DNA from: Caldicellulosiruptor kronotskyensis 2002
GTDB lineage: Bacteria; Bacillota; Thermoanaerobacteria; Caldicellulosiruptorales; Caldicellulosiruptoraceae
Reading direction: 5' to 3'
Assembly (NCBI RefSeq): GCF_000166775.1
Contig: NC_014720.1
Span: 1,234,501 to 1,298,500, forward strand
DNA: 64,000 nt
Below the pieces are notes generated by a model. It did not search any database and was not told the origin of the DNA. It was given only the letters and a program-made list of their open reading frames with translations. Made by a program: the position numbers and the translations under genes. This document shows, in pieces, positions 1-64,000 of this stretch; position 1 is the stretch's first letter; the number at the start of each line of letters is the position of its first letter.

Positions 1-108
1 GAGATAAAAAAGACTATAAAAAGCATGAGGTACAAAAAAGAGGCTTTGAAAGACTATTCCCAGTACAAACAAACCCAGTTTCCATCCGGCTTTGACAGAA
101 AAGAGTAA
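1..108 (+). CDS. C-terminal end of an unidentified protein (truncated by window edge)
   Basis: An open frame runs from base 1 to a TAA at 106-108 and gives 35 residues, ending in SGFDRKE. It is lysine-rich and has no motif I recognise. It is followed at once by a hairpin that would terminate it, which supports it being the 3' end of a real gene. The start and the function lie outside the window. Confidence 0.45.
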   Translation, partial: EIKKTIKSMRYKKEALKDYSQYKQTQFPSGFDRKE

Positions 109-109
109 A

Positions 110-130
110 GGGGCTTAAAAAGCCCCTTAT
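110..130. terminator. Bidirectional hairpin terminator between convergent genes
   Basis: GGGGCTT (110-116) pairs with AAGCCCC (120-126) around a 3-base loop, followed by TTATTTGT on the + strand. On the minus strand the arm overlaps the end of the DUF2442 gene, so it can serve both converging units. Confidence 0.7.
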
Positions 131-459
131 TTGTCACTCTTTTGCTTGAATTCATTTTCAATCTTTTCAAAAAGCCAAGTTGGCTCTTGAACCTCAGGGC
201 AAGTTTCATACAGAACAAGTGGGTCTAAGTCAAGGCAGGTTGTTTCATCGTAATTTCCACTTACATCCCATGCAAGTGTTCCATTTAAAACAGTGCATCT
301 TTCCATAAAGAATTTTTTATCTTTGAGTCTTTGAAACTCACCCTTTTCAAGCAGAGTAGAGGCATCAAATAGTTTTATGCTACCATCATCAAAGTATATA
401 TACACCTTGTAATCCTCAGTAGGAATAACTTGGACAACCTCAGGGTAGTATTCCATCAT
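127..459 (-). CDS. DUF2442 domain protein
   Basis: This is a 110-residue protein of the DUF2442 type: a short beta-rich domain with a 'YFDDGSIKLFD' strand and a 'GTLAWDVSGNYD' segment. It begins with tandem ATG codons behind a GGGGTG Shine-Dalgarno site. It lies 20 bp downstream of the DUF4160 gene and is probably co-transcribed with it. DUF4160 and DUF2442 proteins are commonly encoded side by side in bacteria and the pair has been discussed as toxin-antitoxin-like. The biochemical activity is unknown, and the pairing is the only functional clue here. Confidence 0.8.
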   Translation of the reverse strand: MMEYYPEVVQVIPTEDYKVYIYFDDGSIKLFDASTLLEKGEFQRLKDKKFFMERCTVLNGTLAWDVSGNYDETTCLDLDPLVLYETCPEVQEPTWLFEKIENEFKQKSDK

Positions 460-479
460 ATATTAATCACCCCAAAGAT

Positions 480-740
480 TTAAACTAAAGGATTAATTCT
501 CATCAGTGGTTTGTGATCTTTTGCAAGTTCCCAGTTTTGCATAAGTTCATCTTTATGAATTTCTGCCCAAGCCAACACAAGTTTTAATTGTCTTTTAGGC
601 AAAAAACCTTTTATAACCCTTGTATTTAATATATCAATTTCTGCCTCAAATCCAGCATAGGTTGCATGAAAATGCGGAGGATTATGGTCGTCATAGTACA
701 TTGTTATCCTTATGCCGTAGAAAATACAAATTTCCGGCAT
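480..740 (-). CDS. DUF4160 domain protein
   Basis: This 86-residue protein carries the typical DUF4160 signature: 'MPEI' start, 'GIRITMYYDDHNPPHFHA' with its histidine cluster, and a C-terminal 'W.L...H.PL.RI' segment. The open frame extends further upstream to a GTG at 764, but ATG at 740 has GAGGTG nine bases before it and gives the canonical N-terminus, so I prefer it. It is the first gene of a two-gene unit with the DUF2442 gene. The HFH motif suggests metal or nucleic-acid contact, but this is inference. Confidence 0.82.
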   Translation of the reverse strand: MPEICIFYGIRITMYYDDHNPPHFHATYAGFEAEIDILNTRVIKGFLPKRQLKLVLAWAEIHKDELMQNWELAKDHKPLMRINPLV

Positions 741-832
741 TTTTATTTTCACCTCAGTTTGCACAATAGGTTTGTTCTTAATAAAATTATACTCTAAATT
801 TCACAAATCATATCTTAAAATTTTAAGGGTAA

Positions 833-2020
833 CTAACTTTCAACTTTTATCTTCCTTACAAAATACAAATTCCCAAGCGCAAAGAAAGCTGCAAGTAAGA
901 ACACATATTCATACCCGAATTTATTCCACAGAAAACCAGATAGCATAGGAAGGCTCATTGAAACTGCATGGTCCATACTTGTGCCTGTTGAAAGAGTAGG
1001 AGTTAGGTCGTCAGGATGCTTTATAATTTTCTTTATGTATGTTGACCTTGCCATTGATGTGGCAAACATCAAGTTGTCAATGATGTAACAACCATATGCA
1101 ACCGAAAGTGCAACCCATTTTATTTTTATGTTCTCAGTTGCTGCATATCCAAGGCATATAAGAAAGATTACTAACGCGTCAAATGTAAGTATTGTCTTTT
1201 CGCCAAGTCTGTCAATGAGCCTTCCGATTATGTTTCTAAAACCAATTCCTAAAAACGAACAAATGATTCCTACAAGTGCAAAATTTGCAACAGGTTGTTT
1301 GAAAATCTTAATCAAGACCCAGGGTGCAAAGGTGATAAATATTTGTTTTCTTGCTCCAAAGAAGATTGAAAGTATATAATAAAGCCAGTAATCTTTTTTG
1401 ATGACAAACTTGAATCCTTTGTGCTGAGGTTTTCTTGGGAGTTTAACAGGTAATAAAAATAATACAGCAAATAGATACATCGCAGAAGCAATAACATATG
1501 CTGTCTTGAAAGAAAAATTCAGAAATTTAAATCCTACCATAACTATAAAATAACCTATTATAGATGCAGCTGTTGCTACTGAACTAATAAGACCTAAGGT
1601 TTTTCCGTATTCCTCTTCTTTAGAAAGCTCCATTCCAATACTTGAGCTCAAGACCATGTTCAGGTGTGTTCCTGTATTGTAAATAGCAGTCCATACAATC
1701 AATAGCAGAAAAGTTGGGGCAAAAAATCCAAGACCAATCAAGGCAAATGAACACAAAGATGTTGCAATTATACTTACCCTCAAATCACCAAGGAAATATA
1801 AAAAGCCTATTAAGAATATAAGCAAAAAACCAGGAGTTTCACGGGGGAACTCCAAAATTCCTCTTGCCATTGGAGAGATATTGTAATTTGCAGCAATGTA
1901 GTTATTAAATATTGTATCGTTTATTCCACTGCCAATTCCCATAAAAGCGTTGGCAAACACGAAAAGCATAATGCTTGAGAAAACAGTGCTTAAGCTTTTT
2001 TTGGAAAAATGTTTTAACAC
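833..2020 (-). CDS. Major facilitator superfamily transporter
   Basis: The 395-residue protein consists almost entirely of hydrophobic helices, about 12 by eye. A loop-2-like 'GRLIDRLGEK' segment occurs at the start of the second half, as in MFS drug or sugar exporters. It starts with GTG at 2020 with AAAGGA about ten bases upstream. It lies 34 bp downstream of thpR on the same strand and may be read from the thpR promoter. Nothing in the sequence shows the substrate. A short polar C-terminus ends in a lysine-rich stretch. Confidence 0.85.
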   Translation of the reverse strand: MLKHFSKKSLSTVFSSIMLFVFANAFMGIGSGINDTIFNNYIAANYNISPMARGILEFPRETPGFLLIFLIGFLYFLGDLRVSIIATSLCSFALIGLGFFAPTFLLLIVWTAIYNTGTHLNMVLSSSIGMELSKEEEYGKTLGLISSVATAASIIGYFIVMVGFKFLNFSFKTAYVIASAMYLFAVLFLLPVKLPRKPQHKGFKFVIKKDYWLYYILSIFFGARKQIFITFAPWVLIKIFKQPVANFALVGIICSFLGIGFRNIIGRLIDRLGEKTILTFDALVIFLICLGYAATENIKIKWVALSVAYGCYIIDNLMFATSMARSTYIKKIIKHPDDLTPTLSTGTSMDHAVSMSLPMLSGFLWNKFGYEYVFLLAAFFALGNLYFVRKIKVES

Positions 2021-2054
2021 AGCTGTTCAGTCCTTTCTTTCGAAAAATTCTAAA

Positions 2055-2606
2055 TCAGTGTAGCTGTATCTCAAATAGGGGTGTATAGACTCTTTTTCTA
2101 TCTATTTCCTCACTCAAAAAAAGAATGACCTTTTCAACAGGAATTTCATCAAAAGAAAAGTTTTCAACATAATTTTGAAAATTCTCAAAAGGCTCATTTA
2201 ACACAACATCCTGAGCAATTGTTATATGGGGTGTGTACTCTCTTTTTTCTCTTTCAAATCCAACATCTGCCATTGCATCCTCAACAAGCGAAAAAAGGTT
2301 ATTGAGTTTTTCAATATTGCCATCTGGTTTTAGATACACAACTCTCAAATTTCCATGCCCTTTAAAATATCCGCACGATGAGATTTTCAATGAAAAACGG
2401 GAAAAATCTTTTAGATTTTTTTCAAGCGCCTGTCTGATTTTTTCTACCTTTTCATATTCAATCTCACCTAAGAATTTGAGGGTTAAATGAAAGTTGTCAA
2501 TGTACTTCCATCTGCCTTTTTTACTGATTGACTTTAAAAAGCTTTGTACTTCAACAATCTGCTCTTTTAAACTCTTTGGAAAATCAATACCAATGAATGT
2601 TCGCAT
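2055..2606 (-). CDS. thpR: RNA 2',3'-cyclic phosphodiesterase (2'-5' RNA ligase family)
   Basis: This 183-residue protein belongs to the 2H phosphoesterase superfamily. The two catalytic HxT motifs are visible: 'FHLTLKFLGE' near residue 41 and 'TPHITIAQ' near residue 125. The N-terminal 'MRTFIGIDFP' is typical for ThpR/LigT. The enzyme opens 2',3'-cyclic phosphates at RNA ends to 2'-phosphates; the old name refers to its ligase activity in vitro. The start ATG at 2606 has an AAGGA site. It is divergent from the proBA unit and upstream of the MFS gene. Confidence 0.9.
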   Translation of the reverse strand: MRTFIGIDFPKSLKEQIVEVQSFLKSISKKGRWKYIDNFHLTLKFLGEIEYEKVEKIRQALEKNLKDFSRFSLKISSCGYFKGHGNLRVVYLKPDGNIEKLNNLFSLVEDAMADVGFEREKREYTPHITIAQDVVLNEPFENFQNYVENFSFDEIPVEKVILFLSEEIDRKRVYTPLFEIQLH

Positions 2607-2646
2607 TTATCTTCATTCCTTTCAGACTAAATTTTTAGAAAAATCT

Positions 2647-2675
2647 TTGAATACCAACTTTTTATTTGGTAGAAT
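2647..2675 (+). promoter_or_regulatory. Sigma-70-type promoter for the 2723-proBA unit
   Basis: TTGAAT (2647-2652) and TAGAAT (2670-2675) are separated by 17 bp. Each box matches consensus in five of six positions. It lies 48 bp before the first start codon of the unit. Confidence 0.55.
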
Positions 2676-2722
2676 AAATATAAACAGCTCATATCTTAAA
2701 TTTTATCAGGGGGAAGGGCATT

Positions 2723-3025
2723 ATGGAAGTACTTTATAATGTAAAACTTTTGTATCCAACAGACATCCCTGTATCGCCTGGAGTTATAAACGTTGAAATT
2801 TACAAACCCCAACACGGAAAGCTTCCAATATATATTAAAAGTCTTGATGAAAACGACCCCAAAAGATTTATACCAAATATTGCTTCCATTTTACAAGAAG
2901 AACTACTAAAAAGAATTAATATTGATATTTTAACCCAGACTCAGCTTTATGTGGTTGACGGGAATACAAAGTACAAAATTATTTTTAACAATAGCTTGGA
3001 AGATTTTACTATAGAAAAGGATTAG
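2723..3025 (+). CDS. Conserved-looking small protein upstream of proB
   Basis: This is a 100-residue protein I do not recognise. It starts at ATG 2723 behind a strong AGGGGGAAGG site and ends 19 bp before proB, so it is probably the first gene of the proBA operon. It has no signal peptide, membrane segment or cysteines. The composition suggests a small mixed alpha/beta fold with several lysine-rich strands. A role linked to proline synthesis is only suggested by position. Confidence 0.65.
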   Translation: MEVLYNVKLLYPTDIPVSPGVINVEIYKPQHGKLPIYIKSLDENDPKRFIPNIASILQEELLKRINIDILTQTQLYVVDGNTKYKIIFNNSLEDFTIEKD

Positions 3026-3044
3026 AAGGAGTAGAAAGTTAAAA

Positions 3045-3845
3045 ATGCGAGACTTTGGAAATGCAAAAAAGATTGTTGTAAAGGTTGGGACAAGTACTGT
3101 AACATATCCAACCGGCAAATTAAATCTTTCGCGTTTAGAAAAACTTGCAAGAGTTCTTTCTGACATAAAAAATGAAGGAAGGGACGTTGTGCTTGTCACA
3201 TCTGGCGCTGTTGCATCAGGGTTAGGAAGGCTTGGGCTTACCAAGAATCACAAAACAACGCAGGAAAAACAAGCACTTGCGGCAATTGGCCAAGGAATTT
3301 TAATGCAGATTTATGAAAAGCTTTTTGGTGAATACGGAGTTGTGGTTGCTCAGGTGCTTCTTACCAAGGATGTTGTTGATGAAGAGAAGAAGATGCTAAA
3401 TGTTAAGAACACATTTGAGTACCTGTTCAAATATGGTGCAATTCCAATTGTGAACGAAAACGACGTTGTTGCAATTGAAGAGCTTGAGTTTGGCGACAAC
3501 GATACTTTGTCTGCTTATGTTGCCACAATAATTGGTGCTGACCTTTTGATTATCCTTTCTGACATAGATGGGCTTTATTCATGTGACCCGAGAATTGACA
3601 AGAGTGCAGAGCTTATAAAAGAGGTTTTTGAGATTGACTCATATATAGAAAGCATTGCGGGCGGTGCTGGCACTCTCAACTCAACAGGCGGTATGCAAAC
3701 CAAAATTGAAGCTGCTAAGATTGCAATGCAACATGGGATTCCTATGGTTATTGCAAATGGCGAAAATCCATCAATTGTAAAAGAGATCTTAGAGGGCAAA
3801 GAGATAGGAACCTTATTTGTTAGTAAAAATGCCGTTTCGAGATAA
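3045..3845 (+). CDS. proB: Glutamate 5-kinase
   Basis: ProB phosphorylates glutamate to gamma-glutamyl phosphate, the first step of proline synthesis in the cytoplasm. The 266-residue protein has an amino-acid kinase fold: 'KIVVKVGTSTVT' at the N-terminus, 'LVTSGAVASGLGRLG', 'VNENDVV', 'FGDNDTLSAYVA', and the C-terminal 'GTGGMQTK'-like loop, here 'STGGMQTK'. It lacks the C-terminal PUA domain of longer ProB proteins such as that of E. coli; short forms are common in Firmicutes. The start ATG has an AGGAG site ahead of it. It is followed 22 bp later by proA. Confidence 0.95.
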   Translation: MRDFGNAKKIVVKVGTSTVTYPTGKLNLSRLEKLARVLSDIKNEGRDVVLVTSGAVASGLGRLGLTKNHKTTQEKQALAAIGQGILMQIYEKLFGEYGVVVAQVLLTKDVVDEEKKMLNVKNTFEYLFKYGAIPIVNENDVVAIEELEFGDNDTLSAYVATIIGADLLIILSDIDGLYSCDPRIDKSAELIKEVFEIDSYIESIAGGAGTLNSTGGMQTKIEAAKIAMQHGIPMVIANGENPSIVKEILEGKEIGTLFVSKNAVSR

Positions 3846-3867
3846 GTGCAAAGGGGGAAGAATAAAG

Positions 3868-5127
3868 ATGAGTGATTTGATTGAAAAAGCAAAAAAAGTG
3901 AAAGAAGCGTCAAAAAAAATTATGAACATTTCTGAAAATGAAAAGAACAGGGCACTTTCATGCATATCTCAAAAGATATTAGAAAAGATGGACTTTATTT
4001 TGCAAGAAAACCAAAAAGATATGGAAAATGCTGTTTCTAAAGGCATCAAAGGAGCACTTTTAGACAGGTTAAAGCTAACAGAGGACAGAATAAAGCAAAT
4101 ATGCAAGGGGATTGAGGATGTTATAAAACTTCCTGACCCGGTTGGAGAAGTTATTTCTATGTGGAAGCGTCCCAACGGGCTTTTGATTGGTCAAAAGAGA
4201 GTGCCGATTGGTGCAATTGGAATTATTTATGAGGCAAGACCAAATGTTACTGTTGATGCAGCTGTCTTGTGTTTGAAAGCAGGGAACAGTGTCCTTTTAC
4301 GAGGAGGGTCTGAAGCGATAAACTCAAATATTGCACTTGTAAAGGTAATGAAAGAGGGTTTAATTGAGGCTGGAATTGAAGAGAGCAGCATAGAGATTGT
4401 AGAGGATACATCGCGAGAGACTGCTGTTGCTATGATGAAATTAAATGAGTATTTGGACCTTTTGATTCCACGAGGAGGTGCGAACCTTATAAAAACTGTT
4501 GTGCAGAACGCAACAGTTCCTGTGATAGAAACTGGTGTTGGGAATTGTCACGTTTTTGTTGATGAAAGCGCTGATTTTGAGATGGCAAAAGAAATAGTGA
4601 TAAATGCAAAGACTCAAAGACCAGGCGTTTGCAACGCTGCTGAAAAGCTTTTAGTCCACAGAAACATTGCAGAAGAATTTTTGCCGATGATTTTAAAAGA
4701 GTTGATGGAAAGAAATGTTGAGATAAGAGGGTGTTCTTTAACAGCTGAGATTTGCAGAAAAAATGGAATTGAAATAAAGTTAGCAACCGAAGAAGACTGG
4801 TATACAGAGTACTTAGATCTGATTATGGGTGTTAAGGTAGTTGACAGTATTGATGATGCAATTGAACATATTAACAAATATGGTTCAAAACATTCAGAAG
4901 CTATTGTAACTAAGGACTATTTCAACGCTCAAAAGTTTTTGGACTATGTAGATGCAGCGGCTGTGTATGTGAACGCATCAACAAGATTTACAGACGGCTT
5001 TGAATTTGGCTTTGGAGCAGAGATTGGAATCTCAACTCAAAAACTTCATGCAAGAGGTCCTATGGGCTTAAAAGAGCTCACAACTATAAAATACATTATC
5101 TATGGAAGCGGGCAGGTAAGAGAATAG
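3868..5127 (+). CDS. proA: Glutamate-5-semialdehyde dehydrogenase (gamma-glutamyl phosphate reductase)
   Basis: ProA reduces the ProB product with NADPH to glutamate semialdehyde, which cyclises towards proline. The open frame begins at 3817 inside proB, but ATG 3868 has AAGGGGGAAG before it and gives the expected 'MSDLIEKAKKVKEASKKI' start, for 419 residues. Family motifs include 'PIGAIGIIYEARPNVTVDA', 'LRGGSEAINSN', 'IPRGGANLI' and 'QRPGVCNAAEKLLV', the last with the catalytic cysteine. It ends 21 bp before the next gene. Confidence 0.95.
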   Translation: MSDLIEKAKKVKEASKKIMNISENEKNRALSCISQKILEKMDFILQENQKDMENAVSKGIKGALLDRLKLTEDRIKQICKGIEDVIKLPDPVGEVISMWKRPNGLLIGQKRVPIGAIGIIYEARPNVTVDAAVLCLKAGNSVLLRGGSEAINSNIALVKVMKEGLIEAGIEESSIEIVEDTSRETAVAMMKLNEYLDLLIPRGGANLIKTVVQNATVPVIETGVGNCHVFVDESADFEMAKEIVINAKTQRPGVCNAAEKLLVHRNIAEEFLPMILKELMERNVEIRGCSLTAEICRKNGIEIKLATEEDWYTEYLDLIMGVKVVDSIDDAIEHINKYGSKHSEAIVTKDYFNAQKFLDYVDAAAVYVNASTRFTDGFEFGFGAEIGISTQKLHARGPMGLKELTTIKYIIYGSGQVRE

Positions 5128-5148
5128 AAGAAATTGGAGTTGATTTTT

Positions 5149-5496
5149 GTGAGTGATATCAAACTGGAAAATTACCATGATATTATTAATAAAGTGGTTG
5201 AAGAGTTGAAAGGATTATATGGCGATAAACTAAGGAAAATAGTCCTCTATGGTTCATATGCTAAAGGAACTCAAAATGAAGAATCTGATATTGATATAGC
5301 GGTATTAGTTGATGAAGACGAGCAAGTGTTAAAAGACTATGAAAATAAGTTGGATGAAATAATAAGTGAAATTGGATATAGAAGCTTTAAATTAATTTCT
5401 ATAGTAGACATCAGTTATCAGAGATATATGCAATATAAAGAAATCTTACCTTACTATAAAAATATAGAGAACGAAGGGATTGTATTGTATGGATGA
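5149..5496 (+). CDS. MNT-type nucleotidyltransferase domain protein, orphan
   Basis: This 115-residue protein has the minimal nucleotidyltransferase core: 'IVLYGSYAKGTQNEESDIDIAVLV' holds the GSxAxG loop and the DxD metal ligands. Such MNT proteins usually pair with a HEPN RNase as an antitoxin that modifies the toxin by nucleotide transfer. The frame opens at TTG 5134, but GTG 5149 lies nine bases after a GGAG site and is preferred. The expected HEPN gene is missing: an ATG at 5489 overlapping the stop opens only MDEHIQ before TAA at 5507-5509, then a terminator follows. It may be read with proBA. Confidence 0.8.
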   Translation: MSDIKLENYHDIINKVVEELKGLYGDKLRKIVLYGSYAKGTQNEESDIDIAVLVDEDEQVLKDYENKLDEIISEIGYRSFKLISIVDISYQRYMQYKEILPYYKNIENEGIVLYG

Positions 5497-5511
5497 GCAT
5501 ATTCAATAAGG

Positions 5512-5554
5512 GGCTGTTTTCATGAAATATGAAGACAGCCTGCTTTTGTTTTGT
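5512..5554 (+). terminator. Rho-independent terminator after proBA and the MNT gene
   Basis: A 12-bp stem pairs 5512-5523 with 5529-5540 around a GAAAT loop, with one G-U pair. It is followed by TGCTTTTGTTTTGT. Confidence 0.8.
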
Positions 5555-5607
5555 GGTATAATTAAAACTTGAGAACTTAAATTTCATATAAGAAGGGGTT
5601 TTGAAAG

Positions 5608-7971
5608 TTGAACCAAAAGACACTCAAAGCGTTGGAGTATGACAAGATAGTTGAGATTTTAAAAAACATGGCAAAGTCAACTCCAGCAAAGGAATATTTT
5701 GAAAACCTTATTCCATCAACCAATGTTGCAGATATAGAAAATGAACTTAATAAGGTCGATGAAAGCTACAGGTACGTTCTAAAGTATGGAAATCCACCAA
5801 CTTTGGAGTTTGAAAATATACTGCCAAGCCTTAAGAAATCAAAGCTTGGGGCAACTTTAAATCCACAAGAGATTTTGCAAATTGGAAAAGTGTTGAAACT
5901 TTCTTATGAGATGCGAACTTATCTTTCTTACACACAAGACTTTAGTTTTCTTGAAAGTATGAAAAAAAGACTTGTAAATTTAAAAGAAGTAATCTCAAGA
6001 ATTGACCAGACATTTTTAACACCAGATGAAATTTTAGATACAGCATCGTCAAAGCTCAAGGAGATAAGAGATAAAATCAGAAAACTTGAAAATAAAATAA
6101 GAGACGAGTTAAATAGCATGATTCGCGACCCAAAAATCCAAAGGTTTTTGCAAGAACCAATTATAACAATCAGAGGTGAAAAGCTCTTACTTCCTGTTAA
6201 AGCAGAGTTTAGAAATGAAGTAAAAGGAATTATCCATGACCAGTCAGCAACAGGTGCAACTTTATTTGTTGAGCCTTTTGTTTGTGTTGAGATATCAAAT
6301 CAAATCAGAATTTTGAAAAATAAAGAAAAAGAGGAAATAGAGAGAATTTTGCAAGAGATATCCTCTTTGATAGCAAGCTATTGTGAGGAAATTGAAACAT
6401 CTTTTTATGCACTTGTTGAGCTTGACATAGTATTTACGAAAGCTATTTGGGCAAAAGAAATGAACGCAAGCAAACCAATTATTAACGCAAGTGGCATTAT
6501 AAATCTCAAAAAAGCTCGGCATCCATTAATACAAAAAGACAAGGTTGTTCCTATTGATATTCATTTAGGCAAAGACTTCGACGTTCTTATAATAACAGGC
6601 CCAAACACAGGTGGAAAGACTGTAACACTAAAGACGGTTGGACTTTTTTGTCTTCTTTGCCAGAGCGGAATATTCATTCCAGCAGATGAGGGTTCTGAGC
6701 TTTGCATATTTCAAAAGATTTTTGCTGATATTGGAGATGATCAAAGTATAGTTCAGAGTCTTTCCACATTTTCAGCACATATGAAAAACATCATTGAAAT
6801 AACAAAAAATGCAGATGATAAAACTCTTGTGCTATTAGATGAGATTGGAGCAGGTACAGACCCTGAAGAAGGTGCAGCTTTGGCGAAGGCAATCTTGAAA
6901 TATCTTTCTGAGAAGGGCAGCAAGGTGATAGCTACAACACACTATGGTGAGCTAAAAATATTTGCTCAGCAAGAAAATCGGTTTGAAAACGCTTCTTGTG
7001 AGTTTGATGTAAAAACCCTAAAGCCTACGTACAGGCTTTTGATAGGAATTCCAGGAAGGAGCAATGCACTTGTAATTTCATCCAATCTTGGGCTTGACAA
7101 AGGTATTGTTGAGATGGCAAGAGGGTATCTGTCTCAAAAGACAATTGATCTTGACAGAATAATAAACGAAATGGAACAAAAGAAAAAAGAAGCTGAAGAA
7201 AACCTTGAACTTGCTCAAAAATTGAAGCATGAAGCACAAGCTTTAAAGGCGGCGTATGAAGAGGAGAAGAAAAGGTTTGAGACTGAAAGAGAGAGAATTC
7301 GCAAAAAGGCCATAAATGAGGCAAAAGAGATTGTAGAAAGATCACAGTATGAAATAGAAAATCTTTTTAAAGACCTTCGAAAACTTGCTGAAAACTTAAA
7401 GGAAAAAGAAGTTTTAAAGGAGTTAGAAGAGAAAAAAAGAGAATATGAAAGGCTGATTCAAAGTATTTCACAGCAGGAAAAACAAGAAGCTGAGTCCAAA
7501 ACCAAAAAAACAATACAGAATCTTCGTTTAGGTCAAAAGGTGTATGTCAGAAGCTTTGATGCTGAGGGGTTTGTCGAAAGCCTGCCAGACTCAAAGGGAA
7601 ATCTTACTGTCCAGATAGGTATTATGAAGATAAATGTCAATCTTTCTGATATTGAAGAGGTGGAAGGACAAGATAGCAAAATTTATCAAATAGCATCTAG
7701 AAATGTAATAATCAAAGAAAAGAACATTGACATGTCCATTGATGTAAGGGGCAAAACGAGCGACGATGCCATTTTAGAGGTTGACAAGTACTTAGATGAC
7801 GCATACACAGCGGGACTAAAGCAGGTTACAATAATCCATGGGAAAGGCACGGGGGTTTTGCGCCAGGCGATAAGAAATTTTTTAAGACGTCATCCTCATG
7901 TAAAATCATTCAGAGATGGAACATATGGTGAAGGTGAACAGGGTGTTACAGTAGTTGAGCTGAAAGACTAA
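5608..7971 (+). CDS. mutS2: Endonuclease MutS2
   Basis: The 787-residue protein starts with TTG behind AGAAGGGG. It has the MutS core and clamp region, an ABC-type ATPase with Walker A 'GPNTGGKT' near residue 331 and 'LVLLDEIGAGTDPEEGAAL' as Walker B/signature, a long coiled coil at about 515-630, a KOW-like segment, and a C-terminal Smr domain with 'DVRGKTSDDAI' and 'IIHGKGTGVLR'. MutS2 lacks the mismatch-recognition domain. It has been tied to suppression of recombination and, in Bacillus, to rescue of collided ribosomes. A TGGTATAAT extended -10 box (5557-5562) may drive it. Confidence 0.95.
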   Translation: MNQKTLKALEYDKIVEILKNMAKSTPAKEYFENLIPSTNVADIENELNKVDESYRYVLKYGNPPTLEFENILPSLKKSKLGATLNPQEILQIGKVLKLSYEMRTYLSYTQDFSFLESMKKRLVNLKEVISRIDQTFLTPDEILDTASSKLKEIRDKIRKLENKIRDELNSMIRDPKIQRFLQEPIITIRGEKLLLPVKAEFRNEVKGIIHDQSATGATLFVEPFVCVEISNQIRILKNKEKEEIERILQEISSLIASYCEEIETSFYALVELDIVFTKAIWAKEMNASKPIINASGIINLKKARHPLIQKDKVVPIDIHLGKDFDVLIITGPNTGGKTVTLKTVGLFCLLCQSGIFIPADEGSELCIFQKIFADIGDDQSIVQSLSTFSAHMKNIIEITKNADDKTLVLLDEIGAGTDPEEGAALAKAILKYLSEKGSKVIATTHYGELKIFAQQENRFENASCEFDVKTLKPTYRLLIGIPGRSNALVISSNLGLDKGIVEMARGYLSQKTIDLDRIINEMEQKKKEAEENLELAQKLKHEAQALKAAYEEEKKRFETERERIRKKAINEAKEIVERSQYEIENLFKDLRKLAENLKEKEVLKELEEKKREYERLIQSISQQEKQEAESKTKKTIQNLRLGQKVYVRSFDAEGFVESLPDSKGNLTVQIGIMKINVNLSDIEEVEGQDSKIYQIASRNVIIKEKNIDMSIDVRGKTSDDAILEVDKYLDDAYTAGLKQVTIIHGKGTGVLRQAIRNFLRRHPHVKSFRDGTYGEGEQGVTVVELKD

Positions 7972-8062
7972 TGATTTTCTTGATATTGACTTGGCAGATA
8001 AATTCAATTAAACTTATATTTAAGCTTCTATTTTTTAACTTAAAAAAGAAGGGGACGAAATT

Positions 8063-8620
8063 GTGATGGAACAACATCAAACGCTGAAACTTCAAAACAA
8101 AGTGGTAAAAGAAGCAGTCGAATGGATTTTATGGATTGGCGGTGCAGTGCTTATTGCTCTTATCCTTCGCACTTATGTCTTTTCACTTGTGATTGTCCCA
8201 ACGGGATCTATGCTCAATACAATTCAGCTAAACGATAGGCTCTTTGTATATAAGCTTGGTTATGTTCTTCATATAGAAGATGTAAAAAGAGGGGACATTG
8301 TAGTTTTCAAGTATCCAGATGACAGAAAAACTTTGTATGTCAAAAGAGTGATAGGTCTTCCAGGTGACACAATCGAGATAAAAGATGGTGTTTTGTACAT
8401 CAACGGTAAAGTCTATAAAGAAAATTATTTAAAAGAACCTATGGTAGGAAGCTTTGGACCATACAAAGTTCCGCCTGGACACTATTTCATGATGGGTGAT
8501 AACAGGAATGACTCTCATGATAGCCGGTTCTGGGAACACAAGTATGTTCCAAGAGATGATATTTTAGGCAAAGTTGTGTTTAGAGTATATCCGCTTAGTC
8601 GCGCAGGAGTAGTGAAATAG
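8063..8620 (+). CDS. lepB: Signal peptidase I
   Basis: This 185-residue membrane enzyme cleaves signal peptides from exported proteins on the outer face of the membrane. One N-terminal membrane helix (about residues 21-45) precedes 'VPTGSMLNT' with the catalytic Ser49. The general-base lysine is K94 in 'LYVKRVIGLPGD'. The 'MGDNRNDSHDSRFW' box is also present. The start is GTG 8063 or ATG 8066, both behind AAGAAGGGG. It is a single gene between mutS2 and an unknown membrane protein. Confidence 0.95.
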   Translation: MMEQHQTLKLQNKVVKEAVEWILWIGGAVLIALILRTYVFSLVIVPTGSMLNTIQLNDRLFVYKLGYVLHIEDVKRGDIVVFKYPDDRKTLYVKRVIGLPGDTIEIKDGVLYINGKVYKENYLKEPMVGSFGPYKVPPGHYFMMGDNRNDSHDSRFWEHKYVPRDDILGKVVFRVYPLSRAGVVK

Positions 8621-8715
8621 ATAAAGACAAAAACTTCTGATGGTAATAAAAGTTTACTTTATGATAGATTTTTTGTTTAAAAAATTAGAGTTATTCGGAG
8701 GGCTGATATTAAGTT

Positions 8716-10736
<2,021 letters not shown>

Positions 10737-10769
10737 TCAGAAGTTTTGAATAAGGGGAGGAAAGCTGTT

Positions 10770-11648
10770 TTGGAATTTGTTGAAAAGTCATTTGAAAATG
10801 GTTTGGAGCTTGTTAAGATATATTCAAAGACAAAAAATTCATATTTTACAGTTGCACCCGAGCGGGGTGCAATTGTTGTTTTACTCAATCTTTCAGGCAA
10901 AGAGATTCTTTATTTGAATGAGGCGACACTTTTTGACAGAACAAAAAACATAAGAGGCGGAATACCAGTTTTGTTCCCGATATGTGGAAGAGTTGTGGAC
11001 GGCAAGATTTTTTTCAAAGGTCAAGAGTTTGAGATGAAAAATCATGGATTTGCAAGAGACAGCAATTTTAATATAGCAGGGTACGTTGATATGCCAGACA
11101 AAAATGGTATAATTTTGAGGCTTTCAAGTAACGAATTTACAAAAAGGTTTTACCCATACGACTTTGAACTTTTGCTTCAATATTTGCTGAACGATGAAAT
11201 GTTTGAAGTAAAGATGATTGTTAAAAATGAGGATAGTAGTATAATGCCTTTTTATGCAGGATTTCACCCTTATTTTTTATGCAATAAAGAGGATTTTACT
11301 CTCAAGCTTGAATGTGAAAAGTGCTTTGACGATGTTGAAAAAAGGTTTATTGACCTTCAGGATTTCAAAGAGATTGATTTTTCAAAACCTGAGGTCAACC
11401 TTGACTTTTTGGATGTAGGAAGTAGCGAAGTTGAAATTACTCTTGACAGGGACAAAAAAATATTGCTTTTGAAAGATGAGAATTTTAAAAACATAGTAGT
11501 TTGGTCTTTAAAAGATTTTGATTTTGTATGTGTGGAGCCCTGGATGGGTGAACATGAAGGATATATCAACAATAAGTTTTATTACTTAGAGCCAGGGACA
11601 ATATTTGAAGGATGGTTTGCAATTAAACTTGCAAGCAAAGTAAAATAA
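10770..11648 (+). CDS. Aldose 1-epimerase family protein
   Basis: This is a galactose-mutarotase-like beta-sandwich protein. 'KNHGFARD' supplies one histidine of the active-site type, 'AGFHPYF' the second, and 'CVEPWMGEHEGY' the acidic C-terminal residues. Such enzymes interconvert alpha and beta anomers of hexoses; some act on hexose-6-phosphates. The frame opens at TTG 10746, but TTG 10770 lies nine bases after AAGGGGAGG, so the mature start is probably there (292 residues). It lies between guaB and the lar genes with short gaps and may be co-transcribed. Confidence 0.82.
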   Translation: MEFVEKSFENGLELVKIYSKTKNSYFTVAPERGAIVVLLNLSGKEILYLNEATLFDRTKNIRGGIPVLFPICGRVVDGKIFFKGQEFEMKNHGFARDSNFNIAGYVDMPDKNGIILRLSSNEFTKRFYPYDFELLLQYLLNDEMFEVKMIVKNEDSSIMPFYAGFHPYFLCNKEDFTLKLECEKCFDDVEKRFIDLQDFKEIDFSKPEVNLDFLDVGSSEVEITLDRDKKILLLKDENFKNIVVWSLKDFDFVCVEPWMGEHEGYINNKFYYLEPGTIFEGWFAIKLASKVK

Positions 11649-11668
11649 AAGAGGCAGGGATTAAAACA

Positions 11669-12475
11669 TTGGTGGATAAAAAAATTGCATATGAAAAACT
11701 TGAAAGGCTAAAAGAAATTATAAAAAGCTATGAAAGCGTTCTTGTTGCATTTTCGGGGGGAGTTGACTCTACATTTTTGTTAAAGGTTTCGTTTGATGTT
11801 CTGGGGAAAAAAGCCATTGGAGTATTTTCAAGTTCAGTTTTGAGCCCGCAAAGGGAAAAAGAAGATGCAGCAAAGCTTGCAAAAGACATTGGAGCAAGGC
11901 TGATTGTTATAGAGAGAGACGTTTTTTCAAATAAGGATTTTATGAAAAATGATAGGCTTAGATGCTATTATTGCAAGAAAGATTTGATAAAGAGATTAAA
12001 AGTATTAAAAGAGGAGTTAAATCTAAACGAAATAGTTGAAGGTTCAAATATAGATGACCTTCAGGATTTTAGACCCGGCAGAAAAGCTCTTGAAGAGGAA
12101 GGTATCAAAAGCCCCCTCTTTGAAGCAGAACTTACAAAAGAGGAGATAAGGTATCTGTCGAAAGAGCTTGGGCTTTCCACATATAAAAAACATTCTTCTG
12201 CATGTTTGGTTACAAGAATTCCATATGGTGATGAAATTACATTGGAAAAACTTCAAATGATAGAAAAGGCAGAAGATTTTTTGGTTCAAAAAGGATTTTC
12301 GCAGGTAAGAGTAAGACATCACGGAGCTATTGCGCGAATTGAGGTTGCAAAAGAGGAGCTTTCAAGGTTTTTCGACCTTAAACTGATTGATGAAGTTTCA
12401 AACGCTTTGAAAGCCTTGGGATTTAAGTATGTAACGCTTGACCTTTCCGGCTACAGGACAGGAAGCATGAACTGA
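11669..12475 (+). CDS. larE: LarE, sulfur transferase of nickel-pincer cofactor synthesis
   Basis: LarE adenylates the carboxylates of pyridinium mononucleotide dicarboxylate and installs sulfur, making the thio-acid ligands of the nickel-pincer nucleotide. The 268-residue protein has the PP-loop 'AFSGGVDST' (27-35), 'EGSNIDDLQDFRPGR', and three cysteines in the positions C99, C102 ('RCYYC') and C179 ('SSACLVTRIPYG'). That three-cysteine set fits the [4Fe-4S] type described for Thermotoga LarE rather than the single sacrificial cysteine of Lactobacillus. The start is TTG 11669 or GTG 11672. It is first in larE-larB-larC; no larA lies nearby. Confidence 0.9.
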   Translation: MVDKKIAYEKLERLKEIIKSYESVLVAFSGGVDSTFLLKVSFDVLGKKAIGVFSSSVLSPQREKEDAAKLAKDIGARLIVIERDVFSNKDFMKNDRLRCYYCKKDLIKRLKVLKEELNLNEIVEGSNIDDLQDFRPGRKALEEEGIKSPLFEAELTKEEIRYLSKELGLSTYKKHSSACLVTRIPYGDEITLEKLQMIEKAEDFLVQKGFSQVRVRHHGAIARIEVAKEELSRFFDLKLIDEVSNALKALGFKYVTLDLSGYRTGSMN

Positions 12476-12502
12476 TTTAACACGAAAGGAAGAAGGTATG
12501 AT

Positions 12503-13264
12503 ATGGATGTAAGAAGAATACTTGAGGATGTCAGAGACGGCAAAATTTCGGTTGACGAGGCACTGAAGGCTTTTGCCAAGATGCCGTTTGAAGACATTGA
12601 CTTTGCAAAGATTGACCATCACCGCAAGCTCAGACAGGGTATGTCTGAGGTAATCTTTTGCGAAGGAAAGACAAAAGAGCAGATTTTGAAGATTTTTGAG
12701 AGGATGATTGAAAGAGGAGAAGTAAACATTATTGGCACAAGGGCAAGCAGAGAGCAGTACCAGTATCTACAAGAACATCTAAAAGATGATGTGATATATT
12801 ATGAAACAGGTAGAATTATCTGTGCAAAGAGGGTTGAAATTATCAAAAATCCAAAAGGACACGTTGCAGTTGTGTCTGCTGGAACTGCCGATTTGAAGGT
12901 GGCGGAAGAAGCAGCTATAGTTTTAGAGATTTTAGGGAACAATGTAAAGAGGATGTACGATGTTGGTGTTGCGGGAATCCACAGGCTGTTTGCACACCTT
13001 GATGATATTCAATCAGCAAATGCAGTTGTTGCAGTTGCCGGTATGGAAGGTGCACTTGCGTCAGTTGTTGCTGGGCTTGTTTCAAAACCTGTTATTGCTG
13101 TTCCAACATCTGTTGGTTATGGGGCAAATTTTAAAGGTCTTTCAGCTCTTCTTACTATGTTAAACTCCTGTGCAAATGGTGTTAGTGTGGTCAACATTGA
13201 TAATGGATTTGGTGCAGCTATTGTTGCCCATATGATAAATTCGCTTGCAAATCAGAACTTGTAA
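12503..13264 (+). CDS. larB: LarB, NaAD carboxylase/hydrolase of nickel-pincer cofactor synthesis
   Basis: LarB carboxylates the pyridinium ring of nicotinic acid adenine dinucleotide and splits off AMP, giving the substrate of LarE. The 253-residue protein has an N-terminal helical part ('RRILEDVRDGKISVDEALKA') and a C-terminal PurE-like carboxylase domain with 'VSAGTADLKVAEEAA', 'YDVGVAGIHRL' and 'VAVAGMEGALASVVAGL'. The length is as expected for the family. The ATG follows AGGAAGAAGG. It lies 27 bp after larE and 29 bp before larC. Confidence 0.92.
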   Translation: MDVRRILEDVRDGKISVDEALKAFAKMPFEDIDFAKIDHHRKLRQGMSEVIFCEGKTKEQILKIFERMIERGEVNIIGTRASREQYQYLQEHLKDDVIYYETGRIICAKRVEIIKNPKGHVAVVSAGTADLKVAEEAAIVLEILGNNVKRMYDVGVAGIHRLFAHLDDIQSANAVVAVAGMEGALASVVAGLVSKPVIAVPTSVGYGANFKGLSALLTMLNSCANGVSVVNIDNGFGAAIVAHMINSLANQNL

Positions 13265-13293
13265 AGAAGGAAAAAAAGAGGAGGAAATTTTTT

Positions 13294-14043
13294 ATGATTC
13301 TCTATTTTGATGCAATCTCAGGCCTTGCGGGTGATATGCTTGTTGCATCGCTGATTGACTGTGGAGTTGATTTTGAGTATATAAAATCAAATATTTCCCT
13401 TTTAAAGCTTGACGTGGAGCTTTCGATTGAGGAGAAATTTGTAAATGGTATTAAAGCAAAAAGATTTATAGTAAATACTATCTCACATGAACATGACCAT
13501 CACAGCGATAGCACCCATCATCACAGAACTTTTAAAGATATAAAAAAGATTCTTTTAGAGAGTTCTTTGCCAGAGGCTGTAAAAGAGATGTCGATAAAAA
13601 TATTTGAAAAGATAGCTTTGGCAGAGGCTAAGGTGCACGGCAAAAACCCAGAAGAAATTTCTTTCCACGAGGTTGGAGCAGATGATTCAATAGTGGATAT
13701 TGTTGCATTTTCTCTTTGTATAGACAATTTAAAGCCTGAAAAAATAGTATTTTCGCCTCTTTGTGACGGCAGAGGTTTTACAAAATCGATGCACGGGATT
13801 ATTCCCGTGCCAGCACCAGCTGTTTTGGAGATAGCAAGGCAAAATGGTATTCCACTTTCCACAAAGGATATTGAATCTGAACTTATAACCCCAACAGGCA
13901 TTGGTATTGCAGCAGCAGTTGCAAGCTCATTTTCCCAAATGCCGAGTATGACCATCGAAAAGATTGGGTATGGTGCAGGGACAAAAGAACTTCCTATTCC
14001 CAATGTTGTAAGGGCTATAGTTGGAAAAAAAACTGAATTTTGA
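13294..14043 (+). CDS. larC: LarC N-terminal part (LarC1), nickel insertase
   Basis: LarC inserts nickel into the pincer nucleotide in a CTP-dependent reaction. This 249-residue frame has the LarC start 'ILYFDAISGLAGDM', the histidine-rich metal-binding stretch at residues 65-77, and the conserved 'SFHEVGADDSIVDI' and 'ELITPTGIGI' blocks. It stops at TGA 14041-14043, shortly after an A8 run (14025-14032). The rest of LarC continues in another frame (14021-14413). A natural LarC1/LarC2 split with a programmed frameshift is known in Lactobacillus plantarum, so this is probably expression control rather than decay. Confidence 0.9.
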   Translation: MILYFDAISGLAGDMLVASLIDCGVDFEYIKSNISLLKLDVELSIEEKFVNGIKAKRFIVNTISHEHDHHSDSTHHHRTFKDIKKILLESSLPEAVKEMSIKIFEKIALAEAKVHGKNPEEISFHEVGADDSIVDIVAFSLCIDNLKPEKIVFSPLCDGRGFTKSMHGIIPVPAPAVLEIARQNGIPLSTKDIESELITPTGIGIAAAVASSFSQMPSMTIEKIGYGAGTKELPIPNVVRAIVGKKTEF

Positions 14044-14413
14044 TGGTGATTATTTTGAGATATTTGCAAACGTTGATGATATGACAGGCGAACACCTTTC
14101 GCTTGCGCTTGAGAAAATAATGCAAAGCGGTGCGTTGGATGTCTATTTTACTCCAATTTTCATGAAAAAAGGTAGGCCAGCTTACAAGATTGGGGTTATA
14201 ACAAAAGCCAAAAACTTTGAGAATGTAGCCTCTGCAATCTTTCGCTGGACATCTACAATTGGTATAAGATTTGTAAAGATGCAAAGAATAGAGATGGAAA
14301 GACAGGAGAAAAGAATTCAGGATAATCCCGAGCTGAGGTTAAAGATAAGTTCTTATGAGGATATTAAAAAAATCAAACTTGAATTTGAAGATATTAAAAA
14401 ATTGACTGAATAA
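14021..14413 (+). CDS. larC: LarC C-terminal part (LarC2), second frame of larC
   Basis: This frame carries the C-terminal LarC domain: 'DYFEIFANVDDMTGEHL', where family members have a 'NIDDMT' block, then 'GRPAYKIGVI' and an ending rich in lysine. It has no good start codon or Shine-Dalgarno of its own (only TTG at 14021), so it is most likely made by frameshifting from LarC1. The shift needed is +1 (or -2): the -1 frame meets TGA at once (14034-14036). Loss of one A from the A8 run in the transcript would give the same fusion, reading GKKLNFDGD. Confidence 0.85.
   Translation: MEKKLNFDGDYFEIFANVDDMTGEHLSLALEKIMQSGALDVYFTPIFMKKGRPAYKIGVITKAKNFENVASAIFRWTSTIGIRFVKMQRIEMERQEKRIQDNPELRLKISSYEDIKKIKLEFEDIKKLTE
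14025..14032 (+). promoter_or_regulatory. larC: A8 slippage site joining larC1 and larC2
   Basis: Eight consecutive A residues follow GG and lie 8 bases before the LarC1 stop. Both frames are readable through this run and join conserved LarC sequence on either side, so it is the likely place for ribosomal or transcriptional slippage. Confidence 0.6.
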
Positions 14414-14430
14414 TAAAAAAGATGAGAAAA

Positions 14431-14466
14431 GGGGCAGTCCAAAAAATACTTTGGATAGCCCCTTTC
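14431..14466. terminator. Bidirectional terminator between larC and ychF
   Basis: GGGGC-A-GTCCAAA (14431-14443) pairs with TTTGGAT-A-GCCCC (14450-14463) with an internal mismatch, followed by TTTC on the + strand and preceded by TTTTCTC in minus-strand sense. It separates the convergent larC and ychF units. Confidence 0.75.
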
Positions 14467-14484
14467 TTGCAATATACAATATCT

Positions 14485-15573
14485 TTATACATTAAACCTG
14501 AATATAACCACATCACCATCTTGCATGACGTAATCTTTCCCTTCTGACCTGACAAACCCTTTTTCTTTTGCCTGAGCAAACCCGCCACACTCTACCAGCA
14601 CTTCAAACGGCACAACTTCAGCTCTTATAAATCCTTTTTCAAAATCGCTGTGGATTTTGCCAGCCGCCTGAGGGGCTTTTGTTCCTTTTTTAATTGTCCA
14701 TGCTCTTACTTCTTTTTCTCCTGCTGTCAAAAACGAAATCAGCCCCAAAAGCCTGTATCCTGCCTGGATTAAATTGTCAAGTCCCGATTTTTCAATGCCA
14801 AGTTCTTTTAAGAATTCTTTCTTTTCTTCATCTGGCAGATCAGCAATTTCCTCTTCGATTTTAGCGCAGATGACAATTACTTCTGACCCTTCTTCTGCTG
14901 CGATTTCCTTTACTACTTTTACATATTCATTTTCTTTTCCAATATCCTTTTCAGAGATATTAGCTGCATAAATTGTAGGTTTGAATGTAAGAAGATTGAG
15001 CGAATTTACAAATTTTAAATCGTCTTCATCATCGAATTTGAGCGTTCTTGCCATTTTGCCACTTTCCAATGTAGAATAAATCTTTTCCATGATTTCAAGT
15101 TCATGTGCTGCTTCTTTGTTATTTTTTGCAAGTTTTCTTGTCTTGTCAAGCCTTCTTTCCAGCATTTCCATGTCAGCAAAGATCAGTTCTAAATTGATTG
15201 TTTCAATGTCTCTTCTTGGGTTTACACTTCCTTCCACATGGACTATATCAGTATCGTCAAAACAGCGAACAACATGAACAATTGCGTCAACCTCTCTTAT
15301 ATGAGACAAAAACTTATTGCCAAGGCCTTCACCTTTGCTTGCACCTTTTACAAGCCCTGCAATGTCAACAAATTCAATAAAAGCAGGTGTCACCTTTTCA
15401 GGATTGTATATTCTGGCAAGTACATCGAGTCTTTCATCAGGCACTGCGACAACTCCCACGTTGGGTTCAATTGTACAAAAAGGGTAGTTGGCAGCTTCTG
15501 CACCCGCTTTTGTTATAGCATTAAAGAGAGTACTCTTGCCTACATTTGGAAGTCCAACAATACCAAGTCGCAT
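14485..15573 (-). CDS. ychF: Redox-regulated ATPase/GTPase YchF (Obg family)
   Basis: The 362-residue protein has the Obg-family G domain: P-loop 'GLPNVGKST' (residues 7-15), switch 'NYPFCTIEPNVG', and 'VDIAGLVKGASKGEGLGN'. A coiled-coil insertion comes next, then the C-terminal TGS domain ending 'YVMQDGDVVIFRFNV'. YchF binds ATP in preference to GTP and associates with ribosomes; its exact role is unsettled. The length is normal. The start ATG at 15573 has AGGGGGC upstream. Confidence 0.96.
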   Translation of the reverse strand: MRLGIVGLPNVGKSTLFNAITKAGAEAANYPFCTIEPNVGVVAVPDERLDVLARIYNPEKVTPAFIEFVDIAGLVKGASKGEGLGNKFLSHIREVDAIVHVVRCFDDTDIVHVEGSVNPRRDIETINLELIFADMEMLERRLDKTRKLAKNNKEAAHELEIMEKIYSTLESGKMARTLKFDDEDDLKFVNSLNLLTFKPTIYAANISEKDIGKENEYVKVVKEIAAEEGSEVIVICAKIEEEIADLPDEEKKEFLKELGIEKSGLDNLIQAGYRLLGLISFLTAGEKEVRAWTIKKGTKAPQAAGKIHSDFEKGFIRAEVVPFEVLVECGGFAQAKEKGFVRSEGKDYVMQDGDVVIFRFNV

Positions 15574-15614
15574 TTTTCTTTTTTGCCCCCTATGAAAATC
15601 TTTTGTTTTTTACA

Positions 15615-15643
15615 AATAAACAGTATAGAATACTTTGTGTCAA
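15615..15643 (-). promoter_or_regulatory. Promoter for ychF
   Basis: On the minus strand TTGACA (15643-15638) is followed after 17 bp by TTTATT (15620-15615), about 40 bp before the ychF start codon. The -35 box is perfect and the -10 box is weak. Confidence 0.5.
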
Positions 15644-15671
15644 AAATCAATTTAGAATTATTCAAAATAAA

Positions 15672-15715
15672 ATGCCACCTTGCTTTACTTTTTTAGTTAT
15701 TTTACAAGGTGGCAT
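15672..15715 (-). terminator. Terminator of the small gene at 15735-15893
   Basis: ATGCCACCTTG (15715-15705, read on the minus strand) pairs perfectly with CAAGGTGGCAT (15682-15672) over 11 bp. It is followed on the minus strand by TTTATTTTG. Confidence 0.75.
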
Positions 15716-15734
15716 CAAAATTTTCAAAAGCATT

Positions 15735-15893
15735 TCAATCTTTTCTAAGTTTTTTCCCGATTATCATTCCAATCATCATACCCTTAAAAAGCCCTGTAAG
15801 ATAAGAGCCGAGCATACACAGCATATTCTTTTTTGCCTTGAGCATGCTGTATCTACTTCTTTGGCGATTATACAGCTTTCTTGTTCTGACCAT
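15735..15893 (-). CDS. Very small basic protein with a glycine/methionine-rich hydrophobic end
   Basis: A 52-residue frame runs from ATG 15893-15891 to TGA 15737-15735. It is supported by a strong GAGGGGGAG site eight bases before the ATG and a perfect terminator just after the stop. The product is strongly basic at the N-terminus (MVRTRKLYNRQRSRY) and then hydrophobic, with 'GLFKGMMIGMIIGKK'. I do not recognise it. The design, a basic head and one short hydrophobic segment, suggests a membrane-associated or nucleic-acid-binding miniprotein. Confidence 0.6.
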   Translation of the reverse strand: MVRTRKLYNRQRSRYSMLKAKKNMLCMLGSYLTGLFKGMMIGMIIGKKLRKD

Positions 15894-15941
15894 TTTTAAT
15901 CTCCCCCTCTTTCTATTAATGTGTGCAACTGAAGAGGGGGA

Positions 15942-16610
15942 TTATACATCATATTCTCTGTATTTTCGAGAAAGCAAAAGCACCCTTTGAACGTAGTTTA
16001 TAGTCTCATCAAACGGTGGAATTCCACCAAACTTTAAAACGTTTGCTGGACCTGCATTGTAAGCTGCCAGCGCAAGTTCAATGTTTCCATCAAACTCTTC
16101 AATCTTTTCCTTCAAATATCTTATCCCACCGTCTAAGTTTTCAATAGGGTCATATGGGTTTACACCAAGAGATTTTGCAGTTTGAGGCATAAGCTGCATA
16201 AGACCAATTGCGCCAGCCTTTGAGACTGCATCTTGACGAAAACCTGATTCTGCTTCAATTACGCTCAAGACAAGGCTTGGCAAAACTCCATATTGTTTTG
16301 CCTTTTGTGTTGCGATTGATATTATATCGTCTTTTCTAAGATTAAATTTGTCGGTCGAAGGCTCAAAAGAATAGCTTGAGCTTTGCAGGTTGTAGCTGCC
16401 AAGTCTTTTGTTCAAAATAATATCTGCAGCTTTTGTCTGTGTGCTCAAAATTGGTGTATCAGTTTCTACATTGGTTGTTTGAACGGCATTTTCAAAGCTC
16501 TGCACAAATATATCTTTAAAATTTTGGGGCAGGTTAGTTTTGCTTGATATTCTTTGCGCTATCTGGGAAAATTTCTGCGCAATAAAATCCTGAACATTAT
16601 AAATTGCCAT
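15942..16610 (-). CDS. Lytic transglycosylase (SLT domain)
   Basis: The 222-residue protein has a goose-lysozyme-like transglycosylase domain at its C-terminus: catalytic Glu121 in 'EAESGFRQDA', followed by 'GAIGLMQLMPQTA', 'NLDGGIRYLKE' and 'ALAAYNAGPANV'. These enzymes cleave peptidoglycan with formation of 1,6-anhydro ends. No clear signal peptide is present. The N-terminal 100 residues are low-complexity and resemble those of flagellum-associated or prophage-type transglycosylases, so the export route is unclear. The start ATG follows GAGGGG. Confidence 0.9.
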   Translation of the reverse strand: MAIYNVQDFIAQKFSQIAQRISSKTNLPQNFKDIFVQSFENAVQTTNVETDTPILSTQTKAADIILNKRLGSYNLQSSSYSFEPSTDKFNLRKDDIISIATQKAKQYGVLPSLVLSVIEAESGFRQDAVSKAGAIGLMQLMPQTAKSLGVNPYDPIENLDGGIRYLKEKIEEFDGNIELALAAYNAGPANVLKFGGIPPFDETINYVQRVLLLSRKYREYDV

Positions 16611-16648
16611 AACAAAATCCCCTCAAGCTACTTTATTTTTAAAAGCCT

Positions 16649-16903
16649 TTAGCATTCAAGATTCATATACTGAAGTTTCACGTGCTCAAGCTGTTTCACA
16701 TCGTTTTCAAATGCTTTTATCTCATCCTCTGTTGCCTGCATGTGCAAGATGATAAGTCCCTGGTTTGAACAGCTCTCACCTGCCTCATGAATTCCAAGTC
16801 TTGTTTTGATTAGACAACCATGTTTCGTTAAAATTTCCTGAAGTTTTGGTGCATCATGCAACCTGTTGTCAACTAAAATTGCAGCTATAAAAGTTTTGCA
16901 CAT
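16649..16903 (-). CDS. Small ACT/NikR-like fold protein (TM1266-type putative regulator)
   Basis: This 84-residue protein resembles the TM1266 family, annotated as a putative iron-only hydrogenase system regulator with a ferredoxin-like fold. Visible features are a 'KTFIAAILVDNR' first strand, 'LGIHEAGESCSNQGLIILHM' in the middle and a C-terminal 'VKLQYMNLEC'. The frame begins at TTG 16909, but ATG 16903 lies nine bases after GAGGAGG and is the better start. It stands between the transglycosylase and the chemoreceptor genes on the same strand; no hydrogenase gene lies nearby. Confidence 0.7.
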   Translation of the reverse strand: MCKTFIAAILVDNRLHDAPKLQEILTKHGCLIKTRLGIHEAGESCSNQGLIILHMQATEDEIKAFENDVKQLEHVKLQYMNLEC

Positions 16904-16926
16904 TTTCAAAACCCTCCTCTTTATTT

Positions 16927-18744
16927 TTATAATCGGTATTTTGAAAGCTCTTCTTTAAACACATTTGAAAGATTTTCCAGATCAGTAACCTTGTTCAAAA
17001 GCTCTTTTATGCTTTCTGCATACATGGAAATTGAAGCCGCCATCTCCTGTGCAGATGCAGAGTTTTCTTGAGATATTGCCGAAAGAGATGTAATTGTTTC
17101 GAATACACTTGAAATCCTCTCGGCTTCCTGCGAAAGAGATTCAATTTGCAAAATTAAAGTCTCAACCACATTTGATATTCTTTCAATGTTTTGATTGTTA
17201 TTATTCACCACGTCATTTAAAGTAGATTCACTCTTTGTGAGTTTTTCAAACTGCTGGGTCAAAATTGTCGACAGATTTTCAATCTCCTCCACAAATGTTT
17301 TGAGGTTTTTGTTAATTGTCTTTGCAAACGACATGGTGCTATCTGCAAGCTTTCTTATCTCATCTGCGACAACTGCAAATCCAACACCGACATTTCCAGC
17401 TCTTGCAGCTTCAATTGAAGCATTGAGAGCAAGCATATTTATCTGGTTTGAAATCTCTGCAACTGTTGATGTTATCTTCATAACCTCGTTTGCCTCTTCA
17501 GAAAGTTTACTACCTTTTTGAACTATTTCAGAAAACTCGGTGCTGATTCTGTTTATATCCTTTGCAGCTTCACTTATGTCTTTTCCAGAATTATTAAGGA
17601 TTTGATTAACATCGGTCAAAATATCTTTTGTTTGAGTTTGTTGAGAAACAATTTGTTTAAGATTTTCAATATTTTCATTCAAAGTTGTTACAGCCTTTTC
17701 AATTTCTTCTGCCTGATGAACAGCACCTTGAGCAACATCATTTACAATTCCAGCAACAGAATCAGAAAGATTTTTCATCTTGTCAGCAATCTCTTTTATG
17801 TTTTTAGAGAAGTTATATATCTCGTCACTTCCGCCTTTGAGTAAAAGCAAATCTTTTTTTACAGAAGATTTTGTAGTTGCTAACATTTTTGCGAAGTTTT
17901 CTAATTTGTCATTTGTCTTTATTATCAGTGAGCCGCTAAAGTCTAAATTCTTAAGTGAATTCAATTCGTCATAAATAGGCTTTAATGGTCTTAAGATGAA
18001 AAAAGCCGCAATGAATGTGGTTATGAAAGTTAGACCTGCCATAAGAAGATGGTTGACATATTCAGTTTTGTTTGGGTTAAGTATGAAGCTTAAAACTATG
18101 ACAGCGATGCTTGAGAATATAGAAATCTTAAACTCTAAGGATTTTATAAAACCTAAACCTGCTATTATATTAAAATAAGCTTTTTTAACCTTTCGGTTTG
18201 TCTTTTCAAATTTAATTCTAATCTTTAGATGATAAAATCCTTCACCATCTTTGAACCTTTCAAGCTCTTCAAAGTCAAGTTTTTCATTGAAAAATTCAGC
18301 ACTTCCTTCAAGAAGACCAAGGAAATAATCATAAAATCCTCTTTTGGACACATATGTTATGTAGGCCTCGTTTGGCGATATCTCTTCAAAGATTATTCTG
18401 GGTGGTTTTGCACCTTTTATCATTCGAGTAAGCTGGCTGTGGACATCATCCATATATTCTAAAAAACCTTTTAGTGATAACCTTTGAAAATATGAAGGGA
18501 ACCATTTACTAAAGGTTCTTATGTTGTTTTTTCCAATCTCTCTCCACATCTGCGATGGAAGAATATTTGCCTTTTCGCACGCCTTCTCAATCATCCTGTG
18601 AACAAGCTCATCGTCAATATCATCTGTTGGTGAAATTATTACCGACTCATCGAGCCCCATACCTTGCTTTGCATACTTTTTAACATCATCTCCCCATATA
18701 TTTCCAATTGTTTCAAGCCAGGTTAAAACAACAGTTCCTTTCAA
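16927..18744 (-). CDS. Methyl-accepting chemotaxis protein with N-terminal H-NOX heme domain
   Basis: The start is TTG 18744, ten bases after AGAAGGGGG; the frame extends further upstream without support. From this start the residues match the H-NOX domain of the Thermoanaerobacter tengcongensis chemoreceptor at the same numbers: proximal heme ligand H102, the YxSxR motif Y131/S133/R135, and the distal O2-binding triad W9, N74 and Y140. The H-NOX domain covers about 1-185, two membrane helices lie near 210-270, and the C-terminal half is an MCP signalling coil with '[15 protein letters not shown]'. It should report O2 (or NO) to the CheA kinase. Confidence 0.93.
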
Positions 18745-18803
18745 GCCTATATTTCCCCCTTCTAATAAAGTGCGATATATTAAAATAATACCACAAAAAA
18801 TGA

Positions 18804-18832
18804 AAAAGAGCACAACTTTTATGTGCTCTTTT
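18804..18832 (-). terminator. Terminator overlapping the end of the 66-residue gene
   Basis: AAAAGAGCACA (18832-18822, minus-strand sense) pairs with TGTGCTCTTTT (18814-18804), 11 bp around a 7-base loop, and is followed by TCATTTTTTG. The stop codon of the 18819-19019 gene lies inside the hairpin. Confidence 0.75.
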
Positions 18833-19019
18833 CAATTCTTCTTTGTGCTTCGCTTTCTATAAGTCTGTCCAAAAATATTGATTTTTCAAATACTTCTTTT
18901 CGTGCGATAATGCCTTTGTCAACCAAAACTTCAATTAGCGAGGTTATCATCAAGGTGTTTTTATAGTCAACCTCTTTGAGCTGTGAAATCTGAGACAAAA
19001 TATCAATTGATCCTTTCAT
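18819..19019 (-). CDS. Small helical protein of unknown function
   Basis: This 66-residue protein is predicted to be mostly helical: '[11 protein letters not shown]' leads into a leucine/isoleucine-rich helix, then '[22 protein letters not shown]', which looks like a small coiled or winged segment. It starts at ATG 19019 behind GAGAGGT. It is the gene just before the H-NOX chemoreceptor on the same strand, but a terminator separates them, so co-expression is uncertain. I do not recognise the family. Confidence 0.6.
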
Positions 19020-19127
19020 TTGACCTCAATACCTCTCTTTCCATCAAAAATTTTAATTGCTATCATTTTGATTATTGGCTAAAATGTAATTGACTATACA
19101 TCTGATGAAAACGGAGGGATTAATATA

Positions 19128-19559
19128 ATGAACTATTTGTGGCTAATATTCGGACTTTTATCAGCTCTGTTTGCATCTCTTGTTGCAATATTTGGGAAGA
19201 TTGGTCTAAAAGGCATTGATACAAACGTTGCAACATCTATAAGAGCCGTGATTATGGCTGCTTTTTTAATCATTGTAGTTGCATTTCAGGGGAAACTGAG
19301 CAAGGTTGGGGAAATATTAGCTGATAAAAAAGCTATTTTGTTTATTGTTTTAAGTGGCGTTGCAGGAGCTCTATCATGGCTTTTCTATTTTTTGGCTCTC
19401 AAGAATGGGAAGGTTCAGCAGGTTGCGCCAATCGACAGGCTTTCGGTTGTGTTTGCAATAGTACTTGCTGCCATTTTTCTTGGCGAGAAAGTTTCATTTT
19501 ACACAGCAATTGGAGTGCTGCTAATTGCCGCAGGTTCTATATTTGTTGCACTGGGCTAA
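19128..19559 (+). CDS. EamA-family (DMT) transporter, single-domain
   Basis: The 143-residue protein has five hydrophobic helices and one EamA repeat, ending with 'IGVLLIAAGSIFVALG'. Full-length DMT transporters carry two such repeats; single-repeat members of about 140 residues exist as a distinct type and probably dimerise. 'LSWLFYFLALKNGKVQQVAPIDRLS' is typical of the family. ATG follows ACGGAGGG. The substrate cannot be told from sequence. Confidence 0.85.
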   Translation: MNYLWLIFGLLSALFASLVAIFGKIGLKGIDTNVATSIRAVIMAAFLIIVVAFQGKLSKVGEILADKKAILFIVLSGVAGALSWLFYFLALKNGKVQQVAPIDRLSVVFAIVLAAIFLGEKVSFYTAIGVLLIAAGSIFVALG

Positions 19560-19625
19560 AAGAATATTATTTTTCAGATTTTAGAAAACAAACTTTGAAA
19601 CTTTTAAGAGGGGAAAGACAGCATT

Positions 19626-20447
19626 ATGAAAACCTGCTTTATAGTCAACACTTCTTTGGAAAAAGGACTTCCTATTTATCTCAAAAGCGTGGGTTTTAAT
19701 CGGTATCAAGAACATATTGTTCGAAAGAATGGGCATCCGGATTATCATTATCTTCACACCGCGCAAGGAAGAGGAGTTTTAATTGTGGATGGGAAGGAAT
19801 ACATTGTTGATGAGTCTGTGGCATTTTTCTTGTGGCCAGGTGTTCCTCATGAATATTATGCGATATCTTCTGAGTGGTCAACATTGTGGCTTACTTTCAA
19901 CGGTCCTGCTTGTGAGATGATATTAAAAACCATGGGAATAAAACCTTTTGAAATATTTAAACTCTCAAGCAAGCAGTATTTGGAAGGCATTTTAGAAGCT
20001 ATTTCAAACAAAGCATCATTTTACAATTATATAGTGTCGATTGAGTGTTCGCAGCTCATTTATAGCTTCATCCTTCACATGGCATTAAATCTGCAAAATA
20101 AAATTGAGAGAAATTTTGAGAGCAACTATTTGAAGTTACTTCCAATCTTGAAATATATTGAAGAGAATTATTCTAAAAACATTACCTTAGATGAACTTTC
20201 TAAGCAGATTGGTCTTTCACCGCAGCATCTTTGCTCAGTTTTTAAGAAGACTTTTCAAACAACACCCTACGAATACTTGATAAGAATTAGGATTCAAAAA
20301 GCAAAAGAACTTTTGATTAAAAACCCGATGATTCAAATAAAAGAAGTATGTTATGAGGTTGGATTCAAAAATCCAAGCTATTTTTGCTATATGTTCAAAA
20401 AGCTGGAAGGAATAACACCAATGCAGTTCAAAAGGCTTTTTGGTTAA
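19626..20447 (+). CDS. AraC-family transcriptional regulator
   Basis: The 273-residue protein has an N-terminal cupin-like sugar-binding part ('HYLHTAQGRGVLIVDGKEY', 'FLWPGVPHEYYA') and a C-terminal double helix-turn-helix: 'ITLDELSKQIGLSPQHLCSVFKK' and 'IKEVCYEVGFKNPSYFCYMFKK', ending 'GITPMQFKR'. AraC proteins of this layout control carbohydrate use. It lies 66 bp after the EamA gene, so the two may be linked, but the regulated genes cannot be read from the window. Confidence 0.92.
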   Translation: MKTCFIVNTSLEKGLPIYLKSVGFNRYQEHIVRKNGHPDYHYLHTAQGRGVLIVDGKEYIVDESVAFFLWPGVPHEYYAISSEWSTLWLTFNGPACEMILKTMGIKPFEIFKLSSKQYLEGILEAISNKASFYNYIVSIECSQLIYSFILHMALNLQNKIERNFESNYLKLLPILKYIEENYSKNITLDELSKQIGLSPQHLCSVFKKTFQTTPYEYLIRIRIQKAKELLIKNPMIQIKEVCYEVGFKNPSYFCYMFKKLEGITPMQFKRLFG

Positions 20448-20547
20448 AAAATTTTTAAATGTCGTAACATTTATGGAAGCTTAGCGTTATATAAGGTAGA
20501 ATAAAAAACAAGAAGAAGCTATTTTTTAGGAGGGAATTTAGTTAAAG

Positions 20548-21273
20548 ATGAAAAACAGAAAGATTGGAGCTGTAAGTTTGGCAATCTTGCTGCTGCTATC
20601 AACTTTTTTGGTATTTTTGGCGCAAAATGTAGATGCATCATCTGCATCTTATCAAGCAAAAACAGAGATTACTGTAAAAGGGCAGGCATCGGTGTATGTA
20701 GAACCTGACATAGCCATTTTGACATTTGGAGTTATGAGTGAAAATGTCAGTGCAGATGCTGCATACTCTCAAACTGCAGCAAAGATTAACAAAACCATTG
20801 ATGCAGTAAAAAAGCTTGGAATTGACCCAAAGGATATAAAGACACTCAGAGTAAATGTTTATCCAAAATATTCTTACAACAAAGATGACGGCACTTCAAA
20901 GATAGTGGGCTTTTATGCATCAACTGATTTGACTGTAACTGTAAGAAATCTTTCTATTGTTGGGAAGGTAATTGATACTGCATTCAGAAATGGTGTAAAT
21001 ACATTTAGTAGCCTTACATTTGATATCTCAAATTCATCGCCTTACTACAACCAGGCACTCTCAAAAGCACTTGAAAATGCAAAGCAAAAGGCAGCAACAA
21101 TTGCAAAAGGACTTGGCATAAGTCTTGGCAAGCCAAAATCTGTTACGGAAAATAGCTATGTGAACAATCCTCCAATAGTTTACTACAAAGCAGAAGCTAT
21201 GGCTTCTTCAACATCAACTCAAATTCAGCCTGGAACAATTGAGATAAAGGCAGAGGTAACATTGGTATATTAA
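20548..21273 (+). CDS. Secreted SIMPL (DUF541) domain protein
   Basis: The 241-residue protein has a clear signal peptide: 'MKNRKIGAVSLAILLLLS' leads to a likely cleavage after 'VDASSA'. The SIMPL/DUF541 fold follows with 'ITVKGQASVYVEPDIAILTFGV', 'GIDPKDIKTLRVNVYPKYS' and a C-terminal beta strand. SIMPL proteins are periplasmic or extracellular oligomers of unclear role, some stress-related. ATG is behind AGGAGGG. It is a single gene ended by a strong terminator. Confidence 0.88.
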   Translation: MKNRKIGAVSLAILLLLSTFLVFLAQNVDASSASYQAKTEITVKGQASVYVEPDIAILTFGVMSENVSADAAYSQTAAKINKTIDAVKKLGIDPKDIKTLRVNVYPKYSYNKDDGTSKIVGFYASTDLTVTVRNLSIVGKVIDTAFRNGVNTFSSLTFDISNSSPYYNQALSKALENAKQKAATIAKGLGISLGKPKSVTENSYVNNPPIVYYKAEAMASSTSTQIQPGTIEIKAEVTLVY

Positions 21274-21293
21274 GATTTTCTAAAATATATGCA

Positions 21294-21325
21294 AAAAGGC
21301 GGCAGGGATAAAACTGCCGCCTTTT
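21294..21325. terminator. Bidirectional terminator between the SIMPL gene and trxA
   Basis: AAAAGGCGGCAG (21294-21305) pairs with CTGCCGCCTTTT (21314-21325), 12 bp around an 8-base loop. T/A runs on both sides allow use in both directions. Confidence 0.85.
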
Positions 21326-21343
21326 CAAATAGTTCTAAGAGCT

Positions 21344-21670
21344 TTAGAGATTTCTGTTTATAAAGTTTACAAAGTCACTCTTAGGTCTTGCACCTATAAT
21401 CTTGTCAACAGCCCTGCCATTTTTGAAGAGCATTATTGTCGGAATGCTCATGATCCTGAATGCATATGCTATGTCGCCATAATCGTCAACATTGAGTTTT
21501 GCGAATTTTACTTTCCCTGCATATTCCTGAGCAAGCTCTTCTATAACAGGTGCAACCATTCTGCAAGGTCCACACCACGCTGCCCAGAAATCCACAACAA
21601 CAGGAATATCTGATTGCAAGACCTCTCTTTCAAAGTTTTCACTTGTTAAAGTTACAATGTTATCTGCCAT
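21344..21670 (-). CDS. trxA: Thioredoxin
   Basis: The 108-residue protein is a classic thioredoxin with the redox pair C33/C36 in '[13 protein letters not shown]', cis-proline 'SIPTIMLF' and the usual length. The frame extends to 21691, but ATG 21670 has AAGGAGA ten bases upstream and gives the normal N-terminus. It lies 44 bp after the CsoR/CstR-like repressor gene on the same strand, so the two probably form an operon that is autoregulated by that repressor. Confidence 0.95.
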
Positions 21671-21714
21671 CTTTATCACATCTCCTTTCAATTTTTATAT
21701 ATACCCAGTTTTAT

Positions 21715-21984
21715 TTATTTGATAAACCTTAATAAGGTTTCAATCAGCTCATCAATGCTTTTTTCATTTTCAGTATTTTTGTACTCAGCAATGCATGACT
21801 TTGAATACTTTTCAAGTATAATTGCTCCCACCTTGTTGAGTGCAGCTTTTACAGCTGCAATTTGTGTCAAAACATCATTGCAAGACTTGTCATTCTCAAT
21901 CATTTTCTGGATACCCTTAATCTGTCCTTCAATCTTTCTGAGTCTCAGCAGTAGATTTTCTTTTTCTTTTCTCAATTCATCCAC
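21715..21984 (-). CDS. CsoR/CstR-family transcriptional repressor with a Cys-Tyr-Cys site
   Basis: This 89-residue all-helical DUF156-family repressor has 'LLLRLRKIEGQIKGIQKMI' and 'SCNDVLTQIAAVKAALNKVG'. In copper-sensing CsoR the ligands are C36, H61 and C65 (Mycobacterium numbering); the matching residues here are C35, Y60 and C64, so the copper-binding histidine is replaced by tyrosine. Two cysteines without the histidine is the arrangement of the persulfide sensor CstR. It sits upstream of trxA with a consensus promoter and a G-tract operator candidate before it. Persulfide or redox sensing is inference. Confidence 0.85.
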   Translation of the reverse strand: MDELRKEKENLLLRLRKIEGQIKGIQKMIENDKSCNDVLTQIAAVKAALNKVGAIILEKYSKSCIAEYKNTENEKSIDELIETLLRFIK

Positions 21985-21999
21985 TTTCTAACCCTCCCT

Positions 22000-22018
22000 A
22001 TACCATATACCCCTATCA
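22000..22018 (-). promoter_or_regulatory. Candidate operator for the CsoR/CstR-like repressor
   Basis: Just downstream of the -10 box, the minus strand carries GGGG-TATAT-GG-TATAGGG, an A/T-spaced G-tract element. Operators of the CsoR/CstR family are G/C-tract elements flanked by TA steps. The position over the transcription start fits repression; the assignment is inference. Confidence 0.4.
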
Positions 22019-22025
22019 CTTAATT

Positions 22026-22053
22026 ATTATACCCTCTTTTTTCATTTTGTCAA
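22026..22053 (-). promoter_or_regulatory. Consensus promoter for the CsoR/CstR-like gene and trxA
   Basis: On the minus strand TTGACA (22053-22048) and TATAAT (22031-22026) are both perfect, with a 16-bp spacer. The start codon at 21984 lies about 40 bp downstream. Confidence 0.8.
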
Positions 22054-22203
22054 CATTTTTTAAAAATAATTTTTTGCAAAAGGTTTCTATAATAAACATT
22101 AGATTTTAAGAGATAATTAAAGATAGAATTGATTTATCTCAAAAAATTAAAAAATAATAAAGAATTTTGGTCTTAAATCGCCTAAAATAGACTTTTTTAA
22201 TAA

Positions 22204-22231
22204 TTGACAAGTATTCACAGATGGGTATAAT
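22204..22231 (+). promoter_or_regulatory. Consensus promoter for the glycosyltransferase pair
   Basis: TTGACA (22204-22209) and TATAAT (22226-22231) are perfect, with a 16-bp spacer. Transcription should begin near 22238, leaving an untranslated leader of about 160 bases. Confidence 0.8.
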
Positions 22232-22237
22232 TAAAAA

Positions 22238-22396
22238 TCAAGGAAGGTCAAAGTAAAACAAATCAGGGTATAAAGTCAAAGTCTCATGTCGTCTATGGGT
22301 TTCCAGCGGTTTTGAGGGCAAGGTATAAGTAAAAGTGGCAGTGGGAAAAATAATTTTAGCTACAAACTAAATATTTTTTGAAAAGGAGGGATTTAA
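22238..22396 (+). other. Long untranslated leader of the glycosyltransferase operon
   Basis: About 160 bases lie between the predicted transcription start and ATG 22397. The middle part (about 22275-22350) is more G-rich than the flanks. I see no convincing terminator hairpin and do not recognise a riboswitch class. The Shine-Dalgarno is AAAGGAGGG. Confidence 0.4.
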
Positions 22397-23557
22397 ATGG
22401 CTATAAAGCCAGTGTTTGTAAGCACATATCCTCCGAGAGAATGTGGTATTGCCACTTTTACACAGGATTTGGTAAATGCAATTGAAAAATATAATGATGT
22501 AAGACGTTGTTATATAATTGCTCTGAGCAAAGACAAGCATATTTATGATAATAGAGTGCTATATGATATTAATCAAGACAAATTTTCAAATTATGTAAAA
22601 GCAGCTAATCTTATTAATATGTCGGACATTGATGTTGTGGTAATTGAGCATGAATATGGAATATTTGGCGGAGAGGATGGAGATTATATAATCCCATTTG
22701 TGAAGCTTATCAAAAAACCAATCATTACAACATTCCACACAGTTTTGAAAAATCCAACTGTAAAACAATTTGAGATACTGAAAAAGTTGGCAGATGTGAG
22801 TTCTAAGGTTATTACAATGGCTAAAACCACCAAGGATATTCTCATGGAAGTGTATGACATAGAAGAAGAAAAGATCGAAATTGTTCACCATGGTGTACCA
22901 TATATGGAGCTTGATGATGGAGAGACTTTGAAAGAAAAGTATGGATTAAAAGGTAGAAAAGTGATATCCACGTTTGGACTTATTAGTCCTGGCAAGGGTT
23001 TAGAGTATGCGATTGAAGCAATGAACAAGGTAAGAAAAGAATTTCCAGAGGCTGTGTATCTGATTTTGGGTCAAACACATCCAAATATCAAAAGAATAAA
23101 AGGTGAAGAGTATAGAGAAAAACTTATGAATATGGTAAAAGAATTAAAGTTAGAAAACAATGTCCAGTTTGTTGATAAATATCTAACAAAAGTAGAAATA
23201 ATGGAATATTTACGCCTGAGCGACATTTACCTGACTCCTTACATAGGGAGGGAGCAGGCTGTATCAGGGACACTCGCATATGCTATCGGTTCTGGCAAAG
23301 CTATAGTTTCGACGCCTTATACTTACGCTCAGGAAATGCTCTCGGATGGCAGAGGTGTTCTTGTAGAGTTTGAAGATGCACAGTCCATTGCAGAGGGAAT
23401 ATTGATGCTTCTTAAAGATGAGAGTCTCAGGAAAGAGATTGAAAGAAAGACATTGGAGATTGGCAAAGAGATGTACTGGCACAATGTTGCAAAGAGAATG
23501 ATAGATATATTCTATGATGTTGTTGAAATAAACAAGAAGGTAGGGGTGATAGCATGA
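22397..23557 (+). CDS. Glycosyltransferase, GT4-like (GT-B fold)
   Basis: The 386-residue protein has the GT-B layout: N-terminal 'STYPPRECGIATFTQDL', the linker 'TVLKNPTVKQFEILKKLAD', and the C-terminal nucleotide-sugar site with 'VISTFGLISPGKGLEYAIEAM' and 'DIYLTPYIGREQAVSGTLAYAIGSGKAIVSTPY'-type E-x7-E region (quoted in part: 'SGTLAYAIGSGKAIVSTPY'). It overlaps the next gene by four bases (ATGA), so they are translationally coupled. The sugar donor and acceptor are unknown; partnership with a glycosidase-like protein suggests synthesis or turnover of a beta-mannan-like or storage/surface glycan. Confidence 0.88.
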   Translation: MAIKPVFVSTYPPRECGIATFTQDLVNAIEKYNDVRRCYIIALSKDKHIYDNRVLYDINQDKFSNYVKAANLINMSDIDVVVIEHEYGIFGGEDGDYIIPFVKLIKKPIITTFHTVLKNPTVKQFEILKKLADVSSKVITMAKTTKDILMEVYDIEEEKIEIVHHGVPYMELDDGETLKEKYGLKGRKVISTFGLISPGKGLEYAIEAMNKVRKEFPEAVYLILGQTHPNIKRIKGEEYREKLMNMVKELKLENNVQFVDKYLTKVEIMEYLRLSDIYLTPYIGREQAVSGTLAYAIGSGKAIVSTPYTYAQEMLSDGRGVLVEFEDAQSIAEGILMLLKDESLRKEIERKTLEIGKEMYWHNVAKRMIDIFYDVVEINKKVGVIA

Positions 23558-24636
23558 AAAGAGGCACAAAGAGGCTTGCCCTTCCTTCTTTAAACACAAA
23601 ACATCTTTTTAGAATGACAGACTCAACAGGAATTTTGCAGCACGCTAAATTCTCAGTGCCAAACTATAAAGAAGGATATACAACAGATGACAATGCAAGA
23701 GCACTGATTGTTGCCTTGAGGCTTTATGAAAAGACAGGAGACAAATTATACCTTGACCTTGTTTATAGATACATGGCATTTTTATACAATGCTTACACCG
23801 AGGATGGCTTTTTCAGAAACTTTATGAATTATTCAAGGGTGTTCATTGACGAAAAAGGCACGGAAGACTGTTTTGCAAGGTCTTTGATTGCTCTTTCGTA
23901 TGTTTACAGCTCTGAGATACTTGATAGTTCTATTAAAGAGCTTGCGTATGTGATGTTAAAGCGCTCGCTCAGAAATGTTTTACACCTCAGCTACCCGATT
24001 AGCATTGCTTATTCAGTAGTTGCACTTTCAATGTTGCACGACATAAAAGAGTTTTCAAGCGAAGCAAAAATGTACTTAGAAGCTCTTTCTGAAAAACTTT
24101 TAAACTTTTACCACAAACACTCAGATGAGAACTGGAAATGGTTTTCTGACAAGCTCACATATGCCAATGCAATAATTCCCTATGCTTTGTTTAGAGCTTT
24201 TGCTGTTACAGAAAAAGAAAAGTATTTAAAGGTTGCAAAAGAAGCTCTTGATTTCTTGTCTGATATTTTATTTGAAAATGGAATTCTAAGAATTATAGGG
24301 AACAGAGGATGGTATGAAAAAGGAAAAGAACGTCCTTATTTTGATGAGCAACCAATTGATGCATGTGACTGTGTGATTGCCTATACTGAGGCTTATAAAA
24401 TCACTGAAGAAAAAGAATACAAAGAAAAAGCTCTCAAAGCTTTCAAGTGGTTTTTAGGTGAAAATATTCACAAAAAGCCTCTGTATGATGAAAAAACAGG
24501 TGGATGTAGAGATGGTATAGAAGAGGATGGCATTAACCAGAACCAGGGTGCAGAATCTACAATTTGTTACCTCTTAGCAAGGCTTTTCATTGAAGATCTT
24601 GTTAAAAGTGAAGAAAAGAATAAAGAGGTTGTGTAA
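23554..24636 (+). CDS. Six-hairpin glycosidase-like protein coupled to the glycosyltransferase
   Basis: This 360-residue protein is built of repeated helical pairs typical of an (alpha/alpha)6 barrel, with a conserved-looking N-terminal 'GYTTDDNARALIVALRLYE' and later 'DEQPIDACDCVIAY' and 'NQNQGAESTICYLLARL'. The DDN and acidic loops are likely active-site residues. It overlaps the glycosyltransferase gene by four bases, so the two act together. I cannot name a CAZy family from the sequence alone. A strong terminator begins inside its last codons. Confidence 0.72.
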   Translation: MKRGTKRLALPSLNTKHLFRMTDSTGILQHAKFSVPNYKEGYTTDDNARALIVALRLYEKTGDKLYLDLVYRYMAFLYNAYTEDGFFRNFMNYSRVFIDEKGTEDCFARSLIALSYVYSSEILDSSIKELAYVMLKRSLRNVLHLSYPISIAYSVVALSMLHDIKEFSSEAKMYLEALSEKLLNFYHKHSDENWKWFSDKLTYANAIIPYALFRAFAVTEKEKYLKVAKEALDFLSDILFENGILRIIGNRGWYEKGKERPYFDEQPIDACDCVIAYTEAYKITEEKEYKEKALKAFKWFLGENIHKKPLYDEKTGGCRDGIEEDGINQNQGAESTICYLLARLFIEDLVKSEEKNKEVV

Positions 24637-24658
24637 GTTTTTCACAACCTCTTTTTTT
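24622..24658 (+). terminator. Terminator of the glycosyltransferase pair
   Basis: AAAGAGGTTGTG (24622-24633) pairs perfectly with CACAACCTCTTT (24643-24654), followed by TTTTC. The stem begins within the coding sequence and includes the stop codon in its loop. Confidence 0.85.
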
Positions 24659-24830
24659 CTTCTAATTTTTTAAAAATTGGCATATTTTGATTTTCTATGG
24701 TTGTTTTGAAATTACTTTGAGTATCTTCCTTACTAAGATTTAAAAAATTTTGTAGCATTTCAGTTATTCTTTCAATATCACTTGGCTTTTTCAATTCTTT
24801 TATTCCTGCTGAGTAAAGTGTTTGATATTA
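24642..24830 (-). pseudogene. Possible decayed coding fragment
   Basis: In the 240-bp gap before trmK, the minus strand has an open stretch of about 60 codons that looks protein-like (for example 'GIKELKKPSDIERITEML' and 'NMPIFKKLEEKKRL'). It has no start codon at its beginning, no Shine-Dalgarno and a stop directly upstream. It could be the tail of a lost gene or chance. I cannot assign a family. Confidence 0.25.
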
Positions 24831-24894
24831 TTATTGACAAAAATTATAATTGTTATTAGAAAGAAAAAGATAGATTTTGGGGAGAAAAGTTTTA

Positions 24895-25560
24895 GTGATT
24901 TCAAAGCGAATTGAAGAAATCATAAATCTTTTGGATAGGTGCAACACTCTTGCTGATATAGGATGTGACCACGGGTATGTTGCGGTAGAAGCTATCAAAA
25001 GAAAAATTGCAAATAAAGTCTTTGCAGTTGACATCAATTTTCAGCCTCTTTTGAAAGCAATAGAGCTTTCTAAAAAAGAAAATGTAGATAATAAAATAGA
25101 GTTTTTGCTTGGCAACGGATTTGATCCAATTGAAGAGGATGTTGATGAAGCTGTTATAGCAGGGATGGGAGCAGAAAACATCTGTAGTATCTTATCCAGG
25201 GCAAAGGACAGAATATCTAATACCACTTTGATATTACAGCCAATGAAAGACATTGAGCTTTTAAGAAAATGGCTTTTTGAAAATGGGTTTGATATATTAA
25301 ATGAAAAGGTTATAAAGGACCAAAACAGGTTTTATGTCATTATAAAATCCAGCTACTCGCAAGAAAAAATATCTTTTTCAGACAAAGATATTTACATTGG
25401 AAAGCATATTCTTAACAGAACAGAAGAGAGTTATGAATTTCTTTTGAAAATGAAAGAAAAGATGCAGAAAATCATGGGGATGAAAAAGGAAAGTTTTTTA
25501 GATACCTCATATGAAGAAAAGGTTTTAATTATGATTGAGGAGGAATTGAAAAAGTGGTAA
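24895..25560 (+). CDS. trmK: tRNA (adenine22-N1)-methyltransferase
   Basis: TrmK methylates N1 of A22 in tRNA using S-adenosylmethionine. The 221-residue protein has SAM motif I 'LADIGCDHGYVAVEAIK', 'AVDINFQPLLKAIELSKKE', 'GNGFDPI' and the conserved 'AVIAGMGAENICSIL' and 'LQPMKDIELLRKWL' blocks. The frame opens at TTG 24877, but GTG 24895 follows GGGGAG by ten bases and gives 'MISKRIEEI', the usual start. It overlaps the Nif3-like gene by seven bases, the arrangement seen in many Firmicutes. Confidence 0.93.
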   Translation: MISKRIEEIINLLDRCNTLADIGCDHGYVAVEAIKRKIANKVFAVDINFQPLLKAIELSKKENVDNKIEFLLGNGFDPIEEDVDEAVIAGMGAENICSILSRAKDRISNTTLILQPMKDIELLRKWLFENGFDILNEKVIKDQNRFYVIIKSSYSQEKISFSDKDIYIGKHILNRTEESYEFLLKMKEKMQKIMGMKKESFLDTSYEEKVLIMIEEELKKW

Positions 25561-26654
25561 GTGCTCAGGAAATAATTTCGTTTATAGAAACCTATTTTCC
25601 CAAAAAACTCTCATATGAATGGGACAACTGCGGTCTTCAGGTTGGAAGTTATTCAGACAAAGTAGATTCGGTTTTGATATGTGTCGATGTGACAGAGGAG
25701 GTTTTAAAAGAAGCTATCTTGCTTGGAGCAAAGCTTATAATTTCTCATCATCCCCTTATTTTTCAGGGAATCAAAAGCATAAAAGATGACACACCAGAAG
25801 GAAGGATTATCATAGATGCTATCAAAAACGGCATAAATATATATTCTGCTCACACCAGTGCAGATGTCTCGAAACATGGTATAAACTACTGGCTTGCCAA
25901 TCTCATAGGTCTTGAAAACATTGAGGGTTTGAACATCAAACAAAAAAATGGGTATTTTAAAGTTGTTGTGTATGTACCAGTAGACTATGTACAAAATGTG
26001 TTAGAGGCAATGGCAAATGAAGGTGCGGGCTTTGTTGGAAAATACAGCCATTGCTTTTTTGCAGTCGAAGGTGAAGGTAGTTTCAAGCCTCAAGAAGGTG
26101 CAAAACCTTTTTTAGGACAGGTAGGTAAGCTTGAAAAGGTTAAAGAGGTAAGACTTGAGAGCATAGTACCTGAAGATAAGCTCAAAAATGTAATAAAATC
26201 GATGTTAAAAGCTCATCCTTATGAAGAAGTTGCATATGACATATACCGGCTTGAAAATGAAATATCATATGAAAGTTTAGGAGTTGTTGGAGAGAGAGAG
26301 GTTTTGGCAAAAGATCTTATCTTAGAGCTAAAACAAAAACTAAACCTTGATTTCGTAAAAGCAAGCATTCAAAAAGATGCTTTTAAGAAGATAGCCATTG
26401 TCAGTGGTTCTGGTAAAGACCTTATAAAAGATGCATATTTCAAGGGTGCAGACTGTCTTATCACAGGCGAAGTTGGTCACCACGGGATTTTGTTGGCAAA
26501 GTCGCTATCGATGAGCATAATAGAGCTTGGACATTATGAGAGCGAAAAGGTGTTTGTGGATATTGTTTACAGCCTTTTTGAAAAGTTTAAGAAAAAAGAT
26601 GATCTGAAAATATATAAATCTAAAATCAATACCAGCTTTACAAACATTTACTGA
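25554..26654 (+). CDS. Nif3-like dinuclear metal-centre protein
   Basis: The 366-residue protein belongs to the Nif3/YqfO family: 'SYEWDNCGLQVGS', the metal-binding 'LIISHHPLIFQGIKSI', 'YSAHTSADVSKHGINYWLA', and C-terminal 'ADCLITGEVGHHGILLA' with 'ELGHYESEK'. The middle third is the PII-like inserted domain seen in long Bacillus-type members. It starts with GTG inside the end of trmK. The molecular role of this family is still unclear; GTP cyclohydrolase annotations for it are not well supported. Confidence 0.9.
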   Translation: MVSAQEIISFIETYFPKKLSYEWDNCGLQVGSYSDKVDSVLICVDVTEEVLKEAILLGAKLIISHHPLIFQGIKSIKDDTPEGRIIIDAIKNGINIYSAHTSADVSKHGINYWLANLIGLENIEGLNIKQKNGYFKVVVYVPVDYVQNVLEAMANEGAGFVGKYSHCFFAVEGEGSFKPQEGAKPFLGQVGKLEKVKEVRLESIVPEDKLKNVIKSMLKAHPYEEVAYDIYRLENEISYESLGVVGEREVLAKDLILELKQKLNLDFVKASIQKDAFKKIAIVSGSGKDLIKDAYFKGADCLITGEVGHHGILLAKSLSMSIIELGHYESEKVFVDIVYSLFEKFKKKDDLKIYKSKINTSFTNIY

Positions 26655-26689
26655 ATCTTAATTTTAAAAATTGTAAACAAAGAGGGTGA

Positions 26690-28720
<2,031 letters not shown>

Positions 28721-28726
28721 GTTTGT

Positions 28727-30370
28727 TTGCAAAACAATAGAAGAAAAACAATTAACAGGTTGAGACATATAATAAATGTCTTTGTAAAACACGGGTTTGG
28801 CTATGTCTTTAGTAGCACTCCGCTTGTAAAATTTAAAAGGTTTTCTGAAAACAAAGTAAATAGAGGACAGAGGCTTAAAAATGCTTTAGAAGAGCTTGGA
28901 ACAACATTTATCAAAATGGGTCAGCTTCTTGCTAACAGACCTGACCTTGTGCCAGAAGACATTATAGCAGAACTTAAAAATCTTCAGGAAAACGTAAAAT
29001 CATTTTCCTTTGATGAGGCAAAAACTATTTTGGTCCGAAATGGTATCTTTGGTAAGTTTGAATATATAGAAAGAGAACCAATTGCAACAGCTTCAATTGG
29101 TCAGGTCCATATAGGTTATATAGATGGCAAAAAGGTTGCTGTGAAAATAAGAAGACCTAATGTTGATAATGAGGTTAAAACTGATATAGAGATATTAAAA
29201 AGAATAAGTGCAATTTTGGACAAGTACTCACCAGTAAAAAATATTATCAGTTTTTCGGATATAGTAAACGAAGTTGCAAATGTGCTTTTAAAAGAGATAG
29301 ATTTCAGGTTTGAACAAAACAACATAAAAAAGCTAAAGAAAGCTCTTTCAACCAAGGTGGTTATTATTCCTGATGTGTATGATGATCTTTGCTCCGAAGA
29401 GGTTCTTGTTACAAGTTTTGTTGAGGCAAATACTCTGGGAAGCATAGATGCAGAAAAAATTCCACTTGATAAGAGGCTGAAGCTTGGCAAAAAGCTTGTA
29501 AATCTGTATCTTTCACAGATATTTGAGCTGGGAGTGTTTCATGCTGACCCTCATCCAGGTAATATTTTAATTACAGATAATCATGATATTGCCTTTGTAG
29601 ACTTTGGAATGGTAGGTTACCTTAGTAAACAAGATAGAGAAGGTCTTTCTAACTTGCTTTTGGGAATAGTTCTGAATGATAAGAAAAGGGCAATAAAGGC
29701 TTTCAAAGAGCTTGGAATAATTCAAAAAGGCATTGATGCCAACAAATTTTACAATGATATTGAAAGTATAGTGAATCATTATATAAACCAGCCCATCAGT
29801 TCTATTAAAGTAGCAGATGTGTTCAATGATGTCTTTAAGCTTACGTTTAAGTACAAGCTAAAAATTCCCCACCAGTTTGTTTTTTTTGGCAGGACGCTCA
29901 GCCTTCTTGAAAACGACATTGCTCTTTTGAAAGTTGATTTAAATATTTTAGAGGCGATTTTGCCGTATGTAAACAGGCTTGTGTTAAAAAATAGGCTGTC
30001 TAAACTTAGCATTTCAAATTTGTTTGGGATTCTGTTATCTTACCTTAGTTTGTTTGAATTTTTGCCTAAAAAGACAGAGACAGTATTAGAAAAGCTTGAA
30101 GAGGACGAACTTACAGTTAACATTGAGATTAAAAACATAGACAAGATTCTGCACCAGATGGAAAGACTTGCAAACAAGGTTTCGCTTTCGGTTATTTTTC
30201 TTTCAGTTAGTATAATAATTGCAGGCATGACAGTTGGAGGTTTGCTTTCTCCAGCCTTGTATAAAACAATTTTATCAGCATGGTATTTATGGGCTTTAAG
30301 ATTGGGTATATTAATATTGATTGTTCTTATTATCATCATGCTTGTTTTGATTATCAGAAGAGAAAAATAA
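28727..30370 (+). CDS. ABC1/UbiB/AarF-family atypical protein kinase
   Basis: The 547-residue protein has the ADCK/UbiB core: the 'LGTTFIKMGQLLANRPDLVPEDI' KxGQ motif, alanine-rich loop 'EPIATASIGQVHIG', 'VAVKIRRPNV' lysine, 'FHADPHPGNILI' catalytic loop and 'IAFVDFGMVG'. Two membrane helices end the protein (about 492-545). In quinone-producing bacteria UbiB supports quinone synthesis; in a fermentative anaerobe another lipid-linked role is more likely. TTG start with GGAG upstream, seven bases after ligA. It is followed 19 bp later by a phasin-like gene. Confidence 0.92.
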   Translation: MQNNRRKTINRLRHIINVFVKHGFGYVFSSTPLVKFKRFSENKVNRGQRLKNALEELGTTFIKMGQLLANRPDLVPEDIIAELKNLQENVKSFSFDEAKTILVRNGIFGKFEYIEREPIATASIGQVHIGYIDGKKVAVKIRRPNVDNEVKTDIEILKRISAILDKYSPVKNIISFSDIVNEVANVLLKEIDFRFEQNNIKKLKKALSTKVVIIPDVYDDLCSEEVLVTSFVEANTLGSIDAEKIPLDKRLKLGKKLVNLYLSQIFELGVFHADPHPGNILITDNHDIAFVDFGMVGYLSKQDREGLSNLLLGIVLNDKKRAIKAFKELGIIQKGIDANKFYNDIESIVNHYINQPISSIKVADVFNDVFKLTFKYKLKIPHQFVFFGRTLSLLENDIALLKVDLNILEAILPYVNRLVLKNRLSKLSISNLFGILLSYLSLFEFLPKKTETVLEKLEEDELTVNIEIKNIDKILHQMERLANKVSLSVIFLSVSIIIAGMTVGGLLSPALYKTILSAWYLWALRLGILILIVLIIIMLVLIIRREK

Positions 30371-30389
30371 TATTTGTGGAGGTGTTAGA

Positions 30390-30698
30390 ATGAAGGATTT
30401 ATTAGAGAAGATTATCAACATTGGACTTGGAGTTTTTGCTATTTCAAAAGAGAAAGTAGAAAAATTTGTGAATGAGCTTGCTGAAAAAGGTGAGATTAGC
30501 AAAAATGAAGTACAAGAAATGGTAAATAAGATTATGGAGAAGGGCGAAGAGCAGAGAAAGGAACTCAACGACTATATTGCAAAACAAGTTGAGAACATTT
30601 TAAACAAGATGAACCTTGCAACAAAGTCAGAAGTTATTTCAGAGGAGAGAATAAGAGAGATAATAAGAGAAGAGCTGTCAAAACAAAAGAATGAATAG
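30390..30698 (+). CDS. Phasin-like coiled-coil protein
   Basis: This 102-residue helical protein has heptad-like repeats and resembles the phasin/PhaF-like group (COG3937), with 'IINIGLGVFAISKEKVEKFVNELAEKGEIS' (quoted in part as 'LGVFAISKEKVEKFV') and a basic C-terminus. Similar short proteins commonly follow ABC1/UbiB-like kinase genes in Firmicutes, and here the gap is 19 bp. It probably associates with the kinase or with membrane surfaces; there are no polyhydroxyalkanoate genes nearby. ATG follows GGAGG. Confidence 0.8.
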   Translation: MKDLLEKIINIGLGVFAISKEKVEKFVNELAEKGEISKNEVQEMVNKIMEKGEEQRKELNDYIAKQVENILNKMNLATKSEVISEERIREIIREELSKQKNE

Positions 30699-30722
30699 AA
30701 AAACTTTTCTTTTTAATTTTTT

Positions 30723-30751
30723 TTGACATTTTGAAAAAAAAGTAATATAAT
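30723..30751 (+). promoter_or_regulatory. Consensus promoter for cysK
   Basis: TTGACA (30723-30728) and TATAAT (30746-30751) are both perfect and 17 bp apart. Transcription would start near 30758, about 38 bp before the GTG start codon, leaving no room for a T-box or other large leader. Confidence 0.85.
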
Positions 30752-30795
30752 TAAATTAAAACATACTATTTCGATTGGAATTAGGGGGTATACAG

Positions 30796-31722
30796 GTGAT
30801 TTATAACAGTATCGTGGAGCTAATTGGGAAAACGCCTCTTGTGAGGCTAAATAAGCTTTCAAAAGATCTTGATGCAGAAATAGTAGCAAAAATAGAATAT
30901 TTTAATCCCGGTGGAAGTGTAAAGGATAGAATTGGTCTTGCTATGATTGAAGATGCTGAAAAAAGAGGCCTCATAAACAAAGAAACTGTAATTGTTGAAC
31001 CAACAAGCGGTAATACAGGAATTGCTCTTGCAATGGTTTGCGCTGTTAAAGGTTATAAGCTTATTTTGACAATGCCAGAGACAATGAGTATCGAAAGAAG
31101 AAAACTGCTTCGGGCATATGGGGCTCAAATTGTTTTGACACCTGGTGAAAAGGGTATGAAAGGTGCAATTGAAAAAGCTTTTGAAATTTATAATTCAACC
31201 CCTAATGCATTTATGCCACAACAGTTTGAAAACCTTTCAAACCCTGAAATTCACAGAAAAACAACTGCACTTGAGATTTGGAATGATACAAATGGTAAAA
31301 TTGATATATTTGTTGCTGGAGTTGGCACAGGTGGAACAATCACAGGAGTTGGTGAAGTTTTGAAGGAGAAAAAACCGTCTGTTAAGGTTGTGGCAGTTGA
31401 ACCTTATGACTCTGCAGTTTTGTCAGGAGAAAAGCCTCGTCCTCACAAAATACAGGGGATCGGTGCAGGGTTTGTGCCGAAGGTATTAAATACAAAAATA
31501 TATGACCAAATAGTCAAGGTAAAAGTCGAAGATGCATATGAGATGTCAAGATATTTAGCAAGAGAAGAAGGCATCTTGGTGGGGATATCATCTGGTGCAG
31601 CACTCTATGGTGCTTTAGAGGTTGCAAAAAAGCAAGAAAATAAAAAGAAGATGATTGTTGTTCTTCTTCCAGACACAGGAGAAAGGTATTTGTCTACTGA
31701 TTTGTTTGATGTCGGGATATAA
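30796..31722 (+). CDS. cysK: Cysteine synthase (O-acetylserine sulfhydrylase)
   Basis: CysK makes cysteine from O-acetylserine and sulfide. The 308-residue PLP enzyme has Lys43 in '[10 protein letters not shown]', the substrate loop '[11 protein letters not shown]', '[10 protein letters not shown]' phosphate-binding loop and 'GIGAGFVP'. The frame opens at TTG 30775, but GTG 30796 with TTAGGGGG seven bases before it gives the normal '[18 protein letters not shown]' start. It is a single-gene unit between a perfect promoter and a terminator. Confidence 0.95.
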
Positions 31723-31728
31723 AATTTT

Positions 31729-31765
31729 GGCTCTATGCCTCTTGATGCGACATAGAGCCTTTTTC
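31729..31765. terminator. Terminator between cysK and the convergent HTH gene
   Basis: GGCTCTATG (31729-31737) pairs with CATAGAGCC (31751-31759), followed by TTTTTC. On the minus strand the preceding AAAATTTT gives a weaker T-run, and the arm overlaps the end of the minus-strand gene. Confidence 0.8.
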
Positions 31766-32116
31766 ATTTTCTTCTTTCCATTTTTTGTATGCAATCTTTG
31801 CTATACCGCCTGCAATATGTGTCTTTTCGCTACTTTCACCACTTTCTAACTTGATTTTTGCGTATTCAGGTTTGCTTTGCAAAATTGCCTTTGCTGTTTG
31901 ACTGCTTATTCCTAAAAACTCAGCAATTTCATCTGCTGATTTATTCTCTTCGTTATGAAGATAAATCACAAATATTGCTTCCATCAACGATGCAAGCCAT
32001 GTAAGTCTTTTATACTCAACAAGTTTTTTAGGACCACCTAAGATGTCTATAGCAATCATAAATATTTCTTTTATCACCTTGTCCATGTCTTGTTTTAAAA
32101 GCTCAATTCTTTTCAT
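31733..32116 (-). CDS. HTH-domain protein downstream of the KaiC-like ATPase
   Basis: The 127-residue protein has an N-terminal helical part and a helix-turn-helix-like segment 'KSADEIAEFLGISSQTAKAIL' near residues 65-85. A C-terminal 'HIAGGIAKIAYKKWKEENE' is positively charged. GTG 32125 opens the frame, but ATG 32116 follows AAAGGAGGTGCAAGCC and is the likelier start. It lies 35 bp after the KaiC-like gene on the same strand, so they probably form an operon; a regulator working with the ATPase is an inference. Confidence 0.72.
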   Translation of the reverse strand: MKRIELLKQDMDKVIKEIFMIAIDILGGPKKLVEYKRLTWLASLMEAIFVIYLHNEENKSADEIAEFLGISSQTAKAILQSKPEYAKIKLESGESSEKTHIAGGIAKIAYKKWKEENEKGSMSHQEA

Positions 32117-32151
32117 GGCTTGCACCTCCTTTGTTTTACCAGTTTTTTATC

Positions 32152-33090
32152 TCATTCCTTTTCACCAGAGTTTTGGTTGGTGAGAGTAGAAAGAGGATAC
32201 AGCACTTTGATAAGCCCAGTCTGGTCTATTTCAAACACATATGTCTTTGAGTCATGACCGCACATTCTGCAGCCATCAACCCTCAAAAGACGTATAACCT
32301 CACCAATTGGTTTTTTGAAAGTAGAACTGTCAAACTTGTTCATGATAATCTGTTTTGAAAATACAATTGTACCATCTACAATGTGGCTCACAGCATATCC
32401 ACCTGCAGCTTCAGCTGATAGGTGTTCTTGTCCACTTCTCTTTTGTGAAATCATAAGAGTGGTGAGTTTTTTAGACTTTAAGAAATTATAAATTGTCCTT
32501 ACAATCTCACGAGCGTAAATTTCCTTTGACTCAAAAAATCCTGTAATAGAGTCAATAACAACATTTTTTATATTAAACTTTGATGCGGCATTATCAATAG
32601 TCTTTATAAAGTTATTTATATTTCCGCGGATGTTAAAATCTCTTGTTACGTCAAGTATATAGATATTTTCTTCCACTTTAGATTTGTCAATGTTCATTGC
32701 ATTTGCGCGAAATAACAATGATGAATACAAAAACTCAGCAGGTGTCTCAACAGTTACATACAGAACATTATTTCCCTCATTTGCCTGCACTACAGCAAAC
32801 TGTTCAGCAAAAAGGCTTTTGCCTGTATCTGCAACACCACTTACGTTTATCACCGAGTACGCAGGAATTCCGCCAAGTGGTTTTATTACAGGTTTTCCAT
32901 GGTCTTTCGAAAACTCAAGCTTGTAAAATAGCTTGTCTATCCCTTCAACTCCTGTCTTTACACCAAAAAGTTCAGGTGCAGCTTTAGATAGGTCTTTGAG
33001 CTTCACAGCATCTTGTAGGTGATCCATCTCTTGGGTTTTTGGAGCTGCTGACTCATGAGTTTTCTGAGCTGTGGTCTCTTTTGCTGCCAT
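32152..33090 (-). CDS. KaiC/RadA-type RecA-fold ATPase, orphan
   Basis: The 312-residue protein has one KaiC-like domain: 'FGVKTGVEGIDKLF', Walker A 'GVADTGKS' (residues 85-92), 'VLYVTVETPAEFL', Walker B 'VVIDSITGFF' and 'LMISQKRSGQEHLSAEAAGGYAV', and a C-terminal 'DGCRMCGHDSKTYVFEID' that may bind metal. The frame extends to 33132, but ATG 33090 follows AAAGGAGGTGGCATCAA. The first 35 residues are low-complexity. There is no KaiA or KaiB here; single-domain KaiC relatives outside cyanobacteria are thought to act in signalling or stress. Confidence 0.85.
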   Translation of the reverse strand: MAAKETTAQKTHESAAPKTQEMDHLQDAVKLKDLSKAAPELFGVKTGVEGIDKLFYKLEFSKDHGKPVIKPLGGIPAYSVINVSGVADTGKSLFAEQFAVVQANEGNNVLYVTVETPAEFLYSSLLFRANAMNIDKSKVEENIYILDVTRDFNIRGNINNFIKTIDNAASKFNIKNVVIDSITGFFESKEIYAREIVRTIYNFLKSKKLTTLMISQKRSGQEHLSAEAAGGYAVSHIVDGTIVFSKQIIMNKFDSSTFKKPIGEVIRLLRVDGCRMCGHDSKTYVFEIDQTGLIKVLYPLSTLTNQNSGEKE

Positions 33091-33146
33091 TTGATGCCAC
33101 CTCCTTTCTTTCTTTAAAGGAGGATTATACAACCTTCCAATATTAA

Positions 33147-33174
33147 ATATTATTACAAATTAATACTTTGTCAA
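33147..33174 (-). promoter_or_regulatory. Promoter for the KaiC-like operon
   Basis: On the minus strand a perfect TTGACA (33174-33169) precedes TAATAT (33152-33147) by 16 bp. The start codon at 33090 lies about 55 bp downstream. Confidence 0.6.
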
Positions 33175-33386
33175 GGTCAGAAAAAGTCAAATTTCTTAAA
33201 ATTTTTTTGATTTTTTCGGACATTTGCTCTTTATTTGGGCTTTTTCTTCTGAAAATTATTATTTGCTCTTTTTCTTAATTTTTGAAAAGCAAAACTATTG
33301 ATGTTGATTTGAAGGATTTTTTGTTATAAAATGTTATTGTTATAAATATTCGAGTTTGGTTTATAAACAATGAGAGGTGGAGTTTT

Positions 33387-35999
33387 GTGCCGTGGATTAA
33401 AAACGTCATAGCAAATCTGATATTTTTGATATTGTATTTTTCTGTTATGACAGGACTCAAAATATATATTGTGTCAAGGTATGAAAAAAGTGTGGAAAAA
33501 GAGAAGGAAGCAACTAAGTTAAACACATTTTTAATAAGATCAATATTTTTGGTTAATTCAATATTTGGTGCAACTGGTAGTATATTTATTATAGCATTAA
33601 ATTCTGATAAATTTACTTTTTCCAGGCATTTTTATTTATTCATAATCTATTTTATTGAAATCTTTATAATTTCAATATTTTTTGCAACCTCTATTCAAGC
33701 TAAAATTCTAAATCAAAAGTTAAAAAATGCATTTTTTCTGCGGCAAATTGTGTCTGGATTTTTAGGTTTGGTTTTGATGTTTGGTATAATCTTTTTGCCT
33801 ATTGTTCAAATTTCGAGGACAGGGGATATCAAATATTTATATTTTTTGTCTGTTGCCATTTTTGTCGGTAATTACTTATTTTATTTAGTAATTTTTAATC
33901 TGCAGTATCCGAAAAGAAAACTCAAAGAAAATGAAGGGAAGATAATAAAAGATACTTTAAAAAAATTTGAAATTGAATCAATCGAGGTAGAAGTTCTTGA
34001 TACACTTGGTCAAAAGTTTGCAAATCTTTTTGCAGCAGGTTTGTTCAAACAAAAGCTTTTGGTAACCTCATATGCTTTAGAGAACCTAAAGGAAGAAGAG
34101 ATTAAAGCAGCTGTAGTTCACGAAATTGGTCATATTAAAGCAAAACATGGACGAAAAATTCTATTTGGTTGGTTTGTTGCAATACTTTATTACTTAAGTT
34201 TTGTGTTTGGGCTTGAAAGCATTGCTAATTATTTTGTTTCAAATTGTGAGTTTTATAATTTCATACAAATAGTAGTTTTTTTAGTTGGAACCATTCAATT
34301 TTTGCTTTTACCCAGCTTTATTAGCCGAACTGCCGAAATAGAAGCTGATTTGTTTGTTTTGAAAAGTGGTATAAAAAGAGAAGAGTATGAAAGTGCTCTA
34401 AAAACTTTGTATGCTATCAATTACATAAAAGGTGATGTTTCGAACGCTTTAGAAAAGATTCAGTCACATCCTTCGCTCAAAAGTAGAATTAAGATATTAG
34501 CTGAAGCCGAAAACAAATTAGAGAGAGGAGATAATCATAAATTAAAGAAAATTTGTAATTATTTGATAACAGCCTGTGCACTATTTGCCACTGTTTATCT
34601 TGTCTTTGGTGTGATTTTATCCCAAAAAGATGTTAAAAGTTGGTCGCAAAATATTGAAAAGATAAAAATAGAAAAGAGTATCCCTACCTTAATCGAGATT
34701 GCTGAAAGCAAAAAAGAAATTGAGTTGCCAGCTAAAGTAGATATTACTGATGAAAAAGATATTGAAAATATCGTGAAAAGCATAAATAAAACAAGGAAAA
34801 AGTTTAGCTTAGCCAACACAGTTCTTAGTAATGATTACCATATTGAAATATTTGAAAAAAGTGGCAAATCATATTTGTATTCTTACTCCTCAGACTCAGG
34901 AACACTTATTAAGTATGTCCCAGCGATCGATTTTAATAAAGATAAGCCGTGGTGGGGAGTGAATAAAGAGATAGGAAAAATAATATCAAAATACTCTTAT
35001 AGCTTCAGTAACTTAAGGGGTGAACAAGAGTCTGTGTCAAACAGTGTTTATAAATGGTTTGTGTGTGTTGATAGAGATTGGCCAAAATATGAAAACTCAG
35101 CGGCAATACTTATTGAGAAGGTAAAAGATAAGAGCATAGGAACTTGTGCATTAAAATATGAGATTAAACTGCCACCTTGGGTAAACAGAAAAGATATTGA
35201 TGATGCTATCAAAGAAGCATTCAATGTTTATCTGAGAAAAGCAAAACTTCCTTCTACAATCCCACTTCCTGAAAAGATTTTTGTGGACTATAAAGTTGTG
35301 TTTGAAGAGTCTGAGAAAAATAAAGTCATGGCTGGGGTTGTGTATTCTTTTGCGGGTTTTTCTTTTGTAAATAATAAATTTGCTGCAGAGGCTTTAGGGG
35401 GCGTTGAAATTGTAAAGGGTGAAATTCTTCTGAATAGTGATGGTAGTGTAAAGGGTATTTTTCTTACAATACCTACAGGACAGGGTAAGTATTTTTCAAA
35501 GTCAATCGAAAGGATATTTGGAAGTGAAAAGGCAAAGAAGCTTCTTTTGAATTACCAGTTTTCAGAAAAAATCTATGAGTACGCTAAAGAATATTTGAAA
35601 AGTATTGGCAATGAAAATATTAAAATAGCAAGATATGTTCAAACAAAACCTTCTAACAACTGGTACTCTCAACAAGTATATAGCCTTCTTCCAAAAGTTT
35701 CAGAGATAACAGGATGGAACTTTATAGAATCAGGAAGCATCAGGAGGCTTTATAAGATTTCTGATTTTCAAACTCCTATAGAATGTACACACAAAACTGT
35801 ATTTGAAAAATTTAATGACAATGAGGCTTTGATTTCTTTTTATAACATATGGGATGTTAAAATTAACGGGAAACCAATTCAAAGCTACTGGAAATTTAGG
35901 CTTAACATAGATGGGACGTATAAACTTGTTGACAAAAATGACCAGACAGGTCTTTTGCTTGAGATTGTCAAGAGGGTTGAAAAAAAGAGTGAGTCCTAA
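33387..35999 (+). CDS. Large M48-family membrane metallopeptidase
   Basis: The 870-residue protein starts with GTG behind AGAGGTGGAG. Residues 1-180 hold about five membrane helices. The zinc site 'VVHEIGHIKAKHG' has its first histidine at residue 245, and 'RTAEIEADLFVLKSG' supplies the downstream glutamate. Further helices follow at about 275, 300 and 390. The C-terminal 450 residues are soluble and unlike usual HtpX/Ste24 proteins, with no motif I recognise. M48 enzymes degrade or process membrane proteins. The extra domain may be extracytoplasmic and could choose substrates; this is inference. Confidence 0.82.
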   Translation: MPWIKNVIANLIFLILYFSVMTGLKIYIVSRYEKSVEKEKEATKLNTFLIRSIFLVNSIFGATGSIFIIALNSDKFTFSRHFYLFIIYFIEIFIISIFFATSIQAKILNQKLKNAFFLRQIVSGFLGLVLMFGIIFLPIVQISRTGDIKYLYFLSVAIFVGNYLFYLVIFNLQYPKRKLKENEGKIIKDTLKKFEIESIEVEVLDTLGQKFANLFAAGLFKQKLLVTSYALENLKEEEIKAAVVHEIGHIKAKHGRKILFGWFVAILYYLSFVFGLESIANYFVSNCEFYNFIQIVVFLVGTIQFLLLPSFISRTAEIEADLFVLKSGIKREEYESALKTLYAINYIKGDVSNALEKIQSHPSLKSRIKILAEAENKLERGDNHKLKKICNYLITACALFATVYLVFGVILSQKDVKSWSQNIEKIKIEKSIPTLIEIAESKKEIELPAKVDITDEKDIENIVKSINKTRKKFSLANTVLSNDYHIEIFEKSGKSYLYSYSSDSGTLIKYVPAIDFNKDKPWWGVNKEIGKIISKYSYSFSNLRGEQESVSNSVYKWFVCVDRDWPKYENSAAILIEKVKDKSIGTCALKYEIKLPPWVNRKDIDDAIKEAFNVYLRKAKLPSTIPLPEKIFVDYKVVFEESEKNKVMAGVVYSFAGFSFVNNKFAAEALGGVEIVKGEILLNSDGSVKGIFLTIPTGQGKYFSKSIERIFGSEKAKKLLLNYQFSEKIYEYAKEYLKSIGNENIKIARYVQTKPSNNWYSQQVYSLLPKVSEITGWNFIESGSIRRLYKISDFQTPIECTHKTVFEKFNDNEALISFYNIWDVKINGKPIQSYWKFRLNIDGTYKLVDKNDQTGLLLEIVKRVEKKSES

Positions 36000-36042
36000 T
36001 AATCAAAAAATCATTTTTTATTATTGCGAGGAGGTAGATAAA

Positions 36043-36246
36043 ATGAAATTTGGCATGAGAAAACCAAGTATAAGGAAAAGTATAGCTGCCAGAACAAGTG
36101 TTAAGAGATTTATACGGCACAGTTTAGGTTTAAAAGCTCCGCGAGGTTATGGCTGGATGACTAACCCCAAGAAGTACATGTACAACAAGATATACAATAA
36201 AACAACTTTTAGCATATTTACTCTTTTGAAAAAGCTGTTTAAATGA
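36043..36246 (+). CDS. Small basic protein of unknown function
   Basis: The 67-residue protein starts at ATG 36043 behind GAGGAGGTAGATAA. It is rich in lysine and arginine ('MRKPSIRKSIAARTSVKRF'), with a central 'APRGYGWMTNPKKYMYNKIYNKTT' block (shown here as a region of residues 36-59). I have seen similar small proteins in Firmicutes and their prophages, but no function is known. It lies between the peptidase and a lipoprotein gene, with gaps of 43 and 12 bp, and is likely co-transcribed. Confidence 0.65.
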   Translation: MKFGMRKPSIRKSIAARTSVKRFIRHSLGLKAPRGYGWMTNPKKYMYNKIYNKTTFSIFTLLKKLFK

Positions 36247-36258
36247 GGAGCTGATTCA

Positions 36259-37200
36259 ATGCCTAAGCTAAGCAAACTAATGCGGTTAGGAGTAGTAAGT
36301 ATCCTTATTTTTGCTCTGATGGTAGGATGTACAACTGAACAATCTCAATTGAATAAAAAAACTGAAATTGTAGAAAAGCCAAGGTTAGAAGAAAAGGATG
36401 GTATTTCTTCCCCGACGAATAAGTCAGAACAAAGTTACAAAGAAAGTCTCATAAATAGCAATGGCAGAACAATAATCGAAAGAATAAAAGTGCCAGAAGG
36501 ATATGAAAGAGTTGAAGTTCCAAGAGGGTCTTTTGCTGAATACTTGAGGAATCTGCCACTCAAGCCCCATGGCACAAAGGTAAAGTACTATAATGGTGAA
36601 GAAAAACCAAACGACGTATATGTTGCAGTAATTGACATGGATGTTGGTACAAGAGATTTGCAGCAGTGTGCTGATGCTGTCATAAGGCTCTATTCAGAGT
36701 ATCTTTATAAGAACAGACAATATGACAAAATTCACTTTAACTTCACAAATGGCTTTAGAGCTGATTTTAAAAAATGGATGCAAGGCTACAGAATCAAAGT
36801 TGAAGGGAACAAAACTTATTGGATTAAAGTTGCTGGATATGATGATAGTTATGAGTGTTTCAGAAAATATCTTGATATGGTATTTGCATATGCTGGGACG
36901 TTGTCACTTTCTCAAGAAATGAAAAGAGTGCCATTGAGTGATTTGCAAATTGGAGATGTATTTTTAAAAGGTAGCGACCCTGGTCATTGCGCTATTGTGG
37001 TTGATGTGGCCCAGAATCCGAAGACAGGTGAGAAGATATTCTTGCTTGCACAAAGCTATATGCCAGCCCAAGACATTCACATCTTGAAAAACCCAGCAAA
37101 TGAAGATAGCAACCCCTGGTATTCAATAAACTTTGGAGATATTTTAGTAACCCCAGAGTGGCAGTTTACAAAAGATCAGGTATATAGATTTGGGGAGTAG
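36259..37200 (+). CDS. Lipoprotein with DUF4846 domain
   Basis: The 313-residue protein has a type II signal peptide ending in the lipobox 'ALMVGC' (cysteine 24), so it is anchored outside the membrane. A low-complexity linker follows, then the DUF4846 domain: 'VPEGYERVEVPRGSFAEYLR', 'VYVAVIDMDVGTRDLQQCAD', 'GDVFLKGSDPGHCAIVVDVA' and 'LLAQSYMPAQDIHIL'. The cysteine/histidine block near 'DPGHCAIV' resembles NlpC/P60-like sites, but peptidase activity has not been shown to my knowledge. ATG follows GAGGAGC. Confidence 0.88.
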   Translation: MPKLSKLMRLGVVSILIFALMVGCTTEQSQLNKKTEIVEKPRLEEKDGISSPTNKSEQSYKESLINSNGRTIIERIKVPEGYERVEVPRGSFAEYLRNLPLKPHGTKVKYYNGEEKPNDVYVAVIDMDVGTRDLQQCADAVIRLYSEYLYKNRQYDKIHFNFTNGFRADFKKWMQGYRIKVEGNKTYWIKVAGYDDSYECFRKYLDMVFAYAGTLSLSQEMKRVPLSDLQIGDVFLKGSDPGHCAIVVDVAQNPKTGEKIFLLAQSYMPAQDIHILKNPANEDSNPWYSINFGDILVTPEWQFTKDQVYRFGE

Positions 37201-37583
37201 AGAGATGAGCTGAATATCCAAGAACATTTAGCTTTTGTACCCATTTTGTTTCCATGCGACACGTTTAAAATTTGAATGATAGAAAGACCAAAGTTTTTCT
37301 GAGTAATTTAAAAAAATTTAGTTTAAAAGATTATAATAATTCTTTCTTCATTGAGATATAAACACAAATATTTCAAGCTCATCGATACAGTTAATTTTAA
37401 TATATCTATTTTACTAAGTTATGGTATAATGTAAATAAGATAGTAATTTTATGCTTTTTATATTAGTTTGTTAGAGAAAATAACGTATACTGTCTAATAA
37501 AGCCGAATTTTGTTTGTCGAAGGAGGTAATAACAGTTGAAAATAACAATGTAAAAAGGTATAATTTTAACTAAGTGATGTTGA
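37201..37583 (+). other. Intergenic region at the left side of the IS607 element, with an orphan translation start
   Basis: This 383-bp A+T-rich stretch holds no gene of useful size. A TGGTATAAT extended -10 box lies at 37422-37430 without a good -35. A strong Shine-Dalgarno AAGGAGG (37520-37526) stands nine bases before TTG 37536, but the frame ends after five codons (TAA at 37551-37553). This looks like the start of a gene cut off by the insertion to its right. The exact left end of the element was not resolved. Confidence 0.5.
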
Positions 37584-38192
37584 ATGTTACTAAGTGTGCA
37601 AAAAGTTAAAGAGATATATGGCATCAGCCGAAGAACACTAATAAACTGGGAAAAGGAAGGGTTAATAACACCTCTCAGGACACCGAAGGGAAGGAGAAGG
37701 TATAAAAAAGAAGACATAGAAAAGCTACTTGGTATGATAGAGGAAAAACCAAAACCAACCGTTGTTTTGTATGCAAGAGTCTCCACTAAAAAGCAAGAAG
37801 AGTACCTTAAAAACCAAATTAGGAGACTTGAAGAATACGCAAAGTCTAAAGGTTGGCAGTATGAAGTTATATCTGAAATAGCCAGCGGAGTCAATGAAAA
37901 CAGGAGAGGACTATTAAAACTTTTGAACAAAATCAAAAGAGGAGAAGTTGCAAAAGTTGTAATAGAGTATCCAGACAGACTTGCAAGGTTTGGATTTGAG
38001 TATCTTAAGTTTTTCATGGAGAGTTTTGGGGTAGAACTTGTAGTGTTAAATGACAGAGAAAACGAAGAAGATATAAACAGAGAACTGGCAGAGGACTTAA
38101 TAGCGATAGTAACATCTTTTGCAGCGAGGATTTATGGGCAAAGAGGTGCCAAAAAGCATGGTAACAGTTCAGGCGAAGTTAGTGTTCGATAG
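37584..38192 (+). CDS. IS607-family serine recombinase (TnpA)
   Basis: The 202-residue protein has a MerR-like DNA-binding domain at the N-terminus ('VKEIYGISRRTLINWEKEG', 'TPKGRRRYKKEDIEKL') and a serine-resolvase domain with catalytic Ser in 'VLYARVSTKKQEEYLKNQ', followed by 'EIASGVNENRRGLLKLL' and 'VIEYPDRLARFGFEYL'. This domain order is specific to IS607 transposases. The reading frame is complete. Its last 35 bases overlap the start of tnpB in another frame. Confidence 0.93.
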   Translation: MLLSVQKVKEIYGISRRTLINWEKEGLITPLRTPKGRRRYKKEDIEKLLGMIEEKPKPTVVLYARVSTKKQEEYLKNQIRRLEEYAKSKGWQYEVISEIASGVNENRRGLLKLLNKIKRGEVAKVVIEYPDRLARFGFEYLKFFMESFGVELVVLNDRENEEDINRELAEDLIAIVTSFAARIYGQRGAKKHGNSSGEVSVR

Positions 38193-39621
38193 AGAGGAAG
38201 ACAAAAAGGCAGTATTAGACCTTATGAGAAGATGATCCTCTTGTATGAGGTATGCGTATAAGAGACTACTGGAAGGACACAAGAGGAATGAACTTAAAAA
38301 GCAACTCCAGGGGATTTTCAACCTGAACTCTCGATATGTCGATGATGCGATAATGAAAGCAAACAGCGTTTTAAAGTCCTACAAAGAGAGAGGAGAAAAT
38401 CCAAGAAAGGTTATTTTTGGTGGCAGGGAGTTGTTTGAAAAGCTCCAAAAGAGACATATAAACGGCAGGGCATACAGGAAACTTCAACGAGAGTGGAAGG
38501 AGAAAAGAAAAGGGAATCTGTATTCAAGAGGAGACAGGAGCAAAAAGGGGAATCTCAATACAAGGATTGAGATAGATGAAGATTGTACAAGACTTAGAAT
38601 CAACGTAGGAGAAAGGGAATATGTATATGCAAGGATACAGCCTGGATGGAAAGTAAAAGCTGGAACGTACACAGACAGGAATCAACTTCTGCAGTCAATA
38701 AGCATCTCAGGAGAACCCTACTCTGTAGAACTGAAACTCAAAAACGGTGTAGTATATGCCTACTTCACCGTTGAAGAAGTTTTCCCACAGCCTGCGATAA
38801 CGAGAGCGAATGGAGTTATAGGGATAGACACTAACGCATATCCAAAGAATGTTGCATGGGCAGAAACAGATGAGTACGGACAGCTTCTGGGATATGGCAA
38901 GGTAGCAATGCCAGGGCTTGAGAGTGGGAGCTCAAGCAAGAGAGAGTATTACAGGTGGCAGTATGCACACATGATAGTACAGATGGCGAAAGAGAAGCAA
39001 AAAGCCATAGTGATTGAGAGTCTTAGCATACAGGACAGGGGCAAAAGAGGAGATTTTTCAGGAAGAAAATCGAGGCGGATAAGGCACTGTTTTGGATACA
39101 GGTTGCTTTTGGAGAAGATAAAACTTTTAGCAAAGCGAGAAGGGATAGAGGTTGTAGAAGTGAACCCTGCATACACTTCTGTGATAGGAATTCTAAAGTA
39201 TGCACCGCAGTATATGGTAAGCAAGGATGTGGCAGCAGCGTATGTAATAGCAAGAAGAGGATTAGGACTGAAAGAAAGAGTACCGTACAACTACATAGCA
39301 TTCCTCAGTAGACTTGACGTAAACAACATGGAAGAACTGAAGGAACACGTAAAGAAGGTAGTTAAAAACCCATACGTTAGGAAAATACAGCTCAAAAAGA
39401 TAGATAGGGCAATAAAAATATTACAAAGCCCTGGGAGTGAGTCAGGAAGGGTATCAGGGCCTCTGGGTGGAACAAGTTCTGATACCTGTAGTAAATGCTA
39501 CAATTCCTGGCGAGTTCTCAGGGTAGCGGTGGTAACGCCACTCTCCCCTGACAGAGTCCTGCGTGATATGTCTGTCTTGAAATCGCTTTTGATTTCAGGG
39601 CAAGTGGGGAGACCCGGCTAA
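38158..39621 (+). pseudogene. tnpB-like gene with an in-frame TGA and no zinc ribbon
   Basis: The natural start is ATG 38158, inside tnpA: the frame reads MVTVQAKLVFDREEDKK and on to 'LDLMRR', then TGA (38233-38235), then 'SSCMRYAYKRLLEG'. Family members continue through this point, so one codon has become a stop. The remaining frame from ATG 38245 (458 residues) has no Shine-Dalgarno. RuvC-type acidic residues are present in 'GVIGIDTNAYP', 'IVIESLSI' and 'MVSKDVAAAYVIARR'. The CxxC...CxxC zinc ribbon that normally precedes the last aspartate is absent. TnpB is an RNA-guided nuclease that helps retain its element. Confidence 0.85.
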
Positions 39622-39765
39622 AAAGGGCGCAAGTTCCTGCTTCTTGGGGCAGGGGCTATAGCTTTCCCAAAAACCGCCTGCTGGGGCTGGGAAAGCTTGA
39701 AAGGCGGACTACAAATACCCCAGCCACCAAACTTGTGCTAGTTTGCACAGTTTGGTTGACCAGGT
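39480..39765 (+). ncRNA. Candidate omegaRNA / structured right end of the IS607 element
   Basis: The G+C-rich 3' end of tnpB and the bases after it fold strongly. Stem AGCTTTCCC (39660-39668) with GGGAAAGCT (39689-39697) is 9 bp. CCGCC in its loop (39674-39678) pairs with GGCGG (39703-39707), and GCTGGGG (39680-39686) pairs with CCCCAGC (39718-39724), giving two pseudoknots. A last hairpin pairs CCAAAC (39727-39732) with GTTTGG (39750-39755) and TGTGC with GCACA. TnpB guide RNAs come from exactly this place, with the guide just past the element end. The boundaries are inferred. Confidence 0.6.
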
Positions 39766-39771
39766 AAGAGA

Positions 39772-40422
39772 TTGAAGTTAGCTTTTGATCTGCTTTTAGA
39801 TTTATGGTACATATGGGTTTTGCTAATTATAAGCGCAATATTATCATTGTTGAGACCGAAAATAAAAGGAGCATTGGGTGAAAAATCAGTTTCGTTTTTT
39901 CTGGCTCGATTAGACCCTAAAAAGTATAAAGTTTTGAATAACCTTTTGATTAAAGTTGGTTCTAAAACAGTTCAAATAGATCATGTTGTTGTTTCAAATT
40001 ATGGAATATTTGTTATTGAGACAAAAAACTATCAAGGGTGGATTTATGGAAATGAGTTTGACGAGTATTGGACGCAAGTCATTTATAAAAGAAAAGAAAA
40101 ATTTTATAATCCAATCAGGCAGAACTATGGTCATATTCAGGCATTGAAAGAGATTTTAAAAGAGTTTGAAAATTTAAAGTTTATCTCTATAATTGTTTTC
40201 ACGACAAAAGCAGAGCTAAAAGTAAAAGTTAAAACAGATGTGATATATACTGTTAAGTTGCTAAGAACAATAAAGAAATATAACCAGGAATGTCTAACTG
40301 ATGAGCAGCGTGATGCAATTTACGAAAAGCTCAAATCAGCTAATATAAGTGACAGGAGAAACATGAGAGAACATGTGAGGAGTGTTAGAGCAAATAAAAA
40401 GAAGAAAACAATAAAGCTGTAA
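39772..40422 (+). CDS. NERD-domain (nuclease-related) protein
   Basis: The 216-residue protein has one N-terminal membrane helix (about residues 8-26) and then the NERD domain: 'GALGEKSVSFFLARLD', 'QIDHVVVSNYGIFVIETKNY' with the D...ExK nuclease-like core, and 'NPIRQNYGHIQALKEIL'. The C-terminus is strongly basic. It starts with TTG 39772 with only a weak purine-rich site, six bases after the inferred end of the IS607 element. Its original promoter and ribosome site were probably separated by the insertion. It lies 13 bp before the RecQ-like helicase gene. Confidence 0.82.
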   Translation: MKLAFDLLLDLWYIWVLLIISAILSLLRPKIKGALGEKSVSFFLARLDPKKYKVLNNLLIKVGSKTVQIDHVVVSNYGIFVIETKNYQGWIYGNEFDEYWTQVIYKRKEKFYNPIRQNYGHIQALKEILKEFENLKFISIIVFTTKAELKVKVKTDVIYTVKLLRTIKKYNQECLTDEQRDAIYEKLKSANISDRRNMREHVRSVRANKKKKTIKL

Positions 40423-40435
40423 GGAGAGATTCTAT

Positions 40436-43400
40436 ATGTATCCGTCTTTGTTAGATGAGTTTTTTCAGAAAAACAGCCAGAGATTTAAAGATTCTATTAT
40501 TTTCTTCAAAGGTTTTCCAACATGGGTTTATAAACATTTGTTTCAAAAGAATTTTTCAAATTTATCAGGAGAATACTTTTTGAACTCGAAAGGTTACATA
40601 GATGTAAAAAAATTTTTTGGCTATGACAAGAGAAAGTACACAAAGGAAATTTTAGGTAAAAGTGAAAGTATACAAATTTTATGGGGTTTTTACGAGGAAC
40701 TCATTTATATTTCTACATTTTTGAGCCTTTCTCTATTTGGCAGAAAACCGCTTATTGTTAATAATAATCTTTTTAATATCTATTATCCAGTAGATATTGA
40801 ATTGAGTGATGAAGAATATAGTTATTTGAAGCAAATACAAGAGAAAGAAGAAAGTCAACCTATTTTGCATCAAAGTCCTTTAGATATTTATTACCAATTC
40901 TATGCGGACATAAAAAAGAATAAAGATGTAACATTTGTTTCATATATTAATAAACATATAGATGAAGGATTTGAAGAAATAAATTTTTTTGATGAGATAG
41001 ATTTTGATTATTCTATAGGAATTGCAGACAAGAATACTATAAGTGTTAATGATATTCAATATCAATTAGTAGTTAATAAAATTCAAAATGGTGAAATATT
41101 TGACGAGATTAAAATACAGTTAGAAGAAGAACATAATAAAAAACAGATTTCATCTTTTGTAAGTCTTTGTAGAAAGATAAATCAATCCGTAACTATAATT
41201 AAAGGGAATAAATTTTATAACAAAGAAGAGACTGCAAATAAATATCTTTATATTCTAAAAAAATATTGGGGAGAAGAAAGTGAATTTCGAGAATTAAAAT
41301 TTTATAAAGATCCTGATAAAAGCCTTGAACTTGAAACAATAAGTCAAGGGCATATAATTTCGGAAATAATAAGCCAATGCGAAAAAGCTTATAATAATGA
41401 TGATTCGTATAATGATATTTTTATTACAGCTCCAACTGGTTCAGGTAAATCATTGTTGTTCCAAATCCCAGCTATTTATTTAGCAGAAAAAAAGAATGCA
41501 GTCACGATTATTGTGTCTCCACTTATTTCATTAATGAGAGACCAAGTTGAAAGTTTGAAAGATAATGGTGTTAATTTTGCAGAAACAATAAATTCTCAAG
41601 TAACTTATAGTGAAAAAGAAATTATTATTCAAAAGTTAAAAGATGGTGAAATCTCAATAATATATCTTTCCCCAGAATTTTTACTTTCTTCACCAATTGA
41701 AACGTTAATAGGAAATAGAAAACTTGGTTTGTTTGTGATTGATGAGGCTCATTTAGTTACTACATGGGGCAGAGATTTTAGAGTGGATTATTGGTATTTA
41801 GGAGACTATATTAAAAAACTTAGAGAATTACTTAATATGAAATTTCCTGTAGTGTGCTTAACAGCTACTGCTGTATATCAAGGACCAGATGACATGGTCT
41901 TAGAGACCGTTGAAAATCTCAATTTGAGAAAGTGTAAATATTATTTAGGACCTGCTAAGAGGGAGAATATTGAGTTTGAGATAAAATATCATAAGGATTT
42001 AGTTGGATCACATGATAGGTTTAAAATAGAAAGGGCTAAAGAGAGAATAGAGGAATTTTTAGAACGTAAAGAGAAATCAGTGATATATTGTCCTTATACT
42101 ACACATGTTGAGAGCATTTATAATGAACTTGATGCTAAATATAAACATTTTGTTGGAAAATATTATGGAGACTTAGACAAGCTTACAAAGAATGATAATC
42201 AAGTGGAATTCAAAGAAGGCGTAAAAAAGATTATGATTTGCACAAAAGCTTTTGGTATGGGTGTCGATGTAAAGGACATAGTGAATATATATCACTATGC
42301 TCCAACAGGCAATTTAGCTGATTATGTGCAAGAAATTGGTAGAGCAGCAAGAAATCCAAAATTAGTTAAAGGAAAAGCAATAATTGATTTCACTCCCAAG
42401 GATCTTCGCTATATAAGGACATTATATGGTTTATCTGCTATAAGACAATATCAATTGAAAGAGATGATGAGAAAACTCTGTGAAATTTATGATGAAAAGA
42501 AGGTTAGAAATATACTTGTTTCACCTGAGGCATTTTCGTATATTTTTTCAAATGAAAGTGACTTAGAAAATAAAGTTAAAAGTGGACTAATGCTTATATC
42601 AAAGGATTTATATCAAAAATATCAATATCCAGTATTGTTTGTAAGACCACGTGGATTATTCTCACATAATTATATTCATGTCCCATATTCAATTGTAAGT
42701 GATTTTGAAGTCATATTCGGCAAATATTTAACTGAAATAAAAATTGATAATACAAGAGTGATTCCTTCTAATGATAAATTAAATGGAGACACCAAAATTA
42801 TAGATTCAGGGAAAGTCTTTGAAATAAATTTAGCTAAGTTGTGGGAAGAAAAATATTCTAATAAGACATTTGCTGAGTTCAAACGAGAATTTTTTGAAGG
42901 GACGTTATTCGAGTTCAGTGATAAAATAGCACCAAGAGTTAGGTTTAGAGTCGTATATAAATATGATTTTGATGATATCATAAAGCAAATGGAATATGTA
43001 ATGGAAAAATTAGTTTGTATATTTGATGAACTGAAAACAGGGCGTGGGGATAAATTATTTACGTCAAGTGATTTTTTAGAACTATTTAAAAAGTATTTGA
43101 GTGATTTCAATGTTAACACATATATTGCTAATCTGATTCTACAATTATTTTTAGTAAATGAAGAAGATAAATTAGATGCTTTTACTTATAATGCAACTGA
43201 TTTTAAGTTTATTCAGCATGAGGTAGATGCAAAAAGCGGAGAGAAAAGATATAGGGTATGTAGTTATAAATATCGTAACATAAAAAGTCATTGTATAAGA
43301 TTACTTCTCGGAATGAAACCTGATAGATCTATAAGTTCAAAAATTTATGAAAAGTATTTACCAGTCTCAAAAGGTGAATGGTCAAAAGATAACAAAGATG

Positions 43401-43720
43401 TGTCGGAGTTTATTAAAATTGCATCCCTATTAGAAATATTCAAGCTTGCGAGCTATGAAGTTTTTGGTGGCAGGAATATTGAACTCTTCATAAGAATAAA
43501 TGATCCTCAGAAACTGAAATATTTAGCTAATAATCCAAGGTATACTAATAGCATTTTGAGTGATATCGAAAGAAGAAGAAAGAAATCTGAGCAAATATTG
43601 ACTGAATTCTTTTCTAAGCAAATAGATAATAAGACAAGGTGGGATATTATAGAGTTATACTTTTTAGGAAAGATGGATGAAGTAGAAAATCTTTTAAGTC
43701 AATATAAGTCTGAAATTTAG
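40436..43720 (+). CDS. Large RecQ-like DEAH helicase
   Basis: The 1094-residue protein has about 310 residues of unknown, A+T-rich-coded N-terminus. A superfamily 2 helicase core follows: Walker A 'APTGSGKS' (332-339), 'VSPLISLMRDQVESLKDNG', DEAH in 'FVIDEAHLVTTWGRDFRVDYW' (RecQ-type motif; shown in part as 'VIDEAHLVTTWGRDFR'), 'CTKAFGMGVDVKDI' and 'QEIGRAAR'. The last 400 residues lack the RecQ zinc and HRDC domains. With the NERD gene 13 bp upstream it forms a nuclease-helicase pair, probably for defence or DNA processing. A broken copy of its last 52 codons lies at 47848-48005. Confidence 0.85.
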   Translation: MYPSLLDEFFQKNSQRFKDSIIFFKGFPTWVYKHLFQKNFSNLSGEYFLNSKGYIDVKKFFGYDKRKYTKEILGKSESIQILWGFYEELIYISTFLSLSLFGRKPLIVNNNLFNIYYPVDIELSDEEYSYLKQIQEKEESQPILHQSPLDIYYQFYADIKKNKDVTFVSYINKHIDEGFEEINFFDEIDFDYSIGIADKNTISVNDIQYQLVVNKIQNGEIFDEIKIQLEEEHNKKQISSFVSLCRKINQSVTIIKGNKFYNKEETANKYLYILKKYWGEESEFRELKFYKDPDKSLELETISQGHIISEIISQCEKAYNNDDSYNDIFITAPTGSGKSLLFQIPAIYLAEKKNAVTIIVSPLISLMRDQVESLKDNGVNFAETINSQVTYSEKEIIIQKLKDGEISIIYLSPEFLLSSPIETLIGNRKLGLFVIDEAHLVTTWGRDFRVDYWYLGDYIKKLRELLNMKFPVVCLTATAVYQGPDDMVLETVENLNLRKCKYYLGPAKRENIEFEIKYHKDLVGSHDRFKIERAKERIEEFLERKEKSVIYCPYTTHVESIYNELDAKYKHFVGKYYGDLDKLTKNDNQVEFKEGVKKIMICTKAFGMGVDVKDIVNIYHYAPTGNLADYVQEIGRAARNPKLVKGKAIIDFTPKDLRYIRTLYGLSAIRQYQLKEMMRKLCEIYDEKKVRNILVSPEAFSYIFSNESDLENKVKSGLMLISKDLYQKYQYPVLFVRPRGLFSHNYIHVPYSIVSDFEVIFGKYLTEIKIDNTRVIPSNDKLNGDTKIIDSGKVFEINLAKLWEEKYSNKTFAEFKREFFEGTLFEFSDKIAPRVRFRVVYKYDFDDIIKQMEYVMEKLVCIFDELKTGRGDKLFTSSDFLELFKKYLSDFNVNTYIANLILQLFLVNEEDKLDAFTYNATDFKFIQHEVDAKSGEKRYRVCSYKYRNIKSHCIRLLLGMKPDRSISSKIYEKYLPVSKGEWSKDNKDVSEFIKIASLLEIFKLASYEVFGGRNIELFIRINDPQKLKYLANNPRYTNSILSDIERRRKKSEQILTEFFSKQIDNKTRWDIIELYFLGKMDEVENLLSQYKSEI

Positions 43721-44177
43721 CAACGTTAGGCAAAACAATGATAGAATTTAAAAAGCAATCTTTAGTTTAATTTATTGTTGTGTTGTTATAATGAAATCAA
43801 AATCATATACAATAAAAGACCATCTAACTACTTCACTTCTTCCTTCCACCGACTACATTGATGTAAACAGGTCAACGCACCCTGATATCATTATACCACA
43901 GTTGAAATATTTCAGAACATGATGACAGGCTAATCCTGCTGAATTTTTAGGCCAAACTTAAGACAAAATTATTCTTTTGTTACAAATTCTTTCCACTCGC
44001 ACTATAATAGCCTTAAAATACACCTAATTTGCAACAATATTTACAAATAAAACCATAACAAAAATCAAAAAATAACTCTCCACAGAAACTTTGTTAATTT
44101 TATAAATTTATGTGGTAATATATGTATTAGTATGCTAAAAGTTTTTGACATCCTCTTACAGGGGGTGGAAGTTCTCT
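43721..44177. other. Gene-free stretch after the RecQ-like gene
   Basis: I find no gene in this A+T-rich region. The minus strand has a TGGTATAAT extended -10-like box near 43897-43905 but no open frame follows it. The rest is simple A/T sequence leading to the Shine-Dalgarno AGGGGGTGG at about 44159-44167. Confidence 0.4.
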
Positions 44178-44621
44178 ATGCTTAATGATAAGATTTATCC
44201 TGGTTGCAAATTATATCATAGGGGAAATTATATAAGGGACAAAGAAAGTTCTTATGGTGAAGTTATTGTGGTTGATTTTGATGGAGAGTACATAAAATGT
44301 AAAACTTCTAAAGGGATAAAAGTGTTCAGAGTTGATTCAATAGGGAAAAATCTTTTCTTTTCGGAGGATGAGATTAGTGATGTAGTAATGTTAACAGGGG
44401 AAAGTCATATTCCATTAGATGAGTTAAAATATTATATCAACGATGAAAAAGATAAGATTTTTATTGAAGAAAAAACATTTTTTGATAATGTAAAGTCAAA
44501 GTTACAGGAGGAATATAAAAAAGTTTCTGAAGAATTTGAACTTTTAAAATATGGCTTTAACGATTTCTCTGATAGCTTTACAAATTCTTTTGATAAATAT
44601 ACAGCAGTCTTGCAAAGATAA
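44178..44621 (+). CDS. N-terminal piece of a split HelD-like helicase, or separate small protein
   Basis: The 147-residue protein starts at ATG 44178, ten bases after AGGGGGTGG; the frame opens further upstream at TTG 44145. A small beta-rich domain ('GEVIVVDFDGEYIKCKTSKG') leads into a C-terminal coiled coil ending 'SFDKYTAVLQR'. The stop (44619-44621) comes nine bases before the helicase frame. A -1 shift at GTC-TTG (44607-44612) would continue the coil as 'LAKIKTKLQEAINKPYFARLDL' directly into the helicase. In HelD proteins a coiled coil precedes just that 'PYF.R.D' block. Confidence 0.7.
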   Translation: MLNDKIYPGCKLYHRGNYIRDKESSYGEVIVVDFDGEYIKCKTSKGIKVFRVDSIGKNLFFSEDEISDVVMLTGESHIPLDELKYYINDEKDKIFIEEKTFFDNVKSKLQEEYKKVSEEFELLKYGFNDFSDSFTNSFDKYTAVLQR

Positions 44622-44629
44622 AGACGAAA

Positions 44630-46879
44630 TTGCAGGAGGCCATTAATAAACCTTATTTTGCACGATTAGATTTATCAAATTATAATTTAAACACCATATA
44701 TATTGGAGACAGAGCTTTACCTGAGGTGGACAAGAAAATTGTAGATTGGAGAGAACCCGTTTGCCAGGTTTATTATTTACAAAACCGTGTTCTTTTTGAA
44801 AAATATGGAGTGGAGTTAATAAGAAAATTTGATATCTACCAAGGGAGTTTTTGTGGTTATTATGATAGCTATATTAGAGGGATAGACATACTGAGAGACA
44901 AGCATGAGATTGTTGATGAATTTTTACTTGGTATCATAAAAAAGCAAAGAGAGAATCCTGTAATTCATGATATAATTCAGACTATTCAAGATATCCAGTA
45001 CAAGATTATCAGCGAAAAATCGAATAAAAATATTATTGTATTAGGTTGTGCTGGTTCAGGAAAAACAATGGTTTTAGTTCACCGATTGTCTTATCTGCTT
45101 TATAATAATAAAGATCTGTCAAATTCAAAAATTAAAATTATTACACCAAACAAAAATCTCAACGTAGAACTAGATCAACTTGCTCAGAAGTTGGAATTAT
45201 CTAATATACCACGCTATACATTGGAAGAGTATTGGCTTGACTTGATTAGAAGATACTGTAAGTTACATAGAATCTATAAAATTCCTTCTTTAGAGTCTCT
45301 CAAATATGATGTAGATATGCTGGAAGATGATGATAATATAGATCCAAATGTGAGAGATGAAATAAGAAAAATAGATTTTTCATCCGAGTACAGAAAATTT
45401 GAAGAAAATGAGTACGACTTAATTGTTTTACGGGATGTAGTAAGGAAATTTGTTTCCGAGAAAGAAATTATTAATTGTAGAGACAGAAGAGAGTTTTTAA
45501 ACTATTTTCAAAGCAAGTTTTCAGAATTAATCGAAGCAATTGAAATACCGAAAAAGCTATATAATGAGAATAAAAAATTTAACTTGGTTAGCGAATTCAA
45601 AAAAAGAGCACTGAGGTTAAACAGAACAGAAATGGAATTTTTAAATGATATTGATATAGCCTTAAGGAAACTGACGGAGTTAAAAGAGAATGGAAAAATA
45701 GCAGGTAATGGAAGTGTGATTGAGAGTATAATTTCTAAATTAAATATTGTAGAAGAACTTATCATATCTAAAACAATATACTCTAATCTTGACAAAATAA
45801 GCTTTACATTTGAGGAAGAAAATTTCCTTAACGAAAATGCTTATTTTGGCATGAAACATGTGAAAGAAGAGGTTTACAAGGATAGAAAAGGTAATAGAAC
45901 CTTTATACTGCTATCGCCGTTTAGCTATTTTAAGCAGGAACTTATAGATAAAAAGCGTGCTTTTGATGAGATTCAAACAGTATTTGAGACATTTAAAAAG
46001 TACATGGTAGATACATTGAATTATGAAGAAAAAGAAATAACTCTTAGTCAAGTGGAGGATTTCATTATAGATTTTTACAATTTAAATGCTATTGTATTGT
46101 CCTTAGCTGATTTTTTAGAGGGCAAAGAATTGAGTTATTTTACATTTATATGGAAATGTTTTATTGAGCAAATTAAGAACAAATACAAAATCCCCTTGGA
46201 GAAAAAGTATCAATTTGAATTGTATGCCCTATTGGAAGTTTTGTATCACAAATTTGGTGAACTACCTGAAGCAGACAAATATCTTTTTATCGACGAAGCC
46301 CAGGATTTATTGGCAAAAGAGATTATGCTGACAGCAAAAGTCAATGGTATGCCATTTATCAATGCGTTTGGAGACAAATTGCAAAAGACACGATTAATAA
46401 ACCAGGAATACTTTTTTGAGAATTTAGATGGAAACAATTATGATATTTATGAGCTGGATGTAAACTACAGAAATAGCAAGCAGATTACAGAGTATATCAA
46501 TAAAAGATGTTCTTTAAGTATGAAGTCTATTGGGTTAGATGGAGTTGTTGAAGTAATTGAGTTTTCTAAGTTGAGCACTTTAGCTTTTCATGATCTTCTT
46601 AAAAGAATGAATAGCAGAAGAAAAGTTTTGATCTTAAAAGATTTAAATGCATTAGAGAAACTCAAAAATAAAGTGAACATTAATATGGAAGAAGTCAATG
46701 TTATATTCGATTCCCGCAGAAGTTTTTCAGAAAACAAGCTGAATATCTTAAATATAAAAAGTGCAAAAGGTTTAGAATTTCCTGAAGTAATAGTTTTTGA
46801 CTATAACCTTCAACTGAATGAGTTGTATATTGCTTGTTCTCGAGCCTTGGAAAAATTAATTGTAATTGAGTATAGATAA
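44630..46879 (+). CDS. UvrD/HelD-like superfamily 1 helicase
   Basis: The 749-residue frame begins with the HelD block 'NKPYFARLDL', 'IYIGDRALPEVDKKIVDWRE' and has Walker A 'GCAGSGKT' (139-146), Walker B 'YLFIDEAQDLLAKEI', 'DVNYRNSKQITEYI' and 'IKSAKGLEFPEVIVFDYN'. The formal start is TTG 44630, but it lacks a proper ribosome site; AGGAGG lies inside the frame at 44634-44639. HelD proteins act on RNA polymerase or DNA. Here the N-terminal coiled coil is in the previous gene in another frame, so the pair is probably one gene broken or joined by frameshifting. Confidence 0.82.
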   Translation: MQEAINKPYFARLDLSNYNLNTIYIGDRALPEVDKKIVDWREPVCQVYYLQNRVLFEKYGVELIRKFDIYQGSFCGYYDSYIRGIDILRDKHEIVDEFLLGIIKKQRENPVIHDIIQTIQDIQYKIISEKSNKNIIVLGCAGSGKTMVLVHRLSYLLYNNKDLSNSKIKIITPNKNLNVELDQLAQKLELSNIPRYTLEEYWLDLIRRYCKLHRIYKIPSLESLKYDVDMLEDDDNIDPNVRDEIRKIDFSSEYRKFEENEYDLIVLRDVVRKFVSEKEIINCRDRREFLNYFQSKFSELIEAIEIPKKLYNENKKFNLVSEFKKRALRLNRTEMEFLNDIDIALRKLTELKENGKIAGNGSVIESIISKLNIVEELIISKTIYSNLDKISFTFEEENFLNENAYFGMKHVKEEVYKDRKGNRTFILLSPFSYFKQELIDKKRAFDEIQTVFETFKKYMVDTLNYEEKEITLSQVEDFIIDFYNLNAIVLSLADFLEGKELSYFTFIWKCFIEQIKNKYKIPLEKKYQFELYALLEVLYHKFGELPEADKYLFIDEAQDLLAKEIMLTAKVNGMPFINAFGDKLQKTRLINQEYFFENLDGNNYDIYELDVNYRNSKQITEYINKRCSLSMKSIGLDGVVEVIEFSKLSTLAFHDLLKRMNSRRKVLILKDLNALEKLKNKVNINMEEVNVIFDSRRSFSENKLNILNIKSAKGLEFPEVIVFDYNLQLNELYIACSRALEKLIVIEYR

Positions 46880-47008
46880 AAAACTTTTATTATTTATCTC
46901 GAGTAAAGTAGTTTAAAATTAAATTGGTAATTTTAACGAATACATAATGAAAATAGAAGGTAATTGAGCAAGAAGAAAATAATTAATTTAAAAATGGAGG
47001 AATGCACT

Positions 47009-47335
47009 ATGTATTTAAATGAAAATGATATTGAGAAACTTGAAAAGAGATTTTACGAAGATGACTTCAATGAATATCTTGAGAAAATTATAAAAATGGA
47101 TATGATAGAAAAAGACTTTGTAAAAGATATTGCAGAAATAGTTTTGACAGAAGGATATGATTCATTATCAGAAAATCAAAGGAGAGCTTTTATATTTTAT
47201 GCTATTAAACCAAATTACAAGAAAAAATGTAATAAATGTGGTACTGAAATTCTATGGTCAGAGATGATAGAAGCTGTAAAGACGGGTCTATGTGGGTATT
47301 GTTTGCATATATTTCAGAAAGATAAGGAAAGATAA
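47009..47335 (+). CDS. Small protein with C-terminal zinc-finger pattern
   Basis: The 108-residue protein starts at ATG 47009, eight bases after TGGAGGA; the frame opens at TTG 46964 without support. The N-terminal part is acidic and helical. The C-terminus has 'CNKCGTEILWSEM' and 'GLCGYC', a CxxC...CxxC zinc site. It may be a partner of the preceding helicase, from which it is separated by 129 bp. Small zinc-finger proteins of this type are common in defence islands, but I do not recognise this one. Confidence 0.65.
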   Translation: MYLNENDIEKLEKRFYEDDFNEYLEKIIKMDMIEKDFVKDIAEIVLTEGYDSLSENQRRAFIFYAIKPNYKKKCNKCGTEILWSEMIEAVKTGLCGYCLHIFQKDKER

Positions 47336-47847
47336 GTTCTTATTTTACTCATATAATATCTCATGTTATGTTCATTTACAGATTCTGAACTTAGAAGTGC
47401 TATTATAGGGACAAATTAGTAGTTATCTAAAATGGTTATAATGAGCAAAGGAGTAGCTATTAGTCGATATTTTTAAAGAAAGAGGAGATTTTTTAACGAT
47501 TTATTGAAAGTAGTTAGGAAAAAATTGAGCGGGTGAAAAGAAGAACATTCTCCATACGGGCGAAGAACCTGCAAGAAAGCATAGCTTTGTGTCCACGCCA
47601 TGGTAGATGGAACGAGGGAATTGAGGGCTAAAAAATGAGAACCTGAGAGACATGAGAGGGTAAACGCTATGGTTTTGGGTGGACAAAAACCCGCCGTAAT
47701 ATGGTACAAGATAAATACGTGAAATAGGTTAAGTTTAATCTTAGCGTGGCAAATTAAAGTAATAATAGTAATTATAAGCATATAATTATTCATTTCGAGA
47801 ATGAAATTTGAAGAAATAAGGAGATATTTTGAGAAAATCAAAAATAC
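47336..47847. other. Gene-free stretch with a G-rich, structured-looking segment
   Basis: No credible gene is present. Positions about 47515-47700 differ from the A+T-rich surroundings: they are G-rich and have short self-complementary pieces, such as AAAGCATAGCTTT near 47574-47586 and CCATGGTAGATGG near 47599-47611. Frames on either strand are short or interrupted. It could be a decayed mobile-element end or an RNA. I cannot identify it. Confidence 0.35.
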
Positions 47848-48005
47848 ATTGAGAAAGAAGGAGGAAAAAATCTGAACAGATATTAACGGAATTTTTTTCA
47901 AAACAAATTGACACGAAGACAAGATGGGATATTATTGAGTTGTATTTTTTAGGCAAGATGGATGAGGTTGATTATTTATTGAGCCGGTTTAAATATGTGG
48001 AATAA
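47848..48005 (+). pseudogene. Broken second copy of the 3' end of the RecQ-like helicase gene
   Basis: The open stretch ends at TAA 48003-48005. It encodes 'KKSEQILTEFFSKQID' and 'TRWDIIELYFLGKMDEV', nearly identical to the last 52 residues of the RecQ-like protein (43560-43720). The DNA differs mostly at third positions, so it is a diverged homologue rather than a recent duplication. Nothing recognisable of the rest of the gene remains upstream. Confidence 0.85.
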
Positions 48006-48060
48006 CCTAAATAATTCATTTTTAATTTTCCATTTCTTTACAGTTTCATGCATAAAGATG

Positions 48061-48089
48061 TTTACCATTTACTGAAGCATTGTTATAAT
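48061..48089 (+). promoter_or_regulatory. Promoter for the Hma-like defence operon
   Basis: TTTACC (48061-48066) and a perfect TATAAT (48084-48089) are 17 bp apart. The leader to ATG 48248 would be about 150 bases of A+T-rich sequence with no clear structure. Confidence 0.5.
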
Positions 48090-48247
48090 TAAATAAAAGA
48101 TAATTGTCACCAGAGTTTGAAAAATAAGAGCAAATCCAAACATAACAATTTAAAAAATAATTTCAAATTAAAACCTCTAAATTTGAGTTTAAACTTTCTA
48201 AGTAAACTATTGTTAGAAAAATTTAAATTCACTGGAGGTAGTCTCTC

Positions 48248-51200
48248 ATGAAAACTCTCTTCGATCTTTGTAAACCAAGAGAAGATGTATTTACCACAAG
48301 AAGCTCAGAAGATGTTCAGGAAATCTCGGACCTTCTTTCTGACAAAATCAACCCGGAAAAGTTTTTCGAACAAACGTACATAACAAACGGTATGAGAAGA
48401 TTATTTGATGTTGCGTTCAAAAGATTTAGTGGAATTGACGATGAACAAGGTGTAATTGTTCTGCGACAGGCAATGGGTGGCGGCAAGACCCATAATATGA
48501 TTGCACTGGGTCTTTTGGTAAAATACCCTGAACTCAGAAAAAAGATTTTGGGCGAAAATCACCCATATATGTACACAGGCAGAATAAGACTTGCAGTATT
48601 TACTGGGCGGTGGACAAATTCTATTCCGTGGGTAGAGATTGCCAATCAACTGGGCAAGCAGGAGGTTTTGAACAAGTCTCTTCAGAACCATATGTTTGCA
48701 CCGGGTGATAGAGAGTGGACTGAGCTTCTTGCAGGAGATCCGCTTTTGATATTGCTTGATGAGCTTCCGTTATATCTTGAGTATGTCCAGAGTATCCCGG
48801 TTGGTGAGAGCAACTTTGGAAAGGTTGTTTCAATTGGGCTTTCGAATCTTTTTAATAGCATTCAGAAAAAAGAACTTTCAAACGTAATGGTAGTTGTTGC
48901 AGACCTTCAGGCAGCGTATGAACAAGGTGGGAAGCTTTTACAAAGTGCTTTAGCAACAGAACTTGACAAAGAAGCAACCCGTGTTGCCTCTTCTATCCAG
49001 CCGGTTGATATGGTTACAAATGATGTGTACTGTATTTTGAGAAAGAGGTTTTTCAAGGAGTGTCCACAAAACCCTGAAAATGACCCAAATGTAGAAGAGA
49101 TTGCAAGAGCCTACAAAGAGGTTATTGAAGAGGGTAATAAAAAAGGACAGACTACAGTTGAGCCTGAGAGAATTTACACTGAGATAAAGAGGACATATCC
49201 GTTTCATCCTGCAATAATGGAGCTTGTTAGCAGGTTCAGAGAAAATGTCAATTTTCAGCAAACACGAGGACTTATTCGTCTTATGAGGCATTACATAAGA
49301 TACCTTTATCGTGAAGAAGGAGCACTTGCAAAGCAGAAGTATCTAATTGAACCATACGACTTTGACCTGAGCGATTACAATACACGCGAAGAGATTACAA
49401 ACATAAAGCAGAGTTTAGAAAATGCTGTTATGCACGATGTTTATTCAACAGCTCATATTACAACTGCAAAGGCTATTGACCAAAAGTACAATACTAACTT
49501 AGCAAGTGAAGTTGCAAAACTGATTTTGCTGTCTTCGCTGTCTGAAATTACAAAATCTCCGTTAGGTCTTACAACAAGTGAGCTTTTTGCATATATGAGC
49601 TCTCCAAACAAAGATTTAAGCAGTCTTGCGAACATAATTGAAGAATTTAAGCAAAATTCATTGCATACAAGAATAGATGCAAATGATAGAATATATCTCA
49701 CGCCAATGGAAAATGTAATTGCGCGTATGAGAAAGTTCAAAAGTATGTATACATTAGATGAAGCGGAGGCAGTGTTAGAGAGGCTTCTTTATGAGTATTT
49801 CTCACCAAGGAATCTAAACTGCTATCAAAAGGTGTACCAGAAAATCATCGCCTTACCAAATGATATATCCAAAATCAATGTGGATATGAATAGTGTAATA
49901 TTGGTTATTTCAAAGCCTTATGACTCAAAAGGTTCTCTTAACCCTGCGTTAGAAGGTTTTTGGCAAAATCAAACATACAAAAATAGACTTCTCTTTTTGA
50001 CAGGCTCTACTACCATGTATAATACGCTTTTAGAGAGAATAAGAGAGTATATGTGTTGGGAAAACGTGCTAAATGAGCTCAGAAAAGAGGGTGTTCCAGA
50101 GACTGACACAGAATATCAACGAGCAGAAAATGAACAGAGCAAGATGAAAACTGCGGTTTTAGAAGTCTTGAGAGAGACTTTTAACAAGATTTACTATCCA
50201 CAGAGGCCATATACTAAACAAAACGCTGAACTTATTCCTGAAGATTTAAAATATCTGCCAGCGAGTGAAAATAGTGATTCTCAAGGTGCAAAAGGGATAG
50301 ACGGAGTTAGAGCTCTTCTTGGCAACAATCGAGATGGAGAGATTGTCATTCAAAAAGTGTTGCTTAACAAAAAGTATATAGAAGTAAATGACATTGATGA
50401 ATTTCGCGAAAAGGTAGAAAATCTTTTGTTCACAAGAGAATCAATGAGCTGGAACGAGATTATTGAAAGAGCAGCGCGAGATGCAAGGTGGTTCTGGCAT
50501 CCACCAGAGGCCCTGGAGAATTTAAAGTGCGAGATGCTTTCGAAAGGCCTGTGGAAAGAAAGTGGAGGGCTTATTTTAAGAGGTGAGGTAGCAAAGGACA
50601 AAACAACAGTAAAAGTTCATTTTGTATCTCCTGACTTTGACACAGGTGAAGTAGTTTTAAAACTCATACCAATGTTTGGTGATGTTGTACATTATGAAGA
50701 AGGTGATAAGGAAGTATCAGAGAACTCACCGGTTGTGCCAAATGTCAATGAGTTCAGGACAAAAGTAGTAAAGCTTAGTTTTCTTTGCATTGATTCCACA
50801 GGGTATCATCCAAAAGGTGATGTTGTAAAATACGTGTGCCCGATTTTAATTGATGATAATGTGAGGTTTACTGACCAAGAAGGAAGAGCTCATATAAAAG
50901 TTCGAACAGCACCACAGGCTATTGTGAAATATACAACGGATGGTACAAACCCGCGCTATGATGGGAAAATTGCTGAAAATGGTGATATTGTAATACCAGA
51001 TGATGCAAAGGTTATTATTGTAGTTGCAGAAAAAGATGGCGTTTTTTCAGAGCAAAAGAATATTCCTGTGAAAAGAGATGTTACAGGAAATATAGTAATT
51101 AAGCAAATTGAACTTGATTATACAAAACATGTAAGATTAAAACTTTTAAATAAGAAGAAAATTCTAATTTATGGTTTAGAAGAACTTAAAAGAGAGATTG

Positions 51201-51490
51201 AACTTTTAAAAAATTGTAATGGGAAACTTGTCAATTACTCAATCGATGTATATAAAGATGATGATAACTATATTGTGCTAACATGCAAAAAACCACAAGG
51301 TACAAATCCTGAAGAAGTGTTTACACTTATTGAAAAAGTTAAGTCTGATTTTTATAACGAAGGTATTCAAAATGTCATAGGAGTTATTACAGAGCTCTTA
51401 TTTGAAGATGCAAAAGACTTTGAAGAATGGATAAAGCAAAAAGGCAAGACGCTTAATGACTTCAAGGAGGCAATAACACAGAATGAGTAA
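48248..51490 (+). CDS. DUF499 AAA+-type ATPase of an Hma-like defence operon
   Basis: The 1080-residue protein has Walker A 'RQAMGGGKTHNM' (about 76-87), Walker B 'DPLLILLDELPLYLE', and the DUF499 sequence pattern over the first 700 residues. Near residues 885-945 there is a beta segment 'IVKYTTDGTNPRYDGK' that resembles the chitobiase/hexosaminidase C-terminal-like domain. DUF499 proteins are regularly found next to DUF1156 methyltransferases and PLD-helicases in defence islands, as here. ATG follows GGAGG. The stop overlaps the DUF3780 start (ATGAGTAA). Confidence 0.9.
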   Translation: MKTLFDLCKPREDVFTTRSSEDVQEISDLLSDKINPEKFFEQTYITNGMRRLFDVAFKRFSGIDDEQGVIVLRQAMGGGKTHNMIALGLLVKYPELRKKILGENHPYMYTGRIRLAVFTGRWTNSIPWVEIANQLGKQEVLNKSLQNHMFAPGDREWTELLAGDPLLILLDELPLYLEYVQSIPVGESNFGKVVSIGLSNLFNSIQKKELSNVMVVVADLQAAYEQGGKLLQSALATELDKEATRVASSIQPVDMVTNDVYCILRKRFFKECPQNPENDPNVEEIARAYKEVIEEGNKKGQTTVEPERIYTEIKRTYPFHPAIMELVSRFRENVNFQQTRGLIRLMRHYIRYLYREEGALAKQKYLIEPYDFDLSDYNTREEITNIKQSLENAVMHDVYSTAHITTAKAIDQKYNTNLASEVAKLILLSSLSEITKSPLGLTTSELFAYMSSPNKDLSSLANIIEEFKQNSLHTRIDANDRIYLTPMENVIARMRKFKSMYTLDEAEAVLERLLYEYFSPRNLNCYQKVYQKIIALPNDISKINVDMNSVILVISKPYDSKGSLNPALEGFWQNQTYKNRLLFLTGSTTMYNTLLERIREYMCWENVLNELRKEGVPETDTEYQRAENEQSKMKTAVLEVLRETFNKIYYPQRPYTKQNAELIPEDLKYLPASENSDSQGAKGIDGVRALLGNNRDGEIVIQKVLLNKKYIEVNDIDEFREKVENLLFTRESMSWNEIIERAARDARWFWHPPEALENLKCEMLSKGLWKESGGLILRGEVAKDKTTVKVHFVSPDFDTGEVVLKLIPMFGDVVHYEEGDKEVSENSPVVPNVNEFRTKVVKLSFLCIDSTGYHPKGDVVKYVCPILIDDNVRFTDQEGRAHIKVRTAPQAIVKYTTDGTNPRYDGKIAENGDIVIPDDAKVIIVVAEKDGVFSEQKNIPVKRDVTGNIVIKQIELDYTKHVRLKLLNKKKILIYGLEELKREIELLKNCNGKLVNYSIDVYKDDDNYIVLTCKKPQGTNPEEVFTLIEKVKSDFYNEGIQNVIGVITELLFEDAKDFEEWIKQKGKTLNDFKEAITQNE

Positions 51491-52085
51491 ATCTAAAAAG
51501 AAAGACGCTGCAGCCTCAATTGGCTTTGGATATGTACCATCTGAGACGCAACACCATTTTATGGTGGTAATTCCTCAAGGGAAGAACGAAACAGTAAAGG
51601 TGTATGAAAGATTTATATGGCAAGAGGGGAAGGAAGTACAAGATATTGATGAGAACAGTCCTCTTCACAACCAGCTCAAAGTAATTGTTCCTAAATGGCT
51701 GTGGCAAATAGTTGCACCGTATATTGCACAGGAGTTCAATTTTCGTCTTGAAAAGGAGGGTTTTAAGAAATCTAAGTGGAAAGTTGGGCAAAATCCCGTT
51801 CACAGACTTTTGGGGAAAGAACTTGTGGTTTTGCTCTGGGCACTGGAAGATTGCACTGATGATTCGCAGGTGCCTGTTGCAATTGTCAACTGGCAGGGCT
51901 TGCGACCAGAAGAGAGATGGTGGTTGTATGGTGTTACAAATGCTGCAACAGGCAGGGTAAATGACAGAAAAGGTTGGAGAATGGCACTAAAATATGCTTT
52001 GCTTGATAATCCAGTAAGTCAAAAACAAATTAAACAGCTTGACTTTGAAAGCATCAAAGAACAAAAAGTTATATATGAAGAGTAA
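51483..52085 (+). CDS. DUF3780 protein of the Hma-like operon
   Basis: The 200-residue protein has the family pattern 'IGFGYVPSETQHHFMVVIP', 'FRLEKEGFKKSKWKVGQNPV' and 'GKELVVLLWALEDC', and a C-terminal 'RPEERWWLYGVTNAATG'. DUF3780 occurs almost only with DUF499 and DUF1156 genes, and its role is unknown. It overlaps the DUF499 gene by eight bases, so translation is coupled. It is followed 40 bp later by the methyltransferase. Confidence 0.88.
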   Translation: MSKSKKKDAAASIGFGYVPSETQHHFMVVIPQGKNETVKVYERFIWQEGKEVQDIDENSPLHNQLKVIVPKWLWQIVAPYIAQEFNFRLEKEGFKKSKWKVGQNPVHRLLGKELVVLLWALEDCTDDSQVPVAIVNWQGLRPEERWWLYGVTNAATGRVNDRKGWRMALKYALLDNPVSQKQIKQLDFESIKEQKVIYEE

Positions 52086-52125
52086 TACTGACAGAAATTC
52101 TTGACCTAAAAGGAGATGGAAGAAG

Positions 52126-55020
52126 ATGGAGAAATCTTTTATAGAAGTTCAATTCCCAGTTTCAAAACTTTCAAAGGAGGCATTTAAAGAGCGAAAAGCA
52201 GGTGCAGGACAGACATTAACAGGACTTGGCAAATGGTGGGGCAGAAAACCTCTTGTGCTTGTGCGTGCACTACTTTTGGGAGTTCTTTTGCCTGCAACAG
52301 ATGATCCAAAAAAAGATATGAAGATTTTTCTCAAGCTTATGGCTATGGACGAAGAAGGTTTAAAGCTGAGAAAAAAAAGCAGCATATCAGCAAGAGAGCT
52401 TTTTGAATTTGCAACAGAAGAAGAAAAAGCAAAATATTTCGATGTTACAGATGATGGAAAGATAAGCTACAAAAAAGATTTAAAAAAAGCTGAGAGAGAA
52501 GAATTTCAAGAAAGAATATTTAAAAGGATGCCATATGAACAGAAGCTAAGATATTGCAAGCGTCCCGAAGAGATAGAAAATCTACCCAAAAGCGCTTGGG
52601 ATGAGATAAATGAACATCTCGGAACAAATGCATATTCGTATTCATCTCTTGTTGAAGAACTTGGCAAAAAAAGATTTGGACAGATTCCAACAGTTGGAGA
52701 TTGTTTTTGCGGTGGTGGGAGTATTCCATTTGAAGCAGCAAGGCTGGGGTTTAGTGTTTTTGCATCAGACCTAAACCCTGTTGCGATGCTTCTTACATGG
52801 GCTGCTTTGAATCTTTTGAGCCTGCCCGAAGATGAGATTGAAAAACTAAAAGACTTTCAAAAAAGAGTATTTGAAGCAGCAGACAAGATTGTAACTCAGT
52901 GGCAGATTGAGCACAACTCAAAAGGGCATAGAGCAAATGCATATTTATACTGCGTTGAGACAATTTGTCCTGAATGTGGTTTCAAAGTACCTCTACTACC
53001 TTCTTCGGTAATTGGCAAAAATTCTAAAACTATTGCTGTGTTGCACGAAAACCCAGTTAAAAAAGGATTTGATATAGAAATCAAAATGAATGTCAGCCAA
53101 TCAGAGCTTGAACAAGCAGCTAAAAATGGGACTGTGAAGAATGGTTATCTAATTTGTCCACATTGTAAAATGGAAACAAGTATTTCGTCAATTAGGGGAG
53201 ATAAGGTTGATGAGAGCGGCAAAACAATTTGGGGGCTAAGACGCTGGGAAAAACATGAATTTATACCAAGAGAAGATGATGTTTTTCAAGAAAGATTGTA
53301 TTGCATAAGATATGAGGATGAAAAAGGGCAAAGATACTACAAAGCCCCAGATGATGAGGATTTGGAAAGGGAAAGGAAAGTTATAGATCTTTTGAAAGAA
53401 AGATTTGATGAGTGGCAGCAAAAAGGGTATATTCCAAGTGATATGATTGAAGAAGGGGAGAAGACGAACGAACCTATACGAACACGTGGTTGGGCATATT
53501 GGCATCAGCTTTTCAATCCACGACAGTTACTTTTACATGGGCTTTTGATGGAGCTTATTGACAAAGAGGCAAGAACAAAAGAGGAGAAAATTGTGGGGTT
53601 GTTGGGGGTTAATAGGTGTTGTGATTGGAATTCCAAATTATGCCGCTGGGAAGGCGGATTTAATGAAATTAACAAACAAACATTTTATAATCAAGCATTT
53701 AACACTTTTTATATTTTTGGAATACGGTCTTTATGGTCTCTCAAAGAAATTTTCTGTTTTAATATAAACAATTGTAATTTAAAAAAATCAGTTTCATTGT
53801 TTTTACAAGACGCCCGCGACATAAATCAATCCTGCCACATTTGGATAACAGACCCACCTTATGCCGATGCAATAAACTACCATGAGCTATCAGAGTTCTT
53901 CTTAGCATGGGATAAGAAGTTTTTGAAAGAAGTTTTTCCAGATTGGTATACAGACAGCAAAAGGGCATTGGCAGTTCGGGGTGACCGCGAACTGTTTAAA
54001 GCAGCTTTTACAGAGATTCTTAAAAACATCGTTTCTAATATGCCTGAAAATGGCTATTTTGTCCTCATGTTTACACACCAGGACTCACAGGTTTTTGCAG
54101 ACCTAACAGAAATTTTGCTCAGCTCAGGGCTTTTGTCTGTCAATGCATGGAGTATTGCAACAGAGACAGAGGACAATATGTCAGAGGGCAACTTTGTCCA
54201 GTCAACTGTGAGTGTTGTTCTAAAGAAGATTGATAGAACTCAACTTGAGCCTGTATTTATTGAAGAGCTGTATCCTTTTGGCAAAGAAGAGGTAGAAAGA
54301 CAGATAAAGCTCATGTATGAGCTTGACAAAGATGAAGCAGAGCCTAATTTTAGTCCAACAGATTTGGAGCTGTCAGGCTACTATGCAGCATTGCGTGTTT
54401 TGACATCCTGCAATCTTAAAGCAACAAACCAGAAGATTAAAGAGTTTTTGGATTCCATGCGCGAATATGCAAGCAGCTACATAGTACCAGAAGGTTTGAA
54501 ATACCTTGGGTTTGACCAAGATACCATTTATGAAATTTGGCGCAAGATGGAAAGCTATGAGAAGTTTTATATAAGAGGCATCGAGTTTGAAACAAGGGGC
54601 GAAAAAAGAATAGGTGCATATCAAGATGCTGCAAGGAGTCTTGGTGTTGCTGATTATGATGAACTTTTTGCAATAAAAAAATCAAATTCAGCAAGACTAA
54701 AGACAGCAAGCGAGCTTGGGCAGGAACTTCTTGATACCAAACATGCGTTTAGTACAACAATCTTGCGTTACTGTCTTTTCGCGATAAATAGCGCAATAAA
54801 AAAAGACCAGGAAATAAATGACACTGCCGAGGCGGTTGCACTTTCACATGAGATGTTAAAGACCAAACTTGGAACAAAATACTGGAACAACAAAACTAAG
54901 ATAGAGATAATATTCAGATACCTTGCAAGGCTTGAGAAAATTGATGGCATGGAACACTGGCAAAACGACTCAAAAATAGCTTCATATCTTGCTGAGCGTG
55001 TGGCAAACGATAGACTGTAA
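52126..55020 (+). CDS. DUF1156 DNA methyltransferase of the Hma-like operon
   Basis: The 964-residue protein begins with the DUF1156 domain ('GKWWGRKPLVLVRALLLG'). The SAM site is 'GDCFCGGGSIPFEAARLG' near residue 191, and the catalytic 'TDPPYADAINYHELSEF' is at 576 (DPPY). This is the motif of amino-methyltransferases making N6-methyladenine or N4-methylcytosine. Two CxxC pairs ('CPECGFKV', 'CPHCKMET') probably bind zinc. It should mark self DNA so the ATPase/helicase partners attack unmodified DNA; that role is inferred from other methylase-based systems. ATG follows AAAGGAG. Confidence 0.92.
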   Translation: MEKSFIEVQFPVSKLSKEAFKERKAGAGQTLTGLGKWWGRKPLVLVRALLLGVLLPATDDPKKDMKIFLKLMAMDEEGLKLRKKSSISARELFEFATEEEKAKYFDVTDDGKISYKKDLKKAEREEFQERIFKRMPYEQKLRYCKRPEEIENLPKSAWDEINEHLGTNAYSYSSLVEELGKKRFGQIPTVGDCFCGGGSIPFEAARLGFSVFASDLNPVAMLLTWAALNLLSLPEDEIEKLKDFQKRVFEAADKIVTQWQIEHNSKGHRANAYLYCVETICPECGFKVPLLPSSVIGKNSKTIAVLHENPVKKGFDIEIKMNVSQSELEQAAKNGTVKNGYLICPHCKMETSISSIRGDKVDESGKTIWGLRRWEKHEFIPREDDVFQERLYCIRYEDEKGQRYYKAPDDEDLERERKVIDLLKERFDEWQQKGYIPSDMIEEGEKTNEPIRTRGWAYWHQLFNPRQLLLHGLLMELIDKEARTKEEKIVGLLGVNRCCDWNSKLCRWEGGFNEINKQTFYNQAFNTFYIFGIRSLWSLKEIFCFNINNCNLKKSVSLFLQDARDINQSCHIWITDPPYADAINYHELSEFFLAWDKKFLKEVFPDWYTDSKRALAVRGDRELFKAAFTEILKNIVSNMPENGYFVLMFTHQDSQVFADLTEILLSSGLLSVNAWSIATETEDNMSEGNFVQSTVSVVLKKIDRTQLEPVFIEELYPFGKEEVERQIKLMYELDKDEAEPNFSPTDLELSGYYAALRVLTSCNLKATNQKIKEFLDSMREYASSYIVPEGLKYLGFDQDTIYEIWRKMESYEKFYIRGIEFETRGEKRIGAYQDAARSLGVADYDELFAIKKSNSARLKTASELGQELLDTKHAFSTTILRYCLFAINSAIKKDQEINDTAEAVALSHEMLKTKLGTKYWNNKTKIEIIFRYLARLEKIDGMEHWQNDSKIASYLAERVANDRL

Positions 55021-55033
55021 AATTTAAAGCGAG

Positions 55034-55102
55034 AAGGAGGTGCCCAAAAAGGCAGTATCCTGCAGAAAAAGGGTGCGGGGTATTGCCTTTTTGTAAAATA
55101 TG
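55034..55102 (+). promoter_or_regulatory. Shine-Dalgarno site separated from its start codon by a 19-bp hairpin
   Basis: AAGGAGG (55034-55040) is the only good ribosome site ahead of the helicase gene, but it is 59 bases from ATG 55100. Between them 55046-55064 pairs with 55074-55092 over 19 bp (three G-U pairs, 9-base loop). Folding would leave five bases before and seven after the stem, an effective spacing of 12. The same hairpin ends in TTTTT and could also act as an internal terminator. Confidence 0.65.
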
Positions 55103-57766
55103 CTTGAAAGATATTCGTCACGTCTTATTGACCTTGCAGAGGGATTTTTAAACAAACACCTGAAAAATGCTAAAAGCTATGATAGACTTGCTGGCTACTT
55201 TAGCTCATCTATCTTAGAGATAGCAGGTGAAGCAATTGAGAGTATAGAAGGAGTTGCAAGGGTTGTTTGCAACTCTGAGGTTGAGAGCAAGGACGTTTTG
55301 GTGGCAAAACTTGCAAAACAAAAGCTTGTCAGGGAATGGTTCAAATCAAAACCTGAGCTTAAGGCTGAACAGTTTCCAGAGAGGTTTAAAAAACTCTATG
55401 AACTTCTGAAAAGCGGTAAACTTCAGGTAAGAGTTGTACCAAATGATCTGTATGGACTTGTACATGGCAAAGCCGGTGTCATAAATCTATCAGATGGTAG
55501 AAAGATTGCATTTGTTGGGAGTGTCAATGAAACCCTACCTGCCTGGAAAGGCAACTACGAGATACTTTGGGCAGATGACAGTATTGAGAGCGTGGAATGG
55601 GTGCAAAATGAGTTTGACTTTTTCTGGAATAATCCTTATGCTTGTGAGCTTTGTGATTTGATAATTGAAAATATAGGAAGATTGGCAGAAAGAAATATAG
55701 TTAACATTGAGGAGTGGAAAAAAGAGCCTGATCCTGCATCTCCTGTGATAGAAGCACCTGTTTACCGGGAAGGTTTTGGGCTTTGGAATCACCAAAAGTA
55801 TTTTGTAAAAATGGTGTTTGAAGAGCACTGCAAAGATGGAGCAAGATACATTCTTGCAGATGAGGTTGGACTTGGCAAAACCGCCCAGCTTGGTATGATT
55901 GCTCAGCTAACAGCGCTCTATGGAGACAAACCTGTTTTAATAATTGTTCCAAAGACACTTTTATGGCAGTGGCAGGATGAGCTCAAAACAATATTTGATA
56001 TACCTTCTGCTGTGTGGGATGGGAAAAGATGGATAGTTGAAACAGGGCAAGAGTACAGGGCACAGGCAAATGGCATACCTCCAATCTTACAGTGTCCAAG
56101 GCGAATAGGAATAATTTCACAAGGCTTGATTACCTCTAATTCGGATATTGTAAAGCCTCTTTTGGACCTTGAGTATGAATGTGTAATTGTTGATGAGGCG
56201 CACAGGGCAAGGCGCCAAAATTTAAATAAGCCTGCTGAAAAGCCAGAGCCTAATAACCTTATGAAGTTTTTACTTGAGCTATCACAAAAGACAAAGACAA
56301 TGATTTTAGCAACTGCAACTCCAATTCAGCTACATCCCATTGAGGGTTGGGACCTTCTGTATATACTAGCACAGGGATCTCAAAAGGTTTTAGGCGATGC
56401 ATTTAGCCTGTGGCAACTGAGACCTTTAGAAGGAATTGATTATGTGAGGGGAGAAAAAGAAATTTCAAGTAAGGCTTATTACTGGAGCTGGATAAGAAAT
56501 CCTCTGCCTCCCTCAAGTGAAAATCCATTTACAATTGGGAAACTCAGAAGATCACTTGGTATGGGTGACGATGAGTATGTTTCATATGATGATTATGATG
56601 CACTTTTGCCATCCCAGCAGGATATCGTAGATGAGCTTATAGAAGAAAACTTCATGGAAAAGTATAATCCTTTTATCAGACATATTGTCAAGAGAAAAAG
56701 AAGTACACTTGAAAATACAATTGATCCAGAAACAGGTGAGCCGTATCTTAAGAAGATTGATGTTGTCCTTTTTGGTGAAGGTGATGATGAAGGTCTTGTA
56801 CTTTCTGCACCACTCAAAAAAGCTTATGAATATGCTGAAGAATTTACAAATTTACTGAGGCAGAAAACAGGCGCGAAAGGGTTTTACAAGACACTACTTT
56901 TGCGAAGGATGGGCTCTTCTATGCAAGCAGGCTTGAACACTGCGAAAGCAATTTATGAAAAGAGAGCAATTGTTAAAGACGACTTTTCTGAAGAGGATGA
57001 AGACGATGAAATGCCTGATAGAATTAGTATCACAGGCAGGGATGAGCTTTTCTGTTTGGAAGAAATAATAGATCTTCTTGAATATAACAAAGACAAAGAC
57101 CCAAAGCTAAACAAAATTTTGCATATCTTAAACGACATGGGGTGGCTTGAAAGAGGCTGCATAATCTTTTCTGAGTACTTTGACACAGCTTGGACCATTG
57201 CACAAAAGTTGTCTTCAGCTATGCCAGACAAGAACATAGCAATTTATGCGGGTGGTGATAAATCTGGCATTATCAAAAATGGATTTTATTCAAAGGTAGA
57301 ACGGGATGAGATAAAAGAGCTTGTGTTAGACGGTAAAATTAAACTTATGATTGGAACAGATGCCGCTGCAGAAGGTTTGAACTTGCAAACACTTGGTGCT
57401 CTTATAAACGTTGACCTTCCATGGAATCCAATAAGACTTGAGCAGCGCCAGGGAAGAATAAAAAGAATAGGTCAGCAATTTGATAAGGTTTATGTGTATA
57501 ACTTAAGATACAAAGATTCTATTGAAGATAAGATACATGCGGTTTTGTCTGGCAGAATAAAAGCTACATATGACATGATTGGATCACTTCCAGAGATTAT
57601 AAAAGATGAGTGGATGGAAATTGTCAAAACGGTTGAGATACTAAATTCCGAACATCCATTTGATATAAAATATAAGGAACATGTCGAAAAAGTCGACTGG
57701 GAAAGTTGTAAAAGAATTTTGGACAATGAGCAAAGGAAAGAGTGGTTGTGTAGGGGGTGGAAATAG
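55100..57766 (+). CDS. PLD-SNF2-type helicase of the Hma-like operon
   Basis: The 888-residue protein has an N-terminal phospholipase-D-like domain with one HxK motif ('VHGKAGVINLSDGRKIAFVG', His122). An SNF2/RapA-type ATPase follows: 'ILADEVGLGKTAQLGMIAQL' (near 250), 'IIVPKTLLWQWQDEL', DEAH in 'CVIVDEAHRARRQ', 'LATATPIQ', then 'GTDAAAEGLNLQTLGALINV' and 'EQRQGRIKRIGQ'. It is likely the effector that translocates on and cuts foreign DNA; this is inferred. An in-frame TAA at 55094-55096 rules out an earlier start, and ATG 55100 depends on the hairpin-bridged ribosome site. Confidence 0.9.
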   Translation: MLERYSSRLIDLAEGFLNKHLKNAKSYDRLAGYFSSSILEIAGEAIESIEGVARVVCNSEVESKDVLVAKLAKQKLVREWFKSKPELKAEQFPERFKKLYELLKSGKLQVRVVPNDLYGLVHGKAGVINLSDGRKIAFVGSVNETLPAWKGNYEILWADDSIESVEWVQNEFDFFWNNPYACELCDLIIENIGRLAERNIVNIEEWKKEPDPASPVIEAPVYREGFGLWNHQKYFVKMVFEEHCKDGARYILADEVGLGKTAQLGMIAQLTALYGDKPVLIIVPKTLLWQWQDELKTIFDIPSAVWDGKRWIVETGQEYRAQANGIPPILQCPRRIGIISQGLITSNSDIVKPLLDLEYECVIVDEAHRARRQNLNKPAEKPEPNNLMKFLLELSQKTKTMILATATPIQLHPIEGWDLLYILAQGSQKVLGDAFSLWQLRPLEGIDYVRGEKEISSKAYYWSWIRNPLPPSSENPFTIGKLRRSLGMGDDEYVSYDDYDALLPSQQDIVDELIEENFMEKYNPFIRHIVKRKRSTLENTIDPETGEPYLKKIDVVLFGEGDDEGLVLSAPLKKAYEYAEEFTNLLRQKTGAKGFYKTLLLRRMGSSMQAGLNTAKAIYEKRAIVKDDFSEEDEDDEMPDRISITGRDELFCLEEIIDLLEYNKDKDPKLNKILHILNDMGWLERGCIIFSEYFDTAWTIAQKLSSAMPDKNIAIYAGGDKSGIIKNGFYSKVERDEIKELVLDGKIKLMIGTDAAAEGLNLQTLGALINVDLPWNPIRLEQRQGRIKRIGQQFDKVYVYNLRYKDSIEDKIHAVLSGRIKATYDMIGSLPEIIKDEWMEIVKTVEILNSEHPFDIKYKEHVEKVDWESCKRILDNEQRKEWLCRGWK

Positions 57767-57774
57767 TGACATTT

Positions 57775-57820
57775 GCAGTTATGCAGTTATATAGTATATT
57801 TTTCGACAAAGTTCGACAAA
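57775..57820 (+). repeat. Two short direct repeats upstream of the OLD-family gene
   Basis: GCAGTTAT occurs twice in tandem (57775-57782 and 57783-57790). TTCGACAAA occurs twice, at 57802-57810 and 57812-57820, exactly ten bases apart, one turn of the helix. The spacing suggests a protein-binding site controlling the 57893-60672 pair. No clear -35/-10 pair was found with them. Confidence 0.45.
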
Positions 57821-57892
57821 TAATTAAGATTTTAGTGATAAAATATTTATAAGATTCCAAATAGGTATTCGAAGCTGAGAGGTGGAAGTTAA

Positions 57893-59788
57893 GTGGGAAA
57901 AGTTTATATATCCAAAGTTGTAGTAGAAAATTTTAGATGTTTTAAAGGAACTGAAATAGGTTTGGAAGAAGACTTAACATTGATAGTTGGCGAAAATGAT
58001 AGTGGTAAGTCTTCTTTTTTAGATGTTTTTAGAATAATTTTTAGTGTGAATAATAAAGCGAAAAAGCAGGATAAAAAGTTAGAAATAGAAGAAGGAGATT
58101 TTTTTGTAAGAAAAAGTGAGCATGAAAAAAACGAAAGTGATTTTATAAATGAACCAATTAGAATAAGAATTGAGCTTTCAAATGGAGACGTTGTAGAGTA
58201 TATAAAAAAAGACTTAAATGAAGATCCTTTATTATGCCTATGTAAATCGACAGATGAATTTAGAGAATACATTCAAAATCCAGACTTAGTCAACAATTTA
58301 AGTGAGGAAAAATTAAAAAAAGTTATAAGCCAATTGGGTGGTAATATTGGTTCTCGTAGTAGCTTAGAGACTTTAAGAAAAAAATTCAGTGATATATTAG
58401 AAGAGAAGAAAGAAGAAATTATTAATAAAGAAAAAATTTCTGTTGAGATAGATAGACTTGATGATTATTTATATGAATATTTTGATTTTTTATATCTTGA
58501 TGGAAAAACATTCTATAATGTAGATGATATTTTGTATAAATTATATTTAGAAGAAAGTTTAATGGGTATACTTGATGAACCTATAAAAATTGGTGAGTAT
58601 GATAAAAAAATTTCTGAAATTATAAACGGAAAAATTGAAAACATTATTAAAGACAAAGAAAAAGAAATAAATGAACTTTTATTAAAAGATATAAAAAATT
58701 TTCTTCCAGAAGTTAAAAGAATAAGTTTATTACATGAATTGGATGGAATTGAAAAGAATATAAGCAAAAGTATTAAGATTAAAGTGTTTTTAAATGAAGA
58801 TAATAATGACCAGGGAATAATGCTAACCAAAAAAGGTGATGGAACAAAACGACGAATGACATTAGCACTACTTAAATATGCAGAAAAAAAGGATTTTAAG
58901 AAGCCTATTCTTTATCTTTTTGATGAACCCGATACGCATTTACATGTGAGAGCGCAATATGAGTTGATGTCAATTATTGAAAAGTTAAAGATGGATAACC
59001 AGATAGTAATGACAACACATTCGCCCTTTATAATTAACTATGTTTTGCCGAAAAAAATTGTGTTGTTTGAAAAAATAAATGGGGAAACGAAAGTTGAAAA
59101 ATCATTTATGAATGAAAGAGCAGAGGATGAAATAAGAGAACTGTTTAGGGAATTAGGAATAGAAAATAGCGATTTATTCTTTACCAGAAAAGTAGTGCTT
59201 GTAGAAGGATCGACAGATGAAGAAGCATTGAATATCCTTTATGAAAAATTATATGATAGGATGTTGTACAATGATTTGATAAAGATAATTCACATTAAGG
59301 GATGTGACAAAGCGGAACCATTTTGTAGAATAATACAAGAGTTTATGCCATATATCAAGTTGTATGTGTTTATAGACAATGATATTTGGAACAATCCGAA
59401 TCACAGTTTTCGCAAATTTATTGGAGAATGCAAAAAAAGAAACATTGTTTTAGATGTTATTTCCGTGGGTGAAAAAGAATTTGAAGATGCATTTACTGAT
59501 GAAACGATTAAAAGAACTATCCAAAAAATTATAAATGATATTATTACTCCTGATTTAATAAGTGAAATTGATAAATGGGTTTTAAATTTGCGTAAAAAAC
59601 TAAGTGGTGACAAAAAAACAAAATATAGTGAGGAAATTAAGGAATTTATAAATAGTATCTTCGACCGAAATCAAGTTGATTTATCGATAGAAAAAGGATG
59701 TATTTTACCTGAATTGGCAAAGAACTGTGAGGTTAGTGAAATACCATTTGAGGTTAATAAATTATTTGAAAAATTACGAGAGGAATAA
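57893..59788 (+). CDS. OLD-family ATPase-TOPRIM nuclease
   Basis: The 631-residue protein starts with GTG behind AGAGGTGGAAG. It has an ABC-type ATPase with Walker A 'GENDSGKSS' (33-41) and a C-terminal Walker B/D-loop 'ILYLFDEPDTHLHVRAQYEL', then a TOPRIM nuclease domain with Glu438 in 'VVLVEGSTDEEAL' and the metal-binding 'FIDNDIW' around Asp495. OLD nucleases act in phage exclusion (P2 Old, GajA of Gabija). The next gene encodes a membrane protein, not the UvrD-like GajB, so this is not a standard Gabija system. Base use is more A+T-rich than the neighbouring operon. Confidence 0.88.
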   Translation: MGKVYISKVVVENFRCFKGTEIGLEEDLTLIVGENDSGKSSFLDVFRIIFSVNNKAKKQDKKLEIEEGDFFVRKSEHEKNESDFINEPIRIRIELSNGDVVEYIKKDLNEDPLLCLCKSTDEFREYIQNPDLVNNLSEEKLKKVISQLGGNIGSRSSLETLRKKFSDILEEKKEEIINKEKISVEIDRLDDYLYEYFDFLYLDGKTFYNVDDILYKLYLEESLMGILDEPIKIGEYDKKISEIINGKIENIIKDKEKEINELLLKDIKNFLPEVKRISLLHELDGIEKNISKSIKIKVFLNEDNNDQGIMLTKKGDGTKRRMTLALLKYAEKKDFKKPILYLFDEPDTHLHVRAQYELMSIIEKLKMDNQIVMTTHSPFIINYVLPKKIVLFEKINGETKVEKSFMNERAEDEIRELFRELGIENSDLFFTRKVVLVEGSTDEEALNILYEKLYDRMLYNDLIKIIHIKGCDKAEPFCRIIQEFMPYIKLYVFIDNDIWNNPNHSFRKFIGECKKRNIVLDVISVGEKEFEDAFTDETIKRTIQKIINDIITPDLISEIDKWVLNLRKKLSGDKKTKYSEEIKEFINSIFDRNQVDLSIEKGCILPELAKNCEVSEIPFEVNKLFEKLREE

Positions 59789-59862
59789 ACTATAATACCA
59801 ATGAGTCTTCTTTATCAGTTATTAAGTAAAGTTGTTCTTGTCTTTAAGCGAGGAGAAAAGAT

Positions 59863-60672
59863 ATGGTAAAGAGGGAAATTTACAAAATTTATTTATGTGT
59901 TGTTCAAAATGTTCAAAAATTTATGAATCTTATCAAAAAAATAATGAAAAATGAAAAAACAAAAATATTCCATGAAATATTATTAAGATCATTATTTATA
60001 AGTTTTGGGTTAGCAATCTTTTTTTTCATAGTACTCATAATATTTGAAAAATTTATGCAAGAAAGTTTTACTACAATTACACTCTCTTTTATCATAAAAC
60101 GCTTTTTAGGATTAACTTTTTTAAGTTATATTGTTATATTAATGATTAATATTCCAAGAAATACATTAAAAGAAGCTCAAGACCCTATAATTGAAATTAT
60201 TACTATTCCTCTTTGTGTCATGTTTTTGCTGATATGGCTTTTGATATGGATGGAAATAGGATTAAATCCTAATATATACTTTGGGATATTTTTTATTGTA
60301 AGTGTTTCTTTAATTATATTGCTTATCTCATATGTTAAGTTAGCTTTAGAGTGTTCGTCTTTTATAGTCGGTATTTTAGCAATTTTATTTTATTATGTCT
60401 TAGTGATTTGTATCACAGGTTTATATTTTGGTGTTTATTATGCTTTTACATTTTATCATTTAAACCTTAATAGCGAGAACATAAATTACATTAAAATTCT
60501 TAAAATAGCAATACCTTATTTTTATGAATTTCCCAGTAAGGAATTTTTATGTAAAATATCGCTTCTACAATTTTATTTTGGAAAAATATTAGATATAATA
60601 TTTACAAGTTTTGTTATTGGAAAAACAATAGAAAAAGCTTCTAAACAAAATTTAAAGTTGTTGAATAAATAA
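59863..60672 (+). CDS. Multi-pass membrane protein paired with the OLD-family gene
   Basis: The 269-residue protein has about six hydrophobic helices after a basic N-terminus of roughly 40 residues ('FMNLIKKIMKNEKTKIF'). It ends with a short basic tail. I recognise no motif. It follows the OLD gene by 74 bp on the same strand, behind GAGGAG, and shares its strong A+T bias, so they probably moved together. A membrane-acting partner of the nuclease is an inference. Confidence 0.7.
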   Translation: MVKREIYKIYLCVVQNVQKFMNLIKKIMKNEKTKIFHEILLRSLFISFGLAIFFFIVLIIFEKFMQESFTTITLSFIIKRFLGLTFLSYIVILMINIPRNTLKEAQDPIIEIITIPLCVMFLLIWLLIWMEIGLNPNIYFGIFFIVSVSLIILLISYVKLALECSSFIVGILAILFYYVLVICITGLYFGVYYAFTFYHLNLNSENINYIKILKIAIPYFYEFPSKEFLCKISLLQFYFGKILDIIFTSFVIGKTIEKASKQNLKLLNK

Positions 60673-61205
60673 TTATTCCATAAATATTAATTTTAACAGT
60701 TACTATTACATGTAATTCAATTAGATGTAATTTATACCCATTGTAAAAACCTAACTAATACATACTCCTGTTCCTGCTTCTTTGTCACCCTTCAAACTTC
60801 TCAAAGGGGTAGAAATCTTTGACACAATTTTTTATCTGTGGGTCGATGAGTTAAAGACAAGGAGGATGGAGCGAAGAAGGAGCAAAGATTATGGTAAAGT
60901 TATTGAGCTTGAAGTATAATGGTGTAAACTTAAGAAAGGCGTATTTAAATGAGATTTGTCCGAAGGCAGAAAAGAGAGACAGAAGTGAATAAGTAGTGAA
61001 AGAGATCATGAGAAAAAATATTAAGAGGATAAAGGAGTAGGTTGAGGAAACAAGGAATAATATACCAATTCTGGAGAGAGGAAAAGTTGGTTTATTGTTT
61101 AGGGTATTGAAAACCTTAAGTACTGGAGATTTCTTAAATGCAATAGTATTTTAATAAAAAGATTTTCCTACAAACTTCTTAACACTATCGCTTTTAATCC
61201 TCATA
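60673..61205. other. Gene-free stretch with coding debris
   Basis: No intact gene is present. Positions about 60780-61130 look like decayed coding sequence on the + strand: short runs such as 'FDTIFYLWVDELKTRR' (near 60820) and 'GVNLRKAYLNEI' (near 60920) sit in different frames and are cut by several stops. This suggests remnants of a lost gene, possibly a transposase. I cannot name the family. Confidence 0.4.
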
Positions 61206-61235
61206 TTGACATGTTGTCCAAGTATAGTATATAAT
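61206..61235 (+). promoter_or_regulatory. Promoter for the AAA/TPR module
   Basis: TTGACA (61206-61211) and TATAAT (61230-61235) are perfect with an 18-bp spacer. Transcription would start near 61242, about 29 bases before the first ATG. Confidence 0.7.
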
Positions 61236-61270
61236 TAAAGCAAATTTTATATACAAGATATAAAAATAAA

Positions 61271-62665
61271 ATGAGTAAGATAGAAGTGCTTCAAAAATTA
61301 CTTCAAGAAATGCCTGAAAAAAGTGAAGTACTTTATTTGCTTGGACTTGAATATGCGGAAAATGGTGATAGTACTGCTGCTATGAATTATTTTATAGCAG
61401 CGTTGAAGAATTGTAATGAGAAAGATCTTAAGCTTTTAATTGTAGAGGCTATGAGTAGTGTTGTTAAAGAAGAGAAGGCTCCACAAATGGATTTAAAAGA
61501 GAATTCTAAAATTTCAGATATACAAGAGGACGAAAAGGTGGTGAAAATTGAAGAGTATTCAAATTCCCAAAAAGAGTGCTTAGAAGTAGACCATGAATTT
61601 GAGGCAAATGATGAATTTGATGAGGATGAAGAAATTGTGAAAGAAGAGGAATATGAAGAAGCTGAAAGGGAAGAATTAGAAGAGGAATTTGAAGAAGTCG
61701 AAGAAGCAAGCGATAATGATAAATATTTAGAAAATGTTATTGACTTTCAAGTTTTTAAAACTAAAAGAGAAATATACAAATTTATTAAAGAAAGAGAAGA
61801 AAAGATTACTTTTAGTGATATCGGCGGCTATGAGGAGCTAAAAAACATACTAACTATAAGGATTATAAAACCTCTTTTTAATCCATCTATTTTCCAGAAA
61901 TTTAGGAAAAGGATAGGTGGAGGTATTCTCTTTTATGGGCCACCAGGCTGTGGCAAGACATTTTTTGCACGGGCTTTAGCAGGTGAGTGTAATTTGCCTT
62001 TTTTAGCTGTTAACATTTCTGATATACTTGATCCATATCTTGGGCAAAGCGAAAAAAACTTGAAAGAAGTTTTTGAGTATGCTCGCTTTCACAAACCGTG
62101 TGTACTTTTCTTTGATGAAGTTGATACATTTGGCTATAGCAGAGTAAAACAAAGACAGGAGTCCTTCCGAGTGCTCACAGATGAATTACTGTTGCAGATG
62201 GACGGATTCAAATCTGAAAATGAAGGAATACTTATTATTGGTGCTACCAATACTCCATGGGATTTAGACATGGCTTTATTAAGACAAGGAAGATTTGACA
62301 GGCTGATATTTGTTCCACCTCCTGATTTAGAAGCTCGAAAAGAAATTTTCAGAGTAAAGTTGATGGGAAGACCTGTGGATGGTGAGATAAATTACGATTT
62401 ATTAGCGCAAAGGACTTCTTTTTTCTCAGGAGCAGATATTGAAAATGTAGTAGAAACTGCTGCAGAAGCAATTATAGATGACATATTGAGTGGAGGGAAA
62501 GAAAGAGGAATAACTACTGAAGATTTGCTTAAAGCAATTGAAAAGGTTAAACCTTCAACTATTGAATGGCTGCGCATCATGAAAAACTATATTACTTTCG
62601 CAAATGAAGATGGAAGGTTTGATGATGTTGCAAAGTTTATTAACAAATACTGCAAACATTTATAA
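61271..62665 (+). CDS. AAA+ ATPase (CDC48/FtsH-like domain) with TPR-like N-terminus
   Basis: The 464-residue protein begins with a helical TPR-like unit ('SEVLYLLGLEYAENGDSTAA'). A strongly acidic linker of about 70 residues (about 85-155) follows, then a single AAA+ domain: 'FSDIGGYEELKNILTIRII', Walker A 'GPPGCGKT' (223-230), Walker B 'VLFFDEVDTFGYSR', sensor 'GATNTPWDLDMALLRQGRFD' with the arginine finger. Such ATPases remodel protein complexes. ATG 61271 has no evident Shine-Dalgarno in its short leader. It is first of three genes with 19-bp and 3-bp gaps. Confidence 0.87.
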   Translation: MSKIEVLQKLLQEMPEKSEVLYLLGLEYAENGDSTAAMNYFIAALKNCNEKDLKLLIVEAMSSVVKEEKAPQMDLKENSKISDIQEDEKVVKIEEYSNSQKECLEVDHEFEANDEFDEDEEIVKEEEYEEAEREELEEEFEEVEEASDNDKYLENVIDFQVFKTKREIYKFIKEREEKITFSDIGGYEELKNILTIRIIKPLFNPSIFQKFRKRIGGGILFYGPPGCGKTFFARALAGECNLPFLAVNISDILDPYLGQSEKNLKEVFEYARFHKPCVLFFDEVDTFGYSRVKQRQESFRVLTDELLLQMDGFKSENEGILIIGATNTPWDLDMALLRQGRFDRLIFVPPPDLEARKEIFRVKLMGRPVDGEINYDLLAQRTSFFSGADIENVVETAAEAIIDDILSGGKERGITTEDLLKAIEKVKPSTIEWLRIMKNYITFANEDGRFDDVAKFINKYCKHL

Positions 62666-62684
62666 ATATGGGTGGTGAGAAGAG

Positions 62685-63233
62685 ATGGAGAGGAACCAGA
62701 AACTTTTTGAACCCGTATTAGGAAATTATGAGAGTAAAAGAATTTATAAATCTCAAAACTTTTGGTGGGTAGCTATTCTTGCGGGCATTATACCTTTAGC
62801 AGCTGTTTGTATTGGAAATTTAAAGACAATGGGTGTCAGCAAGAAAATAATTAGTTTATTTGTATTATTAGCTATTCTATTATATGCCGCTGAAGCTTGT
62901 GTTATTACTTATGAAACAATTACAGCAATAAGAGAGAGAAAGACTAAAGAGCAAATTGTTGACATCAGAGAACGGTTAAAGAAATCAAATGAGATTGCGA
63001 ATGAAAAAAGAAATGATATTAAATCTTACAGGAAAATTATTGTAAGATTATTTAATGTACTATATTTACTCCTTTATAGAATCTTAGAAAAGAGACAGAT
63101 TGTATATTATAATGCTGTAAAAAATGGTTTTTACAAATCAATGGCAGCTGTTGTGTTTGTAGGAATTATAATACAAGTAGGCATAGGATTAGCTATAGGA
63201 GCGGTAGTTGCTAAATTAGTATGGGGGTCATGA
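62685..63233 (+). CDS. Membrane protein of the AAA/TPR module
   Basis: The 182-residue protein has two helices near residues 28-44 and 55-75, a charged coiled-coil middle part ('IRERKTKEQIVDIRERLKKS'), a hydrophobic patch near 123-130, and a C-terminal membrane helix with many glycines ('VGIIIQVGIGLAIGAVVAKL'). The start ATG has GGTGGTGAGAAG ahead. I do not recognise the family. Position between the ATPase and TPR genes suggests a membrane anchor or channel part of the same complex. Confidence 0.75.
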   Translation: MERNQKLFEPVLGNYESKRIYKSQNFWWVAILAGIIPLAAVCIGNLKTMGVSKKIISLFVLLAILLYAAEACVITYETITAIRERKTKEQIVDIRERLKKSNEIANEKRNDIKSYRKIIVRLFNVLYLLLYRILEKRQIVYYNAVKNGFYKSMAAVVFVGIIIQVGIGLAIGAVVAKLVWGS

Positions 63234-63236
63234 GAT

Positions 63237-64000
63237 ATGCGGGGAGACCTTGTCTTGCATTATTTAGAAAGTGGAAATTATAAAAAAGCACGTGAAGTTA
63301 TTCAAAACATTTTACAAGAAGACCCTTTAAATGCAGAAGCATATATTCAACTTTCAGCTATAGAATTGGAATCTGGTAATCTGAAAAAAGCAGAAGATTA
63401 TGCTAAAGAAGCTCTGAAAATTGATTCTAATAATAAAGTTGCATGGGCTGTTTTAGGGCAGATTTATCACCATCAAAAAGATTATTCTCAGGCTGAGAGA
63501 TGTTATTTGCAGGCTTTAAAGATAGATAATGTTTATGTAGAAGTCTTAGCTTGTTACAGCGAACTTTTAATTGAAACAGGTTTTATTGAAAAGGGCTTAG
63601 AAATTTTAAAATATGCCAAGTCTTTGGAACCCACAAATGATTTAATTTTAGAAAATGAATTTTTTGTAAATCTTTACAATAGAAATTTTGAAAAGGCTAA
63701 CAAGACAATTAAAAAATTGTTTACATCTTCAGGTAAAATTGGTAGTGTATATAAATTATTAGTTTTGTATGAAGTCAATAGAGGAAACTTCAAAAAGGCG
63801 TATAATTATGCTAAGCTTGCTTGGCAAGAATATCCAAATGACCAAGATATGCTTATGGTTTTGGAGTATTTGAAAATGCTAAACTCACCTTTGCTTTATT
63901 TTAACCGCCTCTTTTTGAAATTACCATATGAATTATTTTATATCTTATTTTTGGGTGGCTTTTTGTTATTAAGTCTAATAAAAATGTATATACTGGCTGC
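63237..64000 (+). CDS. TPR protein with C-terminal membrane helix (cut by window edge)
   Basis: The frame starts at ATG 63237, eight bases after GGGGGT and three bases after the previous stop, and runs open to base 64000. The 254 visible residues contain about four tetratricopeptide repeats, for example 'LVLHYLESGNYKKAREVIQ', 'NLKKAEDYAKEALKIDSNN' and 'DYSQAERCYLQALKIDN'. A hydrophobic helix starts near residue 235 ('YILFLGGFLLLSLIKMYIL'). It probably docks partners of the AAA+ ATPase at the membrane. The C-terminus is outside the window. Confidence 0.82.
   Translation, partial: MRGDLVLHYLESGNYKKAREVIQNILQEDPLNAEAYIQLSAIELESGNLKKAEDYAKEALKIDSNNKVAWAVLGQIYHHQKDYSQAERCYLQALKIDNVYVEVLACYSELLIETGFIEKGLEILKYAKSLEPTNDLILENEFFVNLYNRNFEKANKTIKKLFTSSGKIGSVYKLLVLYEVNRGNFKKAYNYAKLAWQEYPNDQDMLMVLEYLKMLNSPLLYFNRLFLKLPYELFYILFLGGFLLLSLIKMYILA

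What the first reader, a model, noticed from the sequence alone, without database searches (positions are those of the whole stretch)
44178..46879. HelD-like helicase split between two frames
The coiled coil that should precede the 'PYFARLDL' block is in the 147-residue gene, and a -1 shift near 44607-44612 joins the two as '...TAV-LAKIKTKLQEAINKPYFARLDL'. The second frame has no proper ribosome site. There is no obvious slippery heptamer. It is either a recent one-base indel, a sequencing error, or an unusual coupled pair.
Basis: seen in the sequence. Interest (0 to 1): 0.5.

Follow-up and report, generated by a model that had tools for sequence, protein, structure and literature searches.

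The report
Frame-broken HelD-like helicase gene
One gene for a HelD-like motor protein (a kind that, in other bacteria, frees stuck RNA polymerase) looks broken in two by a small shift of the reading frame, an ordinary kind of gene damage or a sequencing error rather than a new arrangement.

Summary
A 147-codon ORF (44178-44621) with a strong ribosome site ends in TAA, and the helicase block continues in the -1 frame, open from 44597 to 46879. Both frames are open together only over 44597-44618. The only common start of the second frame before GTG 44726 is TTG 44630, which has almost no Shine-Dalgarno pairing. The helicase part enters the HelD_BACSU profile at position 91 of 779 and aligns with B. 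subtilis HelD from residue 93, so the N-terminal arm is missing from its frame. In 28 of 29 relatives examined, 62-139 residues precede the PYFxR block in one frame; the 29th is cut by the edge of its stretch. None is split at this place. A same-genus relative is intact in one 775-aa frame. I read this as one HelD-like gene with one frame break (mutation or sequencing error) in a defence island. Against it: the coil's sequence homology could not be shown (60 of 300 shuffles score as well), and no close orthologue was found, so a rescued or regulated split is not excluded. The ~80-residue N-terminus of ORF 1 has no detected relative.

The parts
44158..44177 (+). Shine-Dalgarno region of ORF 1 (ACAGGGGGTGG...)
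   Evidence: anti-SD duplex -14.1 kcal/mol
44178..44621 (+). ORF 1, 147 aa: about 80-residue N-terminus of unknown family, then a predicted helix read as the first part of the HelD secondary-channel arm
   Evidence: no Pfam family above its cut-off, no NCBIfam family up to E 0.1; only itself in 398 genomes at E 0.001
44597..44618 (+). interval in which both reading frames are open; the frame break lies here
   Evidence: stops listed; no slippery heptamer
44609..46879 (+). helicase block in the -1 frame, 756 codons read from 44609; Walker A GSGKT at 45053, motif II IDEAQD at 46289, GDKLQ 46370, NYRNS 46463, KGLEF 46766, CSRA 46835
   Evidence: HelD_BACSU from profile position 91; PDB 6wvk chain H from residue 93
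44630..46879 (+). second ORF if it were started on its own at TTG 44630 (749 aa); almost no ribosome site

Best explanation
This is one gene for a HelD-like superfamily 1 NTPase, with an extra small N-terminal part, whose reading frame is broken once between 44597 and 44618 by a small indel (recent, since the motor looks undecayed) or by an error in the deposited sequence. Intact, it would work like HelD: a coiled-coil arm enters the RNA polymerase secondary channel and an NTP-driven body dislodges nucleic acid (known for B. subtilis HelD; inferred here). As written, ribosomes stop at 44621 and make a 147-aa arm without a motor, and the motor part is hardly translated for want of a ribosome site. 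Shown: the frames, the near-absent ribosome site, the HelD match starting where the arm would end, one-frame relatives, motifs present. Inferred: that ORF 1's helix is the arm, the activity, and the recency.
For: The helicase frame matches NF041464 HelD_BACSU from profile position 91 of 779 (HelD_MYCSM from 57 of 719) and B. subtilis HelD 6wvk from residue 93, so the arm is missing from that frame. In 28 of 29 relatives examined, 62-139 residues, counted from the first possible start codon, precede PYFxR in the same frame; the 29th (L041, 31 residues) begins at the edge of the fetched stretch. None is split at this place. The same-genus gene of G003 is one 775-aa frame that aligns with the joined query from residue 88 to 901 at 27.6%. 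TTG 44630 has almost no SD, whereas ATG 44178 has a strong one. The helicase motifs are present. Broken genes of this sort are seen in two other genomes of the genus: the G011 copy of the G003 gene is interrupted by an insertion, and in G005 the NERD gene looks truncated and the DUF1156 gene is interrupted.
Against: Coil homology is not supported by sequence. With a relatives' HMM, 60 of 300 coil shuffles and 59 of 300 whole-ORF shuffles score at least as well as the real joined protein, and ORF 1 alone scores 0.8 bits. Pairwise, mean z is 0.95 over 29 relatives, with 3 of 29 reached by at most 3 of 300 shuffles; the control (ORF 1 residues 1-67) has mean z 0.18 but a maximum of 4.5. The seven residues before TTG 44630 in the second frame are not significant (167 of 1000 random and 510 of 1000 shuffled peptides as good). 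ORF 1 has about 80 residues with no relative found. No relative closer than 42% (best segment, G003) was found, so the ancestral frame was not seen directly. Two of 24 other window ORF starts also lack an SD.
Confidence: 0.8

Rival explanations
1. The break is read through: ribosomes shift -1 in 44597-44618, or stop and re-start at TTG 44630, so that some full-length or split HelD is made on purpose.
For: The helicase frame is open with its motifs over about 750 codons, and only 8 nt lie between the stop and TTG 44630. A two-frame layout also occurs in this window in larC, at an A-run; 9 of 14 larC1 matches in 13 genomes have short frames.
Against: No slippery heptamer, almost no SD at the re-start, unremarkable local RNA fold (z -1.31, 19 of 200 shuffles as good), and none of 29 relatives split at this place.
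Confidence: 0.12
2. These are two independent genes: a small coiled-coil protein of its own family and a HelD-like helicase that lost its arm.
For: ORF 1 has a strong SD, about 80 residues not found elsewhere, and no sequence-level coil match.
Against: The second ORF has almost no start signal. There is no gap between the open frames, and codon preference changes frame across one 60-base bin. ORF 1 was not found alone in any of 397 other genomes at E 0.001 or in plasmids, phages or viral contigs.
Confidence: 0.07

Closest known systems
HelD, RNA polymerase recycling motor (NCBIfam NF041464; B. subtilis structures 6wvk, 6zca, 6zfb)
   Same: PYFxR block, Walker A and the later SF1 motifs in the same order; long stretch between Walker A and motif II; an ORF just upstream where the N-terminal arm would be
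   Different: 75.4 bits against a cut-off of 419; frame broken; about 80 extra N-terminal residues; Walker A to motif II is 412 residues against 273-354 in the 25 of 29 relatives that could be measured; lies among defence-type genes
HelD-like gene of the same genus (G003:C1, 775 aa; G011 copy interrupted)
   Same: 27.6% identity from joined residue 88 to 901, 42% in the best segment
   Different: single intact frame, no extra N-terminal part, different neighbourhood
GajB (Gabija UvrD-like helicase)
   Same: weak match, best PADLOC E 1.1e-11 to the helicase part
   Different: best stretch is 64 residues; no OLD nuclease gene adjacent in the window

Membership tests
HelD RNA polymerase recycling motor | SF1 NTPase motifs | tested here: met
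   GSGKT, IDEAQD, GDKLQ, NYRNS, KGLEF, CSRA; aligned to 6wvk
HelD RNA polymerase recycling motor | curated NCBIfam equivalog cut-off | tested here: not met
   75.4 bits against 419 for NF041464
HelD RNA polymerase recycling motor | N-terminal coiled-coil arm in the same frame | tested here: not met
   the frame is broken at 44597-44618
HelD RNA polymerase recycling motor | the upstream ORF encodes that arm, by sequence similarity | tested here: inconclusive
   60 of 300 shuffles as good; mean pairwise z 0.95; helix 91-146 predicted at low to middling confidence
HelD RNA polymerase recycling motor | binds RNA polymerase and releases nucleic acid | not testable with these tools
   described for B. 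subtilis HelD (PMC7749165, abstract and passages)
Gabija (GajAB) | GajA-type OLD/TOPRIM gene next to a GajB helicase | tested here: not met
   neighbours are a RecQ-like helicase and a small ORF; the ATPase gene at 57893 is about 11 kb away
programmed ribosomal frameshift gene | slippery site and conserved two-frame layout in relatives | tested here: not met
   no heptamer in 44596-44619; 0 of 29 relatives split at this place

The most novel reading that the evidence does not exclude
A HelD-like motor deliberately made in two pieces, or in a low frameshifted dose. A free secondary-channel arm with a new N-terminal domain would be produced in excess, and would itself block RNA polymerase as a defence effector, while the motor that clears it is made rarely.
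Probability: 0.05. Interest if true: 0.6.

Novelty: new member of a known kind. Interest (0 to 1): 0.15.

Why it matters
It matters mainly as a correction: the pair is best annotated as one disrupted HelD-like gene, not as two genes. If the split proved functional, it would show that the RNA-polymerase arm of HelD can act apart from its motor. The same locus shows that the slot between two defence-type genes holds a different gene in a near relative.

Tried and rejected
A programmed -1 shift was looked for: no slippery heptamer and no notable RNA fold. An internal start was looked for: ATT 44642 has SD-like pairing (-9.7) but only 2 nt of spacing, and GTG 44726 would cut off the PYFAR block. 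Proving the coil by profile, pairwise and short-peptide controls failed. A first pass over the 29 loci with a fixed PYF[AG]R-type pattern missed 6 of them; the counts given come from the alignment. Two of the 29 are damaged elsewhere or short: L053 has a TAA further on (frame 258 aa) and L043 has a 478-aa frame.

Closer relatives of the helicase were sought in genome contigs, viral contigs, plasmids, phages, the family (13 genomes), the class (37 genomes) and the phylum (398 genomes; 348 genomes); for ORF 1. The phylum searches scored only a few candidates a genome (2, 3, up to 9), so a relative could be missed. Only G003 and G011 came out closer than the general HelD level. The neighbouring RecQ-like gene was used as a lead: of 7 other loci with a relative of it that I fetched, 0 had a match to ORF 1 or the helicase at 1e-4, so a fixed RecQ-HelD module is not supported. 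Structure prediction of ORF 1 gave mean pLDDT 47.8, too poor for a fold search. One paper search for HelD with frameshift (listing only) showed nothing relevant in the 10 rows listed; 'held' is a common word, so this says little. Two Rfam scans gave no match.

Full report
What is there. The window lies in a single-contig genome of 2,843,785 bases. From size it is probably Caldicellulosiruptor kronotskyensis (2.84 Mb in a passage of PMC10434631; the exact length and the name are recalled). ORF 1 runs from ATG 44178 to TAA 44619-44621 (147 codons). The next coding block is in the -1 frame, open from 44597 to 46879. The two open frames overlap over 44597-44618 only.

Start signals. ATG 44178 has an anti-SD duplex of -14.1 kcal/mol. 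TTG 44630, the only ATG/GTG/TTG of the second frame between 44597 and GTG 44726, has -1.5, and 80% of 2000 random positions do as well or better. Against this, 2 of 24 other ORF starts listed from the window (55100, 61271) score no better; whether those are the true starts was not checked. ATT 44642 follows an AGGAGG at only 2 nt. No X_XXY_YYZ heptamer starts in 44596-44619, and the local RNA fold is unremarkable (z -1.31).

What it encodes. The second frame is a HelD-like SF1 NTPase. NCBIfam HelD_BACSU matches at 2.3e-21 from profile position 91 on, with 75.4 bits against a cut-off of 419. PDB 6wvk chain H (B. subtilis HelD) matches at 3.9e-16 from residue 93. GSGKT, IDEAQD, GDKLQ, NYRNS, KGLEF and CSRA are present. 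In B. subtilis HelD a Gre-like coiled coil enters the RNA polymerase secondary channel (PMC7749165, abstract and passages), and the N-terminal domain mediates rifampicin protection (PMC12802891, abstract and passages).

Relatives. Of 398 phylum genomes (own included), 88 hold a match to the joined query at 1e-10. I examined 29 loci: the G003 stretch and the 28 further relatives for which one search gave loci (the best matches, not all). In 28 of 29, 62-139 residues, counted from the first possible start codon, precede PYFxR in the same open frame. The exception, L041 (31 residues), begins at the edge of its stretch. L053 is stopped further on and L043 is short. The same-genus G003 protein is a single 775-aa frame aligning from joined residue 88 to 901. 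The G011 copy of that gene is interrupted by an insertion. ORF 1 itself matches only itself in 398 genomes at 0.001, and nothing in plasmids, phages or viral contigs.

Results against. The coil in ORF 1 is not recognisable by sequence: 60 of 300 coil shuffles score as well in a relatives' HMM, and mean pairwise z is 0.95 over 29, with a control region reaching 4.5. The seven residues before TTG 44630 are not significant either. The argument therefore rests on architecture, start signals, the change of frame without a gap, and motifs that are present. AlphaFold gives a helix at 91-146 of ORF 1 (block pLDDT 63-81 from residue 101) and short strands at 30-52 at low confidence; mean pLDDT 47.8.

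Neighbourhood. Upstream are a NERD gene (39772-40422) and a RecQ-like helicase (40436-43720, PADLOC C3a193 at 8e-248). Downstream are DUF499, DUF3780 and a DUF1156 methyltransferase, and at 55100 a helicase-like ORF (by eye, not searched). In G005 the RecQ-like protein is 97% identical, but the slot before DUF499 holds a 734-aa OLD-family ATPase/TOPRIM gene in place of the HelD gene. In 7 of 7 other loci with a relative of the RecQ-like gene, no HelD match was found. In the window the slot ends with a fragment that in G003 adjoins an IS110-family transposase gene and with a 120-base, 82-85% copy of the RecQ 3' end. The slot has been rearranged, which would fit a gene acquired late; that is inference.

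Verdict. One HelD-like gene, broken once in frame, by mutation or sequencing error. Reads would tell which.

Noticed in passing
window 13294-14413: larC is split into larC1 (13294-14043) and a larC2 frame (to 14413) at an A-run (14025-14032); in 13 genomes of the family 5 of 14 larC1 matches have frames of 375-405 aa and 9 have 248-279 aa. Programmed frameshifting of larC is recalled, not searched.
   Followed up: partly
window 43743-48225: The slot between the RecQ-like gene and DUF499 holds the HelD gene here but an OLD-family ATPase/TOPRIM gene in the near relative G005 (L018:8998-11202).
   Followed up: partly
window 47852-47971: 120-base remnant of the 3' end of the RecQ-like gene, 82% identical to the intact copy at about 43568-43686 and 85% to that of G005.
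   Followed up: partly
window 47480-47760: Repetitive fragment found in 8 other genomes of the genus (up to 11 matches in one); in G003 (L075) it lies beside the 3' end of an IS110-family transposase gene, so it is probably the non-coding end of such an element without its transposase.
   Followed up: partly
L018:5169-5634 and L018:15141-19356: In G005 the NERD gene looks truncated and frame-shifted, and the DUF1156 gene is interrupted by a 409-aa ORF on the other strand.
   Followed up: no
window 37450-40015: Segment absent from G005, holding a serine recombinase and a TnpB-like gene (IS607-like, by eye and recall) and the start of the NERD gene.
   Followed up: no
window 47009-47335: Small ORF with a good ribosome site and a CxxC...CxxC pattern near its C-terminus, no confident family.
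   Followed up: no
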